From contig NC_014829.1 in NCBI RefSeq assembly GCF_000177235.2, positions 992,001-1,056,000 on the forward strand: DNA of 64,000 nt, in the 5' to 3' direction. The notes beneath the pieces are model-generated. The model worked only from the letters and a program-made list of their open reading frames with translations. It did not search any database and was not told the origin of the DNA. Below are positions 1 to 64,000 of this stretch, in pieces. A program made the translations under genes and the position numbers. This DNA comes from Evansella cellulosilytica DSM 2522 (GTDB lineage: Bacteria; Bacillota; Bacilli; Bacillales; Salisediminibacteriaceae). Positions within the stretch are counted from its first letter, which is position 1. Every line of letters begins with the position of its first letter.

Positions 1-639
1 ACTTATCGCCGGGTCACGTGTTTCTGTACCGGTATAAACCCCGTCAAAAATAGCTGGCTGTTCCTTCGTATTGTAACCAGACGAAGCGTATGCTTCATTC
101 CAGTTAGGATACTTAATGACCATTTTTACATTCGGATTAACAGCTTTTGCCGGTTTAATAACTAAGTTTTCAGAGACATCTTGTAAAAGTGCTAAACGGA
201 ATTCACTCCATGAACGGTCTCCTTTGTGTTCTAGACAATCGTCACATCGACAATTGGTGAAAAAGAAGTCATCTAATATAATCTCATCGAACACAGCTGC
301 AGTTAGCTCAACCACTTCTTTATATTTCTCCCGTGATGCTTTATCTGTATAACAAATTCCACCAAATAACCTACTATAACCTTCGCGATAATCATCAGGA
401 AGTGTTGGAGTAATGCCACCAGCAACCTTAATATTCCTTGCTTCGTAAAAGCTTTTTAATTCTTGAAGTCTTTCTTTACTTAGTGTGACGTCACCACGAT
501 GACTTTCTATATATACCTTCCCAACATGAATATGCTTTTGAAAAAAGCTTAATTCTTCTTGGAGTTGTTCAAATGAACTATCTAAGCATGAGGCTGTACA
601 GAAAATTGCTACGTCAAAGTTTTCATACGATTTCCACAT
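1..639 (-). CDS. Putative TIM-barrel hydrolase-like protein, cut by window edge
   Basis: The first 213 codons of a minus-strand gene are visible; its C-terminus lies beyond position 1. The start ATG at 639 has a good AAAGGAG ribosome site 7-8 bases upstream. The protein has no signal peptide. It contains a conserved-looking block DDFFFTNCRCDDC at about residues 123-135, with three Cys and two pairs of Asp, followed by KYPNW and later GTETRDP. Alternating strand and helix segments ending in acidic turns look like a TIM-barrel hydrolase, possibly a sugar-active enzyme, but I cannot name the family. The CxCxxC cluster could bind a metal. The reading frame is open throughout, so the gene call is firm while the function is not. 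Confidence 0.75.
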   Translation of the reverse strand, partial: MWKSYENFDVAIFCTASCLDSSFEQLQEELSFFQKHIHVGKVYIESHRGDVTLSKERLQELKSFYEARNIKVAGGITPTLPDDYREGYSRLFGGICYTDKASREKYKEVVELTAAVFDEIILDDFFFTNCRCDDCLEHKGDRSWSEFRLALLQDVSENLVIKPAKAVNPNVKMVIKYPNWNEAYASSGYNTKEQPAIFDGVYTGTETRDPAIS

Positions 640-1087
640 CTTTTTCGCTCCTTTAAGTATTCGTCATAGTTGTCATTATACTAGATATGGATGTAATTGT
701 AACCAAAAAAAGCCTATAAAGGTAAAATGAGTCCACTTCCATCGCCCCTAAAGAGAAGATATTTTGTGCACATTAACCAAAACGCGCGTACAGATGAGTA
801 AAACAGCTAAAAACGATTCACTATGAAATTCGATGAAAATCTTTAAAAAGGGAAGCGTTTTCTTTGTTTTAAACTCAACATTTACACGAAAATCACCCTA
901 TTCTTAAGGAGAAATTGTTCGTTAAATTATCTTACAGGAACCATTTTTTCGCTATATTCCTATGTCATACTCATAATTAACTTGTTCAGCAAGCTTTTCT
1001 TTTTAGCTACTTTCTATATTTTTTTGTTTTAAAAATTCAGATAATATAGAAAAGCTAAAATATTTAACTAAGGGAGGTAATCCATCT
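640..1087. other. Intergenic region before the nitrate transporter
   Basis: About 450 bases between two divergent genes. It is very AT-rich with several T-runs. I see no open frame with a ribosome site, no strong hairpin, and no clear TnrA-type (TGTNA-N7-TNACA) or FNR-type palindrome. A promoter for the transporter must lie here, but I cannot place it. Confidence 0.5.
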
Positions 1088-2602
1088 ATGAAAATAGCTG
1101 ATATTTTTAAGTTTAAGAATGAACAAATGAAAGTGTTGCATTTAACGTGGATTGCCTTTTTTATATCGTTCTTTACTTGGTTTAATATGGCACCACTAGC
1201 AACGACGATGCTTGAATCTAGTGATTGGTTAACTTCTGAGCACATTGCTGCACTTGCCATTATTAACGTCGCCTTAACGATACCTGCAAGAATCGTGATA
1301 GGAATGCTAATCGATCGCTTTGGTCCAAGAGTTGTTTACTCGGGATTACTGATTTTAATGTCAATACCAACGTTTATGTTTGCATTTGGAGACTCATGGA
1401 CACAGTTAATGATTTCAAGATTGTTATTAAGTAGTATCGGTGCAAGCTTTGTTATCGGTATTCGGATGGTTTCAGAATGGTTCCCACCAAAGGATGTTGG
1501 ATTTGCAGAAGGTGTTTATGGAGGATGGGGGAACTTTGGTTCGGCAGCTGGAGCGATGCTGTTACCTTGGTTTGCATTAACAGCCTTTGGCGGTGACGAA
1601 GGTTGGAGATATGCGGTCGCCTTAACAGGAGTATTTTGTATCGTGTATGGAATTATTTATTTCCTTGCTGTAAGAGATACTCCAGAAGGGAAAGCCTTCG
1701 TTGTACCTAAGAAAAATGGTGCAATGGAAGTAAGTACATGGAAGGATATGATTCAGCTTATTCTTTGGACACTGCCGTTAGGAGGCGCGTTAGCTGTACT
1801 CGCTTGGCGTTTAGAGGGAATGGGATTCATCTCTTCGACAGTTTTATATTCTACTTACGCAATTATAGGTGCAGTAATGCTCTATCAAATATACAAAATA
1901 TTACAAGTGAATGTTCCTATTTTAAAAAAGGGTGTACCGAAGGACGACCAATATAAATTTAAGAATGTTGCAGCACTAAACAGCACATATTTCGCAAACT
2001 TTGGTGCAGAGCTTGCTATTGTCTCGATGCTTCCGATGTTTTTCCAGATGACATTTTCATTAAGTGCAACATCAGCTGGGCTAATAGCCGCATCGTTTGC
2101 GTTTATTAATTTAATCGCTAGACCATTAGGAGGAATTTTATCCGATCGAATGGGAAATCGAAAGCGTGTCATGCTTATTTACATGGTTGGAATCACCTTA
2201 GGGATGGTAGGCATGGGCTTTATCAATTCTGGCTGGCCACTCGTCCTAGCAGTTGCAATTACCGTTTTAACATCTGTATTCGTTCAAGGATCAGAAGGAG
2301 CAACCTTTGCCATTATACCGATGATTAAAAAGCGAATCACTGGTCAAGTTGCAGGTATGGCAGGGGCATATGGAAATGTAGGGTCAACAATTTACTTAAC
2401 GCTATATACATTTGTCACACCGCAACAATTTTTCTTCATATTAGCTGGTGGTGCATTTACTAGCTTCGTGCTTTGCTACTTCTGGCTAGAGGAGCCTAAA
2501 AACTCATTTGCAAATGAGTATTATGAATCATCTGTAGACAGAGAAAATGCAGTAGAAGATCATTATGAAATGGAATTGAAAAAAGTAGCAGTAAACAAAT
2601 AA
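1088..2602 (+). CDS. narK: Nitrate/nitrite transporter, NarK/NasA family (MFS)
   Basis: A 504-residue MFS permease expected to import nitrate across the cytoplasmic membrane for the reductases encoded just downstream. About 12 hydrophobic segments are visible. The family signatures are present: the loop-2/3 motif GMLIDRFGPR near residue 72, the nitrate-porter glycine motif EGVYGGWGNFGSAAGA near residues 140-155, and the second-half copy DRMGNRKR. It is longer than B. subtilis NasA (about 420) because of a central loop of roughly 70 residues and a charged C-terminal tail. The ATG is preceded by AGGGAGGTAATCC, an excellent ribosome site. Its position as first gene of a nitrate/nitrite reductase cluster supports the substrate assignment; direction (import versus exchange) is inferred. 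Confidence 0.93.
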   Translation: MKIADIFKFKNEQMKVLHLTWIAFFISFFTWFNMAPLATTMLESSDWLTSEHIAALAIINVALTIPARIVIGMLIDRFGPRVVYSGLLILMSIPTFMFAFGDSWTQLMISRLLLSSIGASFVIGIRMVSEWFPPKDVGFAEGVYGGWGNFGSAAGAMLLPWFALTAFGGDEGWRYAVALTGVFCIVYGIIYFLAVRDTPEGKAFVVPKKNGAMEVSTWKDMIQLILWTLPLGGALAVLAWRLEGMGFISSTVLYSTYAIIGAVMLYQIYKILQVNVPILKKGVPKDDQYKFKNVAALNSTYFANFGAELAIVSMLPMFFQMTFSLSATSAGLIAASFAFINLIARPLGGILSDRMGNRKRVMLIYMVGITLGMVGMGFINSGWPLVLAVAITVLTSVFVQGSEGATFAIIPMIKKRITGQVAGMAGAYGNVGSTIYLTLYTFVTPQQFFFILAGGAFTSFVLCYFWLEEPKNSFANEYYESSVDRENAVEDHYEMELKKVAVNK

Positions 2603-2698
2603 TGGTTCGTTAGGAATAAGGGTTAACAAATAGATACGAAACGTTTCCTCTTATGTACTTATATCTGAGTAATCTTATAAATTTGGAGGGGTTAAATC

Positions 2699-2956
2699 AT
2701 GTCGAAAAGAAAGCTAGTACTTGTAGGGAATGGAATGGCTGGTGTAAGGACGTTAGAAGAAATTCTAAAAGTAGATCCAGATCGTTTCGAAATAACGGTA
2801 TTTGGGACAGAGCCACACCCAAACTATAACCGTATTATGCTATCTTCTGTATTACAGGGGGATACAACTGTAGATGACATCGTCTTAAATAGCTATGAGT
2901 GGTATGAAAAAAAACAACATTCAACTTTTTACAGGAGAAACAGTAGAAAACATTGA
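2699..2956 (+). pseudogene. nirB: NirB N-terminal fragment, 5' side of a frameshift
   Basis: This 85-codon frame starts at an ATG with GGAGGGG upstream and encodes the N-terminal FAD-binding segment of the nitrite reductase large subunit (KLVLVGNGMAGVRTLEEIL, then the NYNRIMLSSVL motif). The NirB match runs to EWYEK at about residue 70, then the frame continues as unrelated residues to a stop. The break falls in a run of eight A (2907-2914). With seven A the frame would read on as EWYEKNNIQLF into the next entry. Together the two pieces give about 808 residues, the normal family length. Either a sequencing indel, a real mutation, or slippage at the A-run explains it. Confidence 0.85.
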
Positions 2957-5126
2957 TACGAGAAAAAAGGTCATTTTGACGGATAAAGGTCGAGTTGTCG
3001 ATTATGACGACTTAATTTTAGCTACAGGCTCAAATCCGTTTATGCTGCCATTACCTGGAGCAGATAAGGAAGGTGTCATAGGCTTTAGAAACATTGAAGA
3101 TTGTGAAACGATGATTGACACATCGAAAAAATACGAAAAAGCGCTCGTCATTGGTGGAGGGCTTTTAGGATTAGAGGCAGCACGCGGTTTACTCAATCTA
3201 GGTATGAAGGTGGATGTTGTCCACATTATAGATCACTTAATGGAAAGACAGCTAGACCCTACTGCATCAACGATGTTAAAAGAAGAGCTTGAAAAGCAAG
3301 GTATGAATTTTTTATTGAATCATCATACAGAAGCAATTCTAGGGAAAAATCGTGTCGAGAAAGTTGCATTTAAGGATGGAAAAGTCGTTAAAGCAGACTT
3401 AGTAGTTATGGCTGTAGGAATTAAGCCAAATGTTGCAGTAGCAAAAGCGAGTGATATCGAAACGAACCGCGGTATTGTCGTGAATGACTACATGGAAACG
3501 AGTGCACCGAACGTCTACTCCGTTGGTGAGTGTGCGGAGCATAGAGAAATGGTTTACGGACTCGTGGCACCATTATGGGAGCAAGCGAAGGTTCTCGCAA
3601 AAAGAATTTGTGAAGTAGACGCAGAAGACGGTTACCAAGGCTCGATCTTATCTACAAAACTAAAAGTAAGTGGTGTCGACGTATTCTCTGCTGGAGAATT
3701 TAATGACACGCCTAACCATAAAGCGATCCGTGTGCAAGATGATTTTGAAGGCATTTATAAAAAGGTCGTTGTACGTGATGACAAGATTGTAGGAGCGGTA
3801 CTATTCGGTGATACAAAAGAAAGTACTAAGCTGTTGAATATGATCAACAACGGTAAAAGCTCTGCAGAGTTGAGTCAATTAAGCATGCTACAAGGGGCAA
3901 GTGATGATGCTGTCAGTCTCGTAGCAGATATGGAAGATAGTGAAATTATTTGTGGCTGTAACGGGGTATCGAAAGGTGATATTGTTACTGCGATTCAAGA
4001 GAATAATTTATCATCAGTAGCAGAAATAAGAGATTGTACAAGTGCATCCCGTTCCTGTGGTACATGTAAAAATCTAGTAGGTGAACTATTAGAACATACG
4101 CTTGGTGATGAATTTGAACAAGTAGAAGAGAAGGAAACGATCTGTGCATGTACAGACTTGTCACACGAAGAAGTGGTATCAGAAATAAGAGCGAAAGGCT
4201 TATCACATACAAAAGAAGTGATGAACGTATTAGGCTGGAAAACAGAAGAAGGCTGCTCGAAATGTCGTCCTGCAGTGAATTACTATTTAGGAATGGTAAA
4301 ACCAGAAGATTATGAGGATGAGAAGGAATCACGCTATGTAAATGAACGAATGCACGCAAACATCCAAAACAATGGTACTTACTCTGTTGTACCTAGAATG
4401 TATGGCGGTGTGACAAATGCGAAGGATTTAAGAAGAATAGCAGATGTCGCAGAGAAGTATGAAGTACCGTTAATTAAAGTCACTGGTGGACAGAGAATTG
4501 ACATGTTAGGGATTAAAAAAGAAGACTTACCAAACGTTTGGAAAGATTTAGATATGCCATCAGGGTACGCATATGGTAAAGCGATTCGTACAGTGAAAAC
4601 GTGTGTAGGGGAGAACTTCTGTCGCTTCGGAACACAAGACTCTATTGGACTAGGGATTGCGTTAGAGAAGAAGTTTGAGAGATTGAATACACCACACAAA
4701 GTAAAAATGGCTGTATCTGCCTGTCCTAGAAACTGTGCAGAGTCAAGTATTAAAGATGTCGGTATTATCGGACTAGACGGCGTATGGGAAGTTTACGTTG
4801 GTGGTAATGGAGGCACAGACCTTCGTGCAGCAGAGCTACTATGTAAAGTAAAAACAGATGAAGAAGTGCTAGAGGTTGTTGCAGCATACCTTCAATATTA
4901 TCGAGAGGATGCTAAATATTTAGAGCGTACGTCACATTGGCTAGATCGCGTTGGTATTGAACATGTCAAAGCTGTCGTCGTCGACAATGTTGAGTTAAAG
5001 CAACAACTCGTTGAAAGAATGAACATCGCGCTTGGCGCTCTTAAAGATGATCCGTGGAAGCAATATATAGAAAACGAAAAAGAAAAAGAACAATTGTTTG
5101 ATACAAAATCGTTACAACTTCGATAG
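2895..5126 (+). CDS. nirB: Assimilatory nitrite reductase [NAD(P)H] large subunit (frameshifted main part)
   Basis: This is the bulk (743 codons) of the siroheme nitrite reductase large subunit, which reduces nitrite to ammonium in the cytoplasm with electrons from NAD(P)H. The domain order is normal: the rest of the pyridine nucleotide oxidoreductase domain (ATGSNPF, ALVIGGGLLGLEAA), two BFD-like [2Fe-2S] domains (ICGCNG with CGTC, ICACTD with CSKC), then the ferredoxin-like and siroheme/[4Fe-4S] domain with CVGENFC and ACPRNC as cluster ligands. The nominal ATG at 2895 lies inside the upstream frame and has no ribosome site, so it is not a natural start. The true gene is 2699-5126 with one frame change at the A8 run. 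The siroheme genes at 8.8-11 kb supply its cofactor. Confidence 0.92.
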   Translation: MSGMKKNNIQLFTGETVENIDTRKKVILTDKGRVVDYDDLILATGSNPFMLPLPGADKEGVIGFRNIEDCETMIDTSKKYEKALVIGGGLLGLEAARGLLNLGMKVDVVHIIDHLMERQLDPTASTMLKEELEKQGMNFLLNHHTEAILGKNRVEKVAFKDGKVVKADLVVMAVGIKPNVAVAKASDIETNRGIVVNDYMETSAPNVYSVGECAEHREMVYGLVAPLWEQAKVLAKRICEVDAEDGYQGSILSTKLKVSGVDVFSAGEFNDTPNHKAIRVQDDFEGIYKKVVVRDDKIVGAVLFGDTKESTKLLNMINNGKSSAELSQLSMLQGASDDAVSLVADMEDSEIICGCNGVSKGDIVTAIQENNLSSVAEIRDCTSASRSCGTCKNLVGELLEHTLGDEFEQVEEKETICACTDLSHEEVVSEIRAKGLSHTKEVMNVLGWKTEEGCSKCRPAVNYYLGMVKPEDYEDEKESRYVNERMHANIQNNGTYSVVPRMYGGVTNAKDLRRIADVAEKYEVPLIKVTGGQRIDMLGIKKEDLPNVWKDLDMPSGYAYGKAIRTVKTCVGENFCRFGTQDSIGLGIALEKKFERLNTPHKVKMAVSACPRNCAESSIKDVGIIGLDGVWEVYVGGNGGTDLRAAELLCKVKTDEEVLEVVAAYLQYYREDAKYLERTSHWLDRVGIEHVKAVVVDNVELKQQLVERMNIALGALKDDPWKQYIENEKEKEQLFDTKSLQLR

Positions 5127-5137
5127 GAGGGGAAAAA

Positions 5138-5461
5138 ATGGGGAACACGAAGGAACTACAAAAAGTACTAGTCGCTCAACTTGATGAGCTACCGTTAAAA
5201 ATAGGAAAAGAAGTAAAAGTGGGGGGACACGAAATAGCATTATTCAGATTAAGTAATGGGAAAGTGAAGGCAATTGAAAATAAATGCCCGCATAAGCAAG
5301 GGCCTTTAGCCGAAGGAATTGTTAGTGGAGAACACGTCTTCTGCCCATTACACGATTGGAAGATTGATATAACTACTGGAGAAGTACAAAAGCCAGATGA
5401 TGGATGTGTAAAAACGTATGATGTTGAGGTGACAGATGACACTGTTTATATTTTGCTTTAA
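5138..5461 (+). CDS. nirD: Nitrite reductase small subunit, Rieske type
   Basis: A 107-residue Rieske [2Fe-2S] protein that partners the NirB large subunit. Ligand pairs are intact: Cys50-x-His52 in KCPHKQG and Cys69-x2-His72 in CPLHDWK. The length fits the NirD/NasE family. It lies 11 bases after the NirB stop with its own GGAGGGG ribosome site, so the two are cotranscribed and likely coupled. An 83-base gap without an obvious terminator separates it from the nitrate reductase. Known family members are required for full nitrite reductase activity, though the exact electron path through this subunit is not settled. Confidence 0.95.
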   Translation: MGNTKELQKVLVAQLDELPLKIGKEVKVGGHEIALFRLSNGKVKAIENKCPHKQGPLAEGIVSGEHVFCPLHDWKIDITTGEVQKPDDGCVKTYDVEVTDDTVYILL

Positions 5462-5544
5462 ATCATGTTGATCTTTTTGGAACAGCGCATCCCCCTTCAC
5501 CGACTAGGAATATTTAATATTGAATTGTAGAGGTGTGAGTTCAA

Positions 5545-7737
5545 ATGAGTGACTTTCTTAAACACTTTCGCACTGAACAGTTAGAGAAATCAATGGAAAA
5601 GGTCATGACGACTCAATGCCCATACTGTAGTGTGCAATGTTCCATGGAGCTAACAGAAGAAAGAATCGTAACGAGGAAGCGGTATAAAGCAAAACCGAAC
5701 AAGCAAGATCGTACTTCAGAAGGACGTATGTGCATGAAAGGTGCTAACGCTCACCAGCATGTGATGAATGGTGAGCGTATCACCTCTCCTCTTTTAAAAA
5801 TAGACGGAGAGTTTTGCCAAATTCCATGGGAGCTAGCAATTGAATATATCGTCGAACAATTTAAGTTTATCCAAAAAGAAGACGGGAATGATGCTCTCGG
5901 CGTTTATGGTGGTGGTTCTTTAACAAATGAGGAGGCTTACTTACTAGGGAAGTTTGCTAGAGTGGCCTTAAAAACGAAGCACATTGATTATAACGGTCGA
6001 TTTTGCATGAGTGCTGCAGCAGCTGCAGGAAATGCCGCTTTTGGAATGGACCGTGGTCTAACGAACAGCCTATCAGAAATACCAGATGCAAAATGCATTA
6101 TATTAGCCGGAACGAATATTGCTGATTGCCAGCCTACAATCGTACCTTACTTTAGAAAAGCGAAAAAAAACGGTGCATTCATCACCGTTATTGACCCAAG
6201 AGAAACAGGCACTTCTAAACTCGCAGATTTACATTTACAAGTAAAACCTGGTACAGATGCGCTCGTTGCAAACGCGATGTTAAAGGTGTTATTTGACGAA
6301 GGATATACGAATGATCGCTTTATTTCAGAAAGAACGAACGGTTTTCATGAGGTGAAGGGTGATATTCAAGGATTAGACCTTCAAGAGCTTGCAGATTTAT
6401 CGGGAGTGAAAGTGGAAGATATTACACTCGCAGCGAGAGAATATGGTAAAGCTGAAACAGGTTTTCTATTTACTGCGCGAGGGGTTGAACAGCACTCTCA
6501 TGGCTATGAAAACGTCAGGCAATATTTAAATCTCGTATTAGCTACAGGGAAAATTGGAAAGTATGCATGCGGATACGGGGCTATTACTGGACAAGGAAAT
6601 GGCCAAGGTGGAAGAGAGCATGGGCAAAAAGCAGATCAGCTCCCAGGCTATCGTTCCATTGAAAATGAAGAGCATAGAAAATATATTGCAAGTGTCTGGG
6701 GTGTAAATGAAGCCGAGTTACCAAGAAAAGGCGTCTCTGCCTATGAATTGATAGAAAAGGTAGACAAAGAGGAAATAACAGCGATGTTCGTGATGGGATC
6801 AAATCCTGTCGTATCAAATCCAAATGCTATTTTTGTAGAGAAGGCATTGAAAAAGTTAAAATTTCTCGTTGTAGTAGATATGTTCGTCTCTGAAACAGCA
6901 AGAATGGCCGATCTTATATTGCCGACTTCTAGTTATCTAGAAGATGAAGGAACGATGACAAACCTTGAAGGAAGAGTTGTTTTAAGGAAAGCTGAAAGAA
7001 CTTTACCAGGTGATGTGAAGCACGATTGGCAAATCATGTCAGAGATTGCTTCGTCGCTCGGTTTTCAAGAAGCATTTTCATATACAAGTGCAGAAGATAT
7101 TTTTAATGAGTTGCGGCTTGCTAGTCGAGGTGGAATTGCAGATTACTATGGGATCACTTATAATCGCTTAAAAGAGGAAGGTATTTTCTGGCCTTGTCCA
7201 GATAAAGAACACCCTGGTACATCTCGCATTTTCGACCAAACATTTGCTCATCCAGATGGGAAAGCACTATTTTACGGGTTGAGAAAACCGAAGCTAGTAG
7301 AGGAGCCATCTGAACAATTCCCCCTACTATTAACAACAGGAAGAATAATGGAGCATTATTTAAGTGGCACACAAACGAGAAGGAGTCCCGAACTAAACAA
7401 AAGAGCAGAAGAGCCGTTACTCGAAATTCACCCCGAAACAGCAAAAAAGTATCGTATAAATAATGGTGAATTATTTCAGCTACGTTCTAGAAGAGGTAGT
7501 ATGATCATCCGAAGCAGCTATTCTGAGAAAATTAGAAGGGACACGATATTTGCCCCATTTCACTGGGGAGATTCCCAATCTATTAATCGAGTGACCAATC
7601 CTGTGCTTGATCCTTTCTGTAAAATGCCAGAGTTCAAAGTGTGTTCTGTAAGCATCACCCCTCTGATTGATCAAAAGGGAGGCAGTTTTGATGAGACAAT
7701 GGATCAAACAACTAGCAAAAGGAAGCAACCGAGCTAA
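5545..7737 (+). CDS. nasC: Assimilatory nitrate reductase catalytic subunit (Mo-bisMGD)
   Basis: A 730-residue cytoplasmic molybdopterin oxidoreductase reducing nitrate to nitrite. The N-terminal [4Fe-4S] ligands are Cys25, Cys28, Cys32 and Cys63 (CPYCSVQC, GRMCMKG). The likely molybdenum ligand is Cys154 in GRFCMSAAAAAG, as in Nap/Nas enzymes. The central GQGNGQGGREHGQKADQLPG block and the C-terminal dinucleotide-binding barrel (LLTTGRIMEHYLSGTQTRR) are complete. Length is close to B. subtilis NasC (about 710). The NasB-type flavoprotein that feeds electrons in B. subtilis is not encoded in this cluster, so a ferredoxin, flavodoxin or unlinked reductase must serve. The 3' end runs on past the ribosome site of the next gene, giving a 47-base overlap that suggests translational coupling. 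Confidence 0.95.
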   Translation: MSDFLKHFRTEQLEKSMEKVMTTQCPYCSVQCSMELTEERIVTRKRYKAKPNKQDRTSEGRMCMKGANAHQHVMNGERITSPLLKIDGEFCQIPWELAIEYIVEQFKFIQKEDGNDALGVYGGGSLTNEEAYLLGKFARVALKTKHIDYNGRFCMSAAAAAGNAAFGMDRGLTNSLSEIPDAKCIILAGTNIADCQPTIVPYFRKAKKNGAFITVIDPRETGTSKLADLHLQVKPGTDALVANAMLKVLFDEGYTNDRFISERTNGFHEVKGDIQGLDLQELADLSGVKVEDITLAAREYGKAETGFLFTARGVEQHSHGYENVRQYLNLVLATGKIGKYACGYGAITGQGNGQGGREHGQKADQLPGYRSIENEEHRKYIASVWGVNEAELPRKGVSAYELIEKVDKEEITAMFVMGSNPVVSNPNAIFVEKALKKLKFLVVVDMFVSETARMADLILPTSSYLEDEGTMTNLEGRVVLRKAERTLPGDVKHDWQIMSEIASSLGFQEAFSYTSAEDIFNELRLASRGGIADYYGITYNRLKEEGIFWPCPDKEHPGTSRIFDQTFAHPDGKALFYGLRKPKLVEEPSEQFPLLLTTGRIMEHYLSGTQTRRSPELNKRAEEPLLEIHPETAKKYRINNGELFQLRSRRGSMIIRSSYSEKIRRDTIFAPFHWGDSQSINRVTNPVLDPFCKMPEFKVCSVSITPLIDQKGGSFDETMDQTTSKRKQPS

Positions 7738-8740
7738 AGATTTAACATACGATGACGCCTGGAGCGCAGCGCACTCGATTTTTAACGGGGAGGCAACAGA
7801 TGTTCAGCTTGCCGCATTCCTTATTGCCCAAAGAATAAAGAAAGAATCACCAGAGGAAGTGGCAGCTTTTGTTCACTTTTTAAGAGAAAGGGCAATGACA
7901 ATACCATTACCTGAACAGATTACAAGTCAGCTAATTGACTTCTCTGGACCGTATGATGGAAGAAAAACATTTGCTGTAACGGTTCCAGTTTCCATCTTGT
8001 TAGCTGAAAGTGGCATGCCTGTATATTTACACAGTAGTGATACGCTACCGCCAAAGCGCGGCTCTACTTTAAAAGCGATATTTGAACAGCTGCAGATTCC
8101 CGTTCAAAGTACGGCTGAAGACATCGCAACATCTATTAAAGAATACAATATTGGTTTTGGCTGGACAGAATCACTTTGCCAACCACTTTCAAAGATACGT
8201 CACGTTCGTGAGCAAATCGAGGTACGTTCTTTTATCAATATTGTGGAAAAACTATTGAATTTATCGCACGCGCAATCGATTATGCTCGGAATCTTTCATA
8301 AATCAGTACTTAACACAAATGTGACAAGCATTAGAAACTTAGGATTTAAAAAAGCCTATATCGTTCAAGGTGCAGAAGGATCAGAGGACATGCCGATCCA
8401 TCGCAAAAGCTTTGTATATGAAGTAACGAAAGAAGAGGTCAATCATATAGAGTTAGATCCACAATCATATGGCTTACATGAAGCAAAGGATGACCAAAAA
8501 GAGTCGTTAACACTTCAAGATCAAGTAAAGCTAATGGAGGCCATTCTACATGGTGAAGAAGCTGAAGAATTAACGTATTTTAGAAAACAAGTCATATACA
8601 ATGCAGCCGCACGCTATTACTTCTACGGAAATGCGGCTTCGATGGAAGAAGGAATAGAACGAGTAATTGAGCAATTAAAAAATAAACGAGGCGCTCATCA
8701 TCTAGACAAATGGCGCCAATCTTTTAGAAGTACAAAATAA
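7691..8740 (+). CDS. TrpD2/YbiB-like phosphoribosyltransferase-fold protein
   Basis: About 349 residues with the anthranilate phosphoribosyltransferase fold: an N-terminal helical bundle (residues 1-70, with DVQLAAFLIAQRIK) followed by the nucleoside phosphorylase-like barrel. The glycine-rich diphosphate loop of true TrpD is altered to DGRKTFAVTVP, although KRGSTLKAIFEQL is kept. This fits the TrpD2/YbiB group, which in E. coli binds nucleic acid rather than making tryptophan. I chose ATG 7691 because AAAGGGAGG sits 7 bases upstream; an in-frame ATG at 7667 lacks one. It overlaps the end of the nitrate reductase gene and sits among nitrate and siroheme genes. Its role there is unknown; a tryptophan role is unlikely without other trp genes. 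Confidence 0.85.
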   Translation: MRQWIKQLAKGSNRAKDLTYDDAWSAAHSIFNGEATDVQLAAFLIAQRIKKESPEEVAAFVHFLRERAMTIPLPEQITSQLIDFSGPYDGRKTFAVTVPVSILLAESGMPVYLHSSDTLPPKRGSTLKAIFEQLQIPVQSTAEDIATSIKEYNIGFGWTESLCQPLSKIRHVREQIEVRSFINIVEKLLNLSHAQSIMLGIFHKSVLNTNVTSIRNLGFKKAYIVQGAEGSEDMPIHRKSFVYEVTKEEVNHIELDPQSYGLHEAKDDQKESLTLQDQVKLMEAILHGEEAEELTYFRKQVIYNAAARYYFYGNAASMEEGIERVIEQLKNKRGAHHLDKWRQSFRSTK

Positions 8741-8777
8741 CATTAGCGAGTTACTTTTATATGAAGGGGCGATGAAG

Positions 8778-9563
8778 ATGAACAATGGAAAAGTATTCTT
8801 TGTGGGAGCGGGCCCCGGAGACGCAGACTTAATAACGGTGAAAGGCGCCAAAGCAATTCAATGTGCAGATGTTATTGTGTATGATAGACTTATCAACAAA
8901 GACCTATTAGACTATGCAAAACCATTAGTAGAGCTCATTTACTGTGGAAAATTACCAGATCGTCATATCATTCCGCAAGAAAATATAAATGAAATAATAG
9001 TAGAGCATGCTAAAAAGGGAAAAACAGTTGTGAGGCTTAAGGGTGGAGATCCAAGTATTTTTGGGCGCGTAGGTGAAGAAGCAGAGCACTGTGTCAATAA
9101 CGGTGTCTCCTACGAAATTGTCCCTGGAATAACATCAGGAATTGCCGCGACAACTTATGCTGGAATTCCGTTAACACATAGAGATTTAAGCTCATCATGT
9201 GCATTTATCACAGGCCATAAACGAACTGATCAAATCCAAAAGGAAACGCAGTGGGATAAGCTGGCAACTTCTGTTGACACTCTCGTTTTTTATATGGGCG
9301 TTGGCAACTTACGTATGATACAGGAACAGCTAGTTTTACATGGCCGTTCCCGAAAAACGCCTGTAGCACTCGTACGGTGGGGAACAACAGAGGAGCAAGA
9401 AACATTAGTTGGCACCCTTGATAACATAGTTGAGAAGGTAGAGGCAGCACAGTTTCGTTCACCTGCAATTATTGTAGTTGGTGAAGTCGTTACACTGCGT
9501 GAAAAGCTTGCATGGTTTGCAGAAAAAGGAGCAGAGACGCTCACTGTAGCGCAAGGGTCGTAA
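8778..9563 (+). CDS. cobA: Uroporphyrinogen-III C-methyltransferase (SUMT)
   Basis: This enzyme methylates uroporphyrinogen III twice with S-adenosylmethionine to give precorrin-2, the first committed step to siroheme. About 261 residues, single-domain SUMT length. Family motifs are clear: VGAGPGDADLITVKG at the N-terminus, VVRLKGGDPSIFGRVGEE, and VPGITSG with the PLTHRD loop. Two in-frame ATGs lie 6 bases apart (8772 and 8778); I chose 8778 because AGGGG is then 8 bases upstream rather than 2. It begins the siroheme set with SirB and precorrin-2 dehydrogenase, which together feed the nitrite reductase. Confidence 0.95.
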   Translation: MNNGKVFFVGAGPGDADLITVKGAKAIQCADVIVYDRLINKDLLDYAKPLVELIYCGKLPDRHIIPQENINEIIVEHAKKGKTVVRLKGGDPSIFGRVGEEAEHCVNNGVSYEIVPGITSGIAATTYAGIPLTHRDLSSSCAFITGHKRTDQIQKETQWDKLATSVDTLVFYMGVGNLRMIQEQLVLHGRSRKTPVALVRWGTTEEQETLVGTLDNIVEKVEAAQFRSPAIIVVGEVVTLREKLAWFAEKGAETLTVAQGS

Positions 9564-9581
9564 TAGAAAGAGGTGTTATTT

Positions 9582-10343
9582 ATGGAAAAAGAGCAATGGA
9601 AAAAAGGAGTATTAATTTTAGCGCACGGATCACGTGATAAAAAATGGGTTCAATTAATTGATGAAAGTGTCGATAACATTAAAACAGATGTGCCAGTAAC
9701 GATCGGGTATCTTGAATTAATTGAAGGTCGCAGCATCGCTGATGGCGTCAGAAGACTTGAACAACAAGGTGTAGAAGAAATATTAGCGATTCCTTTTTTC
9801 GTTTGCTCTGGAAGTACACATCTCGCAGAAATTCAATATGCTCTTGGCGTTATTAAAACGCCTTTACTTGAAACGGACCTTCCTCTCATCCATCCGAAGG
9901 CAAACATCGTTTGGGGAGAGGCAATGGACTATCATCCGTTTATTTTAAAGGTACTTGAAGAACGTATATCGTCCCTTACGCTGGAACCAGAAAACGAGCG
10001 GTTATTACTCGTTGCACACGGAAGTAACCGACCTGACTTTGAGCCAAAATGGGAAAAAACTTTACGTTATATGTGCACGTATTTCAAAGAAAAATACCGT
10101 TTTAACGATAGTAACTACGGAACCATTCTCCCAGATACGATTACCGAAGCGGCGGAGCAGCTAAGCGATAATAATAAACACAAACTCGTTGTTGTCCCTG
10201 TCTTTTTAAGTGAAGGGTATTATACGTCAAAAAAGATCCCTTCCAAACTCGTTGAGGTTGACCATGTGTATGATGGAAAAACATACTTACCTCACTCTGC
10301 GATCACGGAATGGCTGCAGGAGCAGGTAAACAATTATGTTTAG
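9582..10343 (+). CDS. sirB: Sirohydrochlorin ferrochelatase
   Basis: A 253-residue CbiX/SirB-family chelatase inserting Fe2+ into sirohydrochlorin, the last step of siroheme synthesis. It has two homologous halves, each starting with a strand and an AHGS motif: His15 in LILAHGSRDKKW and His146 in LLVAHGSNRPDF. A further conserved His80 sits in GSTHLAEIQ, which is the usual second metal-binding residue. The ATG at 9582 has AAGAGGTG upstream at good distance; an upstream in-frame GTG at 9573 falls inside that site. It follows cobA by 18 bases. Confidence 0.93.
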   Translation: MEKEQWKKGVLILAHGSRDKKWVQLIDESVDNIKTDVPVTIGYLELIEGRSIADGVRRLEQQGVEEILAIPFFVCSGSTHLAEIQYALGVIKTPLLETDLPLIHPKANIVWGEAMDYHPFILKVLEERISSLTLEPENERLLLVAHGSNRPDFEPKWEKTLRYMCTYFKEKYRFNDSNYGTILPDTITEAAEQLSDNNKHKLVVVPVFLSEGYYTSKKIPSKLVEVDHVYDGKTYLPHSAITEWLQEQVNNYV

Positions 10344-10402
10344 TTTTACTTCGCTATACGCCAGTACGTATACGCTAGGAAGAATAAGGCAGGTAAACAA
10401 AA

Positions 10403-11032
10403 ATGGCTAAATTCACTCCATGCATGGTTAAGTTGAACGGTAAAAAGGCTGTCGTTGTTGGTGGCGGTAAAGTTGCGTATCGAAAGGTGCAGCAGCTCCT
10501 TTCTAATCAATGTAAAGTAAAGGTCATAAGTCCAGATTTATGCGACGAACTTGACTCAATCATTGACCAATGTGATTATGAAAACAGAAGCTACGTTAAT
10601 GGTGATACAGAGGGCTCTTTTATTGTAATTGCGGCGACAAACGATAAAGCGATAAATGAAGCCATATATGAGGATGCACAACAAGCTCCTTTTATCAATA
10701 TTGTCGATAATCAAAAGCTGTCCAATTTCTTTTTACCTGCTGTAGTTGACCGTGGTGCATTACAAATAGCGATATCGACGACAGGTACGAGCCCAATTTT
10801 CACTAAAAAAATTAGAGAACAGCTAGAAACATTGTTCGGTACAGAATATGAAGCCTACTTAGAGAAAATAGGAGAACTACGGCAAGATATTATTAAGCAG
10901 GCAAAAAATGTGAGTCAAAAAAAAGAGTTGTTGGAACAACTTACAGACGATGAGCTACTTGAAGCATTTAGAGAAAACGATGAAACAAAGATAGAAGCTT
11001 ATATCTCAAATATAAGAAAGAGCTTAAAGTGA
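10403..11032 (+). CDS. Precorrin-2 dehydrogenase (Met8/YlnF/SirC type)
   Basis: A 209-residue NAD-dependent enzyme oxidising precorrin-2 to sirohydrochlorin. The N-terminal Rossmann motif is GKKAVVVGGGKVAYRKV, followed by the conserved FIVIAATND and the Asn/Asp-containing INIVDNQKLSNFFLPAV stretch with the catalytic-type Asp. The C-terminal helical dimerisation region follows. The three siroheme steps are split between separate proteins here, as in other Bacillaceae. The gene ends the nitrate/siroheme operon: a strong terminator begins 9 bases after its stop. Confidence 0.93.
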   Translation: MAKFTPCMVKLNGKKAVVVGGGKVAYRKVQQLLSNQCKVKVISPDLCDELDSIIDQCDYENRSYVNGDTEGSFIVIAATNDKAINEAIYEDAQQAPFINIVDNQKLSNFFLPAVVDRGALQIAISTTGTSPIFTKKIREQLETLFGTEYEAYLEKIGELRQDIIKQAKNVSQKKELLEQLTDDELLEAFRENDETKIEAYISNIRKSLK

Positions 11033-11041
11033 TAGTTGGAG

Positions 11042-11071
11042 GGCAATTGGCACGAGGCCAATTGCCTTTTT
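11042..11071 (+). terminator. Rho-independent terminator of the nitrate/siroheme operon
   Basis: A perfect 10-bp stem, GGCAATTGGC (11042-11051) and GCCAATTGCC (11057-11066), with a 5-base loop is followed by TTTTT. It ends transcription after the precorrin-2 dehydrogenase. Confidence 0.93.
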
Positions 11072-11107
11072 AATGCTTTTGGTTTGGGTGTGAAGGTTAG
11101 AAGGGCG

Positions 11108-11180
11108 GGCGCCATCTGCCCTTGAGCAAAGAAAAGTGAGTGTGAAGGTAAGATGGGGAGCTGCCATCTGCCCTTCGCCA
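11108..11180. repeat. Dispersed hairpin repeat, family A (copy and a half)
   Basis: The segment reads GCCATCTGCCCTTGAGC, then an A-rich spacer, then GTGAAGGTAAGATGG, and starts again at 11161 with GCCATCTGCCCTT. The two arms are partly complementary (CCATCTGCCCTT against GAAGGTAAGATGG). Related copies occur at about 48950-49003 and 56136-56190, always between genes. It looks like a small REP/MITE-type element; no coding frame. Confidence 0.7.
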
Positions 11181-11261
11181 AATAACACTAGTACGCACGG
11201 CGATAAAATTCACTGCAAAATTTATACTTTCTTTTATAAATTCACTCATAGTAGTCTATAA

Positions 11262-11389
11262 GGGATTGCAATGGCTACGCACATTGCTTAAGGGCACCGA
11301 AAAAGTGAAAGAACGCCACTTTTTCAGTTCACTTAAAGAACACCACTTATTCAGTGCCTTCAAAAAATCGACCTTTTGAGTCATCCTCT
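11262..11389. repeat. Dispersed hairpin repeat, family B (fullest copy)
   Basis: The unit begins GATTGCAATGGCTACGCACA, continues through TTGCTTAAGGGCACCG, and then carries AAAAAGTGAAAGAACGCCAC with a TTTTTCAGT return arm and a second, shorter return ending TTCAGTGCC. The ends fold on each other. Relatives are seen at 22849-22915, 33514-33562, 33901-33942 (inverted) and 40891-40968. It lies between convergent genes and may double as a terminator. Confidence 0.7.
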
Positions 11390-11398
11390 GATCATTAT

Positions 11399-12361
11399 TT
11401 AATAGCCTTTATCGTAGTCTACGACATTAATGGTAAGCTCTTCATCGTTCATGTAGTTTAGGAGGTTAGGAATAAAAATATCATGAATGACTCTTTCATC
11501 GTAATGCTCTGTAGAACCAGAAGTGTGCGGTGTGACGATCACGTTTTCCATGGCCCAAAGTGGACTAGTCGACTCTAATGGTTCCTTTTGAAATACATCA
11601 AGTCCAGCGCCGGCAATTTCATCATTTCGTAAAGCGGCAATCAATTCGTTTTCTACAACAATATCTCCTCTCCCAATGTTAATAAAGAAAGCTGAGTTTT
11701 TCATATGAGAAAACTGCTCTTTACCGAACATTCCTTCTGTTTCTTTCGTAAGAGGTAAAGTAACAACAACATAGTCACATTGTGGCAGCATGTTATTCAA
11801 TTCGTTAGGAGTATACATGTGGTCAACATATTCCGTTTTTTGTCCTGAGTTTCTTACACCTAGCACCTTCATGCCAAACGCTTTCGCAATTTTAGCTGTT
11901 TCTTTCCCTATTGCGCCAACGCCAATGATTCCTATTGTTTTTTCGTGAATCTCTAACTTAAGGTTTGCATGATGCCACTTTTTCTCCTGTTGATTACGAA
12001 CGTAGTGATGTATTTGTCGTGTTAAACCTAGCATGAGTGCAAATATGGTTTCTGAAATTGGGTATGCGTGTACACCATTTGCACTCGTGACTAACATATT
12101 TCTATTTTTCATTTCCTCTAAAGGAATCTTGTTTACGCCAGCACTCCATGTTTGAAGCCATTTTAACTTCGAATTTTCAGTGAAGCAGTAAGTAAGCATT
12201 TCTTTTTTCCAGCCTGCGATGACTTCCGCATCAGAAAGATGCTTCTTCCAAATGGTAGGGTCCTTACTAACAATCACTTCCCAGGAAGGAACAGTTGATT
12301 TAATAGCTTCGATTAAAGGTTGTCCTAATTCGTGTGTAATAACTAGCTTTTTCTTAGCCAT
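11399..12361 (-). CDS. D-2-hydroxyacid dehydrogenase, NAD-dependent
   Basis: A 320-residue enzyme of the D-isomer-specific 2-hydroxyacid dehydrogenase family, interconverting a 2-oxoacid and a D-2-hydroxyacid with NAD(H). The Rossmann motif GIIGVGAIGKE is near residue 145. The catalytic triad is present: Arg231 (NIGRGDIV), Glu260 (QKEPLES) and His279 (TPHTSG). The substrate cannot be told from sequence. I chose the ATG at 12361 (MAKKKLV) because GGAGGT lies 5 bases upstream; an in-frame upstream ATG lacks a site. It is a single gene reading against the nitrate operon. A multi-spanning transporter gene lies upstream on the same strand. Confidence 0.9.
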   Translation of the reverse strand: MAKKKLVITHELGQPLIEAIKSTVPSWEVIVSKDPTIWKKHLSDAEVIAGWKKEMLTYCFTENSKLKWLQTWSAGVNKIPLEEMKNRNMLVTSANGVHAYPISETIFALMLGLTRQIHHYVRNQQEKKWHHANLKLEIHEKTIGIIGVGAIGKETAKIAKAFGMKVLGVRNSGQKTEYVDHMYTPNELNNMLPQCDYVVVTLPLTKETEGMFGKEQFSHMKNSAFFINIGRGDIVVENELIAALRNDEIAGAGLDVFQKEPLESTSPLWAMENVIVTPHTSGSTEHYDERVIHDIFIPNLLNYMNDEELTINVVDYDKGY

Positions 12362-12505
12362 TTCATACCTCCGATAGTTTTTTTCCATTTTATCAAACTT
12401 TGTGCAAATTTGCTTAAAACCCTTCTAGTGGAAAAAAAGATTGAGTATGCTACGACAGTTTATTTTTAGCCAAAAATGCTGTCTGGAATATTTCCCATCA
12501 CTAGA

Positions 12506-12544
12506 AAGGGCGCTTCAAAAGGTTTTTTCCTTTTGAAGGCCCTT
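12506..12544 (-). terminator. Long hairpin after the 12.7-14.1 kb transporter gene
   Basis: AAGGGCGCTTCAAAAGG (12506-12522) pairs with CCTTTTGAAGGCCCTT (12529-12544), with one bulge and a T-rich loop. No clean U-run follows on the minus strand, so it may be a weak or bidirectional terminator. The rest of the 12362-12670 gap shows no gene. Confidence 0.55.
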
Positions 12545-12670
12545 AATGCCGTGACCGGGTCAATAAATTCGTTTCACTGAGTAGGAGCATGAAGAGTGGA
12601 GGTATAATAATGATTGGTAATAACATATAGAATTGTGATTTACCGAATTCTAAATAATTCATCAAAGCTG

Positions 12671-14101
12671 CTAAATGATCAGTATCGCAATAATTGTAGC
12701 GACGAGCAATCCGATCATGACAGGTAAAAAGTTTTGCCTAACGAGGTCCATCGGCTTAACGCCGGCAACCCCGGAGTCAGCGGCTACGCCAAATGCCCAA
12801 GCAGCTAACGTTCCACCGCCAGCAAAAATCGTTGCAACTTGCCCAATAGATGCTAATACTGCTACGTCCATTCCAGCGCCTCCGCCTAAACCGGCTGCAA
12901 GAGCACCTACAAGTGGCAATCCGGAGAAGCCAGATCCGTCCATTCCAGCTAGTAGTGATATAATAACCATCCCGACGACAATTGTAACTGGATTACTATC
13001 AATGTGATGTGCCATCGCAGTGCCTAAATCAAATAAAAAGCCTGGCGCTCCTTCACCGAGAACGGTTTCAGCATGATCTGGATGTCCAAGTAAGAAAAAA
13101 GCGGCAATCGGAATCACTGGAGCAAATATTTTTATAGCAAAATAGAAGCCTTCGCGAATGTGTCCGACAATATCTTCGATTGCTTTATTCCCTTTTGATA
13201 AAAAGGATGAAATTAATAGTAATGATACTGCGGTTCCACCAAGGAGTGCTGTAGCCTCATCACCTTGAATCGCATATTCAGGGGTTATGAATGCACGATA
13301 TAGCATGAGAAAGACGACACTAAATAAAACGAAAGGAACGAACATAGCTAAAAACTTCGCCTTTTTGTTTTGTTCTACATGTGGATCGTCCTCCCCAATA
13401 CTGAGTGCGTCCTCAGGAGGTGTCGCTTTCCATTTCCCTTTCGCCATCCCTCTTCTTAATCGATAATAAGCAATTCCGATGGCGATAAAACCAACGACAA
13501 ATGAAAACAATGCAGTGTAAGGAAGTATATCTACAGACTGCAAGCCAGCTGCAGACGATGTAATTCCAGTTGCACCTTGAATAACTAAGTCACCAGATAA
13601 TGCCATACCATGACCGAATAAGTTAATGGATATGGCTGCTCCCATTGCTGGTAAACCAGCTTTTAGAGCAACGGGTAGTAAGACAGTACCGACTAATGCA
13701 ACTGCTGGTGTTGGCCAGAAAAATGTGGCAGCGAGGTACATCGCTGATCCTAGCACGAAAAAAGCAGTTGTAGGGTTCACCATTAACCGTTTTAATGGGG
13801 ATACCATGAGCGTATCTGCCCCAGTATTTTGCAGCGATTTTAGCATAGCAACCATGAGGGCGATAACGAGCATAATATCAAAGAGTACAATACCCGAGTT
13901 CAAAAAAGCACCGAATACGACTTGTGAAGCAGCAACTAATCCATTTAAAAACGATAATTCGAGGTTATAAATAAAACCGAGCACAAATGTCCCTAAGATA
14001 GCAGGAAGTACAACATCGCGTCGGAATATCATAAACGTAAATATTACTAATATAACAAGCAAGAACACCCAATGTGCAGAAGTTAGTGTTACTTGTTCCA
14101 T
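12671..14101 (-). CDS. Multi-spanning membrane transporter, family not certain
   Basis: A 476-residue polytopic membrane protein with about 11-12 hydrophobic helices, starting at an ATG with GAAAGGAG upstream. It is rich in Gly and Ala in the C-terminal third (SLLAGMDGSGFSGLPLVGA, FAGGGTLAAWAFG), and has a GHGMALSGDLVIQGATG loop near the middle, typical of ion-coupled organic-acid carriers of the IT (GntP/CitM-like) superfamily. A charged cytoplasmic loop (about residues 215-250) separates two halves. I cannot assign a substrate. The next gene on this strand is the D-2-hydroxyacid dehydrogenase, about 310 bases downstream, which could suggest hydroxyacid or oxoacid uptake, but a hairpin between them argues against a single operon. 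Confidence 0.75.
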   Translation of the reverse strand: MEQVTLTSAHWVFLLVILVIFTFMIFRRDVVLPAILGTFVLGFIYNLELSFLNGLVAASQVVFGAFLNSGIVLFDIMLVIALMVAMLKSLQNTGADTLMVSPLKRLMVNPTTAFFVLGSAMYLAATFFWPTPAVALVGTVLLPVALKAGLPAMGAAISINLFGHGMALSGDLVIQGATGITSSAAGLQSVDILPYTALFSFVVGFIAIGIAYYRLRRGMAKGKWKATPPEDALSIGEDDPHVEQNKKAKFLAMFVPFVLFSVVFLMLYRAFITPEYAIQGDEATALLGGTAVSLLLISSFLSKGNKAIEDIVGHIREGFYFAIKIFAPVIPIAAFFLLGHPDHAETVLGEGAPGFLFDLGTAMAHHIDSNPVTIVVGMVIISLLAGMDGSGFSGLPLVGALAAGLGGGAGMDVAVLASIGQVATIFAGGGTLAAWAFGVAADSGVAGVKPMDLVRQNFLPVMIGLLVATIIAILII

Positions 14102-14247
14102 TGTTAACTCCTTTCAAACCAGGAAGGTTAAGTAATTTTATGAAAAACGAAACTACTCGTAATGTATGAACAAGATGGTGATTTGTTACTGTGAGAAGAG
14201 CCTAGAAAAACTATTTAATTATAATTTAATGAAAGGAAGCATGGAAT

Positions 14248-14850
14248 GTGGAACCAATGGATAAACGTTTTTTCAAACAATCTACTCTGCAGCTCGCAAT
14301 CAACTTATTAGGAAAGACGTTAGTAAAAGAAAGTGATGCAGGAGTGACTGCGGGGAAAATTGTGGAGACTGAAGCGTATAAAGGTCCTCACGATCGTGCA
14401 GCTCATAGCTTTAATAATCGAAGAACGAAACGAACGGAAGTGATGTTTGGACCTAGTGGCTATACGTATACATATGTAATGCATACCCATTGTCTCGTTA
14501 ACGTGGTTAGTGCTGAAGTAGGACAGCCAGAAGCTGTATTAATCAGGGCAATCGAGCCATTAGTCGGTATTGATTTGATACTAGCTCGTAGAGGAGAAGG
14601 TAAAGCATTACATGAGCTAACAAATGGACCAGGGAAGTTAACAAAAGCAATGGGAATTGATATTACGGACTACGGACTTCCGTTGTTTGAAAAACCGCTG
14701 TTTATAGCTGACGGAGATGGAATCGCTCCTGAAGAGATAAGCAAAGGCCCGAGAATCGGCATAGAAAACAGTGGAGAAGCAAAAGATTACCCGTGGAGAT
14801 TTTGGATAGCAAATAATCAATTCGTATCTAGATATAGAAGAAAAAAGTAG
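14248..14850 (+). CDS. mpg: DNA-3-methyladenine glycosylase (AAG/MPG family)
   Basis: A 200-residue alkylpurine DNA glycosylase that excises damaged purines such as 3-methyladenine in base excision repair. Typical motifs: LLGKTLV, the catalytic region IVETEAYKGPHDRAAHSF, RRTKRTEVMFGPSGYTYTY, VNVVSAEVGQPEAVLIRAIEP and TNGPGKLTKAMGI. Full family length. The start is probably GTG 14248 with AAAGGA 10 bases upstream; an ATG at 14257 is too far from that site. It stands alone, divergent from the transporter gene. Confidence 0.93.
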   Translation: MEPMDKRFFKQSTLQLAINLLGKTLVKESDAGVTAGKIVETEAYKGPHDRAAHSFNNRRTKRTEVMFGPSGYTYTYVMHTHCLVNVVSAEVGQPEAVLIRAIEPLVGIDLILARRGEGKALHELTNGPGKLTKAMGIDITDYGLPLFEKPLFIADGDGIAPEEISKGPRIGIENSGEAKDYPWRFWIANNQFVSRYRRKK

Positions 14851-14908
14851 GATTTCGTGTATAATTTTCATACAACTCCACATGCTACCAATGAAGGAGG
14901 CGATAAAA

Positions 14909-15133
14909 ATGGCAAAAACGATTACTGCTGTAAGGAAAAATAATGAAGGTGATATCGTAGAATTGCAACTATCGTCAGGAGAGGTAGTAGACTACAAAGA
15001 AGCACAGCAAATGGCAAAGAATGGTGATATTGAGCATGTTAATGTGTTCCGTGGACGTGACGGTGAAGAGCACTTAAGAAGCGATGCTGATGGTATCGAA
15101 GAGAATAATTTAGATAATTTGCCAAACTTTTAA
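14909..15133 (+). CDS. DUF3892 family small protein
   Basis: A 74-residue soluble protein, MAKTITAVRKNNEGDIVELQ onward, with the ITAVRK start and NVFRGRDGEEHLRS end typical of the DUF3892 family found in Bacillaceae. Function is unknown. The ATG at 14909 has a strong GAAGGAGGCGAT site. It ends in an acidic tail and is followed by its own terminator, so it is a single-gene unit. Confidence 0.88.
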   Translation: MAKTITAVRKNNEGDIVELQLSSGEVVDYKEAQQMAKNGDIEHVNVFRGRDGEEHLRSDADGIEENNLDNLPNF

Positions 15134-15154
15134 AACAAAAACACAAAATATATA

Positions 15155-15198
15155 AGAATGGCGGTAGTCGAAATAACGACATTTCCGTCATTCTTTTT
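15155..15198 (+). terminator. Terminator after the DUF3892 gene
   Basis: AGAATGGCGG (15155-15164) pairs with CCGTCATTCT (15185-15194), one G-U pair, followed by TTTTCT. An inner GTCG/CGAC pair extends the stem. Confidence 0.85.
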
Positions 15199-15245
15199 CT
15201 ATTATTGTCGTACGATGTGTCTGTTTATTTATATGTGTTATAAAC

Positions 15246-15297
15246 TAAGAGGTTGACTCAAAAGGTCTAATTTTTTACCTTTTGAGTCAACCTCTTA
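15246..15297. repeat. Perfect 21-bp inverted repeat (family C)
   Basis: Positions 15246-15266 are an exact reverse complement of 15277-15297, with a 10-base T-rich loop. The core GAGGTTGACTCAAAAGGT recurs with changes at 58404-58450 and, as a half, at 11373-11385. No U-run follows on either side, so it is not a textbook terminator. Confidence 0.8.
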
Positions 15298-15345
15298 AGC
15301 TTCTGGAGCCTTCTTTTCAGTATAAAACTGAATGAACAGCCTTCC

Positions 15346-15432
15346 TCATGTAGATAATGTAACGAACGTCACAACCGCTACAAATCCAAGAGCACATATA
15401 ATCATGAGCTTTAGAAAGCCTTTTTTCGTCAT
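15346..15432 (-). CDS. Possible 28-residue membrane peptide
   Basis: A short minus-strand frame, MTKKGFLKLMIICALGFVAV and on to the end in TFVTLST, forms one basic N-terminus plus a single hydrophobic helix. An AAGG site lies about 4 bases before the ATG, which is rather close. No family is recognised. It could be a small membrane protein; it could also be chance, and its spacing from the perfect inverted repeat suggests that the repeat might act as its terminator. Confidence 0.4.
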   Translation of the reverse strand: MTKKGFLKLMIICALGFVAVVTFVTLST

Positions 15433-15529
15433 AGCCTTGTCTTTATCAAAATCAAAAGAAAAGCATTTCTATATTTATTCCAATCCTATATACTAATAAA
15501 TATCACTTATGTTAAAGGAGGCCATCACT

Positions 15530-15781
15530 ATGGCAAAGTCAAAAGCGAAAAAGCAGAGAGAGAGGCTCGTTCGTGAAGGGAGAAGAAACCCAGAAAGTAG
15601 TCGAAGTCCGTTTGTATTTACTGACATGAGAGTGCGAAAAACGAAAACCAAAAAAGATCATCTATACCAGCACAAGCATAAAAACCATCATTCCCAAGAC
15701 GGAAGCGATGGTTTTTTTTATGCTTCTTTAATTGACTACAAAAATGGGATGCATGGAATGAGCGGATGTCTAATACGATAG
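15530..15781 (+). CDS. Small basic uncharacterised protein
   Basis: An 83-residue, strongly basic protein starting MAKSKAKKQRERLVREGRRN at an ATG with AAAGGAGGCC upstream. It resembles short Lys/Arg-rich proteins of Bacillaceae of unknown function (YqkK-like in appearance, not verified). A terminator-type hairpin (15681-15719) lies inside the last third of the frame, so the mRNA may end before the stop codon. This suggests that the present C-terminus is an extension and that the ancestral stop was lost. The last 20 residues look unlike the rest. Confidence 0.65.
   Translation: MAKSKAKKQRERLVREGRRNPESSRSPFVFTDMRVRKTKTKKDHLYQHKHKNHHSQDGSDGFFYASLIDYKNGMHGMSGCLIR
15681..15719 (+). terminator. 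Hairpin with U-run inside a reading frame
   Basis: AAACCATC (15682-15689) pairs with GATGGTTT (15707-15714) followed by more T (8 T in all). It has full terminator form yet lies inside the 15530-15781 frame. Confidence 0.75.
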
Positions 15782-15818
15782 CTTTAGTAGGCTTACTTCG
15801 AATCAGAGGAGGAAGGCA

Positions 15819-16907
15819 ATGCAAGATATCGTCGATTATATATCGCTAATGAAAAAGAGACCAAATGAAACGTTTGCTATGGCGACAATTATTTATATAG
15901 AAGGCTCCTCGTATAGACGTGAAGGAGCGAAAATGATGTTTTCCAAAGCTAGAAGCAGCTTTGGGATGATAAGCGGTGGATGTTTAGAAGAGGATTTGTC
16001 TTATTATGCTCAACAAGTGATTGAAACGAAAAAACAACAAATTGTCCCATATGACTTACGAAGTGAGAGTGATGAAGGTTGGGGAAAAGGTGCAGGATGT
16101 AACGGGAAAATATATGTACACATTGAGCCAGTTGGTTGGAACATAGGCACAACTTGGAAACAAATCGATGAGGAACTCTTACAAGGTCACGATGTGATCT
16201 CCTTCCGAAAGCTTGAGAATGGTAGGGTAGTGCAGCCTCTTTTATTCTACAAAAATGGCACAAGCATCACAAGCGAGCCCAGTATTCATTTAACTGAGAC
16301 ATTTTCCAAAAAGCTTCAACAATTCGTCAACAGTGAAGCTATTCTTGATTATGAAGAACTTGAAGGAGATCAAGTCATGATTGAACGGTTTAAAGCACCG
16401 TCTTTACTATATATTTTTGGAGCAGGACCAGATGTGGAGTCAGTAGTAAAGAGAGCTGTCGATTTTAATTTTAAGGTCGTAGTCATTGATCCAAGAGAGG
16501 CAAGATGTAACGAGACATTTTTTCCTCAGGCAAGTGAATTAATAGTTGCGCATCCTGAGCGTTTCTTGCAGGACAATAGCATTTGTGAAAGTAGTTACGT
16601 ATTAATCATGACTCATAGCTTTCAGCAGGATAAAGTGATATTAGAGTATTTCATGCATGTGAGAGCAAAATATATTGGTATTCTCGGTTCGAAACGACGA
16701 ACGAATCGATTGCTAGGCGAGGAAGCAATACCAGATTGGTTACATTCACCTGTAGGGATAAATATTTATGCTGAGGGGGCAGAGGAGATTAGTATTAGTA
16801 TTTTAGGAGAATTAATTAAAGTAAGGAATGAGCGGAATGCCAAAAATAGAAAGCAGAAAAAGAAAAAGGAGCTTCCATTTCTAAAAAACTTGCAATCTTT
16901 ATGTTAG
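15819..16907 (+). CDS. XdhC/CoxI family molybdenum-hydroxylase maturation protein
   Basis: A 362-residue XdhC-family protein, like B. subtilis PucA, which helps insert the (sulfurated) molybdenum cofactor into xanthine dehydrogenase-type enzymes. The N-terminal XdhC domain has SSYRREGAKM and MISGGCLEEDL; the C-terminal Rossmann domain has LLYIFGAGPDVESVV and ILGSKRRTNRLL. The C-terminal 25 residues are Lys-rich. ATG 15819 follows AGAGGAGGAAGG. It is coupled to the next gene, a MobA-like nucleotidyltransferase, the usual pair. No xanthine dehydrogenase structural gene is present in the window. Confidence 0.9.
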   Translation: MQDIVDYISLMKKRPNETFAMATIIYIEGSSYRREGAKMMFSKARSSFGMISGGCLEEDLSYYAQQVIETKKQQIVPYDLRSESDEGWGKGAGCNGKIYVHIEPVGWNIGTTWKQIDEELLQGHDVISFRKLENGRVVQPLLFYKNGTSITSEPSIHLTETFSKKLQQFVNSEAILDYEELEGDQVMIERFKAPSLLYIFGAGPDVESVVKRAVDFNFKVVVIDPREARCNETFFPQASELIVAHPERFLQDNSICESSYVLIMTHSFQQDKVILEYFMHVRAKYIGILGSKRRTNRLLGEEAIPDWLHSPVGINIYAEGAEEISISILGELIKVRNERNAKNRKQKKKKELPFLKNLQSLC

Positions 16908-16918
16908 GTGTTGGTAAC

Positions 16919-17533
16919 ATGATAAAGGAAGACATCAGTGCAATCATATTAGCGGCAGGGACCTCGACAAGGATGGGGACGGAGAAGCAATTACTACCAA
17001 TACGTGGCCAACTTATGTTAGAGCATGTAATAGAAACAGTAAATGCGCACCGTTTTAAGGAAATTGTCGTCATTGTCGGACATAAAGGGAATGAAATACG
17101 ACAAGCTGTTCGTACGGAAGATGATAGGCTGAGGTGGGTGATGAATGACCATTTTGTAAAAGGCCAATCTACTTCTTTTAATTGCGGTATAAATAGTGTT
17201 ACTAAAACAATTCCTTCTGCGATTGTCTTTTTAGCAGATCAGCCGTTTATTTCGAAGGAGACAATTTCTACTATTATACTGAAAGGTAGGAAGTTAGCTG
17301 AAAAGAAAACAGATCCTTACGTAATAAGGCCTTTATATAATGGGCAGCAAGGGCATCCTGTTTTTATCGGAAATGTGCATCAATTACCGCTTCCATTTTT
17401 GGCTAGTGATAAAGGGGGGAAAGTGTACATTGAAAAAATAAAAACAGTGGAAAAGCTTGAAGTCAATGACCCGAATGTTGTTTTTGATATTGATACTAAA
17501 GAAGATTATGAACATGTGATTAAGAAAAAATAG
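16919..17533 (+). CDS. Molybdenum cofactor nucleotidyltransferase (MobA/MocA/PucB-like)
   Basis: A 204-residue NTP transferase expected to convert the molybdenum cofactor to its cytosine or guanine dinucleotide form for a molybdenum hydroxylase. The nucleotide-binding signature IILAAGTSTRMGTEKQLLPI is near residue 10, and FLADQPFIS (catalytic Asp) and GQQGHPVFIG follow. The likely start is ATG 16919, with TAGGTG 8 bases upstream; the ATG at 16901 overlaps the stop of the XdhC gene and is less good. Its role matches B. subtilis PucB. Partner oxidoreductase genes must lie elsewhere. Confidence 0.88.
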   Translation: MIKEDISAIILAAGTSTRMGTEKQLLPIRGQLMLEHVIETVNAHRFKEIVVIVGHKGNEIRQAVRTEDDRLRWVMNDHFVKGQSTSFNCGINSVTKTIPSAIVFLADQPFISKETISTIILKGRKLAEKKTDPYVIRPLYNGQQGHPVFIGNVHQLPLPFLASDKGGKVYIEKIKTVEKLEVNDPNVVFDIDTKEDYEHVIKKK

Positions 17534-17582
17534 ATTGTTATATTATTTAACGAACATCATGCGAAGACATTTACTGATCATT

Positions 17583-17588
17583 TATAAT
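17583..17588 (+). promoter_or_regulatory. Candidate -10 element of the structured leader
   Basis: A perfect TATAAT lies 26 bases before the leader RNA described next. The -35 region 17 bases upstream (near 17560) is poor. It would start a transcript at about 17595 directly ahead of the folded RNA. Confidence 0.45.
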
Positions 17589-17613
17589 AAATGTAAGTTA
17601 ATAGTTTTCTTAT

Positions 17614-17713
17614 TTTTTTCGGGAATCTCTAAGTGCGACTTTTGAGGTTTCTACGATGATCCCGTTAATTCCTAACTACGAAGAAGAATGCACCCCCCTG
17701 TGCATTCTTCTTT
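17614..17713 (+). ncRNA. Purine-riboswitch-like leader with overlapping terminator
   Basis: The order of elements matches a purine riboswitch. TTTTTTCG (17614-17621) can form P1 with CGAAGAAG (17679-17686). A P2 arm has a 7-base loop and ends TTTTGAGG. The J2/3 sequence TTTCTAC is exact. The L3-like CCCGTTA resembles CCGTAAA, and J3/1 AACTAC resembles GACTAC. A perfect 13-bp terminator, AAGAAGAATGCAC (17681-17693) with GTGCATTCTTCTT (17700-17712), shares the 3' P1 strand, the layout of a ligand-ON switch. However, J1/2 is GGGAAT instead of TATAAT, and P3 pairs poorly, so this is a variant or a decayed copy. It stands after the XdhC/MobA-like (purine oxidation type) genes and before a membrane protein gene. 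Confidence 0.45.
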
Positions 17714-17733
17714 GTATTGAAAAAATATTGGAA

Positions 17734-17793
17734 ATGATGCCACGCGTACTAGCGAGAAGGGCACTCCCCTACTTTTATGGGATGTGGCATCAT
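17734..17793 (+). other. Second stem-loop in the leader of the 17889 gene
   Basis: ATGATGCCAC (17734-17743) is an exact reverse complement of GTGGCATCAT (17784-17793), closing a 40-base loop that contains a further CCC/GGG pairing. No U-run follows. It may be an RNA regulatory structure for the membrane protein gene 95 bases downstream; I do not recognise its class. Confidence 0.55.
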
Positions 17794-17888
17794 GTCTTCA
17801 CCGCTTACAAGAAAAACTTGTTTATATGAGACAAGTCATCGGGTAAATGATGAAAAAGGTTAATAACCTGAAATGAGGGGGCACCTCG

Positions 17889-18605
17889 ATGACGATTGGT
17901 TCAATAGTAACGGGGATTATCTTTATTTTTATCCAATTCTTTGCCTCTAGATGGATTCCGTCGACTCGTATTCGGAGAGCCAAATGGTTATCACTTTCAG
18001 GGGGAATTGCGGTATCATACGTGTTTGTCTATGTTTTACCGGCGATGCATGAACACCAGGCTACATATGCCGAAGCAGACCATTTTGCAATGGAGTCGGA
18101 GCTTTATTCTGTAGGACTCCTCGGAGTGCTAGCGATATTTGGTATAAAAAAACTAGCACATTATAACCAATCGCGTGCTAGAAATAATCAGTTGTTTTTT
18201 GCAATAGAGCTTGGTTTTTTCTGTATTTACAACATGTTGATTTCTTATGTTGTTATTACGACCCAGGTGGCCGGCTGGCAGGCCGTATTTTATTCAACGG
18301 CTATCGGGCTCCATTTCTTGGCAGTTGCGCATGATCTTTGGCGTGAAAACGCGGAAATGTATGAACAGCTAGGTCGTTACTTTCTTGTCATTGCGATAGC
18401 AACAGGTTGGATAGCTGGGAATTTTTTTGTCCTCCCGAGCCCAGTGATATCAATGATTTTTGCGTTTGTGTCAGGCGCAATGATCATAAACGTTTTAAAA
18501 GATGAAGTACCGGCAAATGCTGATACACATTTTTCATCTTTTATGTTAGGGTCTGTATTATATACAGTAATCGTATTAACGTTAAAATTTTTCTTTGAAT
18601 GGTAA
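17889..18605 (+). CDS. Integral membrane protein, possibly ZIP-like
   Basis: A 238-residue membrane protein with about seven hydrophobic helices and a GAGGGGG ribosome site. The helices include GGIAVSYVFVYVLPAMHEHQ with two His after the helix, and a later FVSGAMIINVLKDEVP helix. These Gly-start, Pro-end helices with His resemble the core of ZIP metal transporters, but the resemblance is weak and I would not name a substrate. Its last 24 bases overlap the 3' end of the convergent pucR-type gene. It is preceded by an unusually long structured leader. Confidence 0.7.
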   Translation: MTIGSIVTGIIFIFIQFFASRWIPSTRIRRAKWLSLSGGIAVSYVFVYVLPAMHEHQATYAEADHFAMESELYSVGLLGVLAIFGIKKLAHYNQSRARNNQLFFAIELGFFCIYNMLISYVVITTQVAGWQAVFYSTAIGLHFLAVAHDLWRENAEMYEQLGRYFLVIAIATGWIAGNFFVLPSPVISMIFAFVSGAMIINVLKDEVPANADTHFSSFMLGSVLYTVIVLTLKFFFEW

Positions 18606-20264
18606 TGTCTCATTTTTTTCCTTCATCAATGATCTTACAAAGAAGGCAATGCGTAATCGAAGTGTTTCATCTTCTCCTTTAAAATCGATTCCTAAAATTT
18701 TCTCGCATTTTTTTATACGATAAATCACGGTGTTTCGATGGACAAACATCGATTTAGCCGTTTCAGCAATTTGACAGTTGTTATTTAAATAGATAGACAA
18801 AGTATTCATTAAATCTTCCTTTTCACGTTCTGGTGGAAAGGCTAGATCCTTTAATGATGACTTATAAAACTCCTCTAGCTTTTGCGTTGGAATTGCCCTA
18901 AATAGCTCTGCTAATTCTTTTACTCTATACGTTTTAATAAACCGTTTTTTACTTTCTCTATAGCCAGACCGTAATGCATCGACAGCCTCTTGAAAGGACG
19001 TAGAAATGTTTTTAATATTGTCTGTATAGTTGCTTACTCCAAATGAAAGGGCGGTATGCTGTGTTTCGTAAATGTCCATTTGGATGACATGAATCGTGTC
19101 TAATAAATTTTTCTCCGCTGTTTCGTGGAAGTTTTCCATCCCTATTAATAGTGTAAAAAGGTCACCCTTATTAAATACGATGCTTGTTTCGAACTGACTA
19201 GCTAATAATGACGATAATAGCTCATAAATTTGATCGCGTTTACTATTGATTTCCTTGTCTGATTGAAGTGGATGGGCGTCTACATAAAAATCAGAGGCAT
19301 CATCGATTTTAGACGTAATACAAACATAATGAAGCTCCTTTTTTAAGTCGTATTCACTTCCTCTATTAAATATCTCATCTTCGTTTTTCATCGTTCCTTC
19401 AACTAAGTCGGTAAAAAACTCATTTTTAATTCTTCTAGAATGTTGTTCTAGCGCATGTATTTTCATAAATTCATAGGAGATAACGTTAGCTGCCTGCTCT
19501 AGCGCTAATGTAGAAGAGTAGTCGTTTGTTAAAGGGGAGCCAAATAAAATAATATAGCCTTTTTGTTGATTAGTTGAGTGAATAGGATAAATCGATAGCT
19601 TTTCATACGTATTCATGTTGGACTTAGGTAATTCAATGACTTTATACTCATCGATATCTTCTTGATGAACGGTTTCATGTATATGCCAATAAATATCAAA
19701 GAATGTGTCTTTATTCAATTCATGAGAATTTGCCATAATATCAAGCCGGTAGTTCAGTAAAATAATAGGAACACGTAAAATGTTTGTTAAGCTTTCGATT
19801 ATTTTTGAGAAACCACCACCTGAAATAACAATGTTTGTAAACTGTCGATGAATGTTCATGGCATAATCTAATTCATTTGTTTTCTCTTTTAATATACATC
19901 CTAAACCTTCGTGCAGCATTTCCCCTAATGAAAAGTCGACACATAATTTGATGATAGGAAAATTTCTCTCATTAGCTAACGTGATCACTTCAGGTGGGAT
20001 GTTTTTTAAAAATCTGTTCGTTTTTATTCCTAGTCCAGCAGCACCTTTTTCTGTCATCACTTTTACAAGGCTGAAAAGCTCCTTTGGTGTATCTTTGAAT
20101 GGATAATCTGTCGTTAATAAAAACTGTTCAGGAGAAAGATAGTGGATGATATCTGTTTGATCTATCATATTCATCGACTGAACGGTTCTTGATAACCCTT
20201 TCATACCTGCTACTACTACAGCGCCCTTAAAGGTCGGCAATTTTAAAACACTTTCTAACCTCAT
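18582..20264 (-). CDS. PucR-family transcriptional regulator
   Basis: A 560-residue regulator. The N-terminal PucR domain occupies roughly residues 5-125 (start MRLESVLKLPTFKGAVVVAG), a GGDEF-like middle region follows, and the C-terminal PucR helix-turn-helix is at about 500-550 (AETAKSMFVHRNTVIYRIKK). B. subtilis PucR (about 531 residues) activates purine catabolism genes. I chose ATG 20264 since GGGGAG is 8 bases upstream; the longer frame starting near 20402 has no site. It is divergent from the amidase gene, which it probably controls, and not far from the XdhC/MobA pair, so a purine or ureide breakdown role is plausible but not shown. Confidence 0.9.
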   Translation of the reverse strand: MRLESVLKLPTFKGAVVVAGMKGLSRTVQSMNMIDQTDIIHYLSPEQFLLTTDYPFKDTPKELFSLVKVMTEKGAAGLGIKTNRFLKNIPPEVITLANERNFPIIKLCVDFSLGEMLHEGLGCILKEKTNELDYAMNIHRQFTNIVISGGGFSKIIESLTNILRVPIILLNYRLDIMANSHELNKDTFFDIYWHIHETVHQEDIDEYKVIELPKSNMNTYEKLSIYPIHSTNQQKGYIILFGSPLTNDYSSTLALEQAANVISYEFMKIHALEQHSRRIKNEFFTDLVEGTMKNEDEIFNRGSEYDLKKELHYVCITSKIDDASDFYVDAHPLQSDKEINSKRDQIYELLSSLLASQFETSIVFNKGDLFTLLIGMENFHETAEKNLLDTIHVIQMDIYETQHTALSFGVSNYTDNIKNISTSFQEAVDALRSGYRESKKRFIKTYRVKELAELFRAIPTQKLEEFYKSSLKDLAFPPEREKEDLMNTLSIYLNNNCQIAETAKSMFVHRNTVIYRIKKCEKILGIDFKGEDETLRLRIAFFVRSLMKEKNETLPFKEKF

Positions 20265-20419
20265 TTTCATCTCTCCCCAGAAAAGTACTGTTATGTTAAG
20301 AATACCGATAAATGTTTCTCTTATTGTAAATAATGTACAAGAAAAATAAAGGAAGGGTAACATTTGTGTAAGATTATATACATTTTTTTGAATTCTGTTC
20401 ATTTTATATGGGACAAGTT

Positions 20420-20425
20420 TATAAT
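20420..20425 (+). promoter_or_regulatory. Candidate -10 of the amidase promoter
   Basis: TATAAT lies 49 bases before the amidase ATG in the 209-base divergent space shared with the PucR gene. The -35 is weak, as expected for an activator-dependent promoter. Confidence 0.4.
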
Positions 20426-20473
20426 GGTGGTGTGTAGAGAAAAGACAGCTTCGAATAGAAAGGAGAGATCGGG

Positions 20474-21646
20474 ATGAACTACAACGCCTTTATCAGTGAG
20501 ATGGAAGTAAAGCGCACTACCAGTGGGAAACTAGTAGATAAGACTTTTGCAGTAAAGGATGTATTTGACATTAAGGGAATACCGGCCTCTGCAGGTAACC
20601 CAGATTGGTTAAAGAGTCATGAACCAGCTAACAGTAATGCTCCTGTTGTTGAGCAGCTATTGGCAGAAGGTGCAGCACTTCTAGGAACGACGATTACGGA
20701 TGAATTAATGTACAGCTTAAATGGGGAAAACATGCATTATGGTACACCAGTTAATCCAGTGGAACACACAAGGGTACCTGGTGGATCTTCTAGTGGATCA
20801 GCAGTGGCGGTTGCAGCAAACATGGTCGATTTTTCCTTAGGAACAGACACAGGAGGCTCTATCAGAATCCCTGCAGCTTATTGTGGGAATTTCGGATTTC
20901 GCCCAACGCATGGGAGTGTACGTATTGATGGAGCCATACCACTAGCTTCAAGCTTTGATACTGTTGGATGGATGACGAAGGATCCAGCACTGCTACATCT
21001 TGTTGGACAAGTAATTGTAAAAGGCGATGAACATCGAAATCAAGCATTTGATCATGTTTTTCTAGGAGAAGATTGTTGGGAACTAGTAAGTAAAGGGATG
21101 GTTCATGCATTAAAGCCATATGTCCATTATGTAGAAAGTGAGCTAACAGCTACAACTGGAAACGTCGCCAAGGAAGGGTTAATGGAGTGGAGTAATGTAT
21201 TCCGAACGCTACAAGGTTTAGAGATTTGGAAAACGCATGGAGAATGGATTGAAAAGGTACAACCAGAATTTGCCCCTGATATAAGAGCTAGATTTCAATG
21301 GGCTAGCGCATTAGATCCGTCACTAAAGGAGCCTAATGAGCGAATGAGAGAGGAAATCACTGAAGCTATGCAACAACTGCTAGGCGATCATACTATCCTT
21401 CTCATTCCTACAACTCCTGATATAGCACCAAAGCTTCACTTATCAGAGAATGAATTAGAAGATCGCCGTACTAAAACGATGCAATTAACGTGTATCGCAG
21501 GCTTAGCTAAATTACCTCAAGTTACATTACCATTAGGCCATACAGACGGCATCCCTACTAGTTTGTCTGTAGTTGCAGGCCAGGGAATGGATTTACCACT
21601 ACTAAAATGGGTCAAGAAGCACTGGCCAGCGCTATCAGCAATATAA
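20474..21646 (+). CDS. Amidase signature family hydrolase
   Basis: A 390-residue amidase. The Ser-cisSer-Lys triad is complete: Lys28 (AVKD), the Ser cluster of GGSSSGSA at residues 103-110, and the nucleophile Ser129 in GTDTGGSIRIP. It is shorter than GatA (about 480) and lacks its tRNA-related C-terminal part, so it is a small-molecule amidase. In purine and ureide pathways such enzymes act on ureidoglycolate- or allophanate-type amides; the substrate here is not known. The AAAGGAGAG site precedes ATG. The divergent PucR-type regulator is the likely controller. A clear terminator follows. Confidence 0.9.
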   Translation: MNYNAFISEMEVKRTTSGKLVDKTFAVKDVFDIKGIPASAGNPDWLKSHEPANSNAPVVEQLLAEGAALLGTTITDELMYSLNGENMHYGTPVNPVEHTRVPGGSSSGSAVAVAANMVDFSLGTDTGGSIRIPAAYCGNFGFRPTHGSVRIDGAIPLASSFDTVGWMTKDPALLHLVGQVIVKGDEHRNQAFDHVFLGEDCWELVSKGMVHALKPYVHYVESELTATTGNVAKEGLMEWSNVFRTLQGLEIWKTHGEWIEKVQPEFAPDIRARFQWASALDPSLKEPNERMREEITEAMQQLLGDHTILLIPTTPDIAPKLHLSENELEDRRTKTMQLTCIAGLAKLPQVTLPLGHTDGIPTSLSVVAGQGMDLPLLKWVKKHWPALSAI

Positions 21647-21721
21647 ATTCAACATTCATCATTTGTTTTCAATTTCTCCACGATTTACAGTAGCTAATTT
21701 TTTTATATTGAATATGAAATG

Positions 21722-21756
21722 AAAGGTAGCCAATGTATTGGTTACCTTTTTTTTAT
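21722..21756 (+). terminator. Terminator downstream of the amidase gene
   Basis: AAAGGTAGCCAAT (21722-21734) pairs with ATTGGTTACCTTT (21737-21749) with one mismatch and is followed by a T-run. Confidence 0.9.
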
Positions 21757-21885
21757 TGTTGGTGGAAAACACGTTATTGTTTTCTATGACTTTTGTTCAT
21801 AAAAAATTTTGTCGTAATTTTTAAAAGCTGGAATAGGTTGTACTATAAGTTTTTCATTTATATCGTGCTCGTGTGGGAGGTTGCC

Positions 21886-22527
21886 ATGAAAAAGGCTTTT
21901 ATCATCATTATAATGGTTGTTTTTATTTTAAGAGGATGTATTCCTGAAAAATATGAATCTCAAATTTTTCAGTTAGAAACGGACTCGTTACAGGAGGTTG
22001 GTGTTGTTGATACATCAACATATTATAGTAGCGATGATTTTCAAGTAGCTCTAGATGCCATCCCATTTCATCTCAACATCACCGAGGATCAGATCCCATT
22101 TGAAACGGATGGATTTACCGAAATAAACATCATTGACTTTGATAAACGGAAAAAAGTAGGTGTTGAATTTACAGCGATAGGGAAAGATCAAGGAACGAGG
22201 ACACGACTCATTATACAAGCCTATAACTTTGATTATCCTGGCTATAACAGCACAATGAAAAAATGGCTCGGTGATGGAACAGAAGTATATTTAGGTGAAA
22301 ACGTTGAAAATGATTTTGTCACGCTATCTTGGTTTGTAGATGATGAAGACGATGAACAAACATCAAAAGCAAAAACGATCAATCTCATATATGTTGACGA
22401 AGAAACAGAAAATAAGTTAGAAAGAGTACTAGAAATAGCAAATGAAATGAATGAAGCCGTTTGGGATGAACAATATTTTCCAAATCGTGAAGCGAGAAAT
22501 GAAGGGAAGCGAAGTGCTCGAGAATGA
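21886..22527 (+). CDS. Putative lipoprotein, unknown function
   Basis: A 213-residue protein with a short basic and hydrophobic N-terminus ending FILRGC, a lipobox-like site with an unusual Arg at -2. The remainder is acidic and hydrophilic (DDEDDEQTSKAK near the C-terminus), as expected for an extracytoplasmic protein. The ATG at 21886 has GGGAGG 7 bases upstream; the frame stays open a further 93 bases upstream but has no ribosome site there. I do not recognise the family. It is a monocistron in a poorly coding stretch. Confidence 0.65.
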   Translation: MKKAFIIIIMVVFILRGCIPEKYESQIFQLETDSLQEVGVVDTSTYYSSDDFQVALDAIPFHLNITEDQIPFETDGFTEINIIDFDKRKKVGVEFTAIGKDQGTRTRLIIQAYNFDYPGYNSTMKKWLGDGTEVYLGENVENDFVTLSWFVDDEDDEQTSKAKTINLIYVDEETENKLERVLEIANEMNEAVWDEQYFPNREARNEGKRSARE

Positions 22528-22800
22528 AAGGGAAATCAAGTTCGGAATGATGGTAAATCGGGTTAAGGGTGTTATGAAGGAACGATACTCAATAAATAAT
22601 GAAACAAAAGTTAAGCTGATTCATAGATACAAAAGCAACGACTCTTAATTAGTGATCCAAAATGAATAATCCGGTTTCTTATTATGTGAAAATAAGACAT
22701 GAGAAAGTAGTATCCAAGATATTAAGGAGTTATTAAAAAAATCTGTCATAACTAGCAATCATATGCATATTATTTAAAATACGTGAAGCAATCTTTATAT

Positions 22801-22915
22801 TTTTGTTGCAACACTTTATTTTTCAACAAAAGGAGTCCTTCAATCAAAAGGCACTGAAGAAGTGATCTGTACGTTTCAGTGGCCTCTTCAAAAGGAGGGG
22901 CTTTTTATTCATTCA
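22801..22915. repeat. Hairpins including a family B relative
   Basis: TTTTGTTG (22801-22808) pairs with CAACAAAA (22824-22831). Then GGCACTGAAGAAGTG returns as TTTCAGTGGCC (about 22850-22883), a shortened family B hairpin, followed by CTCTTCAAAAGGAGGGG and a T-run. It may end transcription from the lipoprotein gene. The 22528-22800 part of this gap shows no supportable gene. Confidence 0.55.
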
Positions 22916-22933
22916 TAAGGAGCGGTGGAAAAG

Positions 22934-23110
22934 ATGGAAGTAAAAGAAAAAATAGTTAACGAAATTGGATTGACGGAGGAAGAATATGAGATGTTTGTGA
23001 CATTTAAATTCAATTTAAGTCGAGCAGTCTCATCTAGTGATGCGAAGTATTATAAAGATAAACTAGAAATGCTCGCTGCGAAGGGAAGAGAAAGACTATT
23101 AAAGTCATAA
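22934..23110 (+). CDS. Small acidic/helical protein, unknown
   Basis: A 58-residue helical protein, MEVKEKIVNEIGLTEEEYEM then a Lys-rich end. AAGGAG lies 11 bases before ATG 22934; GTG at 22925 would be too close to it. No family is recognised. The perfect terminator right after it supports a real transcription unit. Confidence 0.6.
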   Translation: MEVKEKIVNEIGLTEEEYEMFVTFKFNLSRAVSSSDAKYYKDKLEMLAAKGRERLLKS

Positions 23111-23140
23111 CAACATAGATATATATAGCATTCCAGATGA

Positions 23141-23183
23141 AACTTTAATCAGCGTGAAAAAAGTGCTGGTTAAAGTTTTTTTT
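23141..23183 (+). terminator. Strong terminator before the tandem array
   Basis: AACTTTAATCAGC (23141-23153) pairs with GCTGGTTAAAGTT (23164-23176), one G-T pair, followed by a run of T. Confidence 0.92.
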
Positions 23184-23261
23184 GGGGGGTTCTGATAATT
23201 TTAGATTGATATTCCTAAAAATACAAATCAAGACGAACGATCTATACCATTGGTGTGGAGA

Positions 23262-23922
23262 AGCACTGTCAGAAAAAGCAGAAATAATTGTCTGAAGGTC
23301 ATCACACGAAGTCAATGCTACCCGAAAAAGCAGAAAAAATGTTCTGAAGGTCATCATACGAAGTCAATGCTACCCGAAAAAGCAGAAAAAATGTTCTGAA
23401 GGTCATCATACGAAGTCAATGCTGCTCGAAAAAGCAGAAAAAATGTTCTGAAGGTCATCATACGAGGTCAATGCTGCTCGAAAAAGCAGAAAAAATGTTC
23501 TGAAGGTCATCATACGAGGTCAATGCTACCCGAAAAAGCAGAAAAAATGTTCTGAAGGTCATCATACGAGGTCAATGCTACCCGAAAAAGCAGAAAAAAT
23601 GTTCTGAAGGTCATCATACGAGGTCAATGCTACCTGAAAAAGCAGAAAAAATGTTCTGAAGGTCATCATACGAGGTCAATGCTACCCGAAAAAGCAGAAA
23701 AAATGTTCTGAAGGTCATCATACGAGGTCAATGCTACCCGAAAAAGCAGAAAAAATGTTCTGAAGGTCATCATACGAAGTCAATGCTACCTGAAAAAGCA
23801 GAAAAAATGTTCTGAAGGTCATCATACGAGGTCAATACTACCCGAGAAAGCAGAAAAAATGTTCTGAAGGTCATCATACAAGTTGAATGCTGCCCGAAAA
23901 ATCAAAAATAATGTTCCAAACA
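23262..23922. repeat. 52-bp tandem repeat array, about 12.5 copies
   Basis: A direct tandem repeat with a period of exactly 52 bases. The marker GTCAATGCTA starts at 23311, 23363, 23415, 23467, 23519, 23571, 23623, 23675, 23727 and 23779, then 23831 and 23883 with changes. Each unit holds CGAAAAAGCAGAAAAAATG, then TTCTGAAGGTCATCATACG. CAGAA and TTCTG within the unit can form a small stem. Inner copies differ by one to three bases; both edge copies are more diverged. A period of 52 is not a multiple of three and stops are frequent, so it is not coding. There are no unique spacers, so it is not CRISPR. Confidence 0.95.
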
Positions 23923-24172
23923 AGAAGTCGCCATCGCACCTTAAGCAAAAGCGTGTCATATAAATAAGGCAACGCACCATCCGCCTTTTACCAAAAAAAT
24001 CGCAAGAAGTGAAGAAAGCGCTGCGCGAAAAAACAAACTAATAAGAACTACCCCGCGCGACAACAACCAATGACCACCAGACCAACACAGACAACTAACT
24101 CTCAAAATAAAAACTCATGTTTTCAGCTAAACATGTTAACAATACGGAGTAGTTTATCCGTTACAGAGGCTG
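23923..24172. other. Intergenic space between array and exchanger gene
   Basis: It holds a weak family A-like piece (GCACCATCCGCC at about 23971-23982) and a GC-richer patch with GCGCTGCGCG and CCGCGCG. An open frame at 24070-24258 has no ribosome site and overlaps the next gene; I do not accept it. Confidence 0.4.
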
Positions 24173-25138
24173 GTGTTTACATTGACTTATTTTTTATTAT
24201 TATTAGGGTTTGTTTTGCTTATAAAAGGCGCGGACTACTTTGTAGAGGGATCCTCTAAAATCGCAAGTCTTCTAAGGGTTCCACCGATGATTGTCGGCTT
24301 AACTATTGTTGCTTTTGGTACTGGTTCTCCCGAGGCAACGGTTAGTATCATTGCTGCGTTAGAAGGCAACGCCGGTGTTACGGTTGGTAACATTGTTGGA
24401 AGTAATATTTTAAATACTGCGCTAGTAGTTGGATTGACAGCATTTATTTTTCCGCTTAAAGTGCAAAGTGAAACGATACGGAAGGAAATACCATTTACGT
24501 TTTTAGCAAGTGTTGTTTTGTTAGTGCTCATTAGTGATACGTTTTTACAGCAAACAAATGTTAACGTCATTACGCGAAGTGACGGGATTATTTTTCTTTT
24601 GTTTTTTTGTATCTTTTTGTATTACATCTTTGAAGTTGCAAGGAATAGTCGCGATAAAACTGTAGAGGTTACAGTTGAGACGAGTAGAAAAGATTGGGGG
24701 AAAAATATCATCATTACGATAGCAGGATTAGCTGCTATTATTATTGGTGGGTATTTAGTAGTTGAAAGCAGTACGAGTATAGCCATTACTTTTGGAATGA
24801 GTGAAACGCTTGTTGGGTTAACGATTGTGGCCATTGGATCGTCGTTGCCGGAGCTTATTACGTCAATGGCAGCAGCACTAAAAAAACAAAGTGAGATTGC
24901 TATTGGTAATATTGTAGGTAGTAACGTATTTAACATTTTATTTGTTCTAGGGATATCCTCGATTATCACACCGCTACCTATTGATCAGAAAATATTTGCT
25001 GATATTTGGTTTATGATCGTATTAACGATTGTATTACTCATTTTTGCGATTACTCAATGTAAAGTCTCAAAAAGAGAAGGGTCTGTTTTAACACTTGTGT
25101 ACATTGCATACTTCGTCTTTATAATTATTAGAGGGTAA
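24173..25138 (+). CDS. Ca2+/Na+ (cation) exchanger, YrbG/CaxA type
   Basis: A 321-residue antiporter of the Ca2+:cation family. Two inverted homologous halves each carry the alpha-repeat signature: GLTIVAFGTGSPE with GNIVGSNILN near residues 41-82, and GLTIVAIGSSLPELITS with GNIVGSNVFN near residues 215-255. The acidic residue in each repeat (SPE, LPE) is the ion ligand. About ten helices. The start is GTG 24173 with GAGG very near; a TTG at 24182 is an alternative. Likely exports Ca2+ or exchanges Na+. Single gene with its own terminator. Confidence 0.92.
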   Translation: MFTLTYFLLLLGFVLLIKGADYFVEGSSKIASLLRVPPMIVGLTIVAFGTGSPEATVSIIAALEGNAGVTVGNIVGSNILNTALVVGLTAFIFPLKVQSETIRKEIPFTFLASVVLLVLISDTFLQQTNVNVITRSDGIIFLLFFCIFLYYIFEVARNSRDKTVEVTVETSRKDWGKNIIITIAGLAAIIIGGYLVVESSTSIAITFGMSETLVGLTIVAIGSSLPELITSMAAALKKQSEIAIGNIVGSNVFNILFVLGISSIITPLPIDQKIFADIWFMIVLTIVLLIFAITQCKVSKREGSVLTLVYIAYFVFIIIRG

Positions 25139-25210
25139 AAATGTGTCGATCTCCACACAAAGCTGTCCTACTTTTTCACAAAACATAAAAAATGAGAACG
25201 ATAACTAAGT

Positions 25211-25260
25211 CGTGTGTCGAAAAGGTCCATAATCCGGCGTTTACGACACACACTTTTTTT
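25211..25260 (+). terminator. Terminator after the exchanger gene
   Basis: GTGTGTCG (25212-25219) pairs with CGACACAC (25244-25251), followed by a run of T. Confidence 0.85.
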
Positions 25261-25397
25261 ACCGAAAATGAAAGAACACTAATCATAAAAAAATGGTATA
25301 CTTTTTCAAGAAACAATAATTAGAATAGAAGAAGTTAACATAACTATTAATAGATAAACATTTATTCGGAGTGCTGCCAAGAAGGAGTGAGTGTACG

Positions 25398-26468
25398 ATG
25401 AGTCAAAAGACAGTTGTATTTACAGGTGGGGGAACGGCAGGGCACGTGACACCAAATATTGCGATTATCAATGAGCTAGACGATAGCTGGAATGTAGAAT
25501 ATATTGGTTCCTATGATGGAATTGAAAAGGAGTTAATCGAAAACATACATATTCCTTACCATTGTATTTCAAGTGGAAAACTTAGAAGATATTTTTCTAA
25601 GAAGAATTTTACTGATATCTTTCGTGTCTTAAAAGGAATAAGAGACGCTAGAAGGGTGTTAAAGAAGCTAAAGCCAGCAGTCATTTTTTCTAAGGGTGGA
25701 TTTGTAACGGTACCTGTAGTAATTGCTGCGAGTATGTTAAAAATACCTGTTTTATTACATGAAAGTGATATTACCCCTGGGTTAGCGAATAAAATTGCGC
25801 AACGATTTTCAACTAACATTTTTACGTCCTTTGAAGAGGCTGCCAATTATTTTCCTTCTGAAAAAACGAAAGTTGTTGGTACACCAATTAGAAAAGAGCT
25901 TTTCAGCGGCGACGCAGTGAAAGGAAGATCATTCCTAAACTTTACGACTGATAAACCAATATTAACAATTATGGGTGGGAGTTTAGGATCAAAAAAAATA
26001 AACGAATCTGTGAGAGGTACGCTCCCACAATTATTGGAGAAATACCAAATCGTTCACCTTTGTGGTAAAGGGAATAAAGAAACTGACTTAGAAAATAAAA
26101 AGGGATATAAGCAATTTGAATATCTCAATGAGGAACTCTCAGATGTACTAGCTGCGACTGATTACGTGATTAGTCGTGGTGGATCTAACTCCATTTTTGA
26201 GTTTTTACACTTAAACATTCCGATGTTAATCATTCCGCTTACGAGAAATCAAAGCAGGGGTGACCAAATTTTAAATGCGAAATCGTTTCAGAAAAAGGGT
26301 TATGCGATCATGCTCGAGGAAGAACATTTAAACAATAATAGTCTTTTAACCAATTTAGAAGATTTACAACAAAAAGGACCAAAAATGAAAGCAAAGATGT
26401 CAGAAGCTTTAGCAACGAGTACTGTTGATGTGATCATTCAAGAATTAGAAGCTAAAAGTAAGCGATAA
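25398..26468 (+). CDS. murG: MurG-like UDP-GlcNAc transferase (GGGTAGH type)
   Basis: A 356-residue GT28 glycosyltransferase expected to add GlcNAc to lipid I, forming lipid II on the inner membrane face. Motifs: FTGGGTAGHVTPN at the N-terminus, KGGFVTVPVVIAA, GGSLGSKKIN, and the donor-binding SRGGSNSIFEF. Unlike B. subtilis MurG, which lies in the dcw cluster and has a GGGTGGH loop, this one stands alone and has GGGTAGHVTPN. It is therefore likely a second MurG-type enzyme of the kind found in the B. cereus group and clostridia. ATG 25398 has AAGGAG at good spacing. Confidence 0.85.
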   Translation: MSQKTVVFTGGGTAGHVTPNIAIINELDDSWNVEYIGSYDGIEKELIENIHIPYHCISSGKLRRYFSKKNFTDIFRVLKGIRDARRVLKKLKPAVIFSKGGFVTVPVVIAASMLKIPVLLHESDITPGLANKIAQRFSTNIFTSFEEAANYFPSEKTKVVGTPIRKELFSGDAVKGRSFLNFTTDKPILTIMGGSLGSKKINESVRGTLPQLLEKYQIVHLCGKGNKETDLENKKGYKQFEYLNEELSDVLAATDYVISRGGSNSIFEFLHLNIPMLIIPLTRNQSRGDQILNAKSFQKKGYAIMLEEEHLNNNSLLTNLEDLQQKGPKMKAKMSEALATSTVDVIIQELEAKSKR

Positions 26469-26563
26469 TAAAGAGGGGAGGGTGTCTTAGTAGAAACTGC
26501 GATGTTCCATTAAAACAGAGTACCACTCCTACCGCTATTTTTATCTAAAAAGAAAGAAAAAAC

Positions 26564-26598
26564 GAGAGAATAGCTGCGAGGCTATTCTCTCATTTTTT
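26564..26598. terminator. Bidirectional terminator
   Basis: GAGAGAATAGC (26564-26574) pairs with GCTATTCTCTC (26581-26591), with T-rich sequence on both sides. It serves both the murG-like gene and the convergent kinase gene. Confidence 0.9.
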
Positions 26599-27874
26599 AT
26601 TCCTTCGTTGAAGCGACTTCTTCTGTATCAGTGTTTAATGTTGGTAAACAGAGAGTAAAGGTAGTACCTTTATGTAGTTCACTCGATACAGAAATCGATC
26701 CGTTAAAATTTTCAATGATACGAAAAGCGACCATCATACCAAGGCCAGTACCTTTTTTCCCCTTTGTCGTATAATAAGGCTCACCTAACCTTCTTTGCTG
26801 CTCTTCTGTCATACCAATACCGTTATCAGAAACATGGATGACTACTTTATTACCATCGAAATGTGTATGAATTCTCAATGTCCCACCATTTGGCATTGCT
26901 TCAATGCAATTTTTTGTTATATTAAGTAAGCATTGCTGAAATAATTGCTTGTCTCCTCTGATCCAGCAGGGGTGAAAAGCAGTTTCTATCGCGACAGAAT
27001 TCATATTAGCTAACGGTTTAATTACTTCTAGTGCTCGTTCTAATTCTTCCTTCGTATTTAAAAACTCTTCTTTTTCCTTACTAGGCTTTGCAAAAGTTAA
27101 ATAATCACCAATGATGCTTTCAGCTCTATCAATCTCACTAATCGCTAGCTTTACGTATTCTTCTTTTTTCTTTTTAGGTAATTCCACTTGCTGTAAAAGC
27201 TGTAAAAAACCTCGAACAACTGTTAGTGGATTACGAACTTCATGTGAGATAGACGATGCTAATTGACTAACTAGTTCCATTTTCTCTGTTCTTATTTTCA
27301 ACATTCTTGTTTCACGCATAATTTCTGTAATGTAAATGATTAAGGCAATGCAGAGAGTTTGTAACACAATGAAAAATAATCCAGTATAGATCGTAATAAA
27401 GTTATCAAACGCGATTAGTATAATCCCGATAGTTACAGCGCTCGATAACAAAGCCAATGTTGAACTGAAAATGATTTTTTTTGTTTTTGACAGTAGCTTA
27501 AATTGTCGGTATGTAAAAGTAATAAGTAAAAAGTGAAGAGTTGCTAAAATAATATTAGTATAAGTGCCAGGTCCGTCAAAAACGAATCTAAAGATAATGT
27601 TTGTAAGAAGCAAAGATACATTAGCTATCCAACCACCATAAAGTCCTCCGACAAGAACAGCTAAATAACGTAAATCAGCTAAAATGCCATCTTCATAAAT
27701 AATCGGAAAAATCATACAGGAAATGACGGCTAAATTAAATGAAACGATCATGATCCATTTCTTTTTTGAATGAGAAGTATTAATTTGATCTAGGATGAGT
27801 GGTACAAAGAGTAAGAAGAATAAAATAAATAATATATTTAACAATAGATCATCAAAACCCCATGCCACATTCAC
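26597..27874 (-). CDS. Membrane sensor histidine kinase, KinB/LytS-like input
   Basis: A 425-residue sensor kinase. About six N-terminal helices include the LytS-type 5TM pattern (DLRYLAVLVGGLYGGWIANV). The HisKA box is SISHEVRNPLTVVRGFLQLL near residue 215, with the phosphorylated His. The HATPase motifs are complete: NITKNCIEAM, DNGIGM, and TKGKKGTGLGM. In size and layout it matches B. subtilis KinB, a sporulation phosphorelay kinase, and no response regulator gene is next to it, as for phosphorelay kinases. The start is GTG 27874 with GGAGG 5 bases upstream. Confidence 0.88.
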   Translation of the reverse strand: MNVAWGFDDLLLNILFILFFLLFVPLILDQINTSHSKKKWIMIVSFNLAVISCMIFPIIYEDGILADLRYLAVLVGGLYGGWIANVSLLLTNIIFRFVFDGPGTYTNIILATLHFLLITFTYRQFKLLSKTKKIIFSSTLALLSSAVTIGIILIAFDNFITIYTGLFFIVLQTLCIALIIYITEIMRETRMLKIRTEKMELVSQLASSISHEVRNPLTVVRGFLQLLQQVELPKKKKEEYVKLAISEIDRAESIIGDYLTFAKPSKEKEEFLNTKEELERALEVIKPLANMNSVAIETAFHPCWIRGDKQLFQQCLLNITKNCIEAMPNGGTLRIHTHFDGNKVVIHVSDNGIGMTEEQQRRLGEPYYTTKGKKGTGLGMMVAFRIIENFNGSISVSSELHKGTTFTLCLPTLNTDTEEVASTKE

Positions 27875-27992
27875 TCACCTCCATTACACACATCTAGCTT
27901 TATCATAATATAAATTGGAAAAATTCTGAATAAAAAGGAAGGACAAAACCATTTCTTTGTAAAAAATACCTAGATGTATATATAAAGGAAAA

Positions 27993-28024
27993 GATAATAA
28001 AAAGCTGACCCCATTGGGCCAGCT
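27993..28024 (-). terminator. Terminator of the NSS symporter gene
   Basis: AGCTGACCC (28003-28011) pairs with GGGCCAGCT (28016-28024); on the minus strand it is followed by TTTTT. Confidence 0.88.
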
Positions 28025-28035
28025 ATTAGTATTTT

Positions 28036-29388
28036 TTAAAAAATTCCTAATCCTGTGATGAATACAATGAGGATTAGTGCTGGTGCAACGATTCTTAAAA
28101 GGAATATCCACGTGTTACCAAGTCCAGTGTTTCCGAAGTCAGATTCTTTAAGTACTTCGGCTTTCTTCCAGCCCCAACCTACAAACAAGGCGATGATCAG
28201 ACCACCTAATGGTAGGAAGATGTTTGATGCTAGGAAATCATAGCTATCGATTAAGTCTGGTTGCCCAAAGAATGAAACGCCACCTAATACGCCATTTCCT
28301 AATGATGCAGGAACTCCAAGTAAGAAGATAAGTCCCCCAATAATAAGAGAAGCTTTCTTTCTAGACCAATCGAACTTACGGATAAAGTAAGCCACGGCTA
28401 CTTCTAATAGTGATACAGCAGATGATAATGCAGCTGCTGAAAGTAAGAAGAAGAACAAAATTCCATACATTTGACCGAGTGCCATGTTGTCAAAAATACC
28501 AGGCAAAGTAATAAATGCAAGACCAGCACCTGATCCTGGATCAATTCCGAATGCAAAAACGGCAGGGAATATCATAAGACCAGCAATAACTGCAAAAAGT
28601 GTATCTAATGTTGCAACGCTTGCTGCAGCACCAGGTAGCTTATGTTCTTTTTTAAGATAACTACCGTAAGTAATTAATGCACCCATACCTAAACTAAGTG
28701 AGAAGAACGCTTGACCTAACGCTGCTAAATATACATCTAGATCACCTAATACACTCCAATCTGGACTAAATAGGAAAGCTAAAGCATCTTGAGCGCCACC
28801 TAAAGTCATACTGTAGCCAGCAAGCACAATAACTAAAATAGCAAGTAAAGGCATGAGAATTTTATTTGCTCTTTCAATACCTTTCTTAACCCCTACAAAA
28901 ACAATTCCGATTGTGAATGCCATAAATAGGAACTGCCAAATTAACGGCTGCCATGAATTACTGATGAATCCAACGAAGAAGCCATCAAAACCATCTGCAG
29001 GTGAAGCGTTCAATCCGCCAATTAAATACTGTACGAAGTAAAACACTGACCAACCGGCAACAACACCGTAAAATGATAAGATAATAAACGCGGAGGCTAC
29101 CCCTAAAATACCTGCTAATACCCATGGTTTACCAGGTGCAAGCTTTTCAAATGAGCCGACTGCATCACTTTGAGCACGTCGTCCAATTGTAAACTCTGCC
29201 ATAATAATAGGTAGACCAATTAAAAGAATACATAAAAGATAAATTAATAAAAATGCCGCTCCACCATTTTCTCCAGTAACATAGGAAAAACGCCAAATGT
29301 TACCTAAACCAACTGCAGAACCCATTGCTGCTAAAATAAAACCTAACCGAGAGTTCCATTGTTCACGAGAACCATCTAATTGACTCAA
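28036..29388 (-). CDS. Sodium:neurotransmitter symporter family transporter (YhdH-like)
   Basis: A 450-residue Na+-coupled amino-acid-type transporter of the NSS family. The N-terminal signature SAVGLGNIWRFSYVTGENGG (helix 1 unwound region) is intact, as are the 11-12 helices expected. Length equals B. subtilis YhdH (451). The start is almost surely TTG 29388 (giving MSQLDGSREQW) because AAAGGAGG lies 8-9 bases upstream; the longer frame to 29445 has no site. The substrate is unknown. Na+ coupling fits an alkaliphile. Single gene with its own terminator. Confidence 0.92.
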   Translation of the reverse strand: MSQLDGSREQWNSRLGFILAAMGSAVGLGNIWRFSYVTGENGGAAFLLIYLLCILLIGLPIIMAEFTIGRRAQSDAVGSFEKLAPGKPWVLAGILGVASAFIILSFYGVVAGWSVFYFVQYLIGGLNASPADGFDGFFVGFISNSWQPLIWQFLFMAFTIGIVFVGVKKGIERANKILMPLLAILVIVLAGYSMTLGGAQDALAFLFSPDWSVLGDLDVYLAALGQAFFSLSLGMGALITYGSYLKKEHKLPGAAASVATLDTLFAVIAGLMIFPAVFAFGIDPGSGAGLAFITLPGIFDNMALGQMYGILFFFLLSAAALSSAVSLLEVAVAYFIRKFDWSRKKASLIIGGLIFLLGVPASLGNGVLGGVSFFGQPDLIDSYDFLASNIFLPLGGLIIALFVGWGWKKAEVLKESDFGNTGLGNTWIFLLRIVAPALILIVFITGLGIF

Positions 29389-29652
29389 TGTTATTTCCTC
29401 CTTTAAAGCTTTAATATGATATAAATATAATAAATAATATAACACACATTTCTGAAAATGTGTGTTATTTTTTTATAATTTTCTGAAAAAATAGTAATTA
29501 TTTAGTAGGAAACAAACTAACTGCTGTAAACATAGAATAATTATCGTAATTTCACTTATAAAAGGGTATAGTGCATGTAACTATTTTCCTACTTATGAAA
29601 GGCTATTCATAAGTTTTGTAGCATATGACATTTTTTGAGGAGGTTATTATAC

Positions 29653-29805
29653 ATGCTGTCAAAGTTATTTGGAGAGAAGTGTACAATATGCAAGCATAAA
29701 TGTAAAAAGCCTAGTAAATATATGGATGATATAGGGAATGAGATGAAAGTATGTGTCAAGTGTGTTTCATACGCTGAAAGAAGAGCGTATAGAAAAATAC
29801 ACTAA
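29653..29805 (+). CDS. 50-residue zinc-ribbon-like protein
   Basis: A small, basic protein, MLSKLFGEKCTICKHKCKKP through VCVKCVSYAERRAY. Two CxxC pairs (CTIC, CVKC) plus one extra Cys suggest a single zinc knuckle or ribbon. GAGGAGG lies 9 bases before the ATG, an excellent site. Function unknown; similar small Cys-rich proteins are common and may bind RNA or DNA. A terminator follows about 100 bases later. Confidence 0.72.
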   Translation: MLSKLFGEKCTICKHKCKKPSKYMDDIGNEMKVCVKCVSYAERRAYRKIH

Positions 29806-29902
29806 GTATTAGAAGTAATTGCTAACAAAATCGTAGGAAATAGCACGAAGATAGCATTTAGTAGGCTTACTTATGAGTTTTCTGTATTGATGAGTTGTGT
29901 AG

Positions 29903-29946
29903 AGGCTGTCTTTAAGTTTTTTTATCTATTGAGATGGCCTTTATTT
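29903..29946 (+). terminator. Probable terminator
   Basis: AGGCTGTCT (29903-29911) pairs with AGATGGCCT (29932-29940), with two G-T pairs, then TTATTT. Confidence 0.6.
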
Positions 29947-30104
29947 CTCTATTCTGTTGAACGCTTATAATACTTTCCATCTATTTTTATTGAAAAATAT
30001 TAAAATATAATTTCTAAGCATATTTGTTTCTTTAATTAAAACTATAGATTATAATAAACTTATATAAAAATTATACATAACGTATACAAGGGAGCTGGGG
30101 TTAT

Positions 30105-30488
30105 ATGTTTGAAGTAAAAGTATTAGATGTGAGCAAAAAAATAATGTACATAAAATGGTCAGGCATGGTTGAACCAGAGGAAGTTCGTGAAGCAACTAAT
30201 AGAATTACAGAGCTATTAAAAGGGTTTCCATCAAGTGGCTTTGACGTACTAGTAGAAATGGTAGATGTCACTGTGATGAAGCAAGATACAAGAGAGGAAT
30301 TAGTAAAGCACCAGGAATGGTTAAAAGAGGCGGGAATGAAGAGAGCCGCAGTAGTAGTTGAAGGTGCAGTTGCCAAAATGCAGCTTAAGCGTACAGCAAA
30401 GCAATCAAACCACTCAGAAGAATATCACTTTAACTCATATGATGAAGCATTTCATTTCTTAAAAGATGAAGCTAAAGTACACATTTGA
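30105..30488 (+). CDS. STAS/SpoIIAA-like domain protein, unknown role
   Basis: A 127-residue soluble protein, with GGGAGC upstream of ATG. The pattern IMYIKWSGMVEPEEVREA, then FDVLVEMVDV and KRAAVVVEGAV is that of a SpoIIAA/SEC14-type STAS-like fold: a strand, a short motif at the turn, and alternating helices. The function in Bacillaceae is unknown. Monocistronic, between two terminators. Confidence 0.7.
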   Translation: MFEVKVLDVSKKIMYIKWSGMVEPEEVREATNRITELLKGFPSSGFDVLVEMVDVTVMKQDTREELVKHQEWLKEAGMKRAAVVVEGAVAKMQLKRTAKQSNHSEEYHFNSYDEAFHFLKDEAKVHI

Positions 30489-30513
30489 AAAAGTATAGCT
30501 ATTAAAAATGCTG

Positions 30514-30565
30514 GAGGAGGGTGACTCAAAAAGGTTAATCTTAACCTATCGAGTTACCCTCTTTG
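30514..30565 (+). terminator. Nested hairpin terminator
   Basis: AGGGTGACTC (30518-30527) pairs with GAGTTACCCT (30551-30560); an inner GGTTAA/TTAACC pair closes the loop; CTTT follows. Confidence 0.8.
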
Positions 30566-30629
30566 CGTCTTCCATTAGTAAAAGTCATTCATGTATAATA
30601 AAATTAGACATAAGAATATGGAGGATGCG

Positions 30630-31454
30630 ATGGATAAAAAACCAACCATTTCTGTTATTATCCCAACCTATAATAGGCTATTTTCGTTAGGAGAATTACT
30701 TGAAGCGCTGTCTCGTCAAACTTTTTCAGACTTCGAAGTAATTATTGTTAATGATGCAGGGGTAAGTATTTCAGTGTTAAAGCACTTATATGATGAATTA
30801 AACATCACAATTATTAATTTGCCAGAAAATAAAAATCATGTTTATGCAAGAAATGTTGGAATCGAAAAAGCACTAGGAACATATATCATGCTGATCGATG
30901 ATGATGACATAATATTGCCGAGTCATATGGAAAAAATGCTATCGCAAATGCAAGACTACGACCTAGTATATTCAGATGTAGAGATTATTAATTATGAAGT
31001 GAAGGGAAATGTCCGATATGTAAAGAGTCGCCGTTTATTTGCGTATCAATATGATCTAAAAGCGATGAGGACGTTTTCTACCTTTGTTCCTTCTGGATGT
31101 TTATATAAAAAAGCCATCCATCAAACAACTGGTAATTTTGATTTGGAAGTGAAAAATTATTGGGATTGGGACTTCTTTTTAAGAGTAGCTAATACATATC
31201 GTATTCAACGAAGTCCTTATGCTTCTGTTCTTTATGAGTTTTCTGACACTGGGAATAATGCATCAAAAAACTTGCAAGCAATGAGAACGTATCTTAACAG
31301 GCTTTCAGAGAAGCATGCGTTAGGAGAGTTACCTACTAAAAATTTCTTCTTATTACTAGAAGAACTTGAAATGAAGAAAAGAGAAGCTGCTAGTCACCTT
31401 TTATGGGATGGACAACCTATTGTTTCAAGATTAATAGAAAAAAATATAAACTAA
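30630..31454 (+). CDS. Glycosyltransferase family 2
   Basis: A 274-residue GT-A fold transferase. The N-terminus PTISVIIPTYNRLFSLGELL and the acceptor-side QTFSDFEVIIVNDAG are classical, followed by NVGIEKALGTYIMLIDDDD, whose Asp cluster binds the metal and sugar nucleotide. No membrane helix. The donor sugar is not known; a surface polysaccharide or teichoic-acid-related role is possible. ATG 30630 has GGAGG 6 bases upstream; the more upstream ATG lacks a site. The next gene starts 12 bases after its stop, so the esterase is probably cotranscribed. Confidence 0.85.
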   Translation: MDKKPTISVIIPTYNRLFSLGELLEALSRQTFSDFEVIIVNDAGVSISVLKHLYDELNITIINLPENKNHVYARNVGIEKALGTYIMLIDDDDIILPSHMEKMLSQMQDYDLVYSDVEIINYEVKGNVRYVKSRRLFAYQYDLKAMRTFSTFVPSGCLYKKAIHQTTGNFDLEVKNYWDWDFFLRVANTYRIQRSPYASVLYEFSDTGNNASKNLQAMRTYLNRLSEKHALGELPTKNFFLLLEELEMKKREAASHLLWDGQPIVSRLIEKNIN

Positions 31455-31466
31455 AGGAGCACTTTT

Positions 31467-32246
31467 ATGGCACTTATACAATGTCAATTCTTCTCAGAGG
31501 TCCTTACTTTAAGCACATCGATGACGGTTATTTTACCACAGCAAACAAAAACACAAATTGGAATGCAAAACGAAGTGAAAGGCGAGCGTCACCCAACGCT
31601 GTATTTATTACATGGGTTTAGTGACGACGACACAATTTGGACGCGAAGAACATCGATAGAACGATATGTCGCGGAAATGGGAATAGCTGTCGTCATGCCC
31701 CAAGTGCACCAAAGCTTTTATACAGACATGAAATACGGGAACAAATACTGGACATTTTTAACAGAGGAACTTCCAAAGCTAGCCCAATCTTTTTTCCCGC
31801 TTTCAAGCAAACGTGAAGAAAACTTCGTAGCGGGTCTCTCTATGGGTGGATATGGCGCATTTAAATGGGCGCTAACCTACCCAGATCGCTTTGCAGCAGC
31901 AGCGAGTTTATCTGGAGCGCTAGATATGGAAGGAAATATAAAAAACTTAACAGAAGATAATCCAATGAATCGTGTATTCGAGCTCATATACGGTGAGGAG
32001 GGAACGATTGGGGAGGCGAATGACTTGCTTTATTTAATGAAGCAAGTAGATGCCAAGCAAGAAAAGCCACTCCTCTATCAATGTTGTGGAACAGAGGATT
32101 TCCTCTTTCAAGACAACATGACATTTAAGGAAGCGTGCGAACAAACGACTATCGAATTAACGACAGATTTCGGTCCTGGTGACCACGAATGGGGCTACTG
32201 GGATAGAAAAATTCAAGAAGTTTTAAATTGGTTGCCAATTAAATAG
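31467..32246 (+). CDS. Alpha/beta hydrolase, esterase D / tributyrin-esterase type
   Basis: A 259-residue serine esterase. The catalytic Ser125 is in GLSMGGYG; the oxyanion region [13 protein letters not shown] is near residue 46; the Asp is in CCGTEDFLF and the His in [11 protein letters not shown]. No signal peptide, so it is cytoplasmic. It resembles EstA/FrmB-type carboxylesterases. Cotranscribed with the preceding glycosyltransferase, which may hint at deacylation of a glycan precursor, but this is only inference from position. Confidence 0.88.
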
Positions 32247-32257
32247 AGGGAAAATAA

Positions 32258-32301
32258 AGAGGCAAGCTCAATAGTGAAATCTTTACTTTGAGCTTGCCTC
32301 T
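32258..32301. terminator. Bidirectional terminator between convergent genes
   Basis: AGAGGCAAGCTCAA (32258-32271) is an exact reverse complement of TTGAGCTTGCCTCT (32288-32301). It separates the esterase and the HxlR gene. Confidence 0.88.
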
Positions 32302-32310
32302 ATCATTCCT

Positions 32311-32628
32311 CTATGCCCACGTCGATCCCCAAATCTTCATTTCCTTTATCATTTTATGCAATGCTTGTCCTTTTTCCGTTAATGAGTACTCTACTGTTAC
32401 AGGTACTGTTGGATATACTGTTCGGGTTAATACTTCGTTATCTTCTAAGTGGCGTAAAGTGTCTGTTAAAGCTTTTGGGCTAATTTTTTTAATAGATTTT
32501 TGTAGCTCACCGAACCTTTTTTTCTCCTCAAAAAGTTCTTTTAAAATTAAAAAGGACCACTTACCTCCTATTACATTTAGCGCCTTTTCAATGGAACATT
32601 CAATAACAACAGTATTAGCTTCCTTCAT
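32311..32628 (-). CDS. HxlR-family winged-helix regulator
   Basis: A 105-residue transcriptional regulator with the HxlR signature: ECSIEKALNVIGGKWSFLIL, then RFGELQKSIKKISPKALTDT (recognition helix) and the wing ending VEYSLTEKG. The start Cys15-type residue (IEC) that senses redox or aldehyde stress in relatives such as HypR/YodB is at residue 11. ATG 32628 has GGAGAG 9 bases upstream. No adjacent target gene is obvious; it reads toward the esterase. Confidence 0.9.
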   Translation of the reverse strand: MKEANTVVIECSIEKALNVIGGKWSFLILKELFEEKKRFGELQKSIKKISPKALTDTLRHLEDNEVLTRTVYPTVPVTVEYSLTEKGQALHKMIKEMKIWGSTWA

Positions 32629-32843
32629 CGTGAATCTCTCCTTCATTATAGAAACTATATAATTTATAGCTAATATATTTTCAATTATATCAAATATATA
32701 TGAGGACTTGTGTTACAACTTTTCGAATCGTAACCATCACGGAAAAAGACGTAATCTCTCGTTTTAACCAAATTGCTTGTAGATGAATATCATAAAAACA
32801 ATGAATAGGCAAATTTAGCATGTAACCATTGTATTGGTGGCGG

Positions 32844-33416
32844 ATGGATGTGAATAATCAACTTTTAGACGTTATTGGTAACTGGATTGAAACGGCTGGA
32901 CAAACAATTGCTGCTATTGCGGAAACGGAAGAGCTTGGAAGTAATGTCATTAGAGGTAAATACAAAGGGATCATCGGAAACGGTCTTCAAGGCATTGGAA
33001 ACACCCTACAGGCAATCGCAGAGGACGAAAGTAGTATTGCTGAAATGGGAGATTGGTTACAGGCTGTAGGTACATTTTCCAATGCTGTATCAGAGTATTT
33101 AGTTGTATTTCAAGAAGCTGATGAACAAACGAGCTTAAGAGTACAAATCCTAGGGGACTCTCTTCAGTCATTAGGTTCATACGTTGAGTCGATTGATAAA
33201 TTAGGCACGGCTCCACTAACGGTGTTAGGTAACATCGCACAATCAATTGGTGCTATGATCGAGGGAATCGGCGTGTTATATGATATAAAAATTGAGGATG
33301 AAGAAGATAATCGAGGCCAAGTACTTCAAACAATTGGTGGATGGATCCAAGCATTTGGTACGGCTTACCAAGCTGTGGGGGCACAAAGAGCATATCTCTA
33401 TGATACAGAGTGGTAG
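32844..33416 (+). CDS. DUF6944-type repetitive protein (copy 1)
   Basis: About 190 residues built of repeated units with a GNWIETAG / GNGLQGIGNTLQAI / GDWLQAVG / GGWIQAFG pattern about every 25-35 residues, as in the DUF6944 repetitive proteins of Bacillaceae. No signal peptide or membrane helix. The start is uncertain: ATG 32844 or GTG 32850, with GGTGG close by. A paralogue follows 650 bases downstream at 34073 with the same repeat layout (about 35-40 percent by eye). Function unknown; spore or stress-related roles have not been shown. Confidence 0.8.
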   Translation: MDVNNQLLDVIGNWIETAGQTIAAIAETEELGSNVIRGKYKGIIGNGLQGIGNTLQAIAEDESSIAEMGDWLQAVGTFSNAVSEYLVVFQEADEQTSLRVQILGDSLQSLGSYVESIDKLGTAPLTVLGNIAQSIGAMIEGIGVLYDIKIEDEEDNRGQVLQTIGGWIQAFGTAYQAVGAQRAYLYDTEW

Positions 33417-34072
33417 TGTACTATGTTTTAAAATAAGGCTTTTTTCGTGAAATTCGTTGCTTTTTTCGGCATGGTGAAACGAAAGGTGGCGACTCCAGCG
33501 GGAATAGCAAGAAGGCACTGAATAAGGGGTGTTTTTTGAGGGCACTGAAAAAGTGAAAAACATGATTCTATCGTATATTAATATTCATAATCTATAATTT
33601 AAGAACGAATTGATGAAACTGGATCAAGCGAGGTTACTGTCTCTTCCTATACGAGCATATGCTTTGGAGCGTATCCGTAACTGTATGAGCATATAGAGAG
33701 ATAATGCAAGAGGAAAAGTGCAGATAGAGAAGCTTTATGAGCATATAGAGAGATGTCAAAAGAGAAAAAGTGCCGATAGAGCAGCGTAGAGAACTCGAAG
33801 CGGCTTGCCGACTCTCCACGGAAAGCGAGCTTGTGCAGGGATCATCAAACACTATGTACAGAGTAACTTATAATAATAACTGATAATTAAAGAATAATTA
33901 CTTTTTCAGTGATCCTAAGCAATGTGCGTAGCCGTCGCAATCGTTAAAAGCCTGATAGGGGGGGGTTCTCCTATCAGGCGAGCGTAGCCATTGCAATACA
34001 AACAATAAAAGTAATTTTAACGATCGCTATGTCTTACTGCTAACCGCTTGAACACGAAAGGGTGGCGATCTT
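33417..34072. repeat. Repeat-filled spacer between the DUF6944 paralogues
   Basis: No gene is supportable here. It contains, in order: a degenerate Bacillus-type repeat (CGAAAGGTGGCGACTCC at about 33480), a family B piece (GGCACTGAAAAAGTG, 33540-33554), two direct copies 52 bases apart that start TATGAGCATATAGAGAGAT (33684 and 33736), another degenerate repeat end (CACGGAAAGCGAGCTTGTG near 33818), an inverted family B copy (33901-33942), and a perfect hairpin CCTGATAGG/CCTATCAGG (33951-33977) flanked by two forms of GCGTAGCC. Confidence 0.7.
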
Positions 34073-34627
34073 ATGTCAGAACAACAATTTCTTTATATAG
34101 CTGGAAACTGGATAGAGGCAATTGGTGCAAACGTTGCTGCGGCTGGTGTAAGTATAGAAATACAAGATAGTACGATAGGAAAGTGGACTCGAATTATCGG
34201 GGATGGTATCCAAGGTATAGGAAACTTTATGATAGCTGAAGCAAATGAAGATTCACTTGCAGCATTAGGCAATAGGATTCAAGGAATAGCTTCGGAAGGA
34301 AATGCCGTTTTAGCCTATCATGAATTAATGGATGATAACGAAGAAATAAACAATCAGCTAGAAATCATCAGTGATTCTCTGCAAGCGTTAGGATCCTATA
34401 TTACTGCGGTTGCTAGAAGTGATGATAATCCTCCTAAAGCATTCGGGAATGAACTACAAGCAATTGGTGCAATCGTAGAAGCAATAGGTGTCACGAACAA
34501 ATTAAAGTCTGAAGAGGAGCTGGGAGATCAGTTACGAAATATTGGGAAATGGATTCAAGGAGTTGGTACAATCATACAAGCACTATCAGTAACTCCTGGT
34601 GTCACGATATTTCAGAGAGAAAAATAA
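34073..34627 (+). CDS. DUF6944-type repetitive protein (copy 2)
   Basis: A 184-residue paralogue of the 32844-33416 protein, with the same internal repeats (GNWIEAIGANVAAAG, GDGIQGIGNFM, GNELQAIGAIVEAIG, GKWIQGVGTIIQAL). It is soluble and helical with Gly-Ile/Trp spaced turns. The ATG is preceded by a GGTGGCGATCTT site. A strong terminator follows. The two copies likely arose by a local duplication in which the repeat-rich spacer was inserted. Function unknown. Confidence 0.82.
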   Translation: MSEQQFLYIAGNWIEAIGANVAAAGVSIEIQDSTIGKWTRIIGDGIQGIGNFMIAEANEDSLAALGNRIQGIASEGNAVLAYHELMDDNEEINNQLEIISDSLQALGSYITAVARSDDNPPKAFGNELQAIGAIVEAIGVTNKLKSEEELGDQLRNIGKWIQGVGTIIQALSVTPGVTIFQREK

Positions 34628-34672
34628 GGTGATATTATCCTTATATATCCCATAAGTTAACAAACTATCCGT

Positions 34673-34700
34673 ACATTGGATAGTTTTTTTCACTGTTACA
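34673..34700 (+). terminator. Terminator after DUF6944 copy 2
   Basis: AACTATCC (34673-34680) pairs with GGATAGTT (34688-34695), then a T-run. The rest of the 34628-34933 gap is AT-rich and holds no gene I can support. Confidence 0.9.
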
Positions 34701-34933
34701 GAAATGTAATGTCAAACGCTAATTTTATCCATATAGTTCTGAAAGGCATATATACTAACAAATATTGATCAAATCATTTGAGATGAACACTTCCAATTTT
34801 ACCTCTATTAAGAACACTATCCATGATTTACTACTTCAACCAATATTTATGCGTACGAAAATACTATTTTCCATACTACAATTTTTATAGATTCATAAAC
34901 TAATAAAATTTTTCATCACAAAGGAGTTACAAC

Positions 34934-36064
34934 ATGAAAAAATATTTGATATCTGCAGCAACTACTGCTACATTGGCGTTCTTATTATTTACAGGAAAAG
35001 TAGATGCACAAACATATCATGTTCAATCAGGAGATTCACTTTGGAGAATAGCAAATAACAATCAAGTAACTGTTCAACAGTTAATGACGTGGAATAACTT
35101 ATCATCCTCTACTATATTTGTAGGACAATCACTTACAGTACAAGCACAACAGGCGAGAACGTACACTGTAAAATCAGGTGATAGCTTGTCTGTTATCGCA
35201 AGAAATCATAACACTACGGTAAATGCAATAAGATCATTAAATAACTTATCTTCAGACTTGATTCGTATTGGACAAGTGTTACAAATACCATCTTCATCAA
35301 ATGTGCAACAAGTGTCTAATAACACACAAAATGTAGGGTCATACACAGTAAAATCAGGAGATAGTCTTTCTGTTATTGCTAGAAATTACAATACTACAGT
35401 TGCTGAGTTACGATCACTTAATGGTTTGAACTCTGATTTAATCCGAGTAGGACAAGTTTTACAAGTTCCTCAAGCACAGTCAGGAAATCAATCACAGCAA
35501 CAATCGGCTACAACATACACTGTAAGAGCTGGAGATAGCTTATGGAAAATTGCAACAGACCATAACCTTACAGTAAATCAATTAAGACAATTTAATAACC
35601 TATCATCTGACGTTATACGTGTAGGACAAGTGTTAAGGTTAACATCATCTAGCAACACAAATAACACAAGCACAAATAACACAACTTCACAAGTTCAACA
35701 AGGCTTTAATGTTGAGGCGTTGATTGAAGAAGCAAGAAAACATATCGGTGTTCCTTACGTTTGGGGAGGTTCAACAACACGTGGATTCGATTGTAGTGGT
35801 TATTTACAATATGTATTTAACACACAAGGAATTAGTATTCCAAGAACAGTTGCAACTATTTGGAATGCAACGACACCAGTTTCTACTCCACGAGTAGGCG
35901 ATATCGTCTTCTTTGAAACATACACATCAGGTCCATCACACGCAGGAATCTTTATTGGAAATAACCAATTTATCCACGCTGGATCATCTACTGGTGTAAC
36001 AATAACGAGTATGAATAACTCTTACTGGTCCCAACGCTATTTAGGTGCAAGATCAGTTCGATAA
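34934..36064 (+). CDS. Secreted LysM-NlpC/P60 cell wall endopeptidase
   Basis: A 376-residue exported gamma-D-glutamyl-meso-DAP-type peptidoglycan hydrolase like LytE/LytF/CwlS. A signal peptide (residues 1-25, cleavage after VDA) precedes four LysM domains at about 28-69, 77-118, 137-178 and 195-236, joined by Ser/Asn/Gln-rich linkers. The NlpC/P60 domain runs from 258 to the end, with catalytic Cys287 (GFDCSGY), His336 (PSHAG) and His348 (FIHAGS). LysM 2 and 3 are nearly identical, which points to recent duplication. AAAGGAG lies 9 bases before ATG. Likely involved in cell separation or elongation. Confidence 0.95.
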   Translation: MKKYLISAATTATLAFLLFTGKVDAQTYHVQSGDSLWRIANNNQVTVQQLMTWNNLSSSTIFVGQSLTVQAQQARTYTVKSGDSLSVIARNHNTTVNAIRSLNNLSSDLIRIGQVLQIPSSSNVQQVSNNTQNVGSYTVKSGDSLSVIARNYNTTVAELRSLNGLNSDLIRVGQVLQVPQAQSGNQSQQQSATTYTVRAGDSLWKIATDHNLTVNQLRQFNNLSSDVIRVGQVLRLTSSSNTNNTSTNNTTSQVQQGFNVEALIEEARKHIGVPYVWGGSTTRGFDCSGYLQYVFNTQGISIPRTVATIWNATTPVSTPRVGDIVFFETYTSGPSHAGIFIGNNQFIHAGSSTGVTITSMNNSYWSQRYLGARSVR

Positions 36065-36071
36065 AATGAAT

Positions 36072-36120
36072 AGGAGGGAGGTTGGCTCAAGAGGTGTCTT
36101 CACTTCTTATGTCAGCCTCT
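36072..36120 (+). terminator. Terminator after the wall hydrolase
   Basis: AGGTTGGC pairs with GTCAGCCT (with G-T pairs) around the loop CAAGAGGTGTC...; CTTTCC follows. Similar GGTTG-CTC hairpins recur in this genome (see family C). Confidence 0.6.
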
Positions 36121-36351
36121 TTCCTTGTTTTTAGAAAAACAGTGTAAAGTTATCCGCACTTATTCATTAAAACTCGGAACAGTGACGATACTAAAGGATC
36201 TAATTGCAAGTTAAGTTATTTGAATGTACATAAACCGTTTACTATATTGTTTGTTAAAAGGCAAATCTTTATCACATTTATATTTAATTAAAAACTGTAC
36301 ATGATAATAATGCAATTAAAAAATTCCACTTAAAAAGGAGTTTTTATAACA

Positions 36352-36792
36352 ATGAAGCACGTCATTGCATTATTAATAAAATTTGGATTTGTCAGCCTAG
36401 TTCTATTGTCTACATTAACTTTTTTTGAAGTAGCTATTTCTTGGATTTTATTTGCTGCTTTTATTGCAGTAATACCTGCTTATGTCATTGGGGATTTACT
36501 CATTTATCCTCGATACGGAAACTTCATTGCATCTCTTGCTGACTTAGGGCTTTACTCTATTGTGCTTTGGTTACTAAATGTCACGGTTATGGACGGAATT
36601 GTCCCTACGTTAGGATTTGCACTTTTAGCAGCATTCTTTATCTCCTTTTTAGAAGCAATTTATCATGAATTCGTATTAGTGAAAGCATTTAATATGAAAA
36701 AAGGCACGATGTTCTCTCCACCGCAGTTTAGCACGGAATTCGCTGAGGATATGGACGTAACTGAGGAATTAAAGAAAAAGAAGAAAGATTAA
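36352..36792 (+). CDS. DUF2512 (YndM-like) membrane protein
   Basis: A 146-residue protein with four hydrophobic helices and a Lys-rich C-terminal tail (TEELKKKKKD), matching the DUF2512/YndM family of Bacillaceae. The conserved PAYVIGDLLIYPRYGN loop lies between helices 2 and 3. Function unknown; B. subtilis YndM is reported to be sporulation-associated, which I take from memory of the family rather than from this sequence. AAAGGAG lies upstream of ATG. Confidence 0.85.
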   Translation: MKHVIALLIKFGFVSLVLLSTLTFFEVAISWILFAAFIAVIPAYVIGDLLIYPRYGNFIASLADLGLYSIVLWLLNVTVMDGIVPTLGFALLAAFFISFLEAIYHEFVLVKAFNMKKGTMFSPPQFSTEFAEDMDVTEELKKKKKD

Positions 36793-36825
36793 TTTTTAAA
36801 CTACAGATAGACGGTCCAACTATGT

Positions 36826-36865
36826 AAAGGATAAACTCAAATTTCATTTGGGATTATCCTTTTAT
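36826..36865 (+). terminator. Terminator after the DUF2512 gene
   Basis: AAAGGATAA pairs with TTATCCTTT, extended by an inner CAAAT/ATTTG; TATAT follows. Confidence 0.8.
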
Positions 36866-36886
36866 ATATGCTTTCAATTTTTATTG

Positions 36887-37130
36887 TCGTAGGTGAGGTG
36901 CGCGAACCCGGGTTAAAGCGAACCCGGGTTAAAGCGAACCCGGGTTGAAAAGTATCACCTTCAAAAAGGGAGGAAACGAGAGCAAGAGAGAGCCTGAAGG
37001 TGAGGAAAAGTAACCCGGGTTAGAGTGAACCCGGGTTCAAAAGTATCACCTTCAAAAAGGGAGGAAACGAGAGCAAGAGAGAGCCTGAAGGTGAGGTAAA
37101 TGAACCCGGGTTAGAACGAACCCGGGATAA
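36887..37130. repeat. 91-bp-period array of AACCCGGGTT palindromes
   Basis: The 10-base palindrome AACCCGGGTT occurs at 36905, 36921, 36937, 37012, 37028 and 37103, with an imperfect copy at 37119. Neighbouring palindromes are exactly 16 bases apart, and the sets recur with a 91-base period (36921/37012/37103 and 36937/37028/37119). Between sets lies a hairpin, CACCTTCA with TGAAGGTG (about 36957-37003 and again 37048-37094), enclosing AAAGGGAGGAAACGAG. The palindromes make this GC-rich against an AT-rich background. No coding frame. It precedes the acetyltransferase gene. Confidence 0.95.
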
Positions 37131-37219
37131 ACCTAATCTGACCCGATTAAAATAACTCAATTTTTTCATTTGACTACGTTATAATAAAACCTAGATAAAA
37201 GTAGAAATGGGTGAATAAA

Positions 37220-37798
37220 GTGACTAAACCAATCATGATAGAGTTACCAACGGAATTTTACACCGAAAGATTAATGATCAGAATGCCGTTACCGGGTGAT
37301 GGGGAAAAGGTGTTTAAGGCAATTAATGCATCGATAACTGAATTAAAGCCGTGGTTACCATTTGCTCAAAAGCAGCAAACGTTAGAAGATGTTGAGGAAA
37401 ATATACGAGAAGCTCATGTGAAGTTTTTAAGTCGAGAGGACTTACGACTTCTTATTTTTTCTAGAGAAACCGGTGAACTCATCGGCTGTTCTGGTTTACA
37501 TAGAATTAATTGGGACATTCCTAAGTGCGAGATTGGCTACTGGATCGATACGCGCTATAGCGGAAAAGGGTACATGACTGAAGCGATAACGAGAATAACG
37601 GAATATGCATTTAAGGAAATAAAAGCAAAAAGGGTAGAAATATGCTGCGACGAACAAAATGATCGTAGTAGAGCTGTAGCAGAAAGATTAGATTTCACAT
37701 TAGATGCAATATTAAAAAATGATGACCTATCTCCCGACGGTAAACAAGTAAGAAATACATGCATATATTCCAAAGTCACAGATCAAGATAATAAGTAA
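37220..37798 (+). CDS. GNAT N-acetyltransferase, RimJ/RimL type
   Basis: A 192-residue GNAT enzyme of the ribosomal-protein-acetyltransferase (Acetyltransf_3) group: ERLMIRMPLPGDGEKVF at the start, then GELIGCSGLHRI, CEIGYWIDTRYSGKGYMTEA (acetyl-CoA loop RYSGKGY) and NDRSRAVAERLDF. Probably acetylates a protein N-terminus or a small amine. The start is uncertain: GTG 37211, GTG 37220 (GGGTGA 7 bases before) or ATG 37234. It stands directly downstream of the palindrome array. Confidence 0.87.
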   Translation: MTKPIMIELPTEFYTERLMIRMPLPGDGEKVFKAINASITELKPWLPFAQKQQTLEDVEENIREAHVKFLSREDLRLLIFSRETGELIGCSGLHRINWDIPKCEIGYWIDTRYSGKGYMTEAITRITEYAFKEIKAKRVEICCDEQNDRSRAVAERLDFTLDAILKNDDLSPDGKQVRNTCIYSKVTDQDNK

Positions 37799-37805
37799 AG
37801 TTGAA

Positions 37806-37833
37806 AACCTCCGATCCGTTTTGGTCGGAGGTT
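37806..37833. terminator. Bidirectional hairpin between convergent genes
   Basis: AACCTCCGA (37806-37814) is an exact reverse complement of TCGGAGGTT (37825-37833). The minus-strand side continues TTTTC, so it best serves the Asn-rich protein gene. Confidence 0.82.
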
Positions 37834-37852
37834 ATCGTTGAATCATAAGTAA

Positions 37853-38026
37853 TTAGTTATTGTTGTTGTTGCGGTTGTTACGGTTGTTTCTGTTATTGCG
37901 GTTGTTTGCATTAGCAGCATTTTCGTTTGCAAATTCAGTGTTTGCATTAACGTTTAAGTCTTGGTTGTTATTATTGTTGTTGTTACGATTGTTGCGATTA
38001 CGATTATTGTTATTGTTATTAGCCAT
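37853..38026 (-). CDS. Asn-rich small protein, gamma-type SASP-like
   Basis: A 57-residue protein made largely of Asn and Arg (MANNNNNNRNRNNRN...), with the central segment NTEFANENAAN. TEFANE matches the TEFASE core of gamma-type small acid-soluble spore proteins (SspE), which are also Asn/Gln-rich and lack other structure. A strong GGGAGGTGATTT site precedes ATG 38026. I think it is a spore core storage protein, cleaved at germination, but it holds one motif where classic SspE has two or more. Low-complexity sequence alone could mislead. Confidence 0.72.
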   Translation of the reverse strand: MANNNNNNRNRNNRNNNNNNNQDLNVNANTEFANENAANANNRNNRNNRNNRNNNNN

Positions 38027-38204
38027 CTAAATCACCTCCCGAGATATAATTTTCCCTAGAACGAAAATATAATACAAAAAAATATAAATTAATCTTTTTA
38101 TTGATATTTGTATAATAATAGTGCTTAAATAACTTTGCTCACAATTTCACAAATTATACACACATATTAACTATAAATGTCTAAAATTTATGATAAGATT
38201 TTCT

Positions 38205-38220
38205 TGTGAAATAAATCACA
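38205..38220. promoter_or_regulatory. Rex- or FNR/CRP-type operator before the lipoprotein gene
   Basis: TGTGAAATAAATCACA is a full TGTGA-N6-TCACA palindrome, with a T before it giving TTGTGAAATAAATCACA, close to the Rex consensus of Bacillus. It lies 27 bases before the lipoprotein ATG and just downstream of a TATGAT -10 candidate (38189-38194), a position suited to repression. A near-identical site precedes apbE at 45303. Confidence 0.75.
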
Positions 38221-38246
38221 TTAATTAACGACAGGGGGATTACTTA

Positions 38247-39203
38247 ATGAAATTCAAAGGCTTTTTATTAGTATTAGTATTATTATTATCAGTAGGATTA
38301 ATGGCGGCTTGTGGAGAAGACGAAACAAGTGGCGATGAAGAATCAGATGCAACAACAGGTGCTACGCAAGTAGTAGTCACTGACGAAGCTTCTTTCTTAC
38401 AAGGTATTAGCGAAGACGGTGCTTGGATCATTATTTTAGAAGACGATTTAACTGTTGATGAAGAAATTGTTTTAGCTGGACAATTTACTCACCGTGATGA
38501 GCCAGCACGTAAAATTGCTATTTATGCACAAGATGCTGATCGTAATATTACAGACCAATACACATTAACTGCTCCAAAGCTTACAATTGAAAGTGAAAAC
38601 ACAAGACTGCAAGGTGGTACATTCGCTGGAGATGTAGTTGTAGCTGCAAATGGTTTTAGTATTCCGGACGCTACAATCGAAGGAAACCTTACTTTTGCAA
38701 GCGAAGAATTCGAAGCAAGTGCTGACCTTTCTGGTGGTACTGTGACAGGAACTGTATCTGTTGAAGGTGGAGAAGAAGCTGATGCAGTAACAGGTGCAAC
38801 ACAAATCATGGTTACTGATGCTGAATCATTCTTCCATGGTGTAAGCGCAGATGGGCCTTGGATTATTCTTTTCCAAGATGATTTAACAGTAGATGAAGAA
38901 GTTGTGTTAACTGGTAACCATACACACCGTGATGAGCCAGCTCGTAAATTAGCTTTATATGAGCAAGATGCTGATCGTAATATTACTGCACAATTTACGT
39001 TAACTGCTCCAAAGTTAACGATCCAAAATGAAAACACAAGACTTCAAGGTGGAACATTCGTTGGAGACGTTTACGTAGAAGCGAACAACTTCAGTATTCC
39101 TAATGGTACTATTGAAGGAAATGTTTACTTTGCTAGTGAAGAATTTGAAGCAAGTGCAGACCTTTCTGAGGGTACTGTAACAGGATCTGTAGAAGTACAA
39201 TAA
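38247..39203 (+). CDS. Duplicated lipoprotein with two flavinylation motifs (candidate PplA-like EET carrier)
   Basis: A 318-residue lipoprotein (lipobox LMAAC, Cys22). Two tandem repeats of about 145 residues start at residues 34 and 179. Each repeat opens with a D-x-x-T-G-A-T motif (DATTGAT 34-40; DAVTGAT 179-185), the target sequence of ApbE flavin transferases in which the last Thr takes FMN. The rest of each repeat (THRDEPARKIAIY, TLTAPKLTIES, NTRLQGGTF, ASEEFEASADLS) has a beta-helix-like look and does not resemble the common FMN-binding domain. It is very acidic. An ApbE gene and an EET locus lie 2-10 kb downstream and share its operator type. I infer a surface FMN-protein functionally like PplA of Listeria. 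AGGGGG precedes ATG; a terminator follows. Confidence 0.8.
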   Translation: MKFKGFLLVLVLLLSVGLMAACGEDETSGDEESDATTGATQVVVTDEASFLQGISEDGAWIIILEDDLTVDEEIVLAGQFTHRDEPARKIAIYAQDADRNITDQYTLTAPKLTIESENTRLQGGTFAGDVVVAANGFSIPDATIEGNLTFASEEFEASADLSGGTVTGTVSVEGGEEADAVTGATQIMVTDAESFFHGVSADGPWIILFQDDLTVDEEVVLTGNHTHRDEPARKLALYEQDADRNITAQFTLTAPKLTIQNENTRLQGGTFVGDVYVEANNFSIPNGTIEGNVYFASEEFEASADLSEGTVTGSVEVQ

Positions 39204-39270
39204 TATTCCATTGAAAAGTCATTGTAGGACTGGATATATAGATAGGTAAAGTCTAGTCAATGTAATGCGA

Positions 39271-39306
39271 AACACATGTGATTATATAAAATCACATGTG
39301 TTTTTA
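39271..39306. terminator. Terminator after the lipoprotein gene
   Basis: AACACATGTGAT (39271-39282) pairs with ATCACATGTGTT (39291-39302), followed by TTT. The stem contains TGTGAT/ATCACA, but this is a terminator, not a free operator. Confidence 0.85.
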
Positions 39307-39372
39307 AGTTGAAATAGAAATAGTATCCTTTTTTTATACATAGTGTAGTCAATCCACTTCTTGCCGCACCAC

Positions 39373-40014
39373 TTACTCTTTCTTACTTGGGAAGATAGTG
39401 TATGACATGGAATAGAGAAAGTCGATAATAAAAATGAGGCCCCACAACATTCCGATATAGTACATTGTTTCGTTCTGGTAAGGAGAATTATCGACTGCAC
39501 CTTCTTCTATCCATGAAAGGTCTGTTATGTATCGAATCATTTCCTCTACATTATTTGTCCCAATTGACCAAAGAATTGTTTGTCCGGTAATAAAAACAAT
39601 GAAATGGATAGTGGCACTTATTCTATATTTTTTTGCAATGTATTTAGGGTCTTTGTTTCGTTCCATCAATTTATAATCTTTTTCCGTTAATAGCTCGACT
39701 TTGCGAAACTTACCAATTTTTTGCCGCATCCAGCGATCAAGACGAATAAAGTCAAACATCCCAAATGTGCAGGCGTAAATTACAAATATAATAATGACGA
39801 TTAAAAACGTTGAAAATTCTCCGGTCTCCTTATAGATCATTAAGCCTAATATAGCTTCTAAAACAATTAGAGAAAGGAACATTAATATAAAGAAAATACT
39901 AAGCTTCCGTTTTTCTAAAAAATATCGGAAGAATCCAAAAAGCAATAGGCAAATAACAGACACAACTTCTGCGACGATAAAGATTTCCCAGTGAAATTCA
40001 TAGAGGATATTCAT
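39373..40014 (-). CDS. Integral membrane protein coupled to MerR gene
   Basis: A 213-residue protein with five or so hydrophobic helices (two pairs at the N-terminus, one near residue 150 and one near the end) and a charged cytoplasmic loop around residues 95-130 (RLDRWMRQKIGKFRKVELL). Its ATG directly follows the stop of the MerR-type gene, so translation is coupled and the two must act together. I do not recognise the family. It may be a drug-response or membrane-stress effector controlled by the MerR protein. Confidence 0.75.
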   Translation of the reverse strand: MNILYEFHWEIFIVAEVVSVICLLLFGFFRYFLEKRKLSIFFILMFLSLIVLEAILGLMIYKETGEFSTFLIVIIIFVIYACTFGMFDFIRLDRWMRQKIGKFRKVELLTEKDYKLMERNKDPKYIAKKYRISATIHFIVFITGQTILWSIGTNNVEEMIRYITDLSWIEEGAVDNSPYQNETMYYIGMLWGLIFIIDFLYSMSYTIFPSKKE

Positions 40015-40761
40015 TTATTTATCCCCCTTTAAATAAAAATTCGTCGCTTCTTCAACAAATTCAATGACTTCTTGTTCAATGGGGTAGAAACCTGCTTTTT
40101 TTGATTCCTCTTGTGAGCTTCTAACCTCCCACAATTTTTCACTAAACTGCGGGTCATTTCCAAAAGTCTCTTTTTCTTTTTCTAGCATACGACGAATAAT
40201 TGATTGTATTTCAGTTGAGTCAACGCCTTTATTCATATGTTTTTTTATTTGTGCAAGTAAGGATACCCACTCTATTGTATCTGGATCACCATTATTAATA
40301 TTAGGCAAAAGGTCTAAGAGCTCGTGTTCTTTTTCAGTAAAACGTTCTTGTCGAAATCGTTCTCTTTCATGTGAATTATCTTCATACATTCGAATAAGCT
40401 GTTGAATATGGGAAAGATCATTTTTTCCCTCGATAGTAAATTCGTTCATCAAACCTCGAATCAAGGACTCCATTTGTTCAAGTTTCTGCTTTTCGTTTAT
40501 GCAGTAGTTTAATTGATTTTGTAATTCCATGTACCAATCATGTGTATTATCATCTAATAAATCTTTTATTTCTGCTAGGCTAAATCTTAATGTTTTTAAA
40601 AATTGGATTCCTTGTAGCTTCTTCATTTCATCTTCCCCGTACAAGCGATGCCCACCTTCAGTCTTGCCTAAAGGCTTTAACAAACCGATATGATCATAAT
40701 GTCGTAACGTTCTAACAGTAACACCAGTTTGCTTGGCTACTTCTTTAATAGAAATCATCAC
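40015..40761 (-). CDS. MerR-family transcriptional regulator (TipAL/BltR-like)
   Basis: A 248-residue regulator. The N-terminal MerR helix-turn-helix has SIKEVAKQTGVTVRTLRHYD, then the wing HIGLLKPLGKTEGGHRLYGE; a coiled coil follows (residues 80-115), and the C-terminal 120 residues form a TipAS-like effector domain. AGGAGG lies 8 bases before ATG 40761. Its promoter has the 19-base spacer typical of MerR-controlled genes (next entry), so it likely activates its own operon with the membrane protein. Confidence 0.9.
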   Translation of the reverse strand: MMISIKEVAKQTGVTVRTLRHYDHIGLLKPLGKTEGGHRLYGEDEMKKLQGIQFLKTLRFSLAEIKDLLDDNTHDWYMELQNQLNYCINEKQKLEQMESLIRGLMNEFTIEGKNDLSHIQQLIRMYEDNSHERERFRQERFTEKEHELLDLLPNINNGDPDTIEWVSLLAQIKKHMNKGVDSTEIQSIIRRMLEKEKETFGNDPQFSEKLWEVRSSQEESKKAGFYPIEQEVIEFVEEATNFYLKGDK

Positions 40762-40795
40762 GTGTTCCTCCTATTCTTCTGACACCCATATTTTC

Positions 40796-40826
40796 ATTAT
40801 ACAAAATGACGTAACGTCAGTTTCAA
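40796..40826 (-). promoter_or_regulatory. MerR-type promoter with 19-bp spacer and operator
   Basis: On the minus strand TTGAAA (40826-40821) and TATAAT (40801-40796) are separated by 19 bases, the stretched spacing that MerR regulators correct. The spacer contains TGACGTTACGTCA, a 13-base palindrome. It drives the MerR and membrane protein genes. Confidence 0.88.
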
Positions 40827-40842
40827 TATTTTTTTCAAAAAT

Positions 40843-40888
40843 AAAAACCTTTCATCAGTATGATGTAGAAAACTGATGAAAGGTTTTT
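40843..40888. terminator. Perfect 17-bp hairpin
   Basis: AAAAACCTTTCATCAGT (40843-40859) is an exact reverse complement of 40872-40888, with A and T tails, so it can terminate in both directions. It isolates the MerR unit from the prenyl synthase operon. Confidence 0.85.
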
Positions 40889-40890
40889 AG

Positions 40891-40968
40891 GAGGCCACTA
40901 AAAAAGTGAAAGAACACGAGGCCGATGAAAAAGTGAAAGAACACCACTTTTTCATCGGCCTTTTTTTC
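40891..40968. repeat. Family B hairpin at the 3' end of dmkB
   Basis: GGCCGATGAAAAAGTG (40920-40935) pairs perfectly with CACTTTTTCATCGGCC (40945-40960), then TTTTTTT on the plus strand. A partial tandem copy, GGCCACTAAAAAAGTGAAAG, precedes it. It reaches the stop codon of the prenyl synthase gene. Confidence 0.85.
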
Positions 40969-41947
40969 AGGATTTTCTTTTTAGTAGCTTTGTAGTAACT
41001 TCCTCCAATATTTCTTTGTAATCACCGGAAGGGAGCTTGCTAAGCTGTTTTAACGCTTTTGCTGTATACTTATCAGCAAGTGCCTGTGCCTTTTCTACTC
41101 CTTTATATTGGTCAATGAGCTCGGCTATTACTGTTAAGTCATTTTCTGTTAGCATGTCTTTTTTTTCTAGGAATGGTTTAAAGGCGTTAGGCTTTTGCTG
41201 CATAGCATAAATTAACGGTAACGTGTAAATTCCTTGCTGCAAATCACTCATCACAGGCTTCCCAAGGCAATGTGAAGACCCTTTAAAATCTAATATGTCA
41301 TCCATTATTTGAAAGGTCATTCCAATGTAGTGCCCCATATTCCAAGCGTTCATTGCTTGTTTTCGAGTAGCACCACCTTCCATTGCACCTGAATAACAAC
41401 TAATGGCGAAAAGCTGAGCTGTTTTCCCTGCAACTCTTGATAAATAGCTTTTTACACTTAACGATGGCTTAAATCTTGAATTTAATTGATCTAGTTCACC
41501 AGCTAGTATTTTTTCCATTCCTCTAGTGTTAAAATCTAGATGGGCTAAGGAACTAGCATGCTGAGCGAGTATTTGAAAGCTAATACAAAACAAATAATCA
41601 CCTGAATAAATCGCAAATTTATTTCCATGCATTGTATGAATCGTTGCATGATTATGCCTCGTGTCCGCATCATCAATAACGTCATCATGAACGAGGGAGG
41701 CCATGTGAATGGCTTCAATCGCAGCCGCAACGGCTACTGCTTTTTCTTTTTCACTATCTGGTCCGATTTGGGAGCATAAGAGTGAATACGCAGGCCTGAG
41801 AAGCTTTCCACCAGAGTGAACAAGATTATTAATGGTTGCTGCAACGGTTTTGTCACGAACACGAACATGTGACTCTATTAAAGAGAGTACAGAAGATAAA
41901 TTTGTTTTTAATTCAGGATATCCATCCCACATTTGATGTACACGCAT
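40967..41947 (-). CDS. dmkB: Polyprenyl diphosphate synthase, EET type
   Basis: A 326-residue trans-polyprenyl synthase making the isoprenoid tail of a (demethyl)menaquinone. The two Asp-rich motifs are DDVIDDAD and DDILD (in QIMDDILDFKG), with GGKLLRP near the start. In the Listeria EET locus the matching gene is dmkB, which supplies a dedicated demethylmenaquinone pool to Ndh2. The partner prenyltransferase gene (dmkA) is not in this window. ATG 41947 has GAGG 8 bases upstream. It follows the EetB gene by 49 bases on the same strand, so an eetA-eetB-dmkB operon is likely. It could also be a heptaprenyl synthase component II. Confidence 0.88.
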   Translation of the reverse strand: MRVHQMWDGYPELKTNLSSVLSLIESHVRVRDKTVAATINNLVHSGGKLLRPAYSLLCSQIGPDSEKEKAVAVAAAIEAIHMASLVHDDVIDDADTRHNHATIHTMHGNKFAIYSGDYLFCISFQILAQHASSLAHLDFNTRGMEKILAGELDQLNSRFKPSLSVKSYLSRVAGKTAQLFAISCYSGAMEGGATRKQAMNAWNMGHYIGMTFQIMDDILDFKGSSHCLGKPVMSDLQQGIYTLPLIYAMQQKPNAFKPFLEKKDMLTENDLTVIAELIDQYKGVEKAQALADKYTAKALKQLSKLPSGDYKEILEEVTTKLLKRKS

Positions 41948-41996
41948 AGTCTTAACCTCTTTCATTCTAGAATTATGTTACATCTATTTAAGCTAT

Positions 41997-42533
41997 TTAC
42001 ACTTTTCTTAAATCACGCAACTCCTTATAGTAATGAAGCTTTTCTACGTGAGTAAGCAAATAGTTAGCAGCTATACCTACAGCAATTCCTGACAAGACAC
42101 CGATAAACGACAATACAGGTAAATATAGGAGCACAGTCCACGTTTGTGCAATCCAGCTTGCAATGCTTAATTGCCCTACGTTGTGTAAGATTGCTCCTGT
42201 AACACTTACGCCGATCATGCTCACACGAGAAGGACCAAGCTTGTGCACAGCCCACATACCGATGAAGCTAATGACTGCACCAGCTGCGCTATACATAAAT
42301 GTCGAAATTGTTCCTCCTAACAAAGCTGTTAAAACAATCCTTATCCCGACAACTTTTGCTGCGTCTTTCGTAGATAAAGTGTAAATCGCCATAACTGTAA
42401 TAATATTGGCTAAACCTAATTTTGCTCCAGGAGCAAAGGCGAATGGAAAGGGAATCGCTCTTTCTAGTAAACCGATAATGACGGCTTGAGATGCTAACAA
42501 TGCGATATATACGAGTCGTTGATTTTTTGTCAT
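41997..42533 (-). CDS. eetB: EetB, Gx transporter family membrane protein
   Basis: A 178-residue membrane protein with five or six helices of the family once called heptaprenyl diphosphate synthase component I and now Gx transporter. Signature: ERAIPFPFAFAPGAKLGLANIITV-type Pro/Gly-rich start, GGTISTFMYSAAGAVISF and GAILHNVGQL. In Listeria this is EetB, needed for extracellular electron transfer. Start ATG 42533 (GGAAG 12 bases upstream) or TTG 42542. Its gene lies 50 bases after eetA and 49 before dmkB. Confidence 0.9.
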   Translation of the reverse strand: MTKNQRLVYIALLASQAVIIGLLERAIPFPFAFAPGAKLGLANIITVMAIYTLSTKDAAKVVGIRIVLTALLGGTISTFMYSAAGAVISFIGMWAVHKLGPSRVSMIGVSVTGAILHNVGQLSIASWIAQTWTVLLYLPVLSFIGVLSGIAVGIAANYLLTHVEKLHYYKELRDLRKV

Positions 42534-42583
42534 ATGTCCCAACTTCCAATCTATTAGACTTTAGGGAATCTCTAAAACTATCA

Positions 42584-42994
42584 TTAATAGCTTATGATGA
42601 TTTCATCTGTATGTCCTTGAACAGCTTGAATTTCAATAATAACCCTATGGTGTAGACAAATAATCGTTTGGCCTGGTCTAGAAATAAAGCCTGTTAAAAC
42701 ACAAATTTGTTCTGGGCAGTGAGAGCTTTTCATTCTAATTTGTCCATCTTTTAACTCAATCGATTCTGTATCACACGGAACACCAGGGATATCAAGTATG
42801 TCATTTCCTACATGTCCTGTAAGTGTAATTTCTTCAACAACTTCGTTATCAACAGAGATGATAGCAACAAGCTCTGCATCTTCGGAAATTCCAGCCTGCT
42901 GATAACTGAAGACAGCAGAGGGCAAAAAAGATAAGAGAAGTAGTGTTACGATAATGACCCAATCCCAACGTTTAAAAAGTCGAAGTAGTTTCAT
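42584..42994 (-). CDS. eetA: EetA, NusG domain II membrane-anchored protein
   Basis: A 136-residue protein with one N-terminal membrane helix (WDWVIIVTLLLLSFLPSAVF) and an extracytoplasmic NusG_II domain. The conserved region includes CPEQICVLTGFISRPGQTII with two Cys, and a third Cys (CLHH). Such proteins accompany EetB in EET loci and are thought to link the membrane quinone pool to the surface carrier. The start is ATG 42994; the GGAGGGG site lies somewhat far (13 bases), and a TTG at 43015 is unlikely. First gene of the eetA-eetB-dmkB unit; a terminator separates it from ndh2. Confidence 0.9.
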   Translation of the reverse strand: MKLLRLFKRWDWVIIVTLLLLSFLPSAVFSYQQAGISEDAELVAIISVDNEVVEEITLTGHVGNDILDIPGVPCDTESIELKDGQIRMKSSHCPEQICVLTGFISRPGQTIICLHHRVIIEIQAVQGHTDEIIISY

Positions 42995-43032
42995 GCTTTC
43001 TTTTTTCCCCTCCAATGTCTAGATTTTTAATG

Positions 43033-43069
43033 GAGTGTCCCAAAAGGTGATGAACCTAATGAGACACTC
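43033..43069 (-). terminator. Terminator between ndh2 and eetA
   Basis: GAGTGTC (43033-43039) pairs with GACACTC (43063-43069), with an inner AGGT/ACCT pair; on the minus strand it runs on as ATTAAAAATC. It makes ndh2 a separate unit or limits read-through into eetA. Confidence 0.65.
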
Positions 43070-43089
43070 TATCTCTTTAAAAATCTTGA

Positions 43090-45006
43090 TTACATACTCT
43101 TGCCTTTAGATTTTGTCGTAGTTGTTGAGCTAGAACGATGATCACTATAGATCGCTCTTTCCTTTCCATACCACCAGTTTCCAACTTTTTGTTGAACGTA
43201 TGGTATAACCCAGTAATCTAAGCCTAATGTGCGTCCAGAACCATTCATCAGTGCAATTGAAGCAGGGAATGCCCAAGCTTTATCCCATCCGAGCATGGCT
43301 GTGAATGTAAACATAAGAAGTAATCCAGCACTTACTGCACTTGAAATCCAAGTAAATAAACCGAAAATAAGGGCAAATCCTATAGCAACCTCTAGAAGCA
43401 CCATCACTTTTTGAGCAAATAAAGCCATTTCCATTGAAGGAAGAGAAAGTCTCATCATCCATTCAAACCAGAAAGGAATTTCGCTTAAAATTGGCTCTGC
43501 CCATGTAGCTCCGTCTGTAGCAGCGGTTGTAGCAGCAGTAGTACCGTCAGATAGCCACCATAAATCCATGTTCAGTGTTGAACTTGTTAGCCATGAATCT
43601 TCCCCAAAGCCTTGGAAAAGCTTCGGTAATGAGGAAAAACTAGCAGTAGCTTCTTCCCACTTCGTATAACCCCAAACTTTAGGTAGCGCTTCACTTAACC
43701 AAAATATCCCTACACCGACCCTTAATGGGACACTCCATAGTACATTTCCAAATCGTGTTGGTAGACCACGGAACACATTTCTTTTATCTTTTGTATGGAA
43801 AAACTCATGTGATACGTATTGCCACATATAGTAGCCACTTCTGATTGTGAAGAAATAATATAAGTTCACCATGTGCTTCATAAAGTTTGCGAACCATCCA
43901 CTAAGATGGATGCCACTTAAGTTTGCAACACCGTACCTTGCTCCGATAGAGACCATAACACCGTGATATTTACCTTTGTATTCCTTTTTCTCAGTACCTT
44001 TCATATCAGCGATGATGTTATCAGCGGCTGTATGTGCCGTTTGCTCGGCAGCCTCTACGATTTGTGGAATCGGTTTACCTGGCTCTTCCTCGTAATAAGC
44101 TAAGTCACCAACAACATAAACGTTTTCTAAACCTTCTGCTTCCATATAGGCATTTACATTTAGTCGACCAGCGCGTCCAGTGGACATACCATAGTCTTCT
44201 GTATCCGAGTTTGCTTTCACTCCTGCAGTCCAGATAAGTGTATGCGTCGGTATTACTTGACCTGTTTTTAGTAGAATCGAATCAGCTTTTACTTCAACGA
44301 TAGGGGAGCTCTTTAAGATTTCTACGCCTTTTTTAACTAAGTATTTTTCTGCCTTATCTGCATCTTTTCTGTCAAGCATGTTTAAAATAGTCGGTGCAGC
44401 TTCAATCACTTGCAGTGTAATATCTTCCACATCTAGTTTGTTTTGCTTTGCTAGACGATCCTTCCACTCTATTAATTCACCAACCATTTCAATTCCTGTA
44501 AAGCCCGATCCACAGACAGTAAATGTGAGCATAGCTCTTCGTGTTGCTTCATCATGAACTTGTGCAGCCTTTTGAACCGTTTTTTCAATATGCTCGCGAA
44601 GCTTTACTGCATCTTCCCAAGACCATAATGTAAATCCGTGTTCGCCAACACCTGGAGTACCAAAATCGTTAGGCTCTCCCCCCATACCTAAAATAAGGTA
44701 GTCATAGGAAAACTCTCCGTGCGTTGTTTTCACTGTTTTGCTCTCATGATCTACTTTTGTCACATTGTCTGTGACAAGTTTCACTTTCGTTCGATTAAAA
44801 AGACGTCTTAAGTCGAACTGGATTGCGTCAGGCTCTACACGGTGTGCAGCAACCTCATGTAATTCGGTCATCATAGTATGGTAAGAATGACGATCTATTA
44901 AAGTAATAGACACAGAATCGTCTTTCTTGTATTTCTTAGCAAGCTTTTTTGCTGCGGCAACTCCTGCATAGCCTGCGCCAATGATGACAATGTTCTTCTC
45001 TGCCAT
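43090..45006 (-). CDS. ndh2: Ndh2-type NADH dehydrogenase with C-terminal membrane (DoxX-like) domain
   Basis: A 638-residue flavoprotein. Residues 1-400 are a type II NADH dehydrogenase: FAD motif IVIIGAGYAGVAAAKKL, NAD motif TVCGSGFTGIEMVGEL, and VYVVGDLAYYEE. The last 240 residues add about four helices of DoxX character (RVGVGIFWLSEALPKVWGY, VMVLLEVAIGFALIFGL), with a low-complexity Thr/Ala loop near 480. Ordinary Bacillus Ndh has about 400 residues; the extension is the mark of EET Ndh2, which passes electrons from NADH to the demethylmenaquinone pool for export. ATG 45006 has AAGGAG upstream. Divergent from apbE. Confidence 0.92.
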   Translation of the reverse strand: MAEKNIVIIGAGYAGVAAAKKLAKKYKKDDSVSITLIDRHSYHTMMTELHEVAAHRVEPDAIQFDLRRLFNRTKVKLVTDNVTKVDHESKTVKTTHGEFSYDYLILGMGGEPNDFGTPGVGEHGFTLWSWEDAVKLREHIEKTVQKAAQVHDEATRRAMLTFTVCGSGFTGIEMVGELIEWKDRLAKQNKLDVEDITLQVIEAAPTILNMLDRKDADKAEKYLVKKGVEILKSSPIVEVKADSILLKTGQVIPTHTLIWTAGVKANSDTEDYGMSTGRAGRLNVNAYMEAEGLENVYVVGDLAYYEEEPGKPIPQIVEAAEQTAHTAADNIIADMKGTEKKEYKGKYHGVMVSIGARYGVANLSGIHLSGWFANFMKHMVNLYYFFTIRSGYYMWQYVSHEFFHTKDKRNVFRGLPTRFGNVLWSVPLRVGVGIFWLSEALPKVWGYTKWEEATASFSSLPKLFQGFGEDSWLTSSTLNMDLWWLSDGTTAATTAATDGATWAEPILSEIPFWFEWMMRLSLPSMEMALFAQKVMVLLEVAIGFALIFGLFTWISSAVSAGLLLMFTFTAMLGWDKAWAFPASIALMNGSGRTLGLDYWVIPYVQQKVGNWWYGKERAIYSDHRSSSTTTTKSKGKSM

Positions 45007-45360
45007 AATATTTTCACTCCTTAATATCCACAAGAAGAAATCGCTTGTGAAGTTATGAACAACTAACATAAAGTTTACATCTCCTTTATGTATCTGTCTA
45101 TGAAGTTCACGGAATAGTAACAAAGTTATTAAACTAAAATGTTCATAATAATATCATATTTTATGCACTATAAAGTTAATAAACTATTTTAAGCTTAAGG
45201 TAGCAATACTTTTCGTTTTTCAAAATGAATCTTGATCTTGAATGCTAGCTTTTGGCTATATAGACAGAAAAAAAGAGCGATGCTATACTAGCGGTGATTA
45301 TTTGTGATTTATTTCACAGGTTCGGTTACATTAAAAATATTATTGAGATGAGGGTTAACT
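45007..45360. promoter_or_regulatory. Divergent control region ndh2/apbE
   Basis: A 354-base AT-rich space between the two divergent EET units. It contains the operator at 45303-45318. A -10 candidate TATTAT (45338-45343) lies about 30 bases after the operator centre, fitting a class II activator site for apbE. TATAGC (45286-45281, minus) could serve the ndh2 side. No gene is present. Confidence 0.6.
45303..45318. promoter_or_regulatory. Rex- or FNR/CRP-type operator between ndh2 and apbE
   Basis: TGTGATTTATTTCACA is a perfect TGTGA-N6-TCACA palindrome (with a leading T, TTGTGATTTATTTCACA). It matches the site before the lipoprotein gene at 38205 in both half-sites and spacing. Rex senses the NADH/NAD+ ratio and FNR senses oxygen; either makes sense for a respiratory electron export system. 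Confidence 0.8.
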
Positions 45361-46425
45361 ATGAAAAAGTTTTATGCTTTCGTATCGTTGATTTCATTAG
45401 CGGGTTTCCTAATTGGATGTGGAAGCGCAGCAAGCTCACCATCAGAGGGAAGCGTATCAGAAAAGCCTATAAGAAAAACAGAGATGGCTATTGGGACGGT
45501 CGTTACTTTGAGAATATATGATGAAGGAAAAGAAGAGGTAATGGATGCTGCCTTTGAAAGAATCCATGAGTTAGGTGACAAAATAGCCGTTAATATAGAA
45601 GGATCAGATGTGGACAATATAAACGAAAATGCAGGTGTAGAGCCTGTTGAAGTTTCCCCTGTAGTATTTAAGTTAGTTGAAAGAGGCATCACCCATGCCG
45701 AAGATACGAGTGGATTATTTAATATTGCAGTAGGTCCGTTAACATCACTATGGAACATCGGCTTTGACGATGCACGTAAGCCAGAACAGCATGAAATAGA
45801 TGAAATTTTACCATTAATGGACCATACGAAAATTGAGATTAACAAAGAGAAGCAGACTGTATTTTTAGCAGAAGAGGGAATGAGATTAGATTTAGGTGGG
45901 ATAGCGAAAGGATACATTGCAGATTTAATTGCAGAGTTGATGGTAGAGCACGGTGTTACTGCAGGAATAATAGATTTAGGTGGGGACATCATCGTCATTG
46001 GTAACAACCCTTCAGGAAAACCTTGGTCAATAGGGATTCAGGATCCGTTAGCTAGTAGAGGACAGCCAGTTGGCACGATTGATGCTACTGATGAGTCGAT
46101 CGTAACATCTGGAATATATGAGCGAATACTGAAGGAAGAGGATGGAGAATACCACCATTTACTAAACCCATTTGACGGTTATCCATTTATGAATGAACTT
46201 GCTGGAGTGACGATCGTTTCAGAGGAATCAATCGATGGAGATGCTTACTCTACAGCAGTTTTCGGTATGGGAGTAAACGAGGGCTTTGAATATGTAGAAA
46301 ATGTAGATGGAGTAGACGCGGTATTTGTTACGAGAGACAGGGAAATATTTGTCACATCAGGCTTAGTTGATAGATTTACATTAACGAATGAAAACTATGA
46401 GGTAGTCGACCTTCCTCAACCGTAA
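45361..46425 (+). CDS. apbE: FAD:protein FMN transferase (ApbE/FmnB), lipoprotein
   Basis: A 354-residue lipoprotein (LIGC lipobox, Cys20) of the ApbE family. It transfers FMN from FAD to Thr in D-x-x-[ST]-G-A-T motifs of extracytoplasmic proteins, with Mg2+. The conserved TEMAIGTVVTLRIYD start, LDLGGIAKGYIADLIAE, DLGGDIIVIG and GDAYSTAVFGMG (metal Asp) are present. In EET loci this is FmnB. Its likely substrate in this window is the duplicated lipoprotein at 38247. The ATG has GAGGG upstream, and it leads an operon with the ECF genes (next gene 40 bases on). Confidence 0.94.
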   Translation: MKKFYAFVSLISLAGFLIGCGSAASSPSEGSVSEKPIRKTEMAIGTVVTLRIYDEGKEEVMDAAFERIHELGDKIAVNIEGSDVDNINENAGVEPVEVSPVVFKLVERGITHAEDTSGLFNIAVGPLTSLWNIGFDDARKPEQHEIDEILPLMDHTKIEINKEKQTVFLAEEGMRLDLGGIAKGYIADLIAELMVEHGVTAGIIDLGGDIIVIGNNPSGKPWSIGIQDPLASRGQPVGTIDATDESIVTSGIYERILKEEDGEYHHLLNPFDGYPFMNELAGVTIVSEESIDGDAYSTAVFGMGVNEGFEYVENVDGVDAVFVTRDREIFVTSGLVDRFTLTNENYEVVDLPQP

Positions 46426-46465
46426 CATGCATGCTCGATGAAAACGATAAAAGGAGGCTGCTGCG

Positions 46466-47278
46466 ATGAGCGCACCTATATTAGAGGTGAAAAACCTCTC
46501 ATTCCGCTATGACTTAAGGTCTGAAATAAACACCGTAGCAAACCTCTCTTTTTCAGTTAATAAAGGAGAATGGCTCGCAATTATTGGTGGTAATGGTTCC
46601 GGGAAATCTACTTTAGCGCAATTGTTAGTCGGTTTATTAACACCGTTAGACGGTTGTATAACGGTTGATGGCACAGCGTTAACGGAAAAATCGAAATGGC
46701 GAATTCGTAGTAAAGTCGGATTAGTTTTTCAAAACCCTGATAACCAATTTATCGGTACAACGGTACAGGATGATGTTGCCTTTAGCTTAGAAAGCTTAAA
46801 TGTACCATACGAAGAAATGAAATTAAGAGTCGAGTGTGCTTTAGAGAAAGTAGGTATGCTAGAATACCGGTTTCATGACCCCTCTCGTCTATCAGGTGGA
46901 CAAAAGCAGCGTGTTGCAATTGCTGGCATATTAGCGCTTCACCCAAACGTCATTATTTTTGACGAGGCTTTCGTTATGCTTGATCCAAAAGGGAGAGAAG
47001 GCTTGTTAAAAACATTAAGACGACTAAAAGAAATAGAAGGGGTAACGATCATATCTATCACACACGATATGAACGAGGCGGCAGCTGCTGATCGACTTTT
47101 ATTAATGAAAAACGGTGAAATCTCCCAAACTGGTAAACCGAGCGAAGTATTCATGCAACAACGAGATTTAGAGCCCCCTTTTCCAGAAAAACTAAGGCGT
47201 TCATTAGAAAAAAAGGGGAGACATGTCCCTAATCAATATATGACAGAAGAAGAAGTGGTGAACTGGATATGGAAGTGA
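46466..47278 (+). CDS. ecfA1: ECF transporter ATPase A1
   Basis: A 270-residue ABC ATPase of an energy-coupling-factor transporter. Walker A GGNGSGKST, Q-loop VFQNPDNQF, signature LSGGQKQRVAIAG, Walker B VIIFDEAFVMLDP and the H-loop THD are complete. Walker B has DEAFVMLDP where most EcfA have DEATSMLDP. It lies downstream of apbE with AAAGGAGG upstream and overlaps ecfA2 by 10 bases. The normal Bacillus ecfA1-A2-T lies in the ribosomal protein region; this copy in the EET locus is a dedicated one, as in Listeria, where it works in flavin supply for surface flavinylation. Confidence 0.92.
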   Translation: MSAPILEVKNLSFRYDLRSEINTVANLSFSVNKGEWLAIIGGNGSGKSTLAQLLVGLLTPLDGCITVDGTALTEKSKWRIRSKVGLVFQNPDNQFIGTTVQDDVAFSLESLNVPYEEMKLRVECALEKVGMLEYRFHDPSRLSGGQKQRVAIAGILALHPNVIIFDEAFVMLDPKGREGLLKTLRRLKEIEGVTIISITHDMNEAAAADRLLLMKNGEISQTGKPSEVFMQQRDLEPPFPEKLRRSLEKKGRHVPNQYMTEEEVVNWIWK

Positions 47279-48126
47279 AATTGGAACATGTAACCGCTGA
47301 CTACCAATTGGGACCTATTCGTAGCTTTAATGTCCTGCAAGATGTTGAAATGAAAGTTGAATCTGGCTCTTTTACTGCCGTAATTGGAAAAACAGGTGCC
47401 GGAAAATCAAGCTTATTAAAAATAATGAATGGATTACTACTACCAAAGCAGGGCAAAGTGACTATTGGTGATGCTATTATCACTCCAGGTAAAAATAAAA
47501 AAGCTCTAAAATCAATTAGAAAACGAGTCGGGATGGTGTTCCAATTTCCAGAGTCGCAGCTCTTTGCTGAAACGGTTGAGCAAGATATTTGTTTTGGCCC
47601 ATTGAATTTCGGTGCATCTAAAGAAGAAGCGAAGGAATTGGCGAGAAAAGTCATCAAGCAAGTCGGTTTAACAGCTGACATATTGTCAAAGTCACCATTC
47701 ACACTTTCAGGAGGACAAAAACGCCGAATAGCAATAGCAGGTATTTTAGCGATGGAACCAGATATACTTGTGCTTGATGAACCAGGTGCAGGCTTAGACC
47801 CGAAAGGAAAACTAGATATATTGTCGTCAATAGCATCGTGGCACAAAGAGCAAGGCCTTACTACTTTAATCGTGACACACGATATGGAAGACGTTGCTCA
47901 ATTTGCAAATAATATTGTCATTATGGACAAAGGGACAGTCGTGCTCCACGACGCCGTCCGCAACGTATTTTCGAACAAAGCGATCATTGATAAATGGCAG
48001 CTAGATGTACCAGAAGCACTCAAGTTTCAAATGAAAATCGAAGAAAAAACAGGGGTTAAACTACCCAAAGTTTGCTTAACGATTGAGGAATTGACAGAGT
48101 CTTTAATTGAGGCGGGATTAGCATGA
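47269..48126 (+). CDS. ecfA2: ECF transporter ATPase A2
   Basis: A 285-residue second ABC ATPase, paralogue of EcfA1: Walker A GKTGAGKSS, Q-loop VFQFPESQLF, signature LSGGQKRRIAIAG, Walker B ILVLDEPGAGLDP and THD. The C-terminal extension (about 60 residues) is typical of EcfA2. Its ATG lies inside the end of ecfA1 and its TGA overlaps the ecfT start by four bases, so the three are translationally coupled and form one complex at the inner membrane. Confidence 0.93.
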   Translation: MEVKLEHVTADYQLGPIRSFNVLQDVEMKVESGSFTAVIGKTGAGKSSLLKIMNGLLLPKQGKVTIGDAIITPGKNKKALKSIRKRVGMVFQFPESQLFAETVEQDICFGPLNFGASKEEAKELARKVIKQVGLTADILSKSPFTLSGGQKRRIAIAGILAMEPDILVLDEPGAGLDPKGKLDILSSIASWHKEQGLTTLIVTHDMEDVAQFANNIVIMDKGTVVLHDAVRNVFSNKAIIDKWQLDVPEALKFQMKIEEKTGVKLPKVCLTIEELTESLIEAGLA

Positions 48127-48917
48127 ATAAACTAATACTTGGCCGTTATTTCCCAGGAGACACATCGCTTCATAAACTAGATCCAAGAGCAAAGCTAGTT
48201 TCAGGTGTAGCCTTTATTTTCATTATTTTTCTAGCTCGCAACTGGGAGGCTTATGCACTACTTTGGTTATTTACTTTTCTAGTGATGAAGCTGTCAGGAG
48301 TTGGCTTTAAAACATATTTGCGCGGCGTTCGACCACTCATTTGGCTAATCCTATTCACTGTGTTTATTCAAGTCTTGTTTAGAACTGGAGGCACGGTGTA
48401 TGTCGATTATGGCCCTATTACAATTACCCAATTCGGCGTCGTAAATGGCATTCATATTTTTTTCCGATTCGTTATGATCGTATTCGTTACTACTGCAATT
48501 ACGCTAACTACGAAGCCAATAGATCTCACAGATGGCATTAACTATTTGTTACGACCGCTACGCATATTTAAAATACCAGTAAATGATTTAGCGTTAATGC
48601 TATCAATCTCATTACGCTTCATCCCTAACTTACTAGACGAAACGCAAAAAATAATGGATGCACAACGAGCGAGAGGAAGTGAGTTTGGAGAAGGGAATCT
48701 CTTAAAGCAAATGAAGGTGCTAGTACCAGTATTTCTCCCCTTATTTGTGAGTTCGTTAAACCGTGCGGAAGAAATGGCGAATGCAATGGAAGTGCGAGGG
48801 TATCAATCAGGAGAACAGCGGACAACCTTCCGTCAATTAACCTGGAAAAACAAAGACACTATATGCTTATTTGCCATGATCGTACTAACTTTATCTTTGT
48901 ATTTGTTAACAGTGTGA
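48123..48917 (+). CDS. ecfT: ECF transporter T component
   Basis: A 264-residue membrane protein with about six helices, the transmembrane coupling unit of the ECF module. Coupling helices carry the conserved Ala-Arg-Gly-type motifs: AQRARGSEFG and MEVRGYQSG. The start ATG overlaps the ecfA2 stop (ATGA). No S component gene, such as a RibU/FmnA-like riboflavin binder, is present in the window, so the substrate unit must lie elsewhere. In EET loci it is a flavin-specific S component. Confidence 0.92.
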   Translation: MNKLILGRYFPGDTSLHKLDPRAKLVSGVAFIFIIFLARNWEAYALLWLFTFLVMKLSGVGFKTYLRGVRPLIWLILFTVFIQVLFRTGGTVYVDYGPITITQFGVVNGIHIFFRFVMIVFVTTAITLTTKPIDLTDGINYLLRPLRIFKIPVNDLALMLSISLRFIPNLLDETQKIMDAQRARGSEFGEGNLLKQMKVLVPVFLPLFVSSLNRAEEMANAMEVRGYQSGEQRTTFRQLTWKNKDTICLFAMIVLTLSLYLLTV

Positions 48918-48939
48918 TAGATGGGGAAGGTGCTGGAGC

Positions 48940-49080
48940 GGGTTGGGTTGCGCCATCTGCCAATGAGCGAGCGACGAAAAATGATTGTGAAGGTAAGATA
49001 CCACGTCCCATCGCCCCCTATACAAATAAAATAACAAATAAAGGTAAGACGGCGCACCAACCAACCACCTTACCTTCACT
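48940..49080. repeat. Family A repeat and hairpin after ecfT
   Basis: GCGCCATCTGCCAATGAGCG and GTGAAGGTAAGATACC mark a family A copy (about 48948-49003). AAGGTAAG (49041-49048) then pairs with CTTACCTT (49069-49076), a hairpin that can end transcription of both the ecf operon and the convergent UPF0210 gene. Confidence 0.7.
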
Positions 49081-49100
49081 AAAAGAAAACGCCCTTTATT

Positions 49101-50468
49101 CTAATTAATCAACGCCTGCAGTGGTGCTGGGATTCTTCCACCACGCTTTATAAGCTTTTCCGAGCTAAATGGATTTACACCCATCACTGGTGCACGTCCC
49201 AATAAGCCTCCAAATTCAACGATGTCACCTTCTTTTTTACCAGGAACAGGGATGACACGAACGGCTGTTGTTTTTTTGTTAATCATTCCGATGGCTGCTT
49301 CGTCAGCGATAATTCCCGATAAGCTAGCTGCAGAAACATCTCCGGTTAATGCAATCATGTCAAGTCCGACGGAACAGACGCAAGTCATTGCTTCTAGCTT
49401 AGATAATGATAGCGCATCGTCTACAATTCCTTTAATCATCCCGTTATCCTCACTAACTGGAATGAAAGCCCCACTTAACCCACCGACATAAGAGCTTGCC
49501 ATAGCACCGCCTTTTTTTACTGCATCATTCATTAATGCTAAAGCAGCTATCGTACCGTGTGTGCCGACGCGCTCTAGGCCAATCTCTTCTAGAATTTCTG
49601 CGACACTATCATTCATGGCGTTTGTAGGAGCTAAAGATAAGTCCATGATTCCAAAGGGGATTTCTAAACGCTCTGCGACAACACGTCCTAATAGCTCGCC
49701 AGCGCGAGTGATTTTAAATGCCGTTTTCTTGATAATATCGGCTACTTGACCGAGGTCAGCATCAGGGTATCGCTTTAATGCATTTAGCACGACACCAGGT
49801 CCACTCACCCCTACATTAATAACTGCTTCACCCTCACCAGCTCCGTGAAAAGCACCAGCCATAAACGGATTATCTTCCACAGGATTACAGAAAACTACGA
49901 GTTTTGCGCAAGCAATTCCATTATTGTCCTTCGTTTTTTCAGAAGCTTCCTTGATGATCTCCCCCATTTTCCGGACTGCATCCATGTTAATCCCCGTTCG
50001 AGTAGTGGCAACGGAGACGGAGGCACATACTTTGTTCGTTACGCTTAATGCTTCTGGTAAAGCATCAAGGAGCGTTTGATCGCCCTTTGAAATTCCTTTA
50101 TGTACTAACGCTGAATAGCCACCGATGAAATCAACACCTAATTCTGAGGCTGCTGAGTCTAACGTTTTCGCTAGTTCAACGGCTTCTTCCACAGTTGCAT
50201 GTCCTAGTATTTCTGCTATAGGCGTAATAGATATACGTTTGTTAATGATAGGAATCCCATATTCCTTTTCTACTTTTTCAGAAACTGTTTTTAAGTCTTT
50301 AGCATAACTAGTAATTTTTTTATACACTTTTTCATTTAAGCTAGAAAACTGAGCATCAGCGCAATCACGAAGGTTAATGCCCATCGTCACTGTTCTAATG
50401 TCTAGGCTTTCCATTTGAACCATTCGAATCGTTTCTTGAATTTCTGTAAAACCAATATTCATCGTCAT
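49101..50468 (-). CDS. UPF0210 / PFL family protein (DUF711)
   Basis: A 455-residue protein of the conserved DUF711/UPF0210 family related in fold to pyruvate formate-lyase-like proteins. Typical segments: [45 protein letters not shown], and the Gly-rich [19 protein letters not shown]. Biochemical function is not known. It is translated 14 bases after the ACT-domain gene, the standard pairing for this family. Here a glycine riboswitch precedes the pair, which is a strong hint of a link to glycine metabolism. Confidence 0.9.
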
Positions 50469-50482
50469 TTCTCCTGTCTCCT

Positions 50483-50758
50483 TTAAACGCGGTGCATCGC
50501 TTGAAAAACATCTTCCAGCTGAATGTGAATTTTAAGATTAAGATTTTTACTCACAACTTCAAATGCTTGATGGAGCTCATCAAGGTCTGCTAGCTCGGAA
50601 ACATCTACGAGCATCATCATCGTAAAAAAGTCTTGTAGAATCGTTTGACTAATATCTAAAATATTGATATTTTGCTCGGATAAAACTTGAGTCACGTTTG
50701 CGATGATGCCAACTTGATCCTTTCCGATAACACTTACTACAGCACGCTTTTGTTCCAT
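50483..50758 (-). CDS. ACT-domain protein, UPF0237
   Basis: A 91-residue stand-alone ACT domain of the GcvR/UPF0237 type: [20 protein letters not shown], then [23 protein letters not shown] domains bind amino acids, and in this family glycine is plausible given the riboswitch upstream. ATG 50758 has GAGGTG upstream. It is the first gene of the pair with UPF0210, likely acting as its regulatory subunit (inferred). Confidence 0.9.
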
Positions 50759-50832
50759 ATTCAACACCTCACAAATTAAAATAAAATCGTAGCTTTAAGG
50801 TTAGCCAAACCTTAAAAGGAACCGTATGAAAT

Positions 50833-50860
50833 AAAAAAAAGATTGGATTATCTCCAATCT
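50833..50860 (-). terminator. Terminator of the glycine riboswitch leader
   Basis: On the minus strand GATTGGA pairs with TCCAATC and is followed by TTTTTTTT. It lies between the aptamer and the ACT gene, so it is the expression platform. Confidence 0.85.
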
Positions 50861-50879
50861 CAAAGTAGCATTCGAATAA

Positions 50880-50985
50880 CGAGGAACTAACCTCTTACTG
50901 TTACTCTCCTGTCCTTTTGCCTGAGATTGTGAATCCTTCGGCGCCGTTAAAACGAACTCTCCAGAAGCTGCTCCAGGCATAGTGT
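50880..50985 (-). ncRNA. Glycine riboswitch (gcvT element), single aptamer
   Basis: On the minus strand the canonical core is exact: CTGGAGAGTTC, then GGCGCCGAAGGATT, then AATCTCAGGCAAAAGGACAG and GAGAGTAAC. Only one full aptamer is seen; the upstream CCTGGAGCAGCTTCTGG arm may be a ghost aptamer. A terminator follows, then the ACT and UPF0210 genes. Glycine binding usually turns such genes on. Confidence 0.93.
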
Positions 50986-51156
50986 GACCCATTCCCTTCA
51001 TTGCATGCCCATATTAAAATGTTAAAGTGATCTTATCAAGTTACTTCTACTAAGTCAATGACGGAAAAGTGAACAGTTGAAGTCTTTCATGTTGGGTTTC
51101 TATTAAGAATGATATAAAATGGAACGGTATGATAATAAAAATGAGGTGCCTATGTA

Positions 51157-51972
51157 ATGAAAAAAACGGTTCTTTATTCTTTACTTGTTGTTCTACTAAT
51201 AGCTTTCCTGTCTGCATGTGGCCATGAAGATCACGAGGAAGAGCATGCTGATGACGAACATGGGTCCAATGAATTGAACTTTGACATTGTAGAAGTCGAA
51301 ATTTTAATGGAAGAAGAGGTAGACCCGAACACAGAAATTTCAATACAAGCATATGTCACTCAAGGAGATGACAAAGTTAACGACGCTAGTGAAGTGATGT
51401 TTGAAATATGGGAGCAGGGAGCGAAGGAGGAAAGTGATTTTATAGAAGCCACTTTAACGGAGGAAGACGGAGTTTATGAAATTACTTATGTTTTCTCAGA
51501 GGAAAACCTTTATTTTGTTCAGCCACATGTTACGGCACGAGGAATGCATGTCATGCCGGTTGGCGAGATAAGAGTGGGAGATGTACAAGAAATAGATGAG
51601 GAAGAGATGGATGGTCATGAACATGGTCATGACCATGGCGATGGATATGAATCAGAGCACCACGCACACCCGGTACATGAAGACTTATTTGTTGAATGGC
51701 ATACTGTCGACAGTGCTAAAGAAAACGAGGAAGTAGAGATTTTTTCATATATCGAATGGCAAGACGAGCCATGGACAGATGGCCGTGTCCGATATGAAGT
51801 ATATAAAGAATTTGGTGATGAAACACATACTTGGTTAACAGCAGAAGAAATTGAGGATGGCAAATACTCTACCACTTTTCAATTCGAGATAACTGGAGAT
51901 TACCAAATCGTTATCCATATTGAAGATGAGAATATTCACGAACATATTCATGAAGAAATCACGATCGAATAA
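51157..51972 (+). CDS. His-rich, FixH/YtkA-like lipoprotein
   Basis: A 271-residue lipoprotein (LSAC lipobox, Cys21). After a His/Asp/Glu-rich linker (HEDHEEEHADDEH) there are two beta-sandwich domains of the FixH/YtkA type: residues 40-140 with FEIWEQGAKEE, and 175-265 with VRYEVYKEFG. A second His-rich linker (HEHGHDHGDGYESEHHAH) lies between them. Such proteins are thought to act in copper or oxidase maturation, and the His stretches may bind metal. GAGGTG precedes ATG. Monocistronic. Confidence 0.78.
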   Translation: MKKTVLYSLLVVLLIAFLSACGHEDHEEEHADDEHGSNELNFDIVEVEILMEEEVDPNTEISIQAYVTQGDDKVNDASEVMFEIWEQGAKEESDFIEATLTEEDGVYEITYVFSEENLYFVQPHVTARGMHVMPVGEIRVGDVQEIDEEEMDGHEHGHDHGDGYESEHHAHPVHEDLFVEWHTVDSAKENEEVEIFSYIEWQDEPWTDGRVRYEVYKEFGDETHTWLTAEEIEDGKYSTTFQFEITGDYQIVIHIEDENIHEHIHEEITIE

Positions 51973-51981
51973 TGAAGTAAT

Positions 51982-52016
51982 GTCCAAGAGGGAGCAGCCC
52001 TTTTGGACATTTTTTT
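51982..52016 (+). terminator. Terminator after the FixH-like gene
   Basis: GTCCAAGAGGG pairs with CCCTTTTGGAC, with one mismatch, followed by ATTTTTTT. Confidence 0.9.
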
Positions 52017-52124
52017 GTAGAAAATCAAGTAGTGAAGGTTCGCACGTGCTTAGCAATGCGGAAAGCTTGTGGAGTGGAATTTCATAACTTAATAATGAGG
52101 TAGGCTATTTCTTATAAACTTCAT

Positions 52125-52154
52125 TTGACTACACTTGTATATACAAGTTATACT
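52125..52154 (+). promoter_or_regulatory. treC promoter with TreR operator in the spacer
   Basis: TTGACT (52125-52130) and TATACT (52149-52154) have an 18-base spacer that contains the palindrome CTTGTATATACAAG (52134-52147), the known TreR operator form of Bacillus. Binding would block RNA polymerase; trehalose-6-phosphate relieves it. Confidence 0.9.
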
Positions 52155-52252
52155 ATGGGTGATAAAATGGTTTCCGATTGAGAACGATATATGTAGCTAC
52201 GAGGAAACAGTGAATGAACTACAATGTTGTCAGCATATGGAGGGTTGTTTGA

Positions 52253-53938
52253 ATGAATATGAATGAGTGGTGGAGACGCTCAGTTGTGTATCAAATTTAT
52301 CCGAAAAGCTTTAATGATACGATGGGGAATGGTACTGGAGATATTCAAGGCATTATTGAGAAGTTAGATTATTTGAAGGACTTAGGAGTCGACGTGATAT
52401 GGCTTACTCCGATTTATTCATCACCACAAAAGGATAATGGATACGATATTAGTGATTATTATTCGATTCATAGTGAGTATGGAACGATGGACGATTTTGA
52501 TAAGCTTTTAGAGGAAGCACATAAAAAAGACTTAAAAATCATTATGGATATTGTTGTTAATCATACATCTACTGAACATCAGTGGTTCAAAGAAGCAGCA
52601 GTATCAAAAGATAGTCCGTATCGAGATTATTATATTTGGAAGGACCCAGTTGATGGCGAGGAACCAACAAACTGGCAATCAAAGTTCGGTGGCTCTGCTT
52701 GGGAGCTTGATGAAAAAACTGGTCAATATTATTTGCACCTTTTCGATGTCACACAAGCTGATCTCAATTGGGAAAATGAAAAAGTTCGTGAAGATGTGTA
52801 TGAAATGATGAACTACTGGTTTGAAAAAGGGGTAGATGGTTTTCGGTTAGACGTCATAAATTTAATATCAAAGGACCAAGCATTCCCTAATGATAATGGG
52901 GCAACACCTCATGGTGACGGTAGAAAGTTTTATACAGATGGTCCGAGAGTTCATGAGTTTATGAAGGAGATGAACCGCAACGTTTTCTCGCAATACGATG
53001 TACTTACCGTAGGTGAAATGAGTTCAACCACTGTTGATCATTGTATTAAATATACACGACCAGATCGAAATGAATTGAGTATGACGTTTAACTTTCATCA
53101 TTTAAAGGTCGATTATGAGAATGGCGAAAAATGGTCAAAGACGCCATTTGATTTTCAAGCTTTAAAAAATATTTTGACGAAATGGCAAGTGGAGATGCAT
53201 AAAGGTGGTGGCTGGAATGCATTGTTTTGGTGTAACCACGATCAGCCTCGTGTCGTAAGTAGATATGGAAATGACGAAGACTATCATAAGGAATCTGCGA
53301 AAATGCTGGCTACGACTATTCACTTGATGCAAGGAACTCCATACATTTATCAAGGTGAAGAGTTTGGAATGACAAACCCTCATTTCAACTCAATTGAAGA
53401 CTACCGAGATGTAGAAACATTAAATATTTTTAATCAGCTAAAAGAAGAAGGAATGGCAGAAGAAGACATACTTCAAATCATCCAAGAAAAATCCCGTGAT
53501 AATTCACGTACACCTGTACAGTGGGATGATACAAAAAATGGTGGCTTTACTACAGGAACTCCCTGGATTCCTGTAGCGAATAATTACACAGAAGTGAATG
53601 CTAAAGTGGCTCAAGCGGACCAAGATTCGATTTATTATCATTATAAAAAGCTTATTCAAATGAGAAAAGAACTGGACATTGTTACTTTTGGGAATTTCGA
53701 ACTACTGTTAGAGGATGATCCTGATCTATTTGTTTATGTACGACAATATCAAAAAGAAAAGCTACTCGTAATAAACAACTTTTACGAGAAGGAAGTGACG
53801 TGCTCATTACCTTCACATCACTTTGAGAAAAAGTGTGTGGAATTATTATTGTCCAATTATAATGATTCGCCAACAGTAGAAAAAAATATGACGATACGTC
53901 CTTATGAATCACTTGTTTATCATCTGAAAGAAGCATGA
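52253..53938 (+). CDS. treC: Trehalose-6-phosphate hydrolase (GH13)
   Basis: A 561-residue alpha-glucosidase of GH13 cleaving trehalose-6-phosphate to glucose and glucose-6-phosphate. The (beta/alpha)8 motifs are complete: DIVVNHTS, nucleophile Asp in DGFRLDVINLI, acid/base Glu in VGEMSS, and CNHDQPRVV. Oligo-1,6-glucosidases are close relatives, but the TreR gene next door and the TreR operator settle the choice. GGAGGG lies 8 bases before ATG 52253. The PTS permease gene treP, usually first in the operon, is absent here. Confidence 0.92.
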   Translation: MNMNEWWRRSVVYQIYPKSFNDTMGNGTGDIQGIIEKLDYLKDLGVDVIWLTPIYSSPQKDNGYDISDYYSIHSEYGTMDDFDKLLEEAHKKDLKIIMDIVVNHTSTEHQWFKEAAVSKDSPYRDYYIWKDPVDGEEPTNWQSKFGGSAWELDEKTGQYYLHLFDVTQADLNWENEKVREDVYEMMNYWFEKGVDGFRLDVINLISKDQAFPNDNGATPHGDGRKFYTDGPRVHEFMKEMNRNVFSQYDVLTVGEMSSTTVDHCIKYTRPDRNELSMTFNFHHLKVDYENGEKWSKTPFDFQALKNILTKWQVEMHKGGGWNALFWCNHDQPRVVSRYGNDEDYHKESAKMLATTIHLMQGTPYIYQGEEFGMTNPHFNSIEDYRDVETLNIFNQLKEEGMAEEDILQIIQEKSRDNSRTPVQWDDTKNGGFTTGTPWIPVANNYTEVNAKVAQADQDSIYYHYKKLIQMRKELDIVTFGNFELLLEDDPDLFVYVRQYQKEKLLVINNFYEKEVTCSLPSHHFEKKCVELLLSNYNDSPTVEKNMTIRPYESLVYHLKEA

Positions 53939-53965
53939 TAAACTAAATATGGTGGTGAACGCGGC

Positions 53966-54682
53966 ATGCAAAATAAATATATCCAAATATATAATGAAAT
54001 TGTAGATGAGATTAGACAAGGAATTTACGAAGCGCAATCAAAGCTACCCTCTGAACATGATTTTATGGTGAAATACGATACATCAAGGGAAACGATTCGA
54101 AAGGCATTAAACCTTTTATCCCAAAATGGCTATATCCAGAAGGTGCAAGGGAAAGGGTCTATCGTACTAGACGCAAGAAAGTTTGATTTTCCTATATCTG
54201 GATTAGTGAGCTTTAAGGAGCTCGCTGGGCAGCTAGGTGATAGTCATCATACGCACGTTGAAAAGCTAGAAATGATTTCTCCAAATAAAGATATAAGAGA
54301 AATACTGAAGCTTTCTAAAGATGGCCAAGTATGGGAAGTATATCGTGTACGTGAAATTGATAAAGAGAGAATTATATTAGATAAGGACTACTTTAACAAA
54401 AACTACATCGATAACCTGACAAAAGAGATTTGCAGTAACTCCATATATGAATATATAGAAAAGGAGTTAGGGCTATCGATTAGCTTTGCGAAGAAGGAAA
54501 TTACGGTTGTTGAGCCTACTGAAGAAGATAAACAATTATTGGACTTGGAAGGCTATCATAATATTGTCGTTGTAAAAAACTATGTCTATTTCGATGACGC
54601 GAGTATATTTCAGTACACAGAGTCACGGCACCGGCCAGATAAGTTTCGGTTCGTAGACTTCGCCAGAAGAACGCATAAATAA
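53966..54682 (+). CDS. treR: Trehalose operon repressor, GntR/HutC family
   Basis: A 238-residue repressor with a GntR winged helix (YEAQSKLPSEHDFMVKYDTS, then ETIRKALNLLSQNGYIQKV) and a UTRA effector domain that would bind trehalose-6-phosphate. It follows treC by 27 bases and is cotranscribed with it, so it represses its own operon through the palindrome at 52134. The site GGTGGTG precedes ATG. Confidence 0.93.
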   Translation: MQNKYIQIYNEIVDEIRQGIYEAQSKLPSEHDFMVKYDTSRETIRKALNLLSQNGYIQKVQGKGSIVLDARKFDFPISGLVSFKELAGQLGDSHHTHVEKLEMISPNKDIREILKLSKDGQVWEVYRVREIDKERIILDKDYFNKNYIDNLTKEICSNSIYEYIEKELGLSISFAKKEITVVEPTEEDKQLLDLEGYHNIVVVKNYVYFDDASIFQYTESRHRPDKFRFVDFARRTHK

Positions 54683-54692
54683 GATGAATGAA

Positions 54693-54729
54693 AAGGATGA
54701 CTCAATTGGTAGGGAGTCATCCTTTATTA
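54693..54729 (+). terminator. Terminator of the tre operon
   Basis: AAGGATGACTC (54693-54703) is an exact complement of GAGTCATCCTT (54714-54724), then TATTAT. Confidence 0.88.
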
Positions 54730-54792
54730 TGGGCTTTCAAACGCTTCGTTCTAACTAGTGTGTTTAATACTATTGAAAAGATCTCTCTTCCT

Positions 54793-55233
54793 TCAACGAA
54801 TGAATGCTATTCCTCTTTTTTCAAGAGCATCATCAAGCCACCGAGGATGCATGTTCAATAAATCATCAGGTAGGGATTCCTGTCCGAAAAATTTTATCTC
54901 AAGAGATTCTTCAGAATGACATCTAGGCTCCCCCCCTGTAATTTTAGCTAAAAAACAAGTTGTAATAAAATGTACTACTTTACCATTTGGATAGGTAAAC
55001 ACTTGGGTAAGAGGATCAGAATAAATACCAATCAACTTAATAATTTTTATATCTAAACTGGTTTCCTCCTTTACTTCTCGAATAGCTGCTTCAGACACAG
55101 TTTCCCCTATTTCTACATGTCCGGAAGGAATACCCCATAGTCCTACATCTGCTCTTTTTTGTAATAAAACTTGGTTTTTCTCATTAAAAATGACTACTGC
55201 AACAGCAGCTTTTAGTTCATCAATTCTCTCCAT
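54793..55233 (-). CDS. NUDIX hydrolase
   Basis: A 146-residue pyrophosphohydrolase. The Nudix box GHVEIGETVSEAAIREVKEE plus SL is complete, giving the metal-binding Glu residues. The VAVVIFNEKNQVLLQKRADV start and GIPSGH lead are of the ADP-ribose/NTP-type class. The substrate is not known, but the ykkC-family RNA in its leader suggests a nucleoside diphosphate derivative. TGAGGGAGG precedes ATG on the minus strand. Single gene. Confidence 0.92.
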   Translation of the reverse strand: MERIDELKAAVAVVIFNEKNQVLLQKRADVGLWGIPSGHVEIGETVSEAAIREVKEETSLDIKIIKLIGIYSDPLTQVFTYPNGKVVHFITTCFLAKITGGEPRCHSEESLEIKFFGQESLPDDLLNMHPRWLDDALEKRGIAFIR

Positions 55234-55253
55234 ACAATAACCTCCCTCAAAAT

Positions 55254-55405
55254 AAAAAAAGGTCCGATAAGAAAGGAATCAACGCATTATAAATACGCTG
55301 AACCTTTCCCCTCGGACCTTTTATGTCAATAGGTGCCTTTTACTATCGTAAAAGATGTAGCCCTCGGTCACAGACCTATCGTTAGCGGAACCCTAGCTAC
55401 AGTTT
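55254..55405 (-). ncRNA. ykkC-family riboswitch (NDP-sensing subtype likely) with terminator
   Basis: On the minus strand the leader begins GTAGCTAGGGTTCCG (55400 downward), the diagnostic ykkC motif, then GGTCTGTGACCGAGGGCTAC, where GCTAC closes with GTAGC. A second domain follows, with AAAAGGCACC and ACATAAAAGGTCCGAGGGG. The terminator is AGGTCCG...CGGACC with T7 after it (about 55254-55319), and it overlaps the second domain. Subtype 1 binds guanidine, 2a ppGpp, 2b PRPP, 2c nucleoside diphosphates. The gene controlled is a NUDIX hydrolase, the classic partner of subtype 2c. Confidence 0.82.
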
Positions 55406-55554
55406 TCCAGTTCATTACAATTCATATTTTACATTAAATCAACTAATAATTGAAGACTTACACTAACCTTTACATACGAGGTACTACTCATGACCAACTA
55501 TCGTTGGGAAATTGTGTATAATAGATTAAAAAGATAGTTTTTAGGGGGAGTTCT

Positions 55555-55956
55555 GTGACGACTAGTGTCAATAAAAATAAGCATGACCCATTTCGGAGAA
55601 AATCGCTATTAATAATACTGATATGTTCATTATCGTTTTTCTGCTTAATAGGTTATGGCGTTTATTGGGCTTTCTTTGATATGAATAGGCTTCCGACAGG
55701 GGAGTATCTTACTGAAGAAACATCTCCAGACGGTACATACACTTTGAAGGCATATATTTCTGATGGTGGCGCGACAACTTCATACGCTATTCGAGGAGAA
55801 CTAGTATATAACGAGAAAAAGAATAAGACTAAAAATATTTATTGGAATTATCGCGAAGAAGATGCAGAAATTAATTGGCTTGACGATAATACAGTCGTTA
55901 TAAATGGCCACGCGCTTAATGTTCTTCATGATAAATTTGATTATAGAAATCAATAA
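55555..55956 (+). CDS. DUF5412 family membrane-anchored protein
   Basis: A 133-residue protein with a basic start, one membrane helix (about 20-42) and an extracytoplasmic beta-rich domain: PTGEYLTEETSPDGTYTLKA, ATTSYAIRGELV and NYREEDAEINWLDDNTVVIN. This matches DUF5412 of Bacillaceae; function unknown. The start is GTG 55555 with GGGGGAG 6 bases upstream. Single gene. Confidence 0.82.
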   Translation: MTTSVNKNKHDPFRRKSLLIILICSLSFFCLIGYGVYWAFFDMNRLPTGEYLTEETSPDGTYTLKAYISDGGATTSYAIRGELVYNEKKNKTKNIYWNYREEDAEINWLDDNTVVINGHALNVLHDKFDYRNQ

Positions 55957-56027
55957 TTCGCTAGTTTCGTTTATTAAAACGATTTTTTTATACATAAATA
56001 TTTAGTGAACAGGAGGTTTCTTTAAAA

Positions 56028-56126
56028 ATGAAGAATATAAACAAAACATTGTTACGAAATACATTTACGTTTGGTGTATTTATTGGGATTTCAGTTGCTG
56101 GAATCTACTATATATTTGTGAAGTAG
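56028..56126 (+). CDS. 32-residue single-helix membrane peptide
   Basis: MKNINKTLLRNTFTFGVFIG and then ISVAGIYYIFVK, with a basic start and one membrane helix. AGGAGG lies 11 bases before ATG, which supports real translation. No known family. A family A repeat follows directly. Confidence 0.5.
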   Translation: MKNINKTLLRNTFTFGVFIGISVAGIYYIFVK

Positions 56127-56135
56127 AAAAAATGG

Positions 56136-56190
56136 GAGACAGCCATCTGCCCTAGAGCGAAGAAAAAACTAGTGAAGGTAAGATGACGTT
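56136..56190. repeat. Family A dispersed hairpin repeat
   Basis: AGCCATCTGCCCTAGAGCGA, then an A-rich spacer and GTGAAGGTAAGATGACG. It is the best match to the 11108 copy. It lies 20 bases before the GNAT gene, so it could act in its leader. Confidence 0.75.
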
Positions 56191-56218
56191 TCAATAAAAA
56201 AATATTGAGGTGATTAGT

Positions 56219-56716
56219 TTGATACATATAAGAAGCATAGATCAAAATGGTGAATATGTAGAGTTTTTAACTGATATGATGTATGAATCTATTCATATGC
56301 CTGAGAATAAGCCTGCTAAAGAAGTGCTATTAAATATGCCTCATATAAAAAAGTATAGTGAAGGCTGGGGGCGAAAAGGAGATAAAGCAATAATTGCTAT
56401 CAATGAGAATAACCTCCCTGTTGGTGCAGCGTGGTATCGTCTTTTTACAGAAGACAATAAAGGATACGGATATGTTGATGATAAAACTCCGGAGCTTGGC
56501 ATAGCATTAACGAAAGATGCTAGAGGAAAGGGAATAGGCACGCTACTTGTGAAAAGGTTAATGGAAGAAGCTTTTAGTGACGGATACACAACGCTTTCGT
56601 TAAGCGTCGATCCGACTAACAAAGAAGCCGTTCAACTTTATAAGAAACTCGGTTTTAAACAATGTTGTACATCGGGAACATCCTGGACAATGGTATGTAA
56701 CATTTCCTCAATATAA
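56219..56716 (+). CDS. GNAT N-acetyltransferase
   Basis: A 165-residue acetyltransferase with the acetyl-CoA loop LTKDARGKGIGTLLVKRLMEEA and the C-terminal SVDPTNKEAVQLYKKLGFKQ typical of RimI-like GNATs. The acceptor is unknown. The start is probably TTG 56219 with GAGGTG 6 bases upstream; GTG 56210 overlaps that site. Confidence 0.87.
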   Translation: MIHIRSIDQNGEYVEFLTDMMYESIHMPENKPAKEVLLNMPHIKKYSEGWGRKGDKAIIAINENNLPVGAAWYRLFTEDNKGYGYVDDKTPELGIALTKDARGKGIGTLLVKRLMEEAFSDGYTTLSLSVDPTNKEAVQLYKKLGFKQCCTSGTSWTMVCNISSI

Positions 56717-56887
56717 CATATAAAGTTTTGCGGATTTTCACCATTAATAAAAAGGGAATAGGTGTTAGGATGGGAAGGGGATAGTCTAAAGGATATTAAG
56801 ACTTGCCGCCTTTTTTTAAAACTTCGATTTAATAGAATAGACAGTTTACTGCTTATGTTATTGCAAAAAAGAAGGAGAGGGGAGACG

Positions 56888-57181
56888 ATGAGAGTAATAT
56901 TAGAGTTATTACGTATTATTTGTTTATTTATGATATTAGGAGGACTAGCTTGGATTGTATTAGGAAATATCTATGCTATAAATGAAGGAATAGAGAGTTA
57001 CCAGTCGATCGCCGGACTAGGAGTTTATGTATTCCTTTTTGTGCTATATCGGAATAAGTTCCAATTTTCGGATTGGTATAAAGGAAGAGGACGAGTAAAA
57101 CTATCTAAACCAGTAACGATCACTTTAGTTAGTTGTTCCATATTCATGATGATTTTACCTGTTGTTTTCGGCTTAGTATAA
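56888..57181 (+). CDS. Small membrane protein, three helices
   Basis: A 97-residue protein with three hydrophobic segments (LLRIICLFMILGGLAWIVLG; GLGVYVFLFVLY; VTITLVSCSIFMMILPVVFG). ATG 56888 has GGAGAGGGGAG upstream; the same frame is open further upstream but without a ribosome site. Family not recognised. Confidence 0.65.
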   Translation: MRVILELLRIICLFMILGGLAWIVLGNIYAINEGIESYQSIAGLGVYVFLFVLYRNKFQFSDWYKGRGRVKLSKPVTITLVSCSIFMMILPVVFGLV

Positions 57182-57318
57182 GTTGACTAACTTAACGGGA
57201 AATCAAGAATGTACCAACTCTCTAGTTGAGGAAGAATGATGAATCTGTCTAAGCATATAACAATATAGCCTTTTATTTTTTCTGAATATTCCTATTTTTA
57301 ATTTGTGAGGTGGAGTTA

Positions 57319-57510
57319 ATGAATAAGAATTTATTTTTGCTACCAATATTAGTTGGTGTGATATTCTTTGTGCTTGCAGTTATATTGTTTACTTTTATTG
57401 AGTCTCCGTTTCCTTATTTTGCGGGTCTGTTCGTAGCTTTTATTGTGTTTGAGATTACTTTTTTCTATCGGTTTACAAAAAATAAAAACGAAACAAGATC
57501 TAAGTTATAG
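57319..57510 (+). CDS. Small membrane protein, two helices
   Basis: A 63-residue protein with two membrane helices and a basic tail (RFTKNKNETRSKL). GAGGTGGAG precedes ATG 57319. Unknown family. Possibly cotranscribed with the gene ending at 57181, although the 137-base gap leaves room for a promoter. Confidence 0.6.
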   Translation: MNKNLFLLPILVGVIFFVLAVILFTFIESPFPYFAGLFVAFIVFEITFFYRFTKNKNETRSKL

Positions 57511-57589
57511 TGGAGGAATGTTTCTTAAAAGTTATTGAGAGATGTTGAGTTAGTTATAGCAGAGTTGAGAATAGAAAGGTGAGATGAGA

Positions 57590-57979
57590 ATGGGACAGAT
57601 TAAAGTTTACGGGGTTAAAGACAGGTTACGTCCAATAAAAGAATTACTTTCAAATGTGATTCATTCTTGCATGATTGAGGCGCTAGAGTTCCCTCCTAAA
57701 AAGAAATTCCATCGCTTCTTTCCTATGGAAAAAGAAGATTTTTACTATGGAGAAGGAAGAACGGAAGCTTATACAATCATTGAAATTAGTATGTTTGATG
57801 GTAGAACAATTGAAGCAAAAAAGCGACTAATAAAGCTACTGTTTGAACGTATAGAGAGCGAATGTCATATAACGCCTCAAGATGTTGAAATTACGATTTT
57901 TGAAACCCCGAAACATAATTGGGGGATAAGAGGTCTACCAGGTGATGAACTAGCTTTGGATTATAAAATAAAAGTATAA
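57590..57979 (+). CDS. Tautomerase-superfamily (MIF-like) protein without Pro1
   Basis: A 129-residue protein of the Tautomerase_2 type: MGQIKVYGVKDRLRPIKELL, FPPKKKFHRFFPMEKEDFYY, and SMFDGRTIEAKKRLIKLLFE then the ETPKHNWGIRGLPGDE end with NWG. The catalytic amino-terminal Pro of 4-oxalocrotonate tautomerase-like enzymes is missing: the second residue is Gly (or Arg with the ATG at 57584). It is either inactive as a tautomerase or uses another residue. AAAGGTGAG lies 6 bases before ATG 57590. Confidence 0.85.
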   Translation: MGQIKVYGVKDRLRPIKELLSNVIHSCMIEALEFPPKKKFHRFFPMEKEDFYYGEGRTEAYTIIEISMFDGRTIEAKKRLIKLLFERIESECHITPQDVEITIFETPKHNWGIRGLPGDELALDYKIKV

Positions 57980-58033
57980 GTAATATAGGCTATTGATGCT
58001 GCTGTCTCTTAAACAGAGGGGAGGAGAATCTTC

Positions 58034-58348
58034 TTGAAGAAATTTATCGTGCATTTTTCAAATAAACAACAAGAATTAATGACAAAAGAACTCATTAATG
58101 ACCATGTTAATTACTTGAAGATATTAAAAGAAAATGGTGTATTATCATTTTGTGGATCTTGTGTAGATGGAACCGCGTTCATGATAATTGATGCACCTTC
58201 AATTGGAAAGGCAAAGCGTTATGTAGAAAATGATCCATTTTCTAAAGTAGATTACTATATAGATAGAAAAATTGTCGAGATAAAAGAAGCTACTTTAGAA
58301 AACAACTTTTTATTAGGGAAAGTATTAGTAAACGCAGAGGATGAGTAG
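58034..58348 (+). CDS. YciI-like domain protein
   Basis: A 104-residue protein of the YCII family (ferredoxin-like alpha/beta fold): MKKFIVHFSNKQQELMTKEL, NDHVNYLKILKENGVLSFCG, GTAFMIIDAPSIGKAKRYVE, NDPFSKVDYY. The active-site His/Asp pair of YciI is partly kept (DHVNYL). Function unknown. The start is TTG 58034 with GGGGAGGAG upstream. It follows the tautomerase-like gene by 54 bases, so one operon is possible. Confidence 0.82.
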   Translation: MKKFIVHFSNKQQELMTKELINDHVNYLKILKENGVLSFCGSCVDGTAFMIIDAPSIGKAKRYVENDPFSKVDYYIDRKIVEIKEATLENNFLLGKVLVNAEDE

Positions 58349-58403
58349 ATTAATCCCCCTGCTACGGTAATAGAGAGGTGTTACAAAAGCTATTAAAGGT
58401 TTA

Positions 58404-58450
58404 GAGGTTGATTCAAAAGGTGAAAATTTGACCTTTGAGTCAACCACTTT
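58404..58450. repeat. Family C inverted repeat
   Basis: GAGGTTGATTCAAAAGGT and ACCTTTGAGTCAACCACTTT form an imperfect hairpin related to the perfect one at 15246. TCTCTTG follows, not a clean U-run. Confidence 0.7.
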
Positions 58451-58507
58451 CTCTTGTCCAATAGGTGATAAATTGATATTGATAATAGAAAAATAAAGGG
58501 GAAAGAG

Positions 58508-59809
58508 ATGTTAGAAGAGAGAATAGGAAAATGGATAGAGAGGTATGAAAAGAATAAATATTTAAATGGTACTCTTTTAATCACTTCAAATGATCGTATT
58601 ATTTTTAATAAAGGCTTCGGTATGGCTAATTGGGAGCATATGGTTCCAAATAAACATAATACTAAATTCCGTATTGGCTCACTTACTAAAGGTTTTACAG
58701 CGCTTGCTATTTTTCAATTACATGAAAATGGAAAATTGAATATAGAAGATTGTATAAGTAAGTACATTGCCAATTATCCACAAGGTGAAAAAATGACAAT
58801 TTACCACTGTCTAACTAATACTTCAGGAATTCCTAATTATACTAGTTTCTCAGATTTTTGGTCAACGTCAATGAGGCTTCCATCGTCTTTAAAGCAACTT
58901 ATTGATTCATTTAAAAATCTCCAATTAAACTTTGAGCCTGGTAATAAATTTGAGTACTCGAACTCAGGATACGCTTTGTTAACAGCTATCATTGAAGAAG
59001 TATCAGGTATGACATATGCGGATTACATAAAAGAAAAAATATGTTATCGATTAGGAATGTATCATACCGGGTGTGACGATGGGATTAATGTTGTTCCAAG
59101 CTTAGCATCAGGGTACTCATTCTGGGAAAAACCAATCCATCCAGCATACGCAGACTTATCCTTTCCATTAGGAGCGTATGGCCTATATTCTACAACAGAG
59201 GACTTACATATTTGGGATAGGGCACTAAATACATCCCAGCTACTTAATAAAGAACAAACAGTTAAAATGTTCACAGCACATCAAGATTCATATGCTTGTG
59301 GTTGGATGGTTTCTGACGTGTTAGGTAGAAGGTGTATTCATCATTTTGGGGATATTAGCGGCTTTTGTAGTAGTTTTTTAAGTTTTGTTGATGAACAGGT
59401 TACTATTATCTACCTTAGCAATATGGATGTTACGCCGGTTGATCATTTGTCAAAGAATATAGCTAAAATAATGTACGGGGATAATCTAGCATTGCCTGCT
59501 CCTGTTAGACAAATAGACTTTACTGACAAAGGAGTAATTGAAGGGAAGTATTACATTCAACGGGATAGTATGACTATAGAAATCACTAAGAAACAAAATG
59601 AACTATATGTAACAGTTCCAAAAAGGTACGGTGTATTATATAAACTTAAACTAGTACCAATTAGTCACAATCCATCAAAAACTACTTTTTTAACCGAAAT
59701 GGTTAACGAACAACTCGTATTCCATTATTCCTTATCAGGGCAGGTAAAGTTTTTGGAGTACAAAGACTATAACGATCATTACCATATAGCTTATAAGAAT
59801 AAAAGTTAG
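58508..59809 (+). CDS. Serine hydrolase, beta-lactamase/PBP-like (class C fold)
   Basis: A 433-residue protein. The N-terminal 330 residues form a class C beta-lactamase-like domain with Ser58-x-x-Lys61 (GSLTKG) and YSNSGYALL (Tyr-x-Asn). A third motif, HHFGD at about 280, replaces the KTG. There is no signal peptide, so it is probably cytoplasmic. The C-terminal 100 residues make a beta-barrel-like extra domain as in many esterases and D-aminopeptidases of this fold. Substrate unknown. AAGGGGAAAGAG precedes ATG. Confidence 0.88.
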   Translation: MLEERIGKWIERYEKNKYLNGTLLITSNDRIIFNKGFGMANWEHMVPNKHNTKFRIGSLTKGFTALAIFQLHENGKLNIEDCISKYIANYPQGEKMTIYHCLTNTSGIPNYTSFSDFWSTSMRLPSSLKQLIDSFKNLQLNFEPGNKFEYSNSGYALLTAIIEEVSGMTYADYIKEKICYRLGMYHTGCDDGINVVPSLASGYSFWEKPIHPAYADLSFPLGAYGLYSTTEDLHIWDRALNTSQLLNKEQTVKMFTAHQDSYACGWMVSDVLGRRCIHHFGDISGFCSSFLSFVDEQVTIIYLSNMDVTPVDHLSKNIAKIMYGDNLALPAPVRQIDFTDKGVIEGKYYIQRDSMTIEITKKQNELYVTVPKRYGVLYKLKLVPISHNPSKTTFLTEMVNEQLVFHYSLSGQVKFLEYKDYNDHYHIAYKNKS

Positions 59810-59851
59810 ATTAATAATGTAATTAACAAAATTGTAGGAGGGCTTCATTCA

Positions 59852-60079
59852 TTGGACGAGTATACCCTTTTAAATGTGATATCCTTTATTTTAATTGTAA
59901 TTGCCCTGTATAAATTTTTTCAATTACTTAGTCAAGCAAAAAAGCTGAAGGTTGGTAATAAGTTATCAAGAAAATTGGTACATGAGTTAAGCCAGAAAAT
60001 AAAGATAGCAATAACGCTTTTTAGTATTGGTTGTATATTAAGCTTAATAGCAATAATGCTAAGCTATTTCCAATCGTAA
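59852..60079 (+). CDS. Small membrane protein, two helices
   Basis: A 75-residue protein with helices at 8-25 (VISFILIVIALYKFF) and 50-72, joined by a basic loop (KKLKVGNKLSRKL). The start is TTG 59852 with GGAGGG 9 bases upstream. Family unknown. It may be cotranscribed with the serine hydrolase 42 bases upstream. Confidence 0.62.
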   Translation: MDEYTLLNVISFILIVIALYKFFQLLSQAKKLKVGNKLSRKLVHELSQKIKIAITLFSIGCILSLIAIMLSYFQS

Positions 60080-60291
60080 GGAGATGAATCAAGAGGAGTT
60101 TTTAGTGCCTAGGATTGAAACATTAGAGAATAAAAATCGTCTTTAATAATAGCTGTTTTAGTAAAAATTGTTGCTTTTTCAGAGTTGGTGATACGAAAGG
60201 TGGCGATTGCCTGCAGTGCATCAAAGCAAATAATATACTTTAAAACAACAATTTATGCGAAAGTAGCCTTTATATTAAAGGGGGAAATGCT
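60080..60291. other. Intergenic space with a degenerate Bacillus repeat
   Basis: ATACGAAAGGTGGCGATTGC at about 60191-60210 is related to CGAAAGGTGGCGACTCC at 33480 and to a shorter piece at 34056. These look like fragments of a common dispersed Bacillaceae repeat. Nothing else is seen. Confidence 0.5.
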
Positions 60292-60681
60292 TTGAAATAC
60301 TTCTATTTCTTTTTTATATTAATCGTGTCTGGTTGTAGTTTGATTCAATTAAGTGATAGTGCAGACATTGCAAAAGAACATCTCGAAGATAAAGGCTATA
60401 GGGTCATATCTTTAGTAAACGAATCGAGTGGAGAATTAACGAGTAGTTGGGTGGAGGGCTTCCCAGGGTCGCAAGAATGGGATGTTCAGAATGTTGATCC
60501 AGATGAATATATCGGAAAAGAAATAAAAAGAGTAAGATTCAAAGTTAAAAACCATCCATTGAATTCCGTGGACAACGACGAAGTAAACGTGACAGTATTT
60601 CTGCATGAAGAGGAAGTAATCGGTGGTATATCATTTTTTGTGAATATGGATGGTGCTCCGTACTCTTTAGATGGAAACTAA
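60292..60681 (+). CDS. Small lipoprotein, unknown function
   Basis: A 129-residue lipoprotein with VSGC lipobox (Cys15). The mature part is acidic: DIAKEHLEDKGYRVISLVN, then DPDEYIGKEIKRVRFKVKNH. A TTG start with AAGGGGGAAA upstream. Family not recognised; the layout resembles small Bacillus lipoproteins with a DUF4830-like domain, not verified. Confidence 0.75.
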   Translation: MKYFYFFFILIVSGCSLIQLSDSADIAKEHLEDKGYRVISLVNESSGELTSSWVEGFPGSQEWDVQNVDPDEYIGKEIKRVRFKVKNHPLNSVDNDEVNVTVFLHEEEVIGGISFFVNMDGAPYSLDGN

Positions 60682-60711
60682 TCTATCTTTATATGATCAT
60701 AAATTTAAATC

Positions 60712-60740
60712 ACGAGTTGTCTTTGATGCAGCTCGTTTTG
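60712..60740 (+). terminator. Terminator after the lipoprotein gene
   Basis: ACGAGTTG pairs with CAGCTCGT (one G-T pair), then TTTTG. Confidence 0.75.
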
Positions 60741-60861
60741 CTTATTTCAGAACTGGAAAAAGATGTTAAACTTAAAAAGAGGACTAGAGGTATTTTCTAA
60801 GAAAGGGAGCGTCGTCAAACGCCAAATGTAATCAACTTTTGTTCTTTAAGGGGGATGAGAA

Positions 60862-61380
60862 ATGAAGAAAGGGCTGCTTATCATAGACGTACAAAACGGT
60901 ATGTTTCAGGAAGGGAATGTTGTAGACAAAGGAGAAAGGTTGCTAAAAAACATTAGTAAATTAATAGTAAAGGCACGTTCGGCAGGGGCACCTATTTTAT
61001 ACGTACAGCATAATGAACCTACTGGTAGAACACTAGAAAATGGGACAAAGGATTGGGAAATTCACCCTGAAATCACGCCAAATAAAGAAGATATTATCAT
61101 CCAAAAAACAACTCCTGACTCATTTTTTAATACTCTTTTAGATGAGGAACTAAGAAAACAGGGGATTGATCACTTAGTTATTACTGGAATTCAAACAGAG
61201 GTGTGTGTTGATACAACTTGTAGAAGAGCTTTCAGTATGAAGTATAAGGTCACGCTACCATCAGATACACACAGCACTTGGGACACAGAAAACATTAGTG
61301 CCGAACAGATTGTTACGCATCACAACCGAGTGTTACGCTGGTTTGCCGATGTTTATCCGAGTAATGATATCACGTTTTGA
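60862..61380 (+). CDS. Isochorismatase-family cysteine hydrolase
   Basis: A 172-residue hydrolase with the isochorismatase fold. The triad is Asp9 (LLIIDVQNGMF), Lys near 84 (IIQKTTPDSF) and Cys in TGIQTEVCVDTTC. The length is that of nicotinamidase-like or YcaC-like members rather than full EntB. The substrate (an amide or N-carbamoyl compound) is not known. GGGGG with GATGAGA lies upstream of ATG. Terminal position in its own unit. Confidence 0.87.
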   Translation: MKKGLLIIDVQNGMFQEGNVVDKGERLLKNISKLIVKARSAGAPILYVQHNEPTGRTLENGTKDWEIHPEITPNKEDIIIQKTTPDSFFNTLLDEELRKQGIDHLVITGIQTEVCVDTTCRRAFSMKYKVTLPSDTHSTWDTENISAEQIVTHHNRVLRWFADVYPSNDITF

Positions 61381-61430
61381 TATGTATGATGTAATGCTAA
61401 GTATGACAGTTGATAGAGAGGAGGAGAAGT

Positions 61431-61604
61431 ATGAAATATTTACTTTACGGTACAGTAGGCGTTTTGGTAATTTTCATTGGTTTAAATAGTTTTGGTTTTA
61501 ATTCTTTTGTTATTCTCATGGATACAATCGAATGGTCAACAAGATATATATTGCCATGGATAGCTTTGTATTGGTTTATTCAATATGTGAAGAGAAAGAA
61601 ATAG
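61431..61604 (+). CDS. Small membrane protein
   Basis: A 57-residue protein with two hydrophobic segments and a basic end (YVKRKK). GGAGGAG lies 5 bases before ATG 61431. No family recognised. It starts 50 bases after the isochorismatase stop and may be cotranscribed. Confidence 0.6.
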   Translation: MKYLLYGTVGVLVIFIGLNSFGFNSFVILMDTIEWSTRYILPWIALYWFIQYVKRKK

Positions 61605-61714
61605 GACGTTACAGTAGAGGTTAAATTATTTAAAAGAAAGAAAAGGGGTCTCCGTAGAAAAGCGAGTGTAACATGTATTGGTAACCTTACGACTTTGACT
61701 AAAGGAGGTTTCTT

Positions 61715-62065
61715 ATGCGATTATCGGTTACTCTTCTCCTATTAGCTATACTCCCAGCGATACTTATTGGCTGTACTACTAGTCCCGGGCAAAATAAAGC
61801 GGGCTTTTTAAGTAAGGAACAAGTATTAAAGCTAAACCCTGATGCAGATATAGTTGAATTTGAAGATAGAGTGTATCAAGCTGGCATTGATTGGGTTGAA
61901 GAGGAAGCGTTATCAAAAGGGGAACAATTAGGTGAAATAAGGGAAGGAATGGCGAATAAATTACCTGCTGGCGCTATCATCATTGCACCAAATGAAAGAA
62001 GAGACATACTCATCGTTGAGTACGACGGGAAAGAAAAGAGGTATTTACTTCAAGTAGGTGAATAA
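61715..62065 (+). CDS. Small lipoprotein, unknown
   Basis: A 116-residue lipoprotein with LIGC lipobox (Cys20). The mature part is acidic, with KEQVLKLNPDADIVEFEDRV and IIIAPNERRDILIVEYDGKE. Similar short lipoproteins are seen in other Bacillaceae, function unknown. AAAGGAGG precedes ATG. Confidence 0.75.
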   Translation: MRLSVTLLLLAILPAILIGCTTSPGQNKAGFLSKEQVLKLNPDADIVEFEDRVYQAGIDWVEEEALSKGEQLGEIREGMANKLPAGAIIIAPNERRDILIVEYDGKEKRYLLQVGE

Positions 62066-62178
62066 TCTTCAACAATATGAAACTATAATTACACGTAAGG
62101 GTCAGTTCTACATTGTTGAAGATCAGATAAGGAAATTTACGCACAATGCAACTCACTATTTCATAATTCTAATTGCCA

Positions 62179-62394
62179 CTAAATATTTGTAATTATCAAG
62201 ATAATTCCAAGTAGGATAAGTATAGTACTGTGATTAGATTCATTAGTAATGAGTAATAAAAGACCAGTGAAAATAAGAGGAGGAATAACATCTGCATCTA
62301 GTATGATTGACAAGATAATCGTTAAAAAAATTAATGAAGTAGTAGTTACTAATTGTCCCGTCTGTTTATTTTCTTCGTTTTTAATTTTACTCAC
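62179..62394 (-). CDS. Possible small membrane protein
   Basis: A 71-residue frame with a charged N-terminus (MSKIKNEENKQTGQ) followed by two hydrophobic helices. The GTG start overlaps an AAAGAGG stretch, so the ribosome site is not convincing. The opposite strand also has an open frame, with no site. I lean to this strand because of the regular helix pattern. Confidence 0.42.
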   Translation of the reverse strand: MSKIKNEENKQTGQLVTTTSLIFLTIILSIILDADVIPPLIFTGLLLLITNESNHSTILILLGIILIITNI

Positions 62395-62611
62395 CTCTTT
62401 CTCTTTACTTTATGAAGACAAGAAAAAGAGGGTGCCATCATAATTACAAATTATGAGTGTTACCCATATGTTTTTTAGTTCAACTCTGAAAAGTACTGAT
62501 GAAGGGCTAGAGTGGGGCCATTTGTTATTCTTCCTAGAAGACGTTGCTACATCCATAACCTAGTGATTGTTAAAGAATACAAATTAATTTGGAAGGGGGA
62601 GGTGGTTTGTA

Positions 62612-63442
62612 ATGATTTCAGAATTACAGAAATGTGAATTTTACAAATGTAGAGGATTATTAAATGAACATGGTCATATAGAAGCTAAGGCAATAGTTGA
62701 AGGAGTAAATCCAGGCCGCATTTTTGTAGATAATATGGACTCTCCTACTTCAGGACTTATTTGGTTAGGTAATAACGATGGTTTTTTCTTTATTGGAAAT
62801 GAAAGAAATGAATATTTTAATGCTGATTTAAATCATTTTATTGATACGGTCGTCTTACCAGAAGCCAGAAAGGTAGGATTAACGTGGTTTGAGGGCATTG
62901 GCAATCATGCATTGTGGGATGAAACTATAAAAGGTGTTTTTAAACATCGTCATGTAGATAGCTGGGATCAAAGGGTTTATACATTACAGAGAAAAGACTT
63001 TAAACACAACGTAGAATTTACTTTAGGAGAAGAATATAATATTTTCAAAATTAACGACACACTTTTTAATAACACAGCTAGTTCAATAAAAAACATTGCA
63101 TTTTTACATTCAAAGGTTTCAGCGTTTTGGTCTTCACCAGAGACGTTCTTTCATAAAGGACTAGGTTACTGTGCCGTTTATAACGATGAAATAGTATGCA
63201 TTTGTTTATCTGGTTTTGTAGTTAATCAAGTTCACTGTATTGATATTGAAACTCTGGAAGGGCATCAAGGAAAAAAGCTAGCACAAAACGTTGCCTTAGC
63301 TTTTGTAGAAAAATGTATGGCAAACAATCTTGCTCCATATTGGGATTGTATGGAATCTAATAAACCCTCAATGGCTGTTGCAGAAAAAATTGGACTAAGA
63401 AATGTATTTAACTACAAAGGATATGCCTTTAAGTTTGAGTAG
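62612..63442 (+). CDS. GNAT acetyltransferase, GNAT_acetyltran type
   Basis: A 276-residue protein of the PF12746-like GNAT group. The N-terminal part is an alpha/beta domain with GLIWLGNNDGFFFIGNERNE; the C-terminal catalytic part holds YCAVYNDEIVCICLSGFVV, TLEGHQGKKLAQNVALAFVE (acetyl-CoA loop) and WDCMESNKPSMAVAEKIGL. The acceptor is unknown. A strong GGGGGAGGTGG site precedes ATG. Confidence 0.87.
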   Translation: MISELQKCEFYKCRGLLNEHGHIEAKAIVEGVNPGRIFVDNMDSPTSGLIWLGNNDGFFFIGNERNEYFNADLNHFIDTVVLPEARKVGLTWFEGIGNHALWDETIKGVFKHRHVDSWDQRVYTLQRKDFKHNVEFTLGEEYNIFKINDTLFNNTASSIKNIAFLHSKVSAFWSSPETFFHKGLGYCAVYNDEIVCICLSGFVVNQVHCIDIETLEGHQGKKLAQNVALAFVEKCMANNLAPYWDCMESNKPSMAVAEKIGLRNVFNYKGYAFKFE

Positions 63443-63455
63443 TTTTAAAGAAAAG

Positions 63456-63496
63456 ACGTTAATAACAGGTTCGTGAACCTGTTATTACGTTTTTCT
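63456..63496 (+). terminator. Terminator after the GNAT gene
   Basis: ACGTTAATAACAGGTTC pairs with GAACCTGTTATTACGT around a 2-base loop with one bulge, followed by TTTTC. Confidence 0.9.
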
Positions 63497-63577
63497 TATT
63501 TTTAGAACAGGGAAATGTTGTTTGTATGAGACGCCACTATATGCTGCACATTTCTCAATTAAGAAAGGATGAAGGAA

Positions 63578-64000
63578 ATGAAAAAGAGAATTATATCGTT
63601 AGTAATTCTTGTAGTCGTTGTTTTAAGTGCCTGTGGGAACGATGACATTAAAAAAAATACAGTAGTAAATGCGGATTTGACTGAAAGAGAAAAAGGAATA
63701 CTATCAACGACATCAAATCAATCATTTGTTTTTGATTTCAATATTGATAGTGATTATAAAGAGGTATCTGTATGGATAGAAAAATATGAGTTTGGTTCAT
63801 TGGTTGAGGAAAAAGTAGGACAACTGACAACGGAAGTTAAAGAAAGTGGAACAATCATCTTTTCGACGAATAAGTCAAATAATACTCCAAATCAATTGGA
63901 CTTCAACATCGGTGTAAGCAGTAATGGAAACACAGGATCAGCTCCATATGCTGATATTATTTCGGATAAAGGAACAGAAGATATGGCTCTGATGGAGACC
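63578..64000 (+). CDS. Lipoprotein, 5' part (cut by window edge)
   Basis: The first 141 codons of a lipoprotein: MKKRIISLVILVVVVLSAC (lipobox LSAC, Cys19), then GNDDIKKNTVVNADLTERE. The mature part is acidic and beta-rich. AAAGGATGAAGGA precedes ATG 63578. Family not recognised. The frame is open to the window end. Confidence 0.8.
   Translation, partial: MKKRIISLVILVVVVLSACGNDDIKKNTVVNADLTEREKGILSTTSNQSFVFDFNIDSDYKEVSVWIEKYEFGSLVEEKVGQLTTEVKESGTIIFSTNKSNNTPNQLDFNIGVSSNGNTGSAPYADIISDKGTEDMALMET

Follow-up and report, generated by a model that had tools for sequence, protein, structure and literature searches.

Genes and features of the locus

The window, that is, the entire stretch of 64,000 nucleotides of Evansella cellulosilytica DNA analysed here, contains a flavin-based extracellular electron transfer (EET) locus, hereafter FLEET locus, and a lipoprotein gene, the features of which are collected in Table 1. 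Matches to the Pfam families NusG_II, Hpre_diP_synt_I, polyprenyl synthase, Pyr_redox_2 and ApbE bear out the initial annotation, which had placed apbE and the EET genes near the lipoprotein gene. The designation ndh2 follows the FLEET gene order and is thus putative; in the C-terminal part of this protein the Pfam matches to DoxX/MauE were sub-threshold only. The closest PDB entry to the window ApbE is 7esa (E 4.8e-108), which we take to be Listeria FmnB. Homologues of ecfA, ecfA' and ecfT occupy the same place in other FLEET loci. In Listeria, EetB is described as a FAD-binding ECF-S-like protein, and flavinylation of PplA requires EetB, FmnA and the ECF ATPases unless FAD is added (available text of PMC9973259). 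The window locus displays the same gene kinds as this Listeria set, without PplA.

Further elements lie in the same region. Just before the lipoprotein gene, the raw sequence alone reveals a short minus-strand reading frame rich in Asn and Arg (window approximately 37857–38026). The open reading frames at window 32829–33416 (195 aa) and 34073–34627 (184 aa) look related by eye and are full of GNxIQAIG-like repeats.

Table 1 Features of the lipoprotein gene and the FLEET locus (window coordinates).
Feature	Position	Strand	Details
Palindromic operator-like site before the lipoprotein gene, TGTGAAATAAATCACA	38205..38220	.	One of two perfect sites in 64 kb
Two-domain lipoprotein, predicted ApbE substrate	38247..39203	+	ATG start, 318 aa, AGGGGG ahead
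Lipoprotein signal peptide	38247..38312	+	LMAAC, Cys22; by eye
Flavinylation motif 1	38346..38366	+	DATTGAT, residues 34–40, predicted acceptor Thr40
Repeat 1, motif plus beta-helix domain	38346..38780	+
Flavinylation motif 2	38781..38801	+	DAVTGAT, residues 179–185, predicted acceptor Thr185
Repeat 2, motif plus beta-helix domain	38781..39200	+	pLDDT 94.6
Polyprenyl diphosphate synthase (DmkB/HepT-like)	40967..41965	-	Pfam PF00348
eetB	41997..42542	-	Pfam PF07456 (Hpre_diP_synt_I)
eetA (NusG domain II)	42584..43015	-	Pfam PF07009
ndh2-like NADH dehydrogenase	43090..45006	-	Pfam PF07992 (Pyr_redox_2); start by eye at MAEKNIV
Second perfect operator-like site, before apbE, TGTGATTTATTTCACA	45303..45318	.
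apbE/fmnB, FAD:protein FMN transferase	45361..46425	+	Pfam PF02424, E 1.4e-81
ecfA, ecfA', ecfT (FmnA-like), ECF transporter genes	46466..48917	+	Named by eye from ORFs

Architecture of the lipoprotein

The N-terminus of the lipoprotein is hydrophobic and ends in LMAAC (by eye), consistent with export to the compartment of ApbE, and Cys22 is invariant across 13 two-domain sequences, the window's own included. The signal is followed by an acidic linker and by two repeats of approximately 145 residues each, which are 74% identical and carry the motif at the same place. Both motifs display the full ApbE consensus, D-x-x-[S/T]-G-A-[S/T], as defined in the available text of a 2025 review (PMC12052999), as the initial annotation had read them. 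A chance origin of the pair was rejected: when the mature lipoprotein was shuffled 20,000 times, at least one D-x-x-[ST]-G-A-[ST] appeared in 151 shuffles and two in 0. The protein thus combines several properties expected of an ApbE substrate, namely two complete motifs, an N-terminus that by eye is exported and an ApbE encoded in the same genome.

Predicted fold of the repeat

Structure prediction models the lipoprotein repeat as a parallel beta-helix with a pLDDT of 94.6. In these models the repeat would be a right-handed beta-helix with the motif in a flexible segment at its N-terminal edge; the motif segment has low model confidence, and no flavin pocket was identified in the models. No Pfam or NCBIfam model scored over its cut-off on the lipoprotein, Pfam gave no FMN_bind (PF04205) match on it, and FMN_bind was likewise absent for 63 family domains among the best 25 of the 26 families listed. 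A profile–profile comparison of the beta-helix family with PplA (hhalign) returned a probability of 0.4%, with the motif region alone aligned. Sequence searches of the PDB found no relative of the domain, and Foldseek with the repeat model found no PDB match at E 0.001 or better. The FMN_bind fold was also not among the 50 VIA-align entries listed (145 chains aligned), a result without weight on its own. The match of the window protein to bactofilin (PF04519) reaches 15.7 bits, below the Pfam gathering cut-off of 27.9. The proposal that the domain is beta-helix-like rather than an FMN-binding domain is therefore supported by the solenoid model and the hhalign result. The accompanying claim of an undescribed fold needs correction, as the modelled fold class, a pectate-lyase/bactofilin-like solenoid, is already known, and it is the use of this class as an ApbE substrate that would be new.

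Conservation of the motif across the family

When genome contigs were scanned with the family alignment, 95 stretches matched. Relatives are encoded by 43 of them, which fall into 41 loci, and only two of these loci have a label other than Bacillota or a member of Bacillota. In the clade of the window protein G-A-T is kept in 20 of 20 domains at identities of 48–99%, and the clade has a support of 97/85 in a tree built without the motif, on which the G-A state needs four changes over 64 family domains. These 64 domains were extracted with a motif-shaped regular expression, which favours motif conservation, and among them position 1 is always D or E, positions 4 and 7 are invariably S or T, and Ala occupies position 6 in 61. 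Position 5 is occupied by Gly in 24 domains, Thr in 16, Ala in 13 and Ser in 11, so that the Gly of the motif is replaced in 40 of the 64, some of them FLEET-adjacent. The set omits repeat fetches of the same genes, the L055 protein, which is the same as the L066 protein, and a masked domain; alignment A3 (63 rows), used for the first structure prediction, also omits the plasmid row.

A second, independent extraction relied on a profile from which the motif had been left out. It yielded 77 distinct domains with an N-end, with 2 partial domains set aside. Of these, 74 fit [DE]xx[ST][GTAS][AP][ST] and one is unreadable owing to masked letters; the two non-fitting domains, DAVTSSS and DAVGSAS, both retain Ser at the acceptor. 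The acceptor position is thus Ser or Thr in all 76 readable family domains. Motif conservation in orthologues, which the initial annotation had set as a test of its proposal, is consequently supported, and a site of ApbE type persists in nearly the entire beta-helix family, in part of it in canonical form.

FLEET-adjacent members without the Gly include DVVTTAS in genomes G106 and G137, DAVTTAS/DAVTSAS in G272, DAVSTAS in Saliterribacillus and DTVTAAS in G271, the last of which encodes a second member, DATSGAT, elsewhere. The strict consensus is therefore not needed in that genomic place. In a Klebsiella protein, a Gly-to-Ala change of the motif is reported to leave approximately 50% flavinylation (available text of PMC12052999). 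The ApbE motif may be less strict than its written form, or else the site of the non-Gly members has another use; we tentatively favour the first.

Several members depart from the two-domain layout or from the expected host. A paralogue in the window's own genome (G000:C1:1472760-1473290; L008, L135:7767-8306) is a single-domain lipoprotein with DVVTTAS, away from FLEET genes. Niameybacter massiliensis encodes a protein of 637 aa (L030:9407-11317) with three family domains (TSAS, SGAS and TGAS) and, by eye, a LysM-like part; a free-standing DAVSGAS, a motif without a domain, follows its signal peptide and precedes a Thr/Ser/Lys/Pro linker. A member with EVVSGAS is encoded at L010:2797-3438 (NZ_CP151545.1), in a record labelled as a Pseudomonas aeruginosa plasmid; the surrounding 6.4-kb stretch is matched by no other plasmid record, and the record may be mislabelled or contain foreign DNA.

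A shared operator-like site

The sequence TGTGANNNNNNTCACA occurs exactly twice in the 64-kb window, at 38205 before the lipoprotein gene and at 45303 before apbE. Two sites compare with 0.06 expected, and 0 of 100 window shuffles contained two. The matching operator noted initially thus corresponds to the only two perfect sites in the window. The general pattern is TGTGA-N6-TCACA, which presumably suits proteins of the Rex or Fnr/Crp type. It is perfect in seven of the eight apbE–ndh2 intervals of other loci, the eighth having one mismatch, and upstream of 11 of the 25 distinct family genes scanned in other loci (26 upstream stretches, taken from loci already gathered and measured from open-frame starts). 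The palindrome before the DVVTTAS paralogue has two mismatches. A different palindrome-like element, TTGTGAAGTTATGAACAA, is located before ndh2 (window 45044–45063), and similar sites with two mismatches occur in several other FLEET loci; we presume that this element may be a Rex site.

Co-occurrence with ApbE and FLEET neighbourhood

In a sample of 397 genomes of the order, the family was found in 8, ApbE in 78 and FMN_bind in 32, and all eight family genomes have ApbE (Fisher p 1.6e-6, relatedness ignored). ApbE was classed as FmnB-like at 265 bits or more, a line set after the scores had been seen, at the gap between 266 and 249 bits. Twelve of the 397 genomes have such an ApbE: five hold the family only, six PplA only, one (G272) both and none neither, a near-exclusion of family and PplA within the 12 with p 0.015 (Fisher, relatedness ignored). 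The family is present in 6 of these 12 genomes against 2 of the other 385 (Fisher p 4.8e-9, relatedness ignored). Besides the window, FLEET genes were seen in the stretches read from 11 of the 12, comprising five family genomes and six PplA genomes (one on two contigs). Seven of the 12 have PplA-like ORFs, which span 306–328 aa and match FMN_bind once or twice; G271 was not counted as PplA-bearing, its sole FMN_bind match lying in a 591-aa frame.

Among genome entries with a family member, 45 of 46 encode ApbE and 46 of 48 an EetA-type NusG_II domain, and 12 of 46 have no FMN_bind match; two pairs among the 46 are the same genome with identical coordinates (G002 = G060 and G011 = G068). ApbE is missing from G089 alone, a MAG under the label Phycisphaerales. 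This entry is probably mis-binned, since the protein encoded on its 3.4-kb contig is identical to that of L066. NusG_II is lacking in G089 and in G013. Both G013 and G022 have TGAT members, yet FMN_bind proteins are present and the ApbE scores are weaker, and no FLEET genes were found in the 16–17 kb read around these members.

The family gene lies within approximately 10 kb of FLEET genes in eight loci from at least six genera by labels, namely the window, Litchfieldia, Texcoconibacillus, Saliterribacillus, G106, G137, G271 and G272. In Texcoconibacillus the order ndh2-eetA-eetB is continued on the same strand by the family gene. FLEET genes were present in just 3 of the 41 contig-scan loci (flanks of up to 10 kb), and in the majority of distant relatives the family gene stands away from them. 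Within the FLEET stretches of G137 and G397 eetA was not found; G137 has NusG_II elsewhere.

In Alkalibacterium pelagium, an indigo-vat study reports EET genes and did not find PplA (available text of PMC10572741). Its contig NZ_FNZU01000010.1 (L036) encodes two family genes, with EVTTGAT and DAVTAAS, and the genome also has one 185-aa FMN_bind frame. The beta-helix family is thus a strong candidate for the PplA substitute in this species, and because of the FMN_bind frame not the sole one.

Other candidate substrates in the genomes

The window's genome encodes one ApbE and contains 0 FMN_bind (PF04205) matches, so that the initial claim of no other plausible PplA in the locus extends to the whole genome. 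A DNA pattern for the strict motif gave 24 matches in this genome against 7 for a reversed control pattern. The true motif holders of at least 300 aa are the lipoprotein, counted twice for its two motifs, a cytoplasmic segment of chemoreceptor-like appearance and a membrane permease with DVSSGAS (names by eye). Another clear canonical ApbE substrate was accordingly rejected for this genome, the motif search having left only the chemoreceptor-like segment and the permease.

Three further genomes (G066, G106 and G137), with no FMN_bind match and with known family members of the TTAS/STAS type only, gave 20, 16 and 25 strict-pattern matches, against 5, 10 and 4 for the reversed controls. Eight matches per genome whose codons can read [ST]-G-A-[ST] were kept by eye. 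Seventeen of these 24 stretches hold the motif, 11 in frames of at least 280 aa, which by eye (several frames being cut by the stretch) are mostly cytoplasmic-looking enzymes and include one symporter-like membrane protein. Possibly secreted motif frames, also by eye, are a polysaccharide-lyase-like frame in G066 and a large frame in G106, with no evident redox link. FMN_bind matches are likewise absent from the Saliterribacillus genome, and G272, where PplA is present, gave 27 strict-pattern DNA matches.

Proposed role and alternative explanations

Some Gram-positive EET bacteria seem to use a beta-helix surface lipoprotein with two predicted flavin sites in the place of PplA. For the canonical clade that includes the window protein, we consider it likely that the members are PplA-like two-flavin EET lipoproteins and ApbE substrates on a scaffold new for this role. 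The computational findings behind the proposal are two conserved motifs, a predicted beta-helix, a genome free of FMN_bind matches and the shared operator. In addition, the family accompanies ApbE and EetA across genomes, lies near FLEET genes in eight loci and is nearly exclusive with PplA. From the sequences we infer FMN attachment, electron transfer and a tether. FAD would be supplied outside the membrane to ApbE/FmnB by the EetB-EcfAA'T proteins, and ApbE/FmnB would attach FMN to Thr40 and Thr185 of the lipoprotein. The two FMNs may then pass electrons from the Ndh2/demethylmenaquinone/EetA side to outside acceptors. The motif is placed in a flexible segment at the N-terminal edge of the beta-helix instead of in an FMN_bind domain, and a short tether would thus hold the flavin. 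Several observations weigh against the proposal: FLEET-adjacent members can lack the Gly of the motif, FLEET genes accompany the family in few contig-scan loci, G272 has both PplA and the family, and G013 and G022 combine TGAT members with FMN_bind proteins and weaker ApbE scores. Likewise, the models show no flavin pocket, and EET can proceed without PplA in Lactococcus and in an L. plantarum mutant (available text of PMC8837199).

An unlikely explanation, though the most serious of those weighed, is that the motif serves the beta-helix as a structural N-cap, TGAT being one variant of a looser DxxTxAS cap, in an EET protein that binds quinone, metal or the cell wall without flavin. The loss of the Gly in 40 of 64 domains and the DxxTTAS, TAAS and STAS members at the same FLEET position would suit such a cap. 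Against it, all 64 domains have Ser or Thr at positions 4 and 7, and 61 have Ala at position 6, under an extraction that favoured this result, with 74 of 76 readable domains conforming in the profile-based extraction. G-A-T is absolute throughout one whole clade. Moreover, the motif segment is of low confidence in the models, with no cap-like packing predicted, and a cap would leave the FmnB-type ApbE and the FAD-export genes without a clear extracytoplasmic substrate in the genome.

It is considerably more improbable that the substrate of ApbE is a different protein of this genome, one with a degenerate site, and that the lipoprotein is adhesin-like and merely co-regulated. Beta-helix folds are common in adhesins, the DNA pattern detects the strict motif only and the membrane permease also holds DVSSGAS. 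In addition, Lactococcus without pplA still gives current and a pplA deletion in L. plantarum keeps the anode current (available text of PMC8837199); EET is thus not always dependent on PplA, and no substitute is necessarily required where PplA is lacking. The recurrent FLEET neighbourhood, the near-exclusion with PplA and the co-occurrence with ApbE argue against an adhesin. The shared architecture, a lipoprotein with a motif in each of two repeats, could also suggest a divergent FMN_bind/PplA homologue missed by profiles. This identity was rejected, and we give it next to no credence, on the Pfam comparison of the 63 domains (again among the best 25 of 26 families listed), the hhalign probability with its alignment confined to the motif region and the confidently modelled solenoid.

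The two-flavin carrier thus remains the preferred reading for the canonical clade. A broader proposal is that the whole family is flavinylated, D-x-x-T-[T/A/S]-A-S included, that the FmnB-type ApbE of these bacteria accepts a small non-Gly residue at position 5 and that this class replaced PplA in a large part of the FLEET bacteria, Alkalibacterium among them. We advance it tentatively, its chances being somewhat short of even. If true, the whole family would constitute separate extracellular electron carriers, with FMNs on flexible tethers along beta-helix scaffolds.

The family bears on a stated gap, since Meheust et al. note that some orphan-apbE genomes are left over and that the less prevalent substrates of ApbE have yet to be identified (available text of PMC8238504). 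For a group of Bacillota the beta-helix family offers a direct, testable answer to this problem, and it would fill the PplA gap stated for Alkalibacterium pelagium (available text of PMC10572741). If true, flavin on a beta-helix would extend the known flavinylation scaffolds by one fold. The TTAS variants would also probe the strictness of the ApbE motif.

Comparison with known systems

No description of the family appeared among the listings of searches in an open-access library, and one may still exist in print; the available text of PMC8238504 and PMC10979944 describes no beta-helix ApbE substrate. The same sources report ApbE substrates without FMN_bind, namely DUF2271, DUF3570, Flavodoxin_4 and FMN_red proteins, the FMN_red substrates including Lactococcus, which itself lacks PplA. 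The window protein resembles these in having no FMN_bind, but its domain is different. Bactofilin and pectate-lyase-like proteins may share the modelled solenoid class; the window protein differs from them by secretion as a lipoprotein and by the N-terminal ApbE motif, and its bactofilin match lies under the Pfam cut-off.

The closest likeness is to PplA of the Listeria type. Both proteins are lipoproteins with two repeats, each with an ApbE-type motif, and both are tied to FLEET genes, the motifs of PplA-like proteins in related genomes (DVVTGAT, EVVTGAT or EVVSGAT) being comparable to those of the window protein. The encoding within FLEET loci that marks PplA was found in the window and in seven other loci, and is missing from most distant loci. 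In contrast to PplA, which has the FMN_bind domain, the window protein has a predicted beta-helix with the motif at the N-terminal edge of the domain, and the family gene lies beyond the polyprenyl synthase gene or after eetB, not between apbE and ndh2. Thus, the lipoprotein probably works like PplA but lies outside the PplA/FMN_bind family, and the lipoprotein family, which is real and conserved, probably provides a two-flavin carrier in Gram-positive EET where PplA is missing.
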